Assembly (NCBI RefSeq): GCF_003226535.1
Contig: NZ_QKOB01000021.1
Span: 1 to 32,487 of the forward strand
Direction: 5' to 3'
Length of the DNA: 32,487 nucleotides
Origin: Meiothermus sp. Pnk-1
GTDB taxonomy: Bacteria; Deinococcota; Deinococci; Deinococcales; Thermaceae
Position 1 is the first letter of the stretch; each line of letters opens with the position of its first letter. Positions 1 to 32,487 of the stretch are shown here, piece after piece. The notes below the pieces were generated by a model. The model was not told where the DNA came from and searched no databases. It was given only the letters and a program-made list of their open reading frames with translations. The position numbers and the translations under genes were made by a program.

Positions 1-2160
1 ATCGCCTACCAGCTCAACGGCGGCCCGGAGCAGAACATCTCCTTCACCCCGGGAGCCAGCGTCGATTTCACCGCTACCGTAAGCGGCCTCGCCCCCGGCA
101 GCAACACCCTCATCTTCAACGCCTACGACGCCGCCGGCAACAAAGACTCCGCTTCTACCCGCGTCGTCTACACGGGCTCCTCTGCCGATACCAGCAAACC
201 TAGCCTCTCGATCAGTAGCCCGGCGAATGGCTCGAGCACCAACCGTCCTAACCTCAACGTGCAAGGTCAGGCCAGCGACAATGTAAGGGTCAGCCGGCTC
301 ACCTATCAACTCAACGGTGGAGCCGAGCAAAACGTGGGAATTTCGCCAGCAACCAGCGTCAACTTCAGCTTCTCGGTAGGCCGCCTGCGACCGGGAAACA
401 ACACCATCACCCTCAACGCGTACGATGATGCGAACAACAAGGGTAGCGCCTCGCTGGGCGTCACTTACAATCCGTCTCCTGTTGGCAGTCTCAACTTCAA
501 CCGCAGGGTTGTAGATCAGAATGGCCCCAGAGATCCCTGGATGAAGGGTATCGCCGACCTCAACGGCGACGGTCTGCCCGATCTGATCGTAGGCGGGGCT
601 AATGGGCCGGTAGTGTGGTACGCGGCTCCTAATTGGACCAAGGGGACCATCAGCTCGAGCGCGAGCAGCCAAAGCGGGAGCGCAGCCGCGGATATCGACG
701 GCGACGGCGACATAGACGTGGTAATCGGCACCACCTGGTACGAAAACCAGAACCAGGGAGCCTCCTGGACAGCCCATGCCCTGGGGTCTGCCGGCACCCA
801 CGACATCGTGATCGCCGACTTCAACGGAGACGGCAAACCCGATATCGCCATGCGCGGCGAGGCCGACGCGGTGGTGAGCGTCTTCTTTCAAAACGGCAAA
901 GACTCCTGGAGCAAGATCGACCTTGATCCCGGGTACGGGCGCAACGGACTGGATGCGGGCGACCTGGACCGCGACGGCAAGCCCGACTTGGTGATCGGAG
1001 GCTACTGGCTCAAGAATCCCGGCGGCGAAGGTGCGAAAACCGCCAGCAACTGGAAGCGGTATAAGTTTGCCGACTGGGATGCCTTCGCAGCGGTGCGGGT
1101 AGCGGATCTCAACCAGGATGGCCGCCTCGACGTGGTCCTCTCGGTCTCAGAATCGCTGGGGGATGTGGCCTGGTTTGAGGCCCCTGCCGATCCCACCAGC
1201 CTCAACTGGACCAAGCACCTTATTGACCGCAACCTCGATAGCGTCCACAGCCTGGACGTAGTAGACATGAACCAGGATGGCAATTTGGACGTGGTGGGTT
1301 CAGAGTTCCGCGACCAGGGCCGCCTGATCGTCTACCTCAACGACGGCTCGGGCAACAACTGGACGGCCAACGTAGTGGGCAACGACTTTTTGCACAACAC
1401 CCGGGTAGCAGACATTGGCAACGACGGCGATTATGACATCTTCGGAGCGACCGCCTTCGGGGACGCCCCGGTGACCCTCTACGAAAACACCCCCTCCTCT
1501 ACCGCTAGCAACAAGGTGCTGGTATTTTCCAAAACCTTGGGTTACCGCCACGGCTCGATTGCCCAGGGGATTCAAGCCATAAAAGATTTAGGCGCGCAAA
1601 ACAACTTTAGCGTGGACGCCACCGAGGACTCGAGCGTCTTTACCGCGAGCAACCTCGCCCAGTACAAGGCGGTGATCTTCCTTAACACCTCGGGGGACGT
1701 GCTCGAGGCCAGCCAAAAGCAAGCCTTCCAGCAGTACATCGAGCAAGGAGGCGGCTTCGTGGGGGTGCACAACGCCGCCGACACGATGCGGGGCTGGGCT
1801 TGGTACGAAAACCTGGTGGGGGCTATGTACCAGTCCGAAATCAACACCCAACCCCTCACCCTCCGAGTGATCAGCAGCCACCTCTCCACCCAAGGCCTCC
1901 CCTCCGTTTGGAATTTCACCGATGAGGCATACAACTATGACCGCGACCCCAAACAGGGCGGGGCCACAGTGCTGATCACCTTCGATGACCGCAACGTCAG
2001 CGGCGGGACGATGGGGGCCGATCACCCGTTCTCCTGGTACAAAGCCTACGATGGGGGGCGCTCGTGGTACACCGTGGGCGGAGCCAACCCACCGGATTAC
2101 GAAAACCCCTATTTCCTCCAGCACCTCCTGGGCGGCATCCGTTACGCAGGGAATTTCTGA
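1..2160 (+). CDS. Secreted Ig-like / FG-GAP / ThuA-domain protein (5' partial)
   Basis: The frame is open from the first base, so the N-terminus (and any signal peptide) lies outside; 719 residues are visible. Two tandem Ig-like modules come first, each containing YQLNGG(P/A)EQN and NAYD(A/D)A. About seven calcium-type FG-GAP/VCBS repeats follow, with motifs such as DLNGDGLPD, DIDGDGDID, DFNGDGKPD and DMNQDGNLD; these normally build a beta-propeller. From about residue 504 there is a ThuA-like domain (VFSKTLGYRHGSI, then GGGFVGVHNAADT), a class I glutamine-amidotransferase-like fold often found in sugar-related proteins. The architecture suggests an extracellular or cell-surface carbohydrate-associated protein. 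Its substrate cannot be told from sequence. It ends in a TGA followed by unrelated DNA on the opposite strand, with no clear terminator. Module identity is confident; function is inference. Confidence 0.85.
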   Translation: MAYQLNGGPEQNISFTPGASVDFTATVSGLAPGSNTLIFNAYDAAGNKDSASTRVVYTGSSADTSKPSLSISSPANGSSTNRPNLNVQGQASDNVRVSRLTYQLNGGAEQNVGISPATSVNFSFSVGRLRPGNNTITLNAYDDANNKGSASLGVTYNPSPVGSLNFNRRVVDQNGPRDPWMKGIADLNGDGLPDLIVGGANGPVVWYAAPNWTKGTISSSASSQSGSAAADIDGDGDIDVVIGTTWYENQNQGASWTAHALGSAGTHDIVIADFNGDGKPDIAMRGEADAVVSVFFQNGKDSWSKIDLDPGYGRNGLDAGDLDRDGKPDLVIGGYWLKNPGGEGAKTASNWKRYKFADWDAFAAVRVADLNQDGRLDVVLSVSESLGDVAWFEAPADPTSLNWTKHLIDRNLDSVHSLDVVDMNQDGNLDVVGSEFRDQGRLIVYLNDGSGNNWTANVVGNDFLHNTRVADIGNDGDYDIFGATAFGDAPVTLYENTPSSTASNKVLVFSKTLGYRHGSIAQGIQAIKDLGAQNNFSVDATEDSSVFTASNLAQYKAVIFLNTSGDVLEASQKQAFQQYIEQGGGFVGVHNAADTMRGWAWYENLVGAMYQSEINTQPLTLRVISSHLSTQGLPSVWNFTDEAYNYDRDPKQGGATVLITFDDRNVSGGTMGADHPFSWYKAYDGGRSWYTVGGANPPDYENPYFLQHLLGGIRYAGNF

Positions 2161-2299
2161 ACCAATAATCAATCCAAAAACGCCAGTGGTCTGGTAGCCT
2201 GCTTTCGAGAAGCTGTAGCGCGGGCAGCAGGGCTTGCTTGAGGTCGGCCAGGGAGGGTGGCAGGAAGGCTTTGAGCTTTTGCCGGTCCGCCCTGGATTC
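2161..2299. other. Gap between ThuA gene and MFS remnant; unassigned sequence
   Basis: On the minus strand this stretch reads without a stop in one frame, in continuation of the last part of the permease region but in a different frame, and includes LKQALLPALQLLESRLPDHW. The reading has no start of its own and runs into the antisense of the ThuA gene, so it may be the tail of another broken gene or chance. On the plus strand only a weak, long-looped inverted repeat is seen and no convincing terminator. I do not recognise a family. Confidence 0.3.
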
Positions 2300-2713
2300 T
2301 GGCCTAGCCCGGTCAGGAGGCTTCCCAGGCTCCACGCGGTGTAGAGCCTGCCGGTGTTTTCCACCGGGCGCTCCCGCTTGAGGCGCACCAGGAGGGCATC
2401 CCAGGCGACGGCCCCCAGGTCGGTGAAGACCATGAGAGGGAAGACGCAAAGCACCAGGAGGGGGGCTTACTCGGGTAGGAAGGGGAAGAGAAGCCAGAGG
2501 AGGGCACGGAGGAGGCGCAAAAGGAGGAGGGCCCGCACCGGGTTGCCCCTGTCCAGCCAGGGGCTTAAGGGGAGCAAGGGGCCTAGGGTGAAGTAGGGAG
2601 AAAAGGCCTATCCAGAAGGCTTCCCCCGTGCGGGCCACCTCGAGGGCCAAGGCGCTAAAGCCCAAGGCGGCCCCCAGGTCGCCCAGGGCCTCGGAGGCGA
2701 GGACCCACGCCAA
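2300..2713 (-). pseudogene. Remnant of MFS permease (N-terminal part), frameshifted and truncated
   Basis: The probable TTG start is 10 bases beyond the stop of the ABC fragment. It reads LAWVLASEALGDLGAALGFS, a typical first helix of a small Thermus-type MFS exporter. Near 2595-2605 the similarity moves to another frame (TLGPLLPLSPWLDRGNPVR, then LLLLRLLRALLWLLFPFLPE). That frame meets a TAA at 2467-2469 where a Tyr codon would be expected, and continues after it (VLCVFPLMVFTDLGAVAWD, then LYTAWSLGSLLTGL). Similarity stops at about 2300, leaving roughly a third of a permease. One frameshift, one nonsense codon and a 3' truncation make it non-functional. Family assignment is by pattern recognition. 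Confidence 0.7.
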
Positions 2714-2723
2714 ACCCTTACCT

Positions 2724-3146
2724 TTAGGCCTGGTAAAGCTGGGCCTGGAGCCGCCAAAGCTCCGCATAGGTGCCGTTCCTCTGCAAAAGCGCCTCATGGG
2801 TCCCCTCCTCCACCAACCGGCCCTCCCGGAGGACCAGGATCCGGTCCGCCGCGCGCACCGAGCCCAGGCGGTGGGTGATGAGGAGGACCGTCTTGCCCTG
2901 GGCCATCTGGGCGAAGCGCCCGTAGAGATGGGCCTCCTCTTTGGGGTCCAGGGAGGCCGTGGGCTCGTCCAGTACCAGAAGCTGGGCCTTGCGGAAGAAG
3001 GCCCGCGCCAGGGCGACCCGTTGCCACTCCCCCAGGGAAAGCTCCGTGCCGCCGAAGGCCTTGGACAGGAGGGCCTTGGGGCCTAGCCGAAGGAAGAGCT
3101 CCCAGGCCCCTCCGAGCCGGGCCGCCTCCTCCACCCGGTGGGGATC
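2724..3146 (-). pseudogene. C-terminal fragment of an ABC transporter ATPase
   Basis: About 140 residues from DPHRVEEAARLGG to WRLQAQLYQA. They include the ABC signature (LSLGEWQRVALARA), Walker B with the D-loop (LLVLDEPTASLD) and the H-loop (LLITHRLGSVRAA), as in the end of an exporter-type half transporter with fused membrane and ATPase domains. The membrane domain and the Walker A loop are absent, so it cannot bind ATP normally. It is joined in frame to the regulator fragment upstream (3147-3911), giving a 395-codon chimeric ORF, which points to a deletion between two genes of the same orientation. GC content and the choice of AGG/CTC-rich codons resemble Thermus more than the neighbouring genes do. 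Confidence 0.75.
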
Positions 3147-4085
3147 GGGTTCGGCGTCGGGGTCTTCTGGGGGTAGCCTTTCCAGGAGGGCTTCCCAGAG
3201 CTCCAGGTCCTCGCCCAGGCATTGGGCCAGGGTGTAGAGGTCCTCAGAGGTTCCCCGGGCCAGCACCGCCTGCCTAAGGGTTTCCTCCAGCTCCCAGCGG
3301 AGCTCCTCCACGCCCGGGGCCTGGCTTTGGGGGAGGAGGGGGCTTCGGTAGAGGGCGAGGGCCTTTCTGAGGTCGCCCTGGGCCAGGGCTTCCCGCATCT
3401 CCAGGAGGTCGGCCCGCAAGGGGGAAGCCAGGCGGTAGGGGCGGCTTTGGAGGGCAAGCCCCCGCTGCCGCAGGCGGTGGAGTTCCATCCTCAGGGCTTG
3501 GAGGTTGGCCTCTCCGTAAAGGGCCTCGGCCAGGGCCTCCGCCGTAAAGCCTTGGGGCCGGGCCAGGAGGACCAGGAGTTCCGCTTGGCGCAGGGGCAAG
3601 GCTTTCCCCTCCAGCCGGGGCTCGCCCAGGACCTGGAGGTAGGGGCCGGGCGGGGTTTGGGGCCAAAGAAGCCACCGCCCCCTCGAGGAAACCTCCCCAA
3701 GGAGGGGGTGGTCCACTCCCAGGAAGAGGAGGGCCCTTAGGGCCTCTTCCCCGGCCTCTTCCTCCAGGAGGGGAAGAACCTGCCTGACCCCCTCGAGGTC
3801 CTCTCGCCAAAGCCTCTGGGCCAGGGCGAGGAGGGCCTGGGGGAGGGGGTCTTGGGATGAGGGGCGGGCCGCCTGGAGGAAAAGGAGCGCCTCCTGGGGT
3901 AGGAGGCGCACCCAGGCGGGGGCCAGGTAGGGGAAGCTTTGGGGTGGGGCCTCCTCCAGGGCCTTGCGCAGGTAGCTTGGGCGGTCTCCTCTTCCCCTTG
4001 GAGGAAGCGGGCGTAAAGGGCGGTGCCCCTTTCTAAGGCCAAGGGTTCCACCCGGCGGAGGAGCTCGGACAGGGGGGTTACTCCT
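3147..4085 (-). pseudogene. Fragment of a SARP/AfsR-like (helical-repeat) transcriptional regulator
   Basis: Reads ALYARFLQGEEETAQ in one frame, then after a one-base shift near 3985 continues as YLRKALEEAPPQSFPYLAP and on through the main ORF. The part PYLQVLGEPRLEGKALPLRQ followed by AEALYGEANLQALRMELHRL resembles the winged-helix of SARP-type activators. The following segment up to LLERLPPEDP resembles the helical bacterial-transcriptional-activator domain. The N-terminus is missing: the reading begins about 10 bases from the heptamer array at 4094. The C-terminus runs straight into the ABC ATPase fragment. A gene broken at both ends with an internal frameshift is almost certainly inactive, although a GTG at 3911 could still start the chimeric ORF. 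Confidence 0.65.
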
Positions 4086-4093
4086 CGGTGAGT

Positions 4094-4128
4094 ACGTCCC
4101 ACGTCAAACGTCGAGCGTCGTACGGCCG
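4094..4128. repeat. Short tandem heptamer array at the edge of the decayed island
   Basis: Units in register are ACGTCCC, ACGTCAA, ACGTCGA, GCGTCGT, followed by ACGGCCG. The same ACGTCNN heptamer pattern occurs at 24540-24570. It lies between the broken regulator and the stop of the dehydrogenase gene at 4152, at the boundary between Thermus-like and native-looking sequence. Confidence 0.7.
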
Positions 4129-4151
4129 GCACAGATCAAGTCATCAGTGCG

Positions 4152-5036
4152 CTAGCGAATTTCGACCCCGCTCCACCTTTCCAAGAGCTGCGCCACAGCG
4201 GTGTGGTCCACCTCGGAAGCACCCACCTCGCGCTTGGCGATGTTGAAAAACTCCTTAACCTGCCGCAACAAAGGAGCGGGCGTACCGGCTGCGTCCACGA
4301 CCTCCATGCAGATACCCAGATCCTTGGCCAGCAGCCCCAGGGCAAAAGTGTTGGGAAAACTGCGCGTCACGACCCGGCTAGGAAAGAGGTTCTCGCTGAC
4401 GTTGCTGCGCCCGGAAGAGGCGTTGATGACCTCCAAGGCCACGCCCGCGCCCACCCCCTGTTTGGCCAGCGCCACCAACCCCTCGCTCAAGGCCCACAGG
4501 TTCACCGCCAGAAGAGCGTTGTTCACCGCTTTGACTGCGTGCCCCGCTCCTAACGGCCCCACATGCACGATCTTGGCGCAGTAAGCTTCCAAAAAGGGCC
4601 GGGCCCGCTCGAAGTCGGCAGCTTCCCCTCCCACCATCGCCGTAGCACGGGCGTTTTGCGCCCCTATCACCCCCCCCGAGAGCGGCGCATCGAGGTAACG
4701 AACCCCACGGTCGGCCAGCCTCTGCGCGGTCTGTTTGGCCAGCTCGGGCTCGCCAGAGGTGTTGTCTACCCACAAGGTGCCGGGGCGTAGATGCGGCAGG
4801 AGGGCTCGAGCGAGGCCGTCTACGTCTTGAGAGACCGGCACACAGGTAAAGATCACCTCCGCCTCGGCGATACTCTCGAGAGAAACCGCCCTCGAGCCGA
4901 ACTCCTTGGCATGGGCTTCGGCTTTGGCGAAGGTGCGGTTCCACACCAGGGTCTCGAAGCGCTTGGCCAAATGCCCAGCAATTGGCCAGCCCATCGCCCC
5001 TAACCCGATAAACCCGACTTTTCGACGATCCGACAT
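4152..5036 (-). CDS. NAD(P)-dependent beta-hydroxyacid dehydrogenase (3-hydroxyisobutyrate dehydrogenase family)
   Basis: 294 residues, a normal length for the family. The N-terminal Rossmann motif GFIGLGAMGWPIAGHL (residues 8-23) is followed by VFTCVPVSQDV-like sequence (here VIFTCVPVSQDVDGL), the substrate-binding segment DAPLSGGVIGAQNARATAMVGG, and the catalytic-lysine region GHAVKAVNNALLAVN. The family oxidises or reduces beta-hydroxyacids such as 3-hydroxyisobutyrate, tartronate semialdehyde or succinic semialdehyde; which one cannot be told. I chose the ATG at 5036, since the reading frame extends upstream with unrelated residues. A perfect TATGAT lies exactly 6 nt before this ATG with no Shine-Dalgarno, suggesting a leaderless mRNA. 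Divergent from the alpha-glucosidase. Confidence 0.9.
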   Translation of the reverse strand: MSDRRKVGFIGLGAMGWPIAGHLAKRFETLVWNRTFAKAEAHAKEFGSRAVSLESIAEAEVIFTCVPVSQDVDGLARALLPHLRPGTLWVDNTSGEPELAKQTAQRLADRGVRYLDAPLSGGVIGAQNARATAMVGGEAADFERARPFLEAYCAKIVHVGPLGAGHAVKAVNNALLAVNLWALSEGLVALAKQGVGAGVALEVINASSGRSNVSENLFPSRVVTRSFPNTFALGLLAKDLGICMEVVDAAGTPAPLLRQVKEFFNIAKREVGASEVDHTAVAQLLERWSGVEIR

Positions 5037-5042
5037 GGGCCA

Positions 5043-5048
5043 ATCATA
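5043..5048 (-). promoter_or_regulatory. Probable -10 box (TATGAT) of a leaderless transcript
   Basis: TATGAT on the minus strand ends 6 nt before the ATG at 5036. No Shine-Dalgarno is present between them. This spacing fits transcription starting at or next to the start codon, as is common in Deinococcota. No convincing -35 was seen. Confidence 0.5.
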
Positions 5049-5135
5049 ACCGCAGGGCCATCTCGAAAGCCAATGCCCAGCGGCAACAAAATCTACATAC
5101 TCCTTCGGACCCACCGCGACGCGGACCCCTAGCTT

Positions 5136-5141
5136 TATGAT
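5136..5141 (+). promoter_or_regulatory. Possible -10 box (TATGAT) of the alpha-glucosidase gene
   Basis: TATGAT lies 20 nt before the ATG at 5162, with GGCTGAGAG between as a weak ribosome binding site. No good -35 element is seen. The site sits in the 125-bp divergent spacer between 5037 and 5161. Confidence 0.35.
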
Positions 5142-5161
5142 GAAACTGGCTGAGAGCTGCC

Positions 5162-6787
5162 ATGGATCCGGCCCCGCTTCCCCCGCAAACACCTGAGGCC
5201 CCTTGGTGGAAGACAGGGGTCATCTACCAGATCTACCCGCGCTCCTTCCAGGACTCCAACGGGGATGGAATCGGTGACCTGCCGGGCATCCTCTCGAGGC
5301 TCGATTACCTGGCCGACCTCGGCGTGGATGCCCTGTGGCTCTCCCCCATCCATCCCTCTCCGCTGTACGACTTTGGTTACGACGTGAGCGACTATCGAGG
5401 CATCGCCCCCGAATTCGGTACACTGGAAGATTTCCAGGACCTTTTAACCGAAGCCCACCGGCGAGGGATCCGCATCTTGCTTGATCTGGTCTTGAACCAT
5501 ACCTCGCACCTGCACCCTTGGTTTGTCGAGGCCAGCAGCCACCGGGATAACCCCAAGCGCCACTGGTACCTCTGGCATGATGGGAAGCCGACCCCCTCCG
5601 GCAAGCGCGCCCCTCCCAACAACTGGCTAGGGGTCTTCGGCGGACGGGCCTGGGAATGGCACGAACCCACGCAACAGTTCTACCTGCATAGCTTCCTGCC
5701 CCAGCAGCCCGACGTCAACTGGCGCAACCCCGAGCTTCGGGCCGCTATGTTTGCGGTGATGCGCTACTGGCTCGAGCTGGGGGTAGACGGCTTCCGGCTG
5801 GATGTGGTGAACTGGTTCATCAAGGACGAGCGGTGGCGCGATAACCCCTTGAAGCCCTTCGGCGGGCTGCGCCCCTACGAATGGCAGCACCACCTGTACG
5901 ACAAAGACCGCCCCGAGACCCTGGAGATCATGCGCGAGATCCGCCGGATTGCCGACGCGTACGGAGGCTTTACGGTAGGCGAGGTCTTCACCCCCCCACC
6001 CGGCGACCCCGAGTTGGTGGCTGCCTACTACGACCGAGGGCGGGGGCTGCACATGGCCTTCAACTTCGCCTTCACTTACTGTCCCTGGAAGGCCACCGCT
6101 TTTGCCAAGGCCGTCGAGCGTTTCGAAAAATCCCTGTCGCCGGATGACTGGCCCAACTACACCCTCTCCAACCACGACCAGCCCCGCGCTTTCAGCCGCT
6201 ACGGCAACTCACCGTCTAGGGCCAAGGTCGCGGCGGCGATGCTCCTCACCCTGCGCGGCACCCCCTTTCTCTACTACGGCGAGGAGATCGGGATGTCCAA
6301 CACCTTCATTCCTCGCGCACGCATCCGGGATCCCTTGGGTAAAAAGTACTGGCCTTTTCACCCAGGGCGTGACCCAGCCCGCACGCCGATGCAGTGGAGT
6401 GCTGAACCCAACGCGGGCTTCTCCAGCGCCGAGCCCTGGCTGCCGGTCAACCCCATGTACCCATCGGTGAACGTGGCGGCCCAGCAAAACGACCCGGCCT
6501 CGCTCCTTCGCTGGTACAAAGCCCTGCTCCAACTCCGCAGGCGCGAGGCGGCCCTAACGCTTGGCAGCTACCGCTGCTTGCGCGCCGATCGGCTTTTTTG
6601 CTACGAACGGCGATGGGGGCAAGAGCGGATCCTCGTCGCGCTCAACTTCACGGGCCAAGCCCAACCTCTCCTGTTGTCCGGGAACTGGAAGGTGCTCCTA
6701 GCCACCCCGGCGTTTTCGGGAGAAAACCTCTCCGGCCGGTTACACCTCGCCGGGGACGGGGTGCTGATCCTGAAAGCCGTCGGCTAG
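5162..6787 (+). CDS. aglA: GH13 alpha-glucosidase / oligo-1,6-glucosidase
   Basis: 541 residues. GH13 motifs in order: GVIYQIYPRSFQDSNGDGIGDLPG-type N-terminus (residues 19-42), LLDLVLNHTS (region I), GVDGFRLDVVNWF with the nucleophile Asp214, FTVGEVF with the acid/base Glu274, and LSNHDQPR with the transition-state Asp339. The calcium-like loop DSNGDGIGD near residue 31 and the C-terminal beta domain are present. The family hydrolyses terminal alpha-1,4 or alpha-1,6 glucosyl bonds of maltose, isomaltose, sucrose or trehalose; close Thermus enzymes act on such disaccharides. There is no signal peptide, so it is probably cytoplasmic. Its stop overlaps the stop of the convergent DUF3054 gene in the shared bases CTAG. 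No sugar transporter genes are adjacent. Exact specificity is unknown. Confidence 0.92.
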   Translation: MDPAPLPPQTPEAPWWKTGVIYQIYPRSFQDSNGDGIGDLPGILSRLDYLADLGVDALWLSPIHPSPLYDFGYDVSDYRGIAPEFGTLEDFQDLLTEAHRRGIRILLDLVLNHTSHLHPWFVEASSHRDNPKRHWYLWHDGKPTPSGKRAPPNNWLGVFGGRAWEWHEPTQQFYLHSFLPQQPDVNWRNPELRAAMFAVMRYWLELGVDGFRLDVVNWFIKDERWRDNPLKPFGGLRPYEWQHHLYDKDRPETLEIMREIRRIADAYGGFTVGEVFTPPPGDPELVAAYYDRGRGLHMAFNFAFTYCPWKATAFAKAVERFEKSLSPDDWPNYTLSNHDQPRAFSRYGNSPSRAKVAAAMLLTLRGTPFLYYGEEIGMSNTFIPRARIRDPLGKKYWPFHPGRDPARTPMQWSAEPNAGFSSAEPWLPVNPMYPSVNVAAQQNDPASLLRWYKALLQLRRREAALTLGSYRCLRADRLFCYERRWGQERILVALNFTGQAQPLLLSGNWKVLLATPAFSGENLSGRLHLAGDGVLILKAVG

Positions 6788-7188
6788 CGGCGCCACAACA
6801 AGTAGGCCAGCCCCCGCCAGGCCAGCAAGAAGGCCAGGGTTACGCCCAAGGTGACCAGCAAAAAGGCCAAAAACCCCTGGTCGAAGGGCTTGCCCAAAGC
6901 CATGTAGCGCAGCCACACCCCCGCCGGAACCGCGAGAATCCAGGTGGTAAGCAGGTTGCGCCAGGTGGGGTGGGCGTAGGTGCGCACAAAGGGCGCGAGC
7001 AAAAACCACACCGCCAGGATCGGCACGGCGTTGTGCAAAACCCCTATGAGGGCCGCCCCCAAGCCGTTCAGTGCCCCATGAAAAGCCTGCCCTAGGAGCG
7101 AAAACAGCACGATGCACGCCCCATCCCCTCGAGCCAATACTCGCCCAAAAGCCCTTTGGGATCGAGAAAAAGAGGTGGGTTCAGCCAT
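6784..7188 (-). CDS. DUF3054 family membrane protein
   Basis: 134 residues with four predicted hydrophobic segments: CIVLFSLLGQAFHG, ALIGVLHNAVPILAVWFLLA, LLTTWILAVPAGVWLRYMA and FLAFLLVTLGVTLAFLLAWR. The opening GDGACIVLFSLLGQAFHG matches the conserved first helix of DUF3054 proteins, whose function is unknown. It lies 18 nt after the lipA stop and is probably transcribed with lipB-lipA. The stop codon TAG at 6784-6786 shares three bases with the aglA stop on the other strand. Confidence 0.75.
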   Translation of the reverse strand: MAEPTSFSRSQRAFGRVLARGDGACIVLFSLLGQAFHGALNGLGAALIGVLHNAVPILAVWFLLAPFVRTYAHPTWRNLLTTWILAVPAGVWLRYMALGKPFDQGFLAFLLVTLGVTLAFLLAWRGLAYLLWRR

Positions 7189-7206
7189 AAGCGAGATCGA
7201 GGTTTT

Positions 7207-9100
<1,894 letters not shown>

Positions 9101-9661
9101 ATGAACCCCAGCGCGTCCATCGCCGATACCATCCGGAACATGTGGAGCCAGAGCGTGCAGGTGCTTAGCAAGCCCAGCGTCGCCACCTTCGAGCAGTACG
9201 AGAATCAGGGCGGCCTGCGCGAGGCTTTGATCTATGTGCTGGTGGCCTCGATCCTCGCCGGGGTCTTCGGCCTTGAGGGCGGGGTCAGGGGCTTTCTCGG
9301 TGGGATCGTGGGAACCGTCGTAGGGTTCCTGACCTTCACCTATTTGGTCTTCTACTTTGGCAAAAGCCAAGGCGGAAGCGGCAACCTAGACCAAGTCGCG
9401 TATACCTTTGCTCTGTTCTGGGCCCCCATTGCGGTGCTCTTCTCCGTGGTGGCCCTACTTTTGATCATCACCCTGATCGGCATATTCTTGCTGCCGCTGC
9501 TAGGGCTTATAACCCTGGCCGTCAACGTCTACTTCGCCTACTTGGCGGTGCAATCCAGCATGAACCTGCGGGAAAGCGGCAAGATCTGGCTCACCCTGCT
9601 GGTGGCGGCGGTGGGGACCTTCGTGGTCCACCTGATCGTAGGCGCGATTCCGCTTCTCTGA
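9101..9661 (+). CDS. Yip1-domain integral membrane protein
   Basis: 186 residues. After a soluble N-terminus (NMWSQSVQVLSKPSVATFEQYENQ, read in two parts) come about five membrane segments: ALIYVLVASILAGVFGL, FLGGIVGTVVGFLTFTYLVFY, FALFWAPIAVLFSVVALLL, LLPLLGLITLAVNVYFAYLA and ILTLLVAAVGTFVVHLIV-like (written IWLTLLVAAVGTFVVHLIVG). The pattern of a cytosolic head mentioning a membrane-associated W, then FG..., then five helices, matches YIP1/DUF1282 proteins; molecular role unknown in bacteria. The start at 9101 is fixed by a perfect AAGGAGG at 9088-9094; the frame is open further upstream but without a ribosome site. Single gene, followed by a hairpin shared with convergent rplI. Confidence 0.75.
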   Translation: MNPSASIADTIRNMWSQSVQVLSKPSVATFEQYENQGGLREALIYVLVASILAGVFGLEGGVRGFLGGIVGTVVGFLTFTYLVFYFGKSQGGSGNLDQVAYTFALFWAPIAVLFSVVALLLIITLIGIFLLPLLGLITLAVNVYFAYLAVQSSMNLRESGKIWLTLLVAAVGTFVVHLIVGAIPLL

Positions 9662-9673
9662 TAACCAAGCCGC

Positions 9674-9706
9674 GGCGGGCTCGAGTCCAAAGCTCTCGAG
9701 CCCGCC
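9674..9706. terminator. Hairpin between convergent Yip1 gene and rplI
   Basis: A 12-bp perfect stem (GGCGGGCTCGAG / CTCGAGCCCGCC) with a 9-nt loop lies between the two stop codons and could serve both strands. There is no T-run on either side, so intrinsic termination is uncertain. Confidence 0.6.
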
Positions 9707-9718
9707 TACCGGTGAGGT

Positions 9719-10168
9719 TTACTCTTTGAGGGCCTGTACGCTCACCTTGAGGGTGATGGGCACCTCCGGGTGAGGCTTGTACGCCAGGCTGTACTCCCCC
9801 AGCTCCTTGATGGGCTTCTCCAAGGCCAGGCGTTTGGGGTCGATGCTGACTTGGTGCTGGGCCTCGAGGGCTTCGGCGATGTCGCGGGCGGTCACCGAGC
9901 CGTAGATCTTGGACTCCCCAGCCTTGACCTTTATGGTCAAGGTGAGGGGCTCGAGAAGCTCCTTGAGGCGCTCGGCCTCGGCCTTGCGCTCAGCGGAGCG
10001 CTTGGCCTGGGCACGGATCTTGGCCTCCAGGGCGCGCAAGTTGGACTCGCTGGCCAAGGTGGCCAGGCCCCGGGGCAGCAGGTAGTTACGGGCATAGCCG
10101 GGCTTTACGTTGACCACAGCCCCAACGTCGCCCAGATTCTCCATGGGCTCGAGCAGAATCACTTTCAT
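9719..10168 (-). CDS. rplI: 50S ribosomal protein L9
   Basis: 149 residues, the usual length. The N-terminal RNA-binding domain has MKVILLEPMENLGDVGAVV and the signature VKPGYARNYLLPRGLA, followed by the long connecting helix (residues ~40-75, rich in K/R/E: ALEAKIRAQAKRSAERKAEA) and the C-terminal domain. Last gene of the rpsF-ssb-rpsR-rplI group, 11 nt after rpsR. The mRNA probably ends at the hairpin at 9674-9706. Confidence 0.97.
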   Translation of the reverse strand: MKVILLEPMENLGDVGAVVNVKPGYARNYLLPRGLATLASESNLRALEAKIRAQAKRSAERKAEAERLKELLEPLTLTIKVKAGESKIYGSVTARDIAEALEAQHQVSIDPKRLALEKPIKELGEYSLAYKPHPEVPITLKVSVQALKE

Positions 10169-10179
10169 CGCCCTACCCC

Positions 10180-10473
10180 CTATTTACGCACCAGCTTTTC
10201 CGTGAAAGGCAACAGCCCCAACATCCGCGCCCGCTTGATGGTGCGGGCGATCTTGCGCTGTTCTTGGGCATTCAACCCCGTGCGGCGGCGCGGCAAAATC
10301 TTGCCGGTCTCCGACAAGAAGCGCTTCAAGACCTCTACGTTCTTGTAGTCGGTTAGGCTGAACTCGCCCAGGGAGGCGGCTACTTTGGGTTTGCGGCTGC
10401 GACGCACCCCGCGCTCTCCGCGCTCTGCCCGTTCGCCTCCGGGTTTGGGTTTAGAAACCTTTTTGCTGCTCAA
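10180..10473 (-). CDS. rpsR: 30S ribosomal protein S18
   Basis: 97 residues with a basic, probably disordered N-terminal extension ([20 protein letters not shown]), then the conserved core [40 protein letters not shown] and [12 protein letters not shown]18 pairs with S6 on the 30S platform. Its ATG overlaps the ssb stop (ATGA, 4 nt), indicating translational coupling. Confidence 0.97.
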
Positions 10474-11297
10474 AACGGTAAATCCTCCTCTGGTGGGAAG
10501 TCTTCTAAGCCTTCTTCGATGTCAACCTTGCCCGCACGGCCTTGCAGCGCACCCTGCGGCGCGCCCTGGGAGCCAGCTCCACCGCTACCAGCTCCACGGG
10601 CAAGGCGCTCTAGGCGGCTCACCTCTACCCGCGTGGTGTAGCGGCGAGTACCATCCTGAGCCGTCCAGGAGTCATTGACCAAGCGTCCGATAAGGAAAGC
10701 CCCGTCTCCCTTTTTGAGTTCGGCGGCCCATTCGGCCAGGTCCCTCCAGGCTTGCGCGTCTACGTAATGGGTCTTCTCCTGCTCCGCCCCCTTGCTGGTG
10801 AAGCGCTCGTTGACAGCCAGGGAGAAGCGGGTCACGGCAGTGCCTTGAGGGGTGTAGCGCAGCTCGGGGTCGCGGGTCAGGTTGCCCGCCAGCAGCACGT
10901 GGTTGAGCCCTTCACGCAGCCGAGACTGCCCACGGGCGTCGATGACGGTAAGGTCGCCCCGCTTGCCCTCCAAGCTCACCACCTCGAGCCGATCCGCCCG
11001 GATCTCCAGGCTGCTTTTCTTCTGCCCATCCTGTTCCCAGCTTCGGTACTCGAGCTTACCCTCTACCCACAAGGCGGTCCCGGCCTTGAGGCCATCCCCC
11101 CAAAACTCCGCCGCCTTGCCCAAGAGCTTCACCCGGTGATACCAGGCCAGCTCGCGGGTGTTGCCGGACTCGTCGGTGATGAGGTCGTTGCCCCCCAGGT
11201 TGAGCTCGAGGACAGCCAGGCCGCCAGGGGTATAACGCATCTCGGGGTCTTGGGTCAGGGTGCCAACCAGGTAAACGCGGTTCAAGCCTCTTGCCAT
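10470..11297 (-). CDS. ssb: Single-stranded DNA-binding protein (two OB folds, Thermus type)
   Basis: 275 residues with two OB folds in one chain, as in Thermus and Deinococcus SSBs which work as dimers. The first begins [20 protein letters not shown]; the second begins near residue 127 with [20 protein letters not shown]. The tail [15 protein letters not shown] is the acidic SSB-partner peptide. I chose the ATG at 11297 because it gives the family N-terminus MARGLNRV; a GTG three codons upstream is also possible, and AAAGGAC sits about 11 nt before the ATG. Overlaps rpsR by 4 nt. Confidence 0.95.
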
Positions 11298-11456
11298 ATC
11301 CGTCACAGTCCTTTTCTGCTAGCGATGTACGTCTCGGTCTAGCGTCTACCCCGCAAGCGGTCTGCTTTTTCGGGGATTGCCAGATGGCTCTGGTAGGTCT
11401 GAGTGTGCATGATTTTTCCCCAAAATGCAATACCCCTGCTTGGGGGCGTAGAGACC
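11298..11456 (-). other. Spacer between rpsF and ssb
   Basis: 159 bp without a gene, within an otherwise tight operon. It contains a small hairpin CCCC-TGCTT-GGGG (about 11434-11446) and, near ssb, ACGTCTC and AGCGTCT in loose register that recall the heptamer repeats but are too degenerate to call. A separate ssb promoter here is possible; none is clear. Confidence 0.35.
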
Positions 11457-11783
11457 TCAGACCCTTTGCGACTGAGATCTCTTGCTCACCTTGGCCTCTT
11501 GGCGCTCGCGTACGATCATCACCCGGCGTACGTTGTCGCGGATCAGGAGCTCTTTCTCAAGCGGGTTGGCCGCTTCCTTGTCCATCTCCACGGTGTACAT
11601 CAAGAAGTAGCCTTCGCGGTCTTTCTCGATGGGGTACGCCAGGCGCCGATTACCCCATTCATCGAGGCTTTTGATGGTGGCCTTATGACGCTCGATGGCC
11701 GCCTGAATCTGGTCCTTCTCCAAGGCCACTTGGGTGGGATCGAGGTTAGGGTTGAGGATCACGTTGAGGTCGTACTGGGGCAT
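11457..11783 (-). CDS. rpsF: 30S ribosomal protein S6
   Basis: 108 residues. Seen: MPQYDLNVILNPNLD, the middle segment KSLDEWGNRRLAYPIEKDRE and YFLMYTVEMDKEA, then the S18-binding C-terminal end RVMIVRERQEAKVSKRSQ. The start at 11783 is fixed by AGGAGGTGAGT directly before the ATG; an upstream in-frame start would add seven unrelated residues. First gene of rpsF-ssb-rpsR-rplI; a candidate promoter and a leader hairpin lie upstream. Confidence 0.97.
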   Translation of the reverse strand: MPQYDLNVILNPNLDPTQVALEKDQIQAAIERHKATIKSLDEWGNRRLAYPIEKDREGYFLMYTVEMDKEAANPLEKELLIRDNVRRVMIVRERQEAKVSKRSQSQRV

Positions 11784-11813
11784 ACTCACCTCCTTTCCGC
11801 ACATAACTCGGCC

Positions 11814-11852
11814 GACCTGAAATATCTTCAGGTCACGCGAGGTACAAGTATA
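11814..11852 (-). promoter_or_regulatory. rpsF promoter -10 and leader hairpin
   Basis: TATACT on the minus strand at 11852-11847 is a good -10; no clear -35 is seen. A perfect 8-bp stem (GACCTGAA, 5-nt loop, TTCAGGTC; 11814-11834) would stand at the very 5' end of the mRNA, followed by GGCCGAG and the strong AGGAGGTGAG ribosome site. In many bacteria S6:S18 bind a structured rpsF leader to repress their own synthesis; this hairpin is a candidate but I could not match the full consensus. Confidence 0.45.
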
Positions 11853-11886
11853 CCAAGGGCTAATGCTTTTGAGGAGGGTGTGGGCG

Positions 11887-12513
11887 TCAGATCAAGGGAG
11901 GGCGGGCCTCCTGCACGAACTCCCAAGCCATCTTCCAGCTCTGGCGCTCGAGCTCGAGGACCCGTTTGATCAGGCGGTCGAGCTCTGCCGGGTCGGCCTG
12001 GGCCACCATCTCTACGGCCAATCCGGACAGATCGCGCTGGAGGGCCTGTAGCTCAGGGGTGCTCCAGAGCTCGCTGCACTCGGCCAGTGGGCCCTCCTGG
12101 GGGTTGGCCCAGAACCAGGTGTCCAAAAATACCCGGTAAACCACCCAGTGCATCACGATCGCCACCGGATAGGGCTGGGCCTCGAGCTCTCGCAAGAAAT
12201 CGAGGTACTCCTGGCGGCTGGGGTGGATGGGGGCGGAGAAGTCCAGCTCTTCATCGGCGCGGAGGACGTCTATTTCCTCCACGGCGGCCTGGATGGCCAG
12301 GGCCAGCACCCGGCGGTGGGGCTGGGGGGCCTTGCGTAGCAAGTGGACCAGGAAGCGCAACAAACCCTCGTCCCAGTGGTGGCACTGCTCGAGCCAACGC
12401 CTGGCCACCGCCGCGGGAACCCTTCCCGCCGCCAACAGCCGCACAAAGGGCTCATCCCTCAGGGCCATCCAGGCCTCGAGGTGGCGTTCGCGCAAAGCCA
12501 ACAAAGGCTTCAC
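11887..12513 (-). CDS. TenA/THI-4-like (heme-oxygenase fold) protein, copy 1
   Basis: 208 residues, all-helical, similar in length and plan to TenA proteins. Seen: EPFVRLLAAGRVPAAVARRWLEQ, CHHWDEGLLRFLVHLLRKAP, DFLRELEAQPYPVAIVMHWV and the C-terminal helix LERQSWKMAWEFVQE, whose glutamate fits the conserved C-terminal Glu of TenA. TenA enzymes hydrolyse aminopyrimidines in thiamin salvage, but divergent members exist, and no thi genes are near. The GTG start at 12513 has TACTCT 6 nt upstream, so a leaderless start is likely. Paralogous to the next gene (shared RAPQPHR-type and LRELEAQPY / LQELEAQPY segments). Confidence 0.65.
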   Translation of the reverse strand: MKPLLALRERHLEAWMALRDEPFVRLLAAGRVPAAVARRWLEQCHHWDEGLLRFLVHLLRKAPQPHRRVLALAIQAAVEEIDVLRADEELDFSAPIHPSRQEYLDFLRELEAQPYPVAIVMHWVVYRVFLDTWFWANPQEGPLAECSELWSTPELQALQRDLSGLAVEMVAQADPAELDRLIKRVLELERQSWKMAWEFVQEARPPLI

Positions 12514-12590
12514 GTCCTTAGAGTAAATTTATGCTCCGGCTATAAACGTAGCGCCTGATAAAGTTGCTCTCGGCCCCGGAAGGCCCGGAG

Positions 12591-13208
12591 CTATTCCTGG
12601 GCATACTCCCAAGCCATCCGCCACATGGCCTTCTCGTGAGCCAGCATCCGCTCCAGGTACTGCTCCAGCAGGGCTGGGTCGATCGCGGCCTCGGCCTCCA
12701 GGGCGATCATCTCCAAGTCGTGCAGCAGGGCTTGGAACTCGGGAAGGGTGCGGCGCTGCACCAACTCCGCCAGATAGACCCCCACCTGGCCGTCGCCGCC
12801 ATGCGCCTGGGGTTTGTCCGCTAGCCAGACATCCACCAAACAGCGGTGCAACGCCCAGTGCAACACCGCCGCCAGCGAATAGGGTTGGGCCTCGAGCTCT
12901 TGTAAGTAGCGTAGATACTGCGTCACAGCGGGATGCGCAGGAACTGTCCAGTCCAGCTCCTGCATGTACAGCCAATCCAGCTCACGAGCAGTAAATACCG
13001 TCCCCAGCGCCAAGATCGAGCGGTGGGGTTGAGGCGCGCGAAGGAGCAAATCCGCCTGAAAAGCCAGCAGGCCCTCGAGGAAGAAATAGTTCTGGACCAG
13101 CCAGCGTCGGATGGCCCGCAAGCTCACCATACCGTCGCGCAAGGCCACCAAGAAAGGCTGCTGGGTCAGGCCCACCCAGGCCCGGGCGTAGCGGGAAAGT
13201 CGCTCCAT
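12591..13208 (-). CDS. TenA/THI-4-like (heme-oxygenase fold) protein, copy 2
   Basis: 205 residues. Matches copy 1 along its length: QPFLVALRDGMVSLRAIRRW, NYFFLEGLLAFQADLLLRAP, YLQELEAQPYSLAAVLHWAL and the C-terminal HEKAMWRMAWEYAQE. Identity to copy 1 is modest, so the duplication is old or both are under different constraint. TAAGAT lies 6 nt before the ATG at 13208 with no Shine-Dalgarno, again a leaderless arrangement, so each copy seems to have its own promoter. Substrate unknown; thiamin salvage is a family-level guess only. Confidence 0.65.
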   Translation of the reverse strand: MERLSRYARAWVGLTQQPFLVALRDGMVSLRAIRRWLVQNYFFLEGLLAFQADLLLRAPQPHRSILALGTVFTARELDWLYMQELDWTVPAHPAVTQYLRYLQELEAQPYSLAAVLHWALHRCLVDVWLADKPQAHGGDGQVGVYLAELVQRRTLPEFQALLHDLEMIALEAEAAIDPALLEQYLERMLAHEKAMWRMAWEYAQE

Positions 13209-13248
13209 CGGCTAATCTTACAAGCCCTGCTACCGGAACCCGCCCGCC

Positions 13249-14103
13249 TTAGCCGTCCAGGGCGTGGTAAAGCGCTGCCCGGAAGGCCTCTGGCGCGTCC
13301 ATCCAGGGGTAGTGCCCAGCCCCCTCGAGCACCTCCAGGCTCCCTCCGGTCAGGTCGGCGACCCACTCGGCCTGTTCGGGATAGCTGGTGCCGTCCTTGG
13401 CCCCCACGATCACCGCCGGGGCCATGGGCGAATCGAGCAGATAGGGGGTGTAGTCCAGGTTCCACAACCCGTTGTAGACGAACATCTGCCCCGGGCCCTC
13501 GTTGCCCAGGATGCCCGACCCTTCGGCCAGCCACTCGTACTCGAGCCGGGAATGCTCGCTGGGGAACATCAGGGCGTCGAAGACTGCCTTGGGCTCGGTC
13601 TCGCGGAAGGCCTCGGCGAGGGCCAGCCTTGGGTCGGCAGGGGCTTCCGCGTCTGGCCGGCCGCGCAGGGCCAACGCCGAGCGGAACAGGCGGCGGGCCA
13701 GTTCCGGGTAGTTGATCCAGGGGGCCACCAGGATCAGGCCGTCCACGCGTTGGGAGTATTTGCGGGCGTACTCGAGCGCTACGACGGCACCGAAGCCGTG
13801 CGACAACAGGGTCCACTCGGCAATACCCAGCTCGCGGCGCAGGGCCTCGAGGTCTAGGACCAAGGCGTCGATGGTGAAAAGCCGGGGCTCGGGGGGCAAC
13901 TCAGGGCTGCGGCCCGAGCCGCGCTGGTCGAAGTAGAGCACCCGGTAGCCCTCGAGGTCCTCGCCCACCCCTTCGCGGAAAGCGTAGGCGGATCCGCCGG
14001 GGCCACCGTGGAGGAAAGCGATCACCGGGGCGTCTTGTGGCCCGACGTCCTCAAGGTAAAGTTCGACCTCGCCGACTTGGATATAGCCGATCTCTTCGCG
14101 CAT
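13249..14103 (-). CDS. Proline-iminopeptidase-related alpha/beta-hydrolase lacking the nucleophile serine
   Basis: 284 residues. Oxyanion-hole motif LHGGPGGSAY (31-40) and YFDQRGSGRS (57-66) are typical of the proline iminopeptidase branch. The nucleophile elbow, normally GHSWGG, reads SHGFGA (101-106), so the catalytic serine position is Gly103. The Asp of AKDGTSYP and the His of EGAGHYPWMD are kept. As I recall, Thermus thermophilus has a close relative (TTHA1809) with the same AHGFGA elbow, so this is an inherited trait rather than a sequencing error. It is therefore probably not a standard peptidase. Start at 14103 chosen by likeness to that relative (MREEIGY); no Shine-Dalgarno. Lies 17 nt after a small unknown gene. 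Confidence 0.85.
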   Translation of the reverse strand: MREEIGYIQVGEVELYLEDVGPQDAPVIAFLHGGPGGSAYAFREGVGEDLEGYRVLYFDQRGSGRSPELPPEPRLFTIDALVLDLEALRRELGIAEWTLLSHGFGAVVALEYARKYSQRVDGLILVAPWINYPELARRLFRSALALRGRPDAEAPADPRLALAEAFRETEPKAVFDALMFPSEHSRLEYEWLAEGSGILGNEGPGQMFVYNGLWNLDYTPYLLDSPMAPAVIVGAKDGTSYPEQAEWVADLTGGSLEVLEGAGHYPWMDAPEAFRAALYHALDG

Positions 14104-14120
14104 ATCAATGGGGGTGGGTT

Positions 14121-14336
14121 TTAGCTTCGGAAGCCCTCTTCGAGCAACTCGAAACTCCAGGAGCGAACCTTCTCCAGCTTCGCCGTCTCCTCGACCAACT
14201 CGTCGCCAAACGCCCATACCTCGAGCAAATACAGCTCCTGCTCCGGGCGGTACAAAAGCCGATAGGGATGGGGAAACCTCCGGGCTATTGCCCGTAGGGC
14301 TTGCAGGTCTTTGCCCTCGACGAACAACACCCTCAT
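14121..14336 (-). CDS. Small hypothetical protein (71 aa)
   Basis: I do not recognise this family. The product is soluble and mixed-charge, with PHPYRLLYRPEQELYLLEVW suggesting a small alpha/beta domain. It is very likely real, because its ATG overlaps the stop of the class II aldolase gene (ATGA, 4 nt) and the next gene begins 17 nt after its stop, so the three form one transcription unit. Confidence 0.65.
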   Translation of the reverse strand: MRVLFVEGKDLQALRAIARRFPHPYRLLYRPEQELYLLEVWAFGDELVEETAKLEKVRSWSFELLEEGFRS

Positions 14337-14923
14337 CCTCTACCCCGGCTCCACAGGTGGTGGTAGTAGAGAATCTCGCAAGCCTCCTCCAGGCTGGTCA
14401 TCAGCGAGTACGCCTTGAGCAAGGACTTCTCCGGGGTCTCCTGGGCGGCTTTGACGAAGGCCCCGTGGCCCCGCACCACGCACGCCGGGTGGGTTTTGAG
14501 GGCATCGGCCACAGCTTGGGCGGCTTCCTCGGTGGCCGAAGCGGTGGACGGGGAGACCACCGGAACCTCGGGGAGGTACGAGCGGCCCTCGAGGTCAATC
14601 GGCACGATCCGCTCAAGGTGGTAAGAAAGCACGATGGCAAAGCGCGGGTGGGCGTGCACCACCGCCTGGGCATCGGTCTGGCGATAGATGGCCCGGTGGA
14701 TAACCCGCTCCACCGAGGCCCCCTGGTCTTTCTCGGGGTCGGGCTCGAGGGGAAGGGGCAGCAGGTCTTCGGGGGTGAGGTGAGCCTTTTGCGCCCCGCT
14801 GCGGGTGATCAGAAGGCCATCCGGGGTGCGCACGGAGTAGTTGCCCGAGGTGGCCGAGGCCATCCGGGCGGCGAACAGGTCAGCCCCGACTTGCTGAAAG
14901 GTGAGGAAAAGTTTAGCTTGCAT
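14333..14923 (-). CDS. Class II aldolase/adducin family protein (fuculose-phosphate aldolase-like)
   Basis: 196 residues. Zinc-binding pattern VVHAHPRFAIVLSYH supplies two or three histidines, with a further His in CVVRGHGAFVKA. The phosphate-binding segment MASATSGNYSVR and the KAHLTPEDLL motif are present. The family cleaves aldol phosphates (fuculose-1-P, ribulose-5-P epimerisation, 5-methylthioribulose-1-P dehydration); which one is not clear, and no sugar kinase is next to it. I took the ATG at 14923 (MQAKLFLTF, after GGGCGG); an ATG at 14944 would add seven residues, and TACAAT just upstream of that could be a -10. Confidence 0.85.
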   Translation of the reverse strand: MQAKLFLTFQQVGADLFAARMASATSGNYSVRTPDGLLITRSGAQKAHLTPEDLLPLPLEPDPEKDQGASVERVIHRAIYRQTDAQAVVHAHPRFAIVLSYHLERIVPIDLEGRSYLPEVPVVSPSTASATEEAAQAVADALKTHPACVVRGHGAFVKAAQETPEKSLLKAYSLMTSLEEACEILYYHHLWSRGRG

Positions 14924-14978
14924 ATCCGCCCAAGGCAAGACCATTGTATCGGCTTTTGTCCCGCACCCGCGCACGGCC

Positions 14979-15008
14979 AAAGGGCCTCGAGCGCGCTCGA
15001 GGCCCTTT
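14979..15008. terminator. 30-bp perfect palindrome downstream of rpoC
   Basis: AAAGGGCCTCGAGCG and its exact complement, followed on the plus strand by more T (TTTTTT in all). For rpoC (minus strand) the order is A-run, hairpin, CCCTTTGG, so the U-run of a classical terminator is only three long. It is nevertheless the only candidate end for the rpoBC transcript. Confidence 0.65.
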
Positions 15009-15024
15009 TTTCGGCTTTCAAGGC

Positions 15025-19608
<4,584 letters not shown>

Positions 19609-19619
19609 GCGTCCCCCGT

Positions 19620-22997
<3,378 letters not shown>

Positions 22998-23297
22998 GCA
23001 CGCTCCTTGCCTTTACGCTTTCTTCGCGCCAAGGTTTTCCTCGCCCCGCTGGGGGACGTCTGGTTGGGACGTAAGCTGAACAGGGTTCTCCGGCGAGGGC
23101 TACCCCCCGTCGGTGCTGGTTCTTACGTTGGCCTTACGGATATCCCGAAAAGGCACAAAGGCTAGAATAACATACCCCCTTCGTGCCGCAAAGAGCACTA
23201 GGCTCCAATTCCTCTACTTAGGCTCAAGTTTAACACATTCCCCTTTAGGGCTTTGGTGTGGAAATCCCTATTTGGCCCACATGCGCTAAGCCACCGG
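22998..23297 (-). other. rpoB upstream region (no gene)
   Basis: About 300 bp between the rplL terminator and rpoB. It holds the promoter candidate at 23164-23191 and, for an mRNA starting there, an untranslated leader of about 160 nt. No recognisable riboswitch or r-protein site was found; two ACGT-containing heptamer-like stretches near 23056 are too weak to call. Confidence 0.5.
23164..23191 (-). promoter_or_regulatory. Candidate rpoB promoter
   Basis: On the minus strand TTGCGG (23191-23186), a 16-bp spacer and TATTCT (23169-23164). It is downstream of the rplL terminator and about 165 bp before the rpoB ATG. Confidence 0.5.
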
Positions 23298-23298
23298 T

Positions 23299-23326
23299 AA
23301 AAACCCCCTGGGTCCAGGCCCAGGGG
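23299..23326 (-). terminator. Terminator/attenuator between rplL and rpoB
   Basis: On the minus strand an 8-bp GC-rich stem CCCCTGGG, a 6-nt loop and CCCAGGGG are followed by GGTTTTTACC. A classical intrinsic terminator 29 nt after the rplL stop, expected to lower rpoBC expression relative to L7/L12. Confidence 0.8.
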
Positions 23327-23354
23327 ATTCATGGCGAAGCTGGCTGTTTGCGCC

Positions 23355-23735
<381 letters not shown>

Positions 23736-23780
23736 GGTCTTTACTCCTTATAGGCTACGCGCACAAGGCGCGTCCAAAGC

Positions 23781-24305
23781 TTAGGCCGCCTCCTGTTTGG
23801 CGACGAAAGCCTCCAAGATGCCGACGAATTCCTGCGCCTTTCCACCCAGCACGCCCACCAAATTGCTCATGGGGGCCGAGAGCACGCCCACCAGTTCGGC
23901 GCGCAATTCGGCCTGGCTGGGGAGGTCGGCCAGGGCTTCGACTTGCTTGGCGTCCAGCGCCTGCCCCGAGAGCAGCCCCGACTTAAACCTGGGGATGCCT
24001 TTGTCGTTCGTCTTGGCGTACTCCTTGAGGGCCTTGGCCGCGGCGGCGGGTTCCTTGAAGATCACCACCGCCGAAGGCCCAGTGAGCCCCTCGAGCTCAG
24101 GCAAGCCCAAGTTGCTCAAGGCTTTGCGGATCAGGGTGTTTTTGGCGACGATCAGCTCACCGCCTTTTTCCCGCAAAGCCCTGCGGAGCTTACCGGTAGG
24201 CCCCGCCTCGAGCCCTTGATAGTCCACCAAGAAGAACGAGCCTTCGGCTTCCCTGAGGGTCGCCGTGAGCGCCTCGAGATGTTCGATGTTGCGCTGACTA
24301 GGCAC
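23781..24305 (-). CDS. rplJ: 50S ribosomal protein L10
   Basis: 174 residues. N-terminal rRNA-binding domain with [20 protein letters not shown] and [20 protein letters not shown], and a C-terminal helix ([19 protein letters not shown]) that carries L7/L12 dimers. AGGAGGATACGT lies before the ATG. Expression is probably controlled by the L10 leader just upstream. Confidence 0.97.
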
Positions 24306-24354
24306 GTATCCTCCTCGACTTTTTTGGTTTTGAGAGTGGGGGCTCCCAACTGTT

Positions 24355-24445
24355 GCGGCGAAAAACGCTTCCCCTCGAGCGCCTCGGCGAGATGTTTAAG
24401 GCCCTGGGCCCCTCGCTGTCTTAGGCCACCCCTACGGGTGCCAAG
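24355..24445 (-). ncRNA. L10 leader (ribosomal autoregulatory RNA)
   Basis: In the rplJ 5' untranslated region the minus strand has AAGACAGCGAGGGGCC (24423 downward), then GGCCTTAAACATCTCGCCGAGGC (read here as CTTAAACATCTC and GCCGAGGC). These match the kink-turn/AGACAG and CUUAA...GCCGAGG elements of L10 leaders, to which the L10-(L12)n complex binds to repress rplJL translation. Position between promoter and rplJ agrees. Confidence 0.75.
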
Positions 24446-24450
24446 AGGAA

Positions 24451-24479
24451 AGTATAGCCAGGCCCTAAGGGAAAGGCAA
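24451..24479 (-). promoter_or_regulatory. rplJ-rplL(-rpoBC) promoter
   Basis: TTGCCT (24479-24474), exactly 17 bp, TATACT (24456-24451) on the minus strand. The start would fall about 10 nt before the L10 leader. It is the best sigma-70-type promoter in the window. Confidence 0.8.
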
Positions 24480-24539
24480 GGGGGGTGGAAGCGCCAGCGA
24501 GGGGCCGGTGCCCTGGTGACTTGATTCGTGCTGACTCAG

Positions 24540-24570
24540 ACGTCGTACGTCAAACGTCATACGTCATACG
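24540..24570. repeat. Left heptamer array (ACGTCNN units)
   Basis: Units in register: ACGTCGT, ACGTCAA, ACGTCAT, ACGTCAT and a part unit ACG. The pattern and one unit are shared with the array at 4094-4128. Confidence 0.8.
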
Positions 24571-24572
24571 AA

Positions 24573-24668
24573 GGGGATCGTCCCCTAGGTGTACGGCGGC
24601 ACGCCGTCCCGATAGGGGATCGCCCCCTAGGTGTACGGCGGCACGCCGTCCCAAAGGGGATCGTCCCC
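24573..24668. repeat. 2.3 copies of a ~41-bp hairpin-forming direct repeat
   Basis: Two 38-bp units (24573-24610 and 24615-24652) differ at one base; a third copy keeps only the first 13 bases (24656-24668). Each full unit has two small palindromes: GGGGA-TCG-TCCCC (the centre is imperfect in unit 2) and ACGGCG-GCA-CGCCGT, both with 3-nt loops. It resembles a REP/BIME-type intergenic element. It lies between the rplJ promoter and the end of the fmdA-like gene. Confidence 0.85.
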
Positions 24669-24669
24669 C

Positions 24670-24718
24670 GCGTTTAGCGTTTAGCGTTTTGCGTTTAGCG
24701 TCTCGCGTCTTGCGTTTG
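24670..24718. repeat. Right heptamer array (GCGTNTN units)
   Basis: Exactly seven 7-bp units in register: GCGTTTA, GCGTTTA, GCGTTTT, GCGTTTA, GCGTCTC, GCGTCTT, GCGTTTG. Read on the minus strand they are NNACGC-type units (AAACGCT), roughly the inverse of the left array (NNACGTC). The array overlaps the 3' end of the amidase gene and supplies its stop codon. Confidence 0.85.
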
Positions 24719-25645
24719 GCTATCGAGCCGCCCCAGCAACCTCTTCGGCATCTTGCAGACCATGGTGTAGGCCGGGTCGAAGACGTTGCCCAGCTCGTAG
24801 CGCACGCCCTGGCCCATCAGCAAGGAGGCGTGGGCGGGCTCGAGCCCGTAGACCGTCTCCAGCCAGCGCAGCATCTCGCTGGTGGCGTGCTGTACACACT
24901 GGTCGAGCGGGCGGGCATTGCCCACGGTGAAGATGCACTCTTCGTTCTCGCCCCGTGGCCAGAAGATGCGCTGGCCCTTGAGGAGCTCGAGCGAGAACTG
25001 CACCTCCATGGAGATCTCGATGCCGGTTCCGGCGATCTCCCCGTCGCCCTGCAGGGCGTGGCCGTCGCCCAGGAAGAACAGCGCCCCCGGCTCGAACACG
25101 GGAAAGTACACGGTCACGCCCGCGCGAAAGCCGCGGTAGTCCATGTTGCCGCCGTGGGGGCCGGAGGTGGCGGTGGAGATGGCCTGGCCGCCCTCGGGGG
25201 CCACACCGAAGCAACCCAGCATGGGCTCGAGCTCGAGCTCGAAGCCGTGCAGGGGGCTCGCGGGATGGTCGAGCCGGGCAACCCCGACCTCGGCGTCTAC
25301 AGCCCAGTTCCAGCGCTCGCTGAAGTCGCCCGAGCGGGCCAACTCGGTCAGGTGCTCGGGCTCGAGCACGTTGGGCGCCAGCCACACCCCGGACCAGCCG
25401 CGGCAGCGGTTGGGGGTGAGGCGCTCGAGGCGCACCACCAGGGTATCGCCGGGTTCGGCCCCCTCCACGAAGAAGGGGCCGGTCATGGGGTTGCCAGGGG
25501 GTGTCACCCGCCGGTCGTGCTGGTCGAAGCCGCGGGCGTCCACGCAGGTGGTGATTACGGTATCTCCGGGGGCGACCTTCAGGACGGGGGCGTGGGGGCC
25601 CAAGGTGTGGTGATAGTGGTCGGGAGCAAAGCGATGGGTAGCCAT
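24695..25645 (-). CDS. Acetamidase/formamidase (FmdA/AmdA) family protein
   Basis: 316 residues. Family landmarks: PGDTVITTCVDARGFDQHD, NPMTGPFFVEGAEPGDTLVV, FGVAPEGGQAISTATSGPHG, GGNMDYRGFRAGVTVYFPVF and FFLGDGHALQGDGEIAGTGI. The family hydrolyses formamide, acetamide or related amides. The start at 25645 (MATHRFAPDHY) leaves a 22-bp gap to the divergent molybdenum-hydroxylase gene; upstream in-frame codons fall inside that gene. The last residues (SQTQDARR) and the TAA come from the heptamer array, so the natural C-terminus has been altered or extended. Its place beside kynurenine-pathway genes lacking kynB suggests it may deformylate N-formylkynurenine, which is inference. Confidence 0.85.
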   Translation of the reverse strand: MATHRFAPDHYHHTLGPHAPVLKVAPGDTVITTCVDARGFDQHDRRVTPPGNPMTGPFFVEGAEPGDTLVVRLERLTPNRCRGWSGVWLAPNVLEPEHLTELARSGDFSERWNWAVDAEVGVARLDHPASPLHGFELELEPMLGCFGVAPEGGQAISTATSGPHGGNMDYRGFRAGVTVYFPVFEPGALFFLGDGHALQGDGEIAGTGIEISMEVQFSLELLKGQRIFWPRGENEECIFTVGNARPLDQCVQHATSEMLRWLETVYGLEPAHASLLMGQGVRYELGNVFDPAYTMVCKMPKRLLGRLDSQTQDARR

Positions 25646-25667
25646 ACAGGGATAGCATATAAAGCGT
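25646..25667. promoter_or_regulatory. 22-bp divergent start region with overlapping -10-like boxes
   Basis: Only 22 bp separate the two start codons. The sequence is AT-rich (GATAGCATATAAAGCG). Minus strand: TATGCT 8 nt before the amidase ATG. Plus strand: TAGCAT or TATAAA 9 or 4 nt before the ATG at 25668. There is no Shine-Dalgarno on either side. Both genes are probably leaderless with -35 regions inside each other. Confidence 0.5.
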
Positions 25668-27962
25668 ATGTCCACCGCAGCGGAGCACAAAACCCCAAGC
25701 CGCTTCATCGGCAAGCCTATCCAGCGGCTCGAGGATGGCAAGTTCATCACCGGCAAGGGAACCTACCTCGACGACCTGGCCCCCGCAGGCACCCTGCACC
25801 TGATGCTGGTGCGCAGCCTCTACGCCCACGCCCGCATCAAAGGGATCGACGCCCGCGAGGCGCTGGAGGTGCCCGGCGTGCTGGCGGTCTACACCGCCCT
25901 CGACCTGCCCGAGCTATACGCGCCGGGCTCGGGTGGGCGCGAGGCCAAGGTGGTGCGGCACCCCGTGTTGGCCAAGGATTACGTGCGCTACACGGGCCAG
26001 CCGGTGGCGGCGGTGGTGGCGACCTCGAGGGAAAGCGCCCAGGACGCGCTGCAACGGGTCTACGTGGACTACGAGGCCCTGGAGGCGGTGACCGACCCGC
26101 TACAGGCTATGCAGGAGGGCACGCTGGTACACCCTGAACTGGGCACCAACCACGCCCTCCAGCGCAGGACCAGCGCTGGGGACGTGGCCGAAGCCTTCGC
26201 CAAAGCCCATCGCGTGGTGGGGGCGCGGATGGTGCAGCAGCGCCTAGCGCCCAGCCCGATGGAGCCGCGCGGCGTACTGGCGGCCTGGGACGGGATTCGC
26301 GAATCGCTCACGATCTGGTCCAGCACCCAGATGCCCCACGATCTCCGAAGCGCCATAGCCGAGGCGCTGGGCCTGGCCGAGAACCAGGTACGGGCCGTGA
26401 CCCCGGACGTGGGCGGGGCCTTCGGGGCCAAGATCAACATCTACCCGGAGGAAGTCCTGGCGGCCTACCTCACGCGCATTCTGGGCAAGCCGGTTAAATG
26501 GGTGGAGAGCCGCAGCGAGAGCTTTGTGGCGACCATCCACGGGCGGGCCCAGGTGGCCGATCTGGAAATGGCCCTGGACGCGGAAGGCAAGATCCTGGGC
26601 CTACGGGGCCGGGTGGTGGCCGACCTGGGGGCCTACATCCTCGAGACCACCCTGGGCAACGCCCCGGGTACCATTCTGATGCTGCAAGGCCCCTACGAGA
26701 TCCCAGCCATCGACCTCGAGCTGGTCTCGGTCTACACCCACGCCACCCCCACCGGGGCCTACCGGGGCGCCGGGCGGCCCGAGGCCACCTACTACCTCGA
26801 GCGCCTGATGGACATGGCCGCGCGCGAGCTGGGGCTCGATCCCGCCGAAATACGGCTCAGGAACCTGATCCAAGGGCCTTTCCCCTACAAGACCCTCACC
26901 GGGGCCAAGTACGACAGCGGAGCCTACCCCGAGACCCTGCGAAAGCTGCTCGAGCTCACCGATTACCCCGCCTTACGGGCCGAGCAGGCCCGGGCACGGG
27001 CCGAGGGCCGCCTGCTGGGCATCGGGCTTTGTGTCTACGTGGAGATCACCGGCTATGGCTGGGAGACCGGCGGGGTGCGGATCAACCCCGACGGCAGCGC
27101 GGTGGTCTTCACCGGCACCTCGCCCCACGGCCAGGGCACGGGGACCGGCTTCGCTCAGATCGTGGCCGAGCGGCTGGGCATCCCCCTCGAGCGCATCAGC
27201 ATCGTACAGGGCGACACCTTGGCAGTCCCCTTTGGCCAGGGCACCGCCGGCAGCCGCACGCTGTCGGTGGGGGGCTCGGCCATTCTGAACGCGGCGGAGA
27301 AGGTGGCCGAGAAGGTGCGGCGCATCGCCGCCCACCTGCTCGAGGCCGCCCCCGAGGACATCGTCCTCACCGAGGGGGGTTGGGGGGTGCAGGGCACCGA
27401 TAGGGCGGTGAGCCTCGAGCAGGTCGCCCAGGCGGCCTACAACCCGCGCAAGCTGCCCCCAGATTTGGAGCCGGGGCTCGAGGGCCAGGCTACCTTCAAC
27501 CTCAAGGAGGCCAACTACCCCTTCGGCGCTCACCTGGCCCTGGTCGAGCTCGACCGCGAGACCGGGCAGGTGCGGGTGCTGCGCTACGTGGCCCTCGACG
27601 ACGTGGGGGTGGTGGTCAACCCCCTGCTGGTCCAGGGGCAGCAGCAGGGCGGGGTAGCGCAGGGGCTCGGGCAGGCGCTCTACGAGGGCATCCGCTACGA
27701 CGAGACCGGGCAGAACCAGAGCGCGAGCTTGCTCGAGTACAACCTCCCCCGCGCCGACCAGGTGGTATGGGTGGAGGCCCACCGGGGCAACACCCCCTCC
27801 CCTACCAACCCCCTGGGGGCCAAGGGCATTGGCGAGGCGGGCACCATCGGGGCCACGCCCACCATCGTCAATGCGGTGATGGACGCGCTGGGCCTCAAGC
27901 ACCTCGACATGCCGCTCACCCCCGAGAAGGTCTGGCGGGCCCTGCGGCAAGGGCAGGGGTAG
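25668..27962 (+). CDS. Molybdenum hydroxylase large subunit (xanthine dehydrogenase / CoxL family)
   Basis: 764 residues. N-terminal [20 protein letters not shown] is the XDH/CoxL opening. Molybdopterin-binding motifs [39 protein letters not shown] and [20 protein letters not shown] follow, and the catalytic glutamate is E723 in [12 protein letters not shown]. The AYRGAGR loop lacks the Cys of true form I CO dehydrogenase (AYRCSFR), so CO oxidation is unlikely. An N-heterocycle or aldehyde is a more likely substrate. The FAD and 2Fe-2S partner subunits that the family needs are not in the window. The gene is followed after 10 nt by kynU. Confidence 0.88.
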
Positions 27963-27965
27963 ACT
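27960..27965 (+). promoter_or_regulatory. Possible -10 (TAGACT) of kynU overlapping the upstream stop
   Basis: TAGACT starts with the TAG stop of the molybdenum-hydroxylase gene and ends 7 nt before the kynU ATG at 27973; there is no Shine-Dalgarno. This is the leaderless spacing seen at other genes here. Read-through from the upstream gene is also likely. Confidence 0.4.
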
Positions 27966-27972
27966 GTCAGCT

Positions 27973-29208
27973 ATGACAACCCGAGCCGACCTGGCCGCGC
28001 TGGACCAGAGCGACCCCTTAGCCCGCAAGCGCGAGGAGTTCTTCGTCCCCGAGGGCCTGATCTACCTCGACGGCAACTCGCTGGGAGCCCTGCCCAAGGC
28101 GGTGATAGGGCACCTCGAGCACGTGGTGAAGGAGCAGTGGGGCCGCGACCTCATCACGAGTTGGAACAAGCACGGCTGGATCGACCTTGCCGAACGCGTA
28201 GGCGCCAAGATCGCCCGCTTGATCGGGGCCGAACCCGACGAGGTGGTGGCCGCGGACTCCACCAGCGTCAACCTCTTCAAGGTGCTGCTGGCCGCGCTCA
28301 AGCTGCGCCCCGAGCGCCCGGTGATCGTCTCCGACATCGACAACTTCCCCACCGACCTCTACATCGCGCAGGGGGTCAACCAGCTCCTGGGCGGGCGCTA
28401 CGAGCTGCGGCTGGTGAAGAAGGACCAGCTCGAGGCCGCCCTCGATGAGCACACGGCGGTGCTGATGCTCACCGAGGTGGATTACCGCAGCGGCTGGCGC
28501 TACGACATGGCCGCCCTGACCCGGCTGGCCCAGCAGAAGGGCGCCCTGGTGATCTGGGACCTGGCCCACAGCGCGGGGGCCTTCCCGGTGCGCCTCAACG
28601 CCTGCAACGCCGACTTCGCGGTGGGCTGCGGCTACAAGTACCTGTGCGGCGGGCCGGGTGCCCCGGCCTTCCTCTACGTGGCCCGGCGGCACCAGAGCGC
28701 GGTCCTGCCCTTTCTCAGCGGCTGGATGGGTCACCGCGCCCCCTTCGCCTTCGACCCCTTCTACGACCCCGCCGAGGGGGTCCAGCGCATGAAGGTGGGC
28801 ACCCCGCCGGTGCTGAGCCTCTCCGCGCTGGACAAGGCCCTGGAGGTCTTCGCCGACGTGGACATGGAGGAGCTGCGGCGCAAGTCGCTGCGCCTGGGCG
28901 ATGTGTTCATCGAGCGGATGGAGCCCCTGTGCCGGCGCTACGGCTTCGAGCTCGTCACGCCCCTCGAGCCCGAGCGCCGGGGCAGCCAGGTGGCCTACGC
29001 CCACCCCGAAGGCTACGCTATCATGCAGGCCCTCATCGCCGAAGGCGTGATCGGGGATTTTCGCGCTCCCAACATCCTGCGCTTCGGCTTCACCCCGCTC
29101 TACCTGCGCTACCAGGAGGTGGCCGAGGCGGTGGAGCGGCTCGAGCGGGTGATGAGCCGGGAACTGTGGAAGGCCGAGCGCTTCCGCGAGCGGGCCAAAG
29201 TCACCTGA
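27973..29208 (+). CDS. kynU: Kynureninase
   Basis: 411 residues, typical length. PLP enzyme that splits kynurenine into anthranilate and alanine. Seen: LDGNSLGALP (32-41), the phosphate-binding ADSTSVNLFK, the PLP-pairing Asp of VIWDLAHSAGAFPV, the Schiff-base Lys222 in GCGYKYLCGGPG, and the C-terminal RAPNILRFGFTPLY that binds the carboxylate. Downstream by 18 nt is tryptophan 2,3-dioxygenase. Together they take tryptophan to anthranilate, provided something removes the formyl group in between. Confidence 0.96.
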   Translation: MTTRADLAALDQSDPLARKREEFFVPEGLIYLDGNSLGALPKAVIGHLEHVVKEQWGRDLITSWNKHGWIDLAERVGAKIARLIGAEPDEVVAADSTSVNLFKVLLAALKLRPERPVIVSDIDNFPTDLYIAQGVNQLLGGRYELRLVKKDQLEAALDEHTAVLMLTEVDYRSGWRYDMAALTRLAQQKGALVIWDLAHSAGAFPVRLNACNADFAVGCGYKYLCGGPGAPAFLYVARRHQSAVLPFLSGWMGHRAPFAFDPFYDPAEGVQRMKVGTPPVLSLSALDKALEVFADVDMEELRRKSLRLGDVFIERMEPLCRRYGFELVTPLEPERRGSQVAYAHPEGYAIMQALIAEGVIGDFRAPNILRFGFTPLYLRYQEVAEAVERLERVMSRELWKAERFRERAKVT

Positions 29209-29226
29209 TTCCCCTGAGGTTCCAGC

Positions 29227-30057
29227 ATGAATAAACCCAATCCTGCCGAAGGTGCCTACACCGACTTCAAGAACAGCCTGTCCTATGGCGATTACTTGGC
29301 CCTTGACGAGCTGCTCTCGGCCCAGCGCCCCCTCACCCCAGCCCACGACGAAGTGCTGTTCATCGTCATCCACCAGGTCTCGGAATTGTGGATGAAGCTC
29401 ATCATTCACGAGCTCGAGGGCGCGATGCAGCTTCTGAAGCAGGGGGTCATCGACCCCTCGCTCAAGATGCTCACCCGGGTCTGCCGGGCCCAGGAACAGA
29501 TGACCAGCGCCTGGGAAGTGCTCAAGACCATGACCCCCAGCGATTACCTCGAGTTCCGCTCCGCTTTCGGGCAGGCCTCGGGCTTCCAGTCCTACCAGTA
29601 CCGCCTCATCGAGTTCCTGCTGGGCAACCGCAACCCCTTCATGATGCGGCCCCACGAGCACCGGCCCGACCACCACGCGCTGCTGCAAGACGCCCTGAGC
29701 TCCCCCAGCCTCTACGACCTGTCCCTGCGCCTTTTGGCCCAGCGGGGCTTCACAATTCCTGCCGAGGTGCTGGAGCGCGACTTCGCCAAGCCCTACGAGC
29801 CCAACCCAGCGGTGCTTCAGGCTTGGCTCGAGGTCTACCGTAACACCCTCGAGCACTGGGACCTCTACTACCTGGCCGAGAAGCTCATCGACGTGGAGGA
29901 TAACTTCCGCCGCTGGCGCTTCAATCACCTCACCACCGTCGAGCGCATGATCGGCCACAAACGCGGCAGCGGGGGCACGGCGGGGGTGGGGTATCTGAAA
30001 AAGGTGCTTGAGGTGGTGCTCTTCCCCGAGCTGTGGCAGGTGCGCACGGAGCTATAA
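29227..30057 (+). CDS. kynA: Tryptophan 2,3-dioxygenase
   Basis: 276 residues, the bacterial TDO length. The heme enzyme opens the indole ring of L-tryptophan to give N-formylkynurenine. Seen: SLSYGDYLALDELL, FIVIHQVSELWMKLIIHEL with the distal His49, SGFQSYQYRLIEFLLGN, and RFNHLTTVERMIGHKRGSGG with the proximal heme His234 and the substrate-binding GSGGT loop. GAGG lies 8 nt before the ATG. Last gene of the plus-strand catabolic block; a hairpin follows the stop. Confidence 0.97.
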   Translation: MNKPNPAEGAYTDFKNSLSYGDYLALDELLSAQRPLTPAHDEVLFIVIHQVSELWMKLIIHELEGAMQLLKQGVIDPSLKMLTRVCRAQEQMTSAWEVLKTMTPSDYLEFRSAFGQASGFQSYQYRLIEFLLGNRNPFMMRPHEHRPDHHALLQDALSSPSLYDLSLRLLAQRGFTIPAEVLERDFAKPYEPNPAVLQAWLEVYRNTLEHWDLYYLAEKLIDVEDNFRRWRFNHLTTVERMIGHKRGSGGTAGVGYLKKVLEVVLFPELWQVRTEL

Positions 30058-30063
30058 ACGCCG

Positions 30064-30091
30064 CCGGCACAGCCGTAACAGGCTGTGCCGG
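30064..30091. terminator. Hairpin between convergent kynA and rplA
   Basis: 11-bp perfect stem CCGGCACAGCC / GGCTGTGCCGG with loop GTAACA, 6 nt after the kynA stop and 15 nt after the rplA stop on the other strand. No T-run on either side. Probably a shared bidirectional hairpin. Confidence 0.6.
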
Positions 30092-30106
30092 GCATCCGAG
30101 CAACCC

Positions 30107-30796
30107 CTAGGCGTAGGGGTTCACCCGGATCGAGGGGCCCATGGTGGTGGTGATGTAGACGCTGCGCAGAAAAGTCCCTTTGGCGCCCTCAGGCTTAGCC
30201 CCCTCCACCGCGCGGATAAAAGCCCGCAGGTTCTCGGCGATCTTGTCCGGGGTGAAGCTGGCCTTGCCGATGGGGGCGTGGACCACCCCGGTCTTGTCGT
30301 TGCGGAACTCGATCCGACCGGCTTTGATCTCGCGCACGATCTCGGCGATGTTGAAGCCCACCGTCCCAGCCTTGGGGTTGGGCAGCAGGCCACGCGGACC
30401 GAGCACTCGGCCCAGCTTGGAACCCACCGCACCCATCACGTCCGGGGTGGCGACCACCGCGTCGAAGTCGGAGCGGCCCGCCAGGATCTCCTGGATGATC
30501 TCCTCCCCGGCGGCGATGTCGGCTCCGGCGTCGCGGGCCTCGATGATCTTATCGCCCTTGGCGATGGCCAGCACCCGCACGCTGCGGCCTGTGCCGTGGG
30601 GCAGGGCCACGGTAGAGCGCACGTTCTGGTCAGACTTACGCGCGTCGATGCCGAGCTTGATGTGGGCCTCGACGGTCTCGTCAAAACGAGCCGACTTGAT
30701 CTCAGGGATCAGCTTGGCCGCCTCCTCGATGGAGTAGACCTTGTTGGGGTCAATCTTCTCCAGCAAAGCGCGGTAGCGTTTGCCGTGCTTAGGCAT
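30107..30796 (-). CDS. rplA: 50S ribosomal protein L1
   Basis: 229 residues. Seen: [20 protein letters not shown], the RNA-binding region [20 protein letters not shown], and the signature [21 protein letters not shown]1 forms the mobile stalk at the E site and in many bacteria represses its own mRNA. Overlaps the end of rplK by 8 nt. Confidence 0.98.
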
Positions 30797-31223
30797 GGGG
30801 CACCCCCGTCACTTCCAGGCCCATCGAGCGGGCCGAACCGGCGATCATGCGGGCGGCGGCCTCGAGGTCGGTGGCGTTCATGTCGGGCAGCTTCTGCTTG
30901 GCGATGGCCAAGCACTGCTCCCAGGTGATCTTCCCGGCCTTTTCACGCCCGGCTTTCTGGCTGCCTTTCTCGATCCCCGCAGCCTTGCGAATGAGGTACG
31001 AAGCGGGTGGGGTTTTAGTGATGAAGGTAAAGCTGCGGTCGGAGTAGATGGTGATCTCCACCGGCACGATGGCATCGCCCATGCTGGCCGAAGCCGCGTT
31101 GAACTGCTTGACGAACTCCATGATGTTTGCGCCGTGCTGCCCCAAAGCCGGGCCGACGGGCGGCGCAGGTGTAGCTTTTCCAGCCGGAAGCTGGAGTTTA
31201 ACGATGGCGTTGATCTTCTTCAT
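30789..31223 (-). CDS. rplK: 50S ribosomal protein L11
   Basis: 144 residues. N-terminal [20 protein letters not shown] and [16 protein letters not shown] (factor-binding and thiostrepton-site region), then the rRNA-binding C-terminal domain. GGAG lies just before the ATG. A 62-nt gap follows nusG and holds only a 4-bp stem (CCTC/GAGG, 31242-31256), too little to call an L1 operator. Confidence 0.98.
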
Positions 31224-31285
31224 TTATTCTCCTTTTGGCTCCCTCTAAATTCGAGGTGTTATCGCCCATACCTTAGCGATCAACC

Positions 31286-31843
31286 CTAAGCACGAACGAC
31301 CTGGGCAAAATCGAGCTCCACCGGGGTCTCGCGCCCAAAGATGCTGACCAGTACCTTGACCTTCTGGCGCTCCAGGTTGACTTCGCCCACCACACCGGTG
31401 AAGTCTGCGAAGGGACCGCTCACCACCCGCACCACGTCGCCTTCCTTGAAGGAGACCTGCGGCTTGGGGGCTTCCTTCTTCCCCGCCAACCCGCTGGCCT
31501 CGAGGATGTGCTGCACCTCGTCGGGGGTAAGCGGAACCGGGCGAGTAGCGGTACCGACGAACCCGGTCACGCCAGGGGTGCCCCGCACCGCCTCCCAAGC
31601 CTCGTTGACCTCGGCAGGGTCGTCTCCCATGTCCATCTGTACGAAGACGTAACCGGGAAACAGCTTACGGCGCACCACCTCTTTCTTGCCGCCGTCGCGG
31701 TGCTCGACCACCTCTTCGGTCGGGATCAGGACTTGGTAGATCAGGTTGCCCATGTTGAGCGCGGCGACCCGCTTCTCGAGGTTAGCTTTGACCTTGTCCT
31801 CGTACCCTACGTAGGTGTGGACGGCGTACCATTCGATGCTCAT
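31286..31843 (-). CDS. nusG: Transcription termination/antitermination protein NusG
   Basis: 185 residues. NGN domain with [20 protein letters not shown] and [13 protein letters not shown], a linker with the Lys-rich [12 protein letters not shown], then the KOW domain [20 protein letters not shown]. It binds the RNA polymerase clamp and links it to ribosomes or Rho. 13 nt after secE. Confidence 0.98.
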
Positions 31844-31856
31844 AAGCCCGCCTGCC

Positions 31857-32078
31857 TTACCTGCTGATGAAGCTGATGAGGTTGCGGAAGATCAGATCGT
31901 AAAGGCCCAACACCACCATGAAAAAGGCCGTCACTAGCAGGATGACCTCGGTGGACTGGACGATCTCTTGACGGGTGGGCCAGGTGACCCGGGAAAGCTC
32001 GGCCCGCGACTCGCGGAAATAGTTCACCACGCGCTGGGGAAAGCTCCGCCGGGGGGTGAGCTCGCTCTTCTCGGCCAT
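31857..32078 (-). CDS. secE: Preprotein translocase subunit SecE
   Basis: 73 residues, the short single-helix form. The cytoplasmic amphipathic part is [20 protein letters not shown] with the conserved TWPT...E. It is followed by one membrane helix ([20 protein letters not shown]). SecE clamps SecY in the translocon. Its ATG shares one base with the rpmG stop (TAATG). Confidence 0.96.
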
Positions 32079-32242
32079 TAGACTTTGACTTCCTTATGGA
32101 CGGTGTGCTTTTTGTCCCAGGGGCAGTATTTGCGCAGCTCGAGCTTACCGCTGCTGTTGCGCCGGTTCTTCTCGGTGGCGTAGTTGCGACGCTTGCACTC
32201 CGTGCACTCGAGCAAGATCTTGATGCGGATATCGCTAGCCAT
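32078..32242 (-). CDS. rpmG: 50S ribosomal protein L33 with one zinc cysteine replaced
   Basis: 54 residues. [20 protein letters not shown] supplies C13 and C16. The second half of the zinc ribbon reads [19 protein letters not shown]40 is present, but the residue expected to be the fourth Cys (as in Thermus CPWCRKHT) is Asp43. I chose the ATG at 32242, preceded by AGAAGGTGAACGT; an upstream in-frame start would be in the palindrome. Whether zinc is still bound is open. Confidence 0.95.
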
Positions 32243-32274
32243 ACGTTCACCTTCTCTGGCGCGGCTGCGCCGTG

Positions 32275-32304
32275 TGCACCCAGCCGGGTACCCGGCTGGG
32301 TGCA
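32275..32304. terminator. 30-bp perfect palindrome downstream of tuf
   Basis: TGCACCCAGCCGGGT and its exact complement. On the plus strand it is followed by a T-rich stretch; on the tuf (minus) side the hairpin comes after the A-rich complement and is followed by GC-rich sequence with another small stem (GGCGC-GGCT-GCGCC). It separates tuf from rpmG. Confidence 0.65.
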
Positions 32305-32316
32305 TATCTTTTTATT

Positions 32317-32487
32317 TTACTCCAGGATCTTGGTCACGACGCCCGCACCCACGGTGCGTCCACCTTCCCGAATGGCAAAGCGCAGCCCTTCCTCCAAGGC
32401 AATCGGCTTGATCAGCTGCACCGTGAAGGTGATGTTATCCCCAGGCATCACCATCTCCACACCCCCCGGCAGCGTCACATCCCCCGT
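32317..32487 (-). CDS. tuf: Elongation factor Tu (3' end only)
   Basis: The last 56 residues read [18 protein letters not shown], then [20 protein letters not shown] and [16 protein letters not shown], the C-terminal domain 3 of EF-Tu. The remainder is beyond the window. tuf next to rpmG-secE-nusG is the usual bacterial order. Confidence 0.98.

Follow-up and report, generated by a model that had tools for sequence, protein, structure and literature searches.

The family of composite elements described here comes close to the MITEs derived from IS630/Tc1-mariner elements: terminal repeats are shared with an element encoding a DDE_3 transposase, sister copies are inserted at CTAG/CTNAG, and the family has no ORF and many short copies. 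However, the core strings together hairpin cassettes of several types, enclosed by phased heptamer arrays, and many composites, the copy in the window included, have lost one or both ends. The BOX element of Streptococcus pneumoniae is similar in having an end module, a variable number of core modules, another end module and a stem fold; in contrast to BOX, with which it can be compared by architecture alone, the composite has several core types, heptamer arrays and IS630-type ends. BIME/REP sequences, among them REPINs (PMC3116915), resemble the composite as mosaic intergenic palindromes of a few discrete types but differ from it by the absence of heptamer arms and of DDE-type duplications. 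23S rRNA intervening sequences that carry an S23/IVP ORF, as in Coxiella, have been described as selfish elements of unclear origin and function whose inverted termini are cleaved by RNase III (PMC4990558). The termini of the composite are predicted to pair into a long RNA stem similar to the RNase III-cleaved one, whereas the window composite lies outside rRNA and has no IVP ORF. Intergenic arrays of 7-mers are also found as heptameric repeats in cyanobacteria, Beggiatoaceae and Xanthomonas (PMC4679880, PMC4692102). These repeats have been described in Beggiatoaceae and other bacteria without an evident mechanism (PMC4679880); those of Xanthomonas are degenerate and partly arranged in inverted pairs, and those of Xanthomonas and Nostoc have been described as generally not associated with mobile elements (PMC4692102). 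A term search of PMC4679880 and PMC4692102 found no mention of S23 or of helix bundle in either text, and no paper stating a link between IVP and heptamers was found in searches of an open-access collection.

The window, which is the whole stretch of 32,487 nucleotides that was analysed, contains one composite and one smaller relic of the same family:

24509 to 24539, plus strand: left terminal sequence TGCCCTGGTGACTTGATTCGTGCTGACTCAG, the family's terminal inverted repeat, of the IS630 type; it is preceded by CCGG, not CTAG
24540 to 24572, plus strand: left heptamer array, (ACGTCNN)4 + ACGAA, by direct reading, TRF and pattern counts
24573 to 24614, plus strand: cassette 1, 42 bp, with hairpins at 24573-24585 and 24593-24607, hairpin type GGCGGCACGCC
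24615 to 24655, plus strand: cassette 2, 41 bp, with hairpins at 24615-24627 and 24635-24649, of the same hairpin type GGCGGCACGCC as cassette 1
24656 to 24668, plus strand: part cassette 3, 13 bp, first hairpin alone (GGGGATCGTCCCC)
24670 to 24718, plus strand: right heptamer array, (GCGTNTN)7, overlapping the 3' end of the acetamidase/formamidase ORF and without a right terminal repeat
4094 to 4153, minus strand: second, solo family relic, consisting of a terminal sequence at 4130-4153 adjoining CTAG and ACGTCNN heptamers at 4094-4124, with no cassette

Direct reading and TRF recovered the heptamer arrays and the double-hairpin units between them, with the coordinates, unit counts and triloops that the first-pass annotation had described, and thus confirmed the feature, which reaches farther left than first drawn, to 24509, through the terminal sequence. 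The units of the left array (24540-24567) are ACGTCGT, ACGTCAA, ACGTCAT and ACGTCAT, followed by the part unit ACGAA at 24568-24572. A full unit of the core is made of two triloop hairpins: GGGGA-TCG-TCCCC, which reads GGGGATCGCCCCC in unit two, and ACGGCG-GCA-CGCCGT. The feature is flanked by rplJ, which starts at 24305 on the minus strand, and by the acetamidase/formamidase ORF (PF03069), whose last codons (about SQTQDARR) and stop come from the right array. No PF05635 ORF lies between the arrays of this copy, the 180-bp element being too small, and an Rfam scan of the window gave no match at the gathering threshold. Compared with complete copies, the window copy lacks the right terminal repeat, the CTAG on the left and a target-site duplication, and it appears to be a truncated or rearranged copy that retains the left end alone.

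The arrays are neither restricted to this place nor equally dense in shuffled sequence. The ACGTC pattern with one mismatch matches the window 6 times against 0.04 expected, three of these matches being the second relic at 4094-4124, and the GCGTNTN pattern matches 5 times against 0.01 expected; none of 100 shuffles reached either count. The genome, 3.51 Mb in 36 contigs, belongs to the same genus as a 3-contig genome that was judged to be A. silvanus DSM 9946 because hits fell at identical coordinates on the two plasmid records. It contains 107 matches to GCGTNTN x3.5 and 54 to ACGTCNN x3, with none in the reversed control of the former or in the control of the latter, and the window element used as a BLAST query has 65 matches in its own genome. 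A catalogue built from the genome stretches around the copies comprises 136 cassettes in about 60 composites. Judged from its sequence, the window feature is one of these roughly 60 elements dispersed in this Allomeiothermus genome. The count is probably too low, because the draft assembly often breaks within a composite, as at the ends of contigs C1, C2, C6, C8, C9, C19 and C25. Matches resembling the element, to a cassette or to a heptamer, are present in 21 of the 50 Thermaceae genomes and in 4 of 5 genera, with none in the 27 genomes of the genus that is presumably Thermus. A strict cassette pattern had no match in a collection of genome contigs.

The order of modules is constant: a recognisable terminal sequence in about 40% of composites, the rest starting at the heptamers; an ACGTCNN array; 1-6 cassettes; optional extra modules; and a GCGTNTN array. 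The GCGTNTN array is often followed by an inverted ACGTCNN array, and many composites have inverted ACGTCNN at both ends. About seven hairpin types supply the cassettes, for example GGCGGYACGCC, GGGCGTAGCCC, GGAGCTTGCTCC, GAGCTTTGCTC, GGGCACCGCCC, AGCCATAGGCT and CGGCNNNGCCG. Nearly all cassette stems are perfect, three of four variable stem pairs are changed on both sides, and hairpin complementarity is maintained across eight 5' arms. Judged by the layout of the cassettes, which repeat a small number of types and lack unique spacers, an integron- or CRISPR-like organisation was considered and set aside. A module P with hairpin CCCTCCCCTGCTAGGGGAGGG recurs next to composites (C2 at 21 kb, 141 kb and 349 kb, and others). 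In relatives, copies of the 42-bp cassette also seem to lie within or next to protein-coding frames; its length is divisible by three, as is that of in-frame palindromic elements.

The first-pass annotation had offered, besides a mobile element, a protein-binding array. A regulatory array serving rplJ or the acetamidase gene would suit the regular 7-bp phasing and the position upstream of rplJ. However, the roughly 60 copies adjoin unrelated genes and differ freely in how many cassettes they have and of which type, one sister copy is missing from the orthologous site, and such a local role is very improbable. Growth of the arrays as minisatellites by slippage alone, with no element behind them, is hardly credible: tandem 7-mers can grow in this way and some genomes have very long arrays, but the units are degenerate at fixed positions, the arrays come in inverted pairs, the modules keep one order, terminal repeats and duplications are present, and the array type tracks the lineage of IVP.

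The canonical outer end of the family is an inverted end of IS630 type, TGNNCTGGTAACTTGATTT, sited at CTAG/CTNAG. The terminal sequence TGNNCTGGTAACTTGATTTGTGCTGACTCAG borders the ACGTCNN array on its outer side and forms 39 ends in the genome, which are preceded by CTAG in 11 cases and by TAAG in 4. Both ends are present in 5 copies among the 39 ends found. Two of them are flanked by CTAG/CTAG (C1:545192-545476, 285 bp; C9:1251-1566, 316 bp), one without a cassette by CTAAG/CTAAG (C12:26038-26154, 117 bp) and one by CTGAG/CTTAG (419 bp); the fifth copy, 83 bp long, shows no clear duplication. A. silvanus lacks the C9 copy at the orthologous site, with the break falling at the terminal sequences. 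At the flank of another copy (C3, 201 kb), the A. silvanus composite has one cassette against two here, and the cassettes differ. The A. silvanus flank comparison covered 6 copies, with both flanks located for 4; three of these four pairs were non-adjacent and are not counted as evidence.

The same type of end recurs in 11 of the 50 Thermaceae genomes, and one Meiothermus genome (G015) has 158 matches (TAGTGGTCTGGTAACTAAATTT) with none in the reversed control. The Meiothermus elements bounded by family ends are MITEs of 100-360 bp, the G015 copies that were read being ~350 bp long, together with a 1.2-kb element that encodes a DDE_3 (IS630-type) transposase in split frames (E 9.2e-23). Because the same ends bound both the MITEs and the DDE_3-encoding element, the outer ends of the composite are IS630-type as well. 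A CTAG target fits the IS630-type family. No transposase gene with family ends was seen in the stretches of the own genome examined around copies, and a search for the terminal sequence in plasmids returned nothing relevant. The transposition of the window copy itself is read from its sister copies, since this copy has neither the right terminal repeat nor the left CTAG. About 60 dispersed copies of one plan, sister copies with terminal inverted repeats and CTAG/CTNAG duplications, the empty orthologous site and the differing cassettes at a site shared with A. silvanus all speak for the mobile or REP-like element that had been proposed from the window alone. A REP/BIME- or BOX-like element in the strict sense, in which a RAYT-type (Y1) transposase copies the palindromic cassettes and the boundary sequences were added later, is improbable for the element as a whole but may hold for the cassettes themselves. 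Short palindromic cassettes in mixed arrays are indeed dispersed in Meiothermus, Calidithermus and Allomeiothermus, and the end-(core)n-end plan resembles that of BOX as generally known (boxA-boxB(n)-boxC); however, duplications and empty site alike are of the DDE/IS630 type.

The description of the outer arrays as roughly inverted holds: their predicted pairing in RNA makes use of G.U, and many copies have inverted ACGTCNN at both ends. The predicted RNA fold of the window element is one long stem of -99.9 kcal/mol against -78.1 kcal/mol (z -4.35), in which the left ACGTC units pair with the right GCGT units. All 16 folded composites, including the window copy and selected for possessing both arrays, give an array-array stem with z from -2.8 to -7.2 and 10-34 left-right pairs each. 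Folding thus predicts that the left and right arrays would pair as RNA into a long stem.

Unforeseen in the first-pass annotation, these arrays are members of a class that stands on both sides of PF05635 genes, which encode the 23S rRNA intervening-sequence protein (IVP), across phyla. The sole PF05635 match in the own genome (C1:116507-116821; 23S_rRNA_IVP, E 9e-33) lies between lpd and aceF and between two inverted GCGT-type arrays, the region of gene plus arrays being C1:116448-116881. Among solved structures, its nearest relative is that of XCC0516 from Xanthomonas campestris (PDB 2gsc). PF05635 genes are present in 14 of the 50 Thermaceae genomes, and many PF05635 flanks are inverted arrays of degenerate 7-mers, some of 8-mers, in which the left matches the right and the type is specific to the locus (TCTATGG, CCGATAG, CTTGTGG, GGTGAAAA, AGGAGCC and others). 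One flank was scored by local alignment against the reverse complement of the other and compared with control intervals. In 22 of 38 PF05635 loci (30 from Thermaceae, 8 from plasmids), the flank score lies above the 99th percentile obtained with 1056 control intervals. Among genomes of other phyla with GCGTNTN arrays, PF05635 is present in 30 of 43, compared with 0 of 14 named controls, which are not a random-genome baseline; 24 of the 30 loci exceed the 99th percentile of 926 controls and 18 exceed every control. Both sets together give 46 of 68 loci above the 99th percentile of their controls. An Azospirillum ORF that apparently lies inside 23S rRNA has the same kind of inverted heptamer arrays. 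PF05635 genes are bracketed by inverted degenerate heptamer arrays in many phyla; how the arrays arise and what the IVP does biochemically we infer. A few cyanobacterial PF05635 genes have direct instead of inverted arrays, and in cyanobacterial plasmids IVP genes are inserted inside CRISPR-Cas operons (cas6-cas4, cas10-cmr3).

Conversely, arrays usually do not have an IVP gene adjacent to them. A one-sequence phmmer search for IVP in the ORFs of 118 heptamer loci gave no hit, because the arrays at these loci are mostly solo. Within the Thermaceae, occurrence restricted to PF05635-bearing genomes holds for the two dispersed array types that were counted exactly, ACGTCNN and GTCNATN. ACGTCNN x3 arrays occur in 5 of 50 genomes, all with PF05635. 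GTCNATN x3 arrays occur in 10 of 50, that is, in 10 of 14 genomes with IVP versus 0 of 36 without it; inside one genus (g3) they are found in 7 of 9 IVP genomes versus 0 of 9 others, with a hypergeometric p of about 0.001 that ignores within-genus kinship. A looser GCGT pattern (3 mismatches) has single matches in three genomes without PF05635, near the level of the reversed control.

The site between lpd and aceF allows array type and IVP lineage to be compared in four genomes. IVPs are 90% identical within two pairs, the own genome with G002 (presumably Calidithermus chliarophilus) and A. silvanus with G003, and 52-56% identical between them; the pairs cut across the grouping by genus with strong support in the tree. 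The arrays are of the ACGC type in the own genome and G002 and of the ACGTC type in A. silvanus and G003. The host flanks, lpd and aceF, are 83-95% identical among the four genomes without the split into IVP pairs, whereas the element region splits into 86-90% versus 63-67% identity. Because the element region splits by IVP pair and the host flanks do not, array, IVP gene and array are exchanged together and the heptamer follows the IVP. At this site, the array type thus tracks the IVP lineage against the grouping by genus. The window composite combines both heptamer types present there. One intergenic region of G002 contains several heptamer types next to each other, as though arrays had built up inside or alongside existing ones.

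These observations also bear on a different origin of the composite, as a derivative of an IVP element. The PF05635 protein, with or without a host enzyme, would recognise its own heptamer and move arrays plus cargo, and the IS630-type ends would be incidental, derived from arrays that landed in MITEs. The match between the two heptamer types of the composite and those flanking IVP at lpd-aceF, the confinement of exactly counted dispersed arrays to IVP-bearing Thermaceae, the many composites and solo array pairs without an IS630-type end, and the inverted arrays around PF05635 genes across phyla all point in this direction. However, the IS630-type ends define the cleanest empty site and the duplications. 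PF05635 is not known to have nuclease or transposase activity, which also counts against such a derivation. We consider it unlikely, with an appreciable chance of being right.

Among known kinds, the window feature belongs with MITEs and mosaic repeats, as a new composite form. Probably, it is a right-truncated copy of a non-autonomous mosaic, MITE-like element that has spread through the genome. In the family, outer ends of IS630/Tc1-mariner type are inserted at CTAG/CTNAG and heptamer arrays lie inside these ends; the core is made up of 1-6 double-hairpin cassettes that combine a small set of hairpin types in various ways. An IS630-type transposase would move complete copies in trans, and recombination between copies may shuffle the cassettes. 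IVP elements, in the order array, IVP gene and inverted array, form a separate exchangeable unit in which the heptamer follows the IVP lineage. Folding predicts that, in a transcribed copy, the left array pairs with the right one through A-U, C-G and G.U, the cassettes folding inside, to give one long stem, which may make insertion between or inside transcription units tolerable. Because many composites begin at heptamers without a terminal repeat, the mosaic-element reading needs either a second route of spread or heavy decay.

The composite is an example of a mosaic mobile repeat that shapes the genome of a thermophile, here a hot-spring bacterium. The rule that joins heptamer and IVP is the more surprising part, as a pattern documented here with a mechanism that we infer. 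Tentatively, and with a likelihood a little short of even, PF05635 genes with their inverted heptamer arrays constitute a small mobile unit found across phyla in which the IVP specifies the heptamer; rRNA intervening sequences would be no more than its members inserted in rRNA, and the scattered heptameric repeats of many bacteria would be copies of it that are solo or have decayed. The window composite would then use these arrays as a non-autonomous passenger. The rule is testable: PF05635 genes lie between inverted heptamer arrays in many phyla, and the array type follows the protein lineage at one comparable site. The function of PF05635 has been unclear since the family was first noticed in rRNA intervening sequences, and the rule, if true, would give it a likely DNA or RNA target. 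It would also bring together the rRNA intervening sequences and the heptameric repeats for which earlier papers gave no mechanism, and the kinship of the composite's arrays with those bracketing IVP genes may explain the puzzling 7-base repeats of many bacteria.
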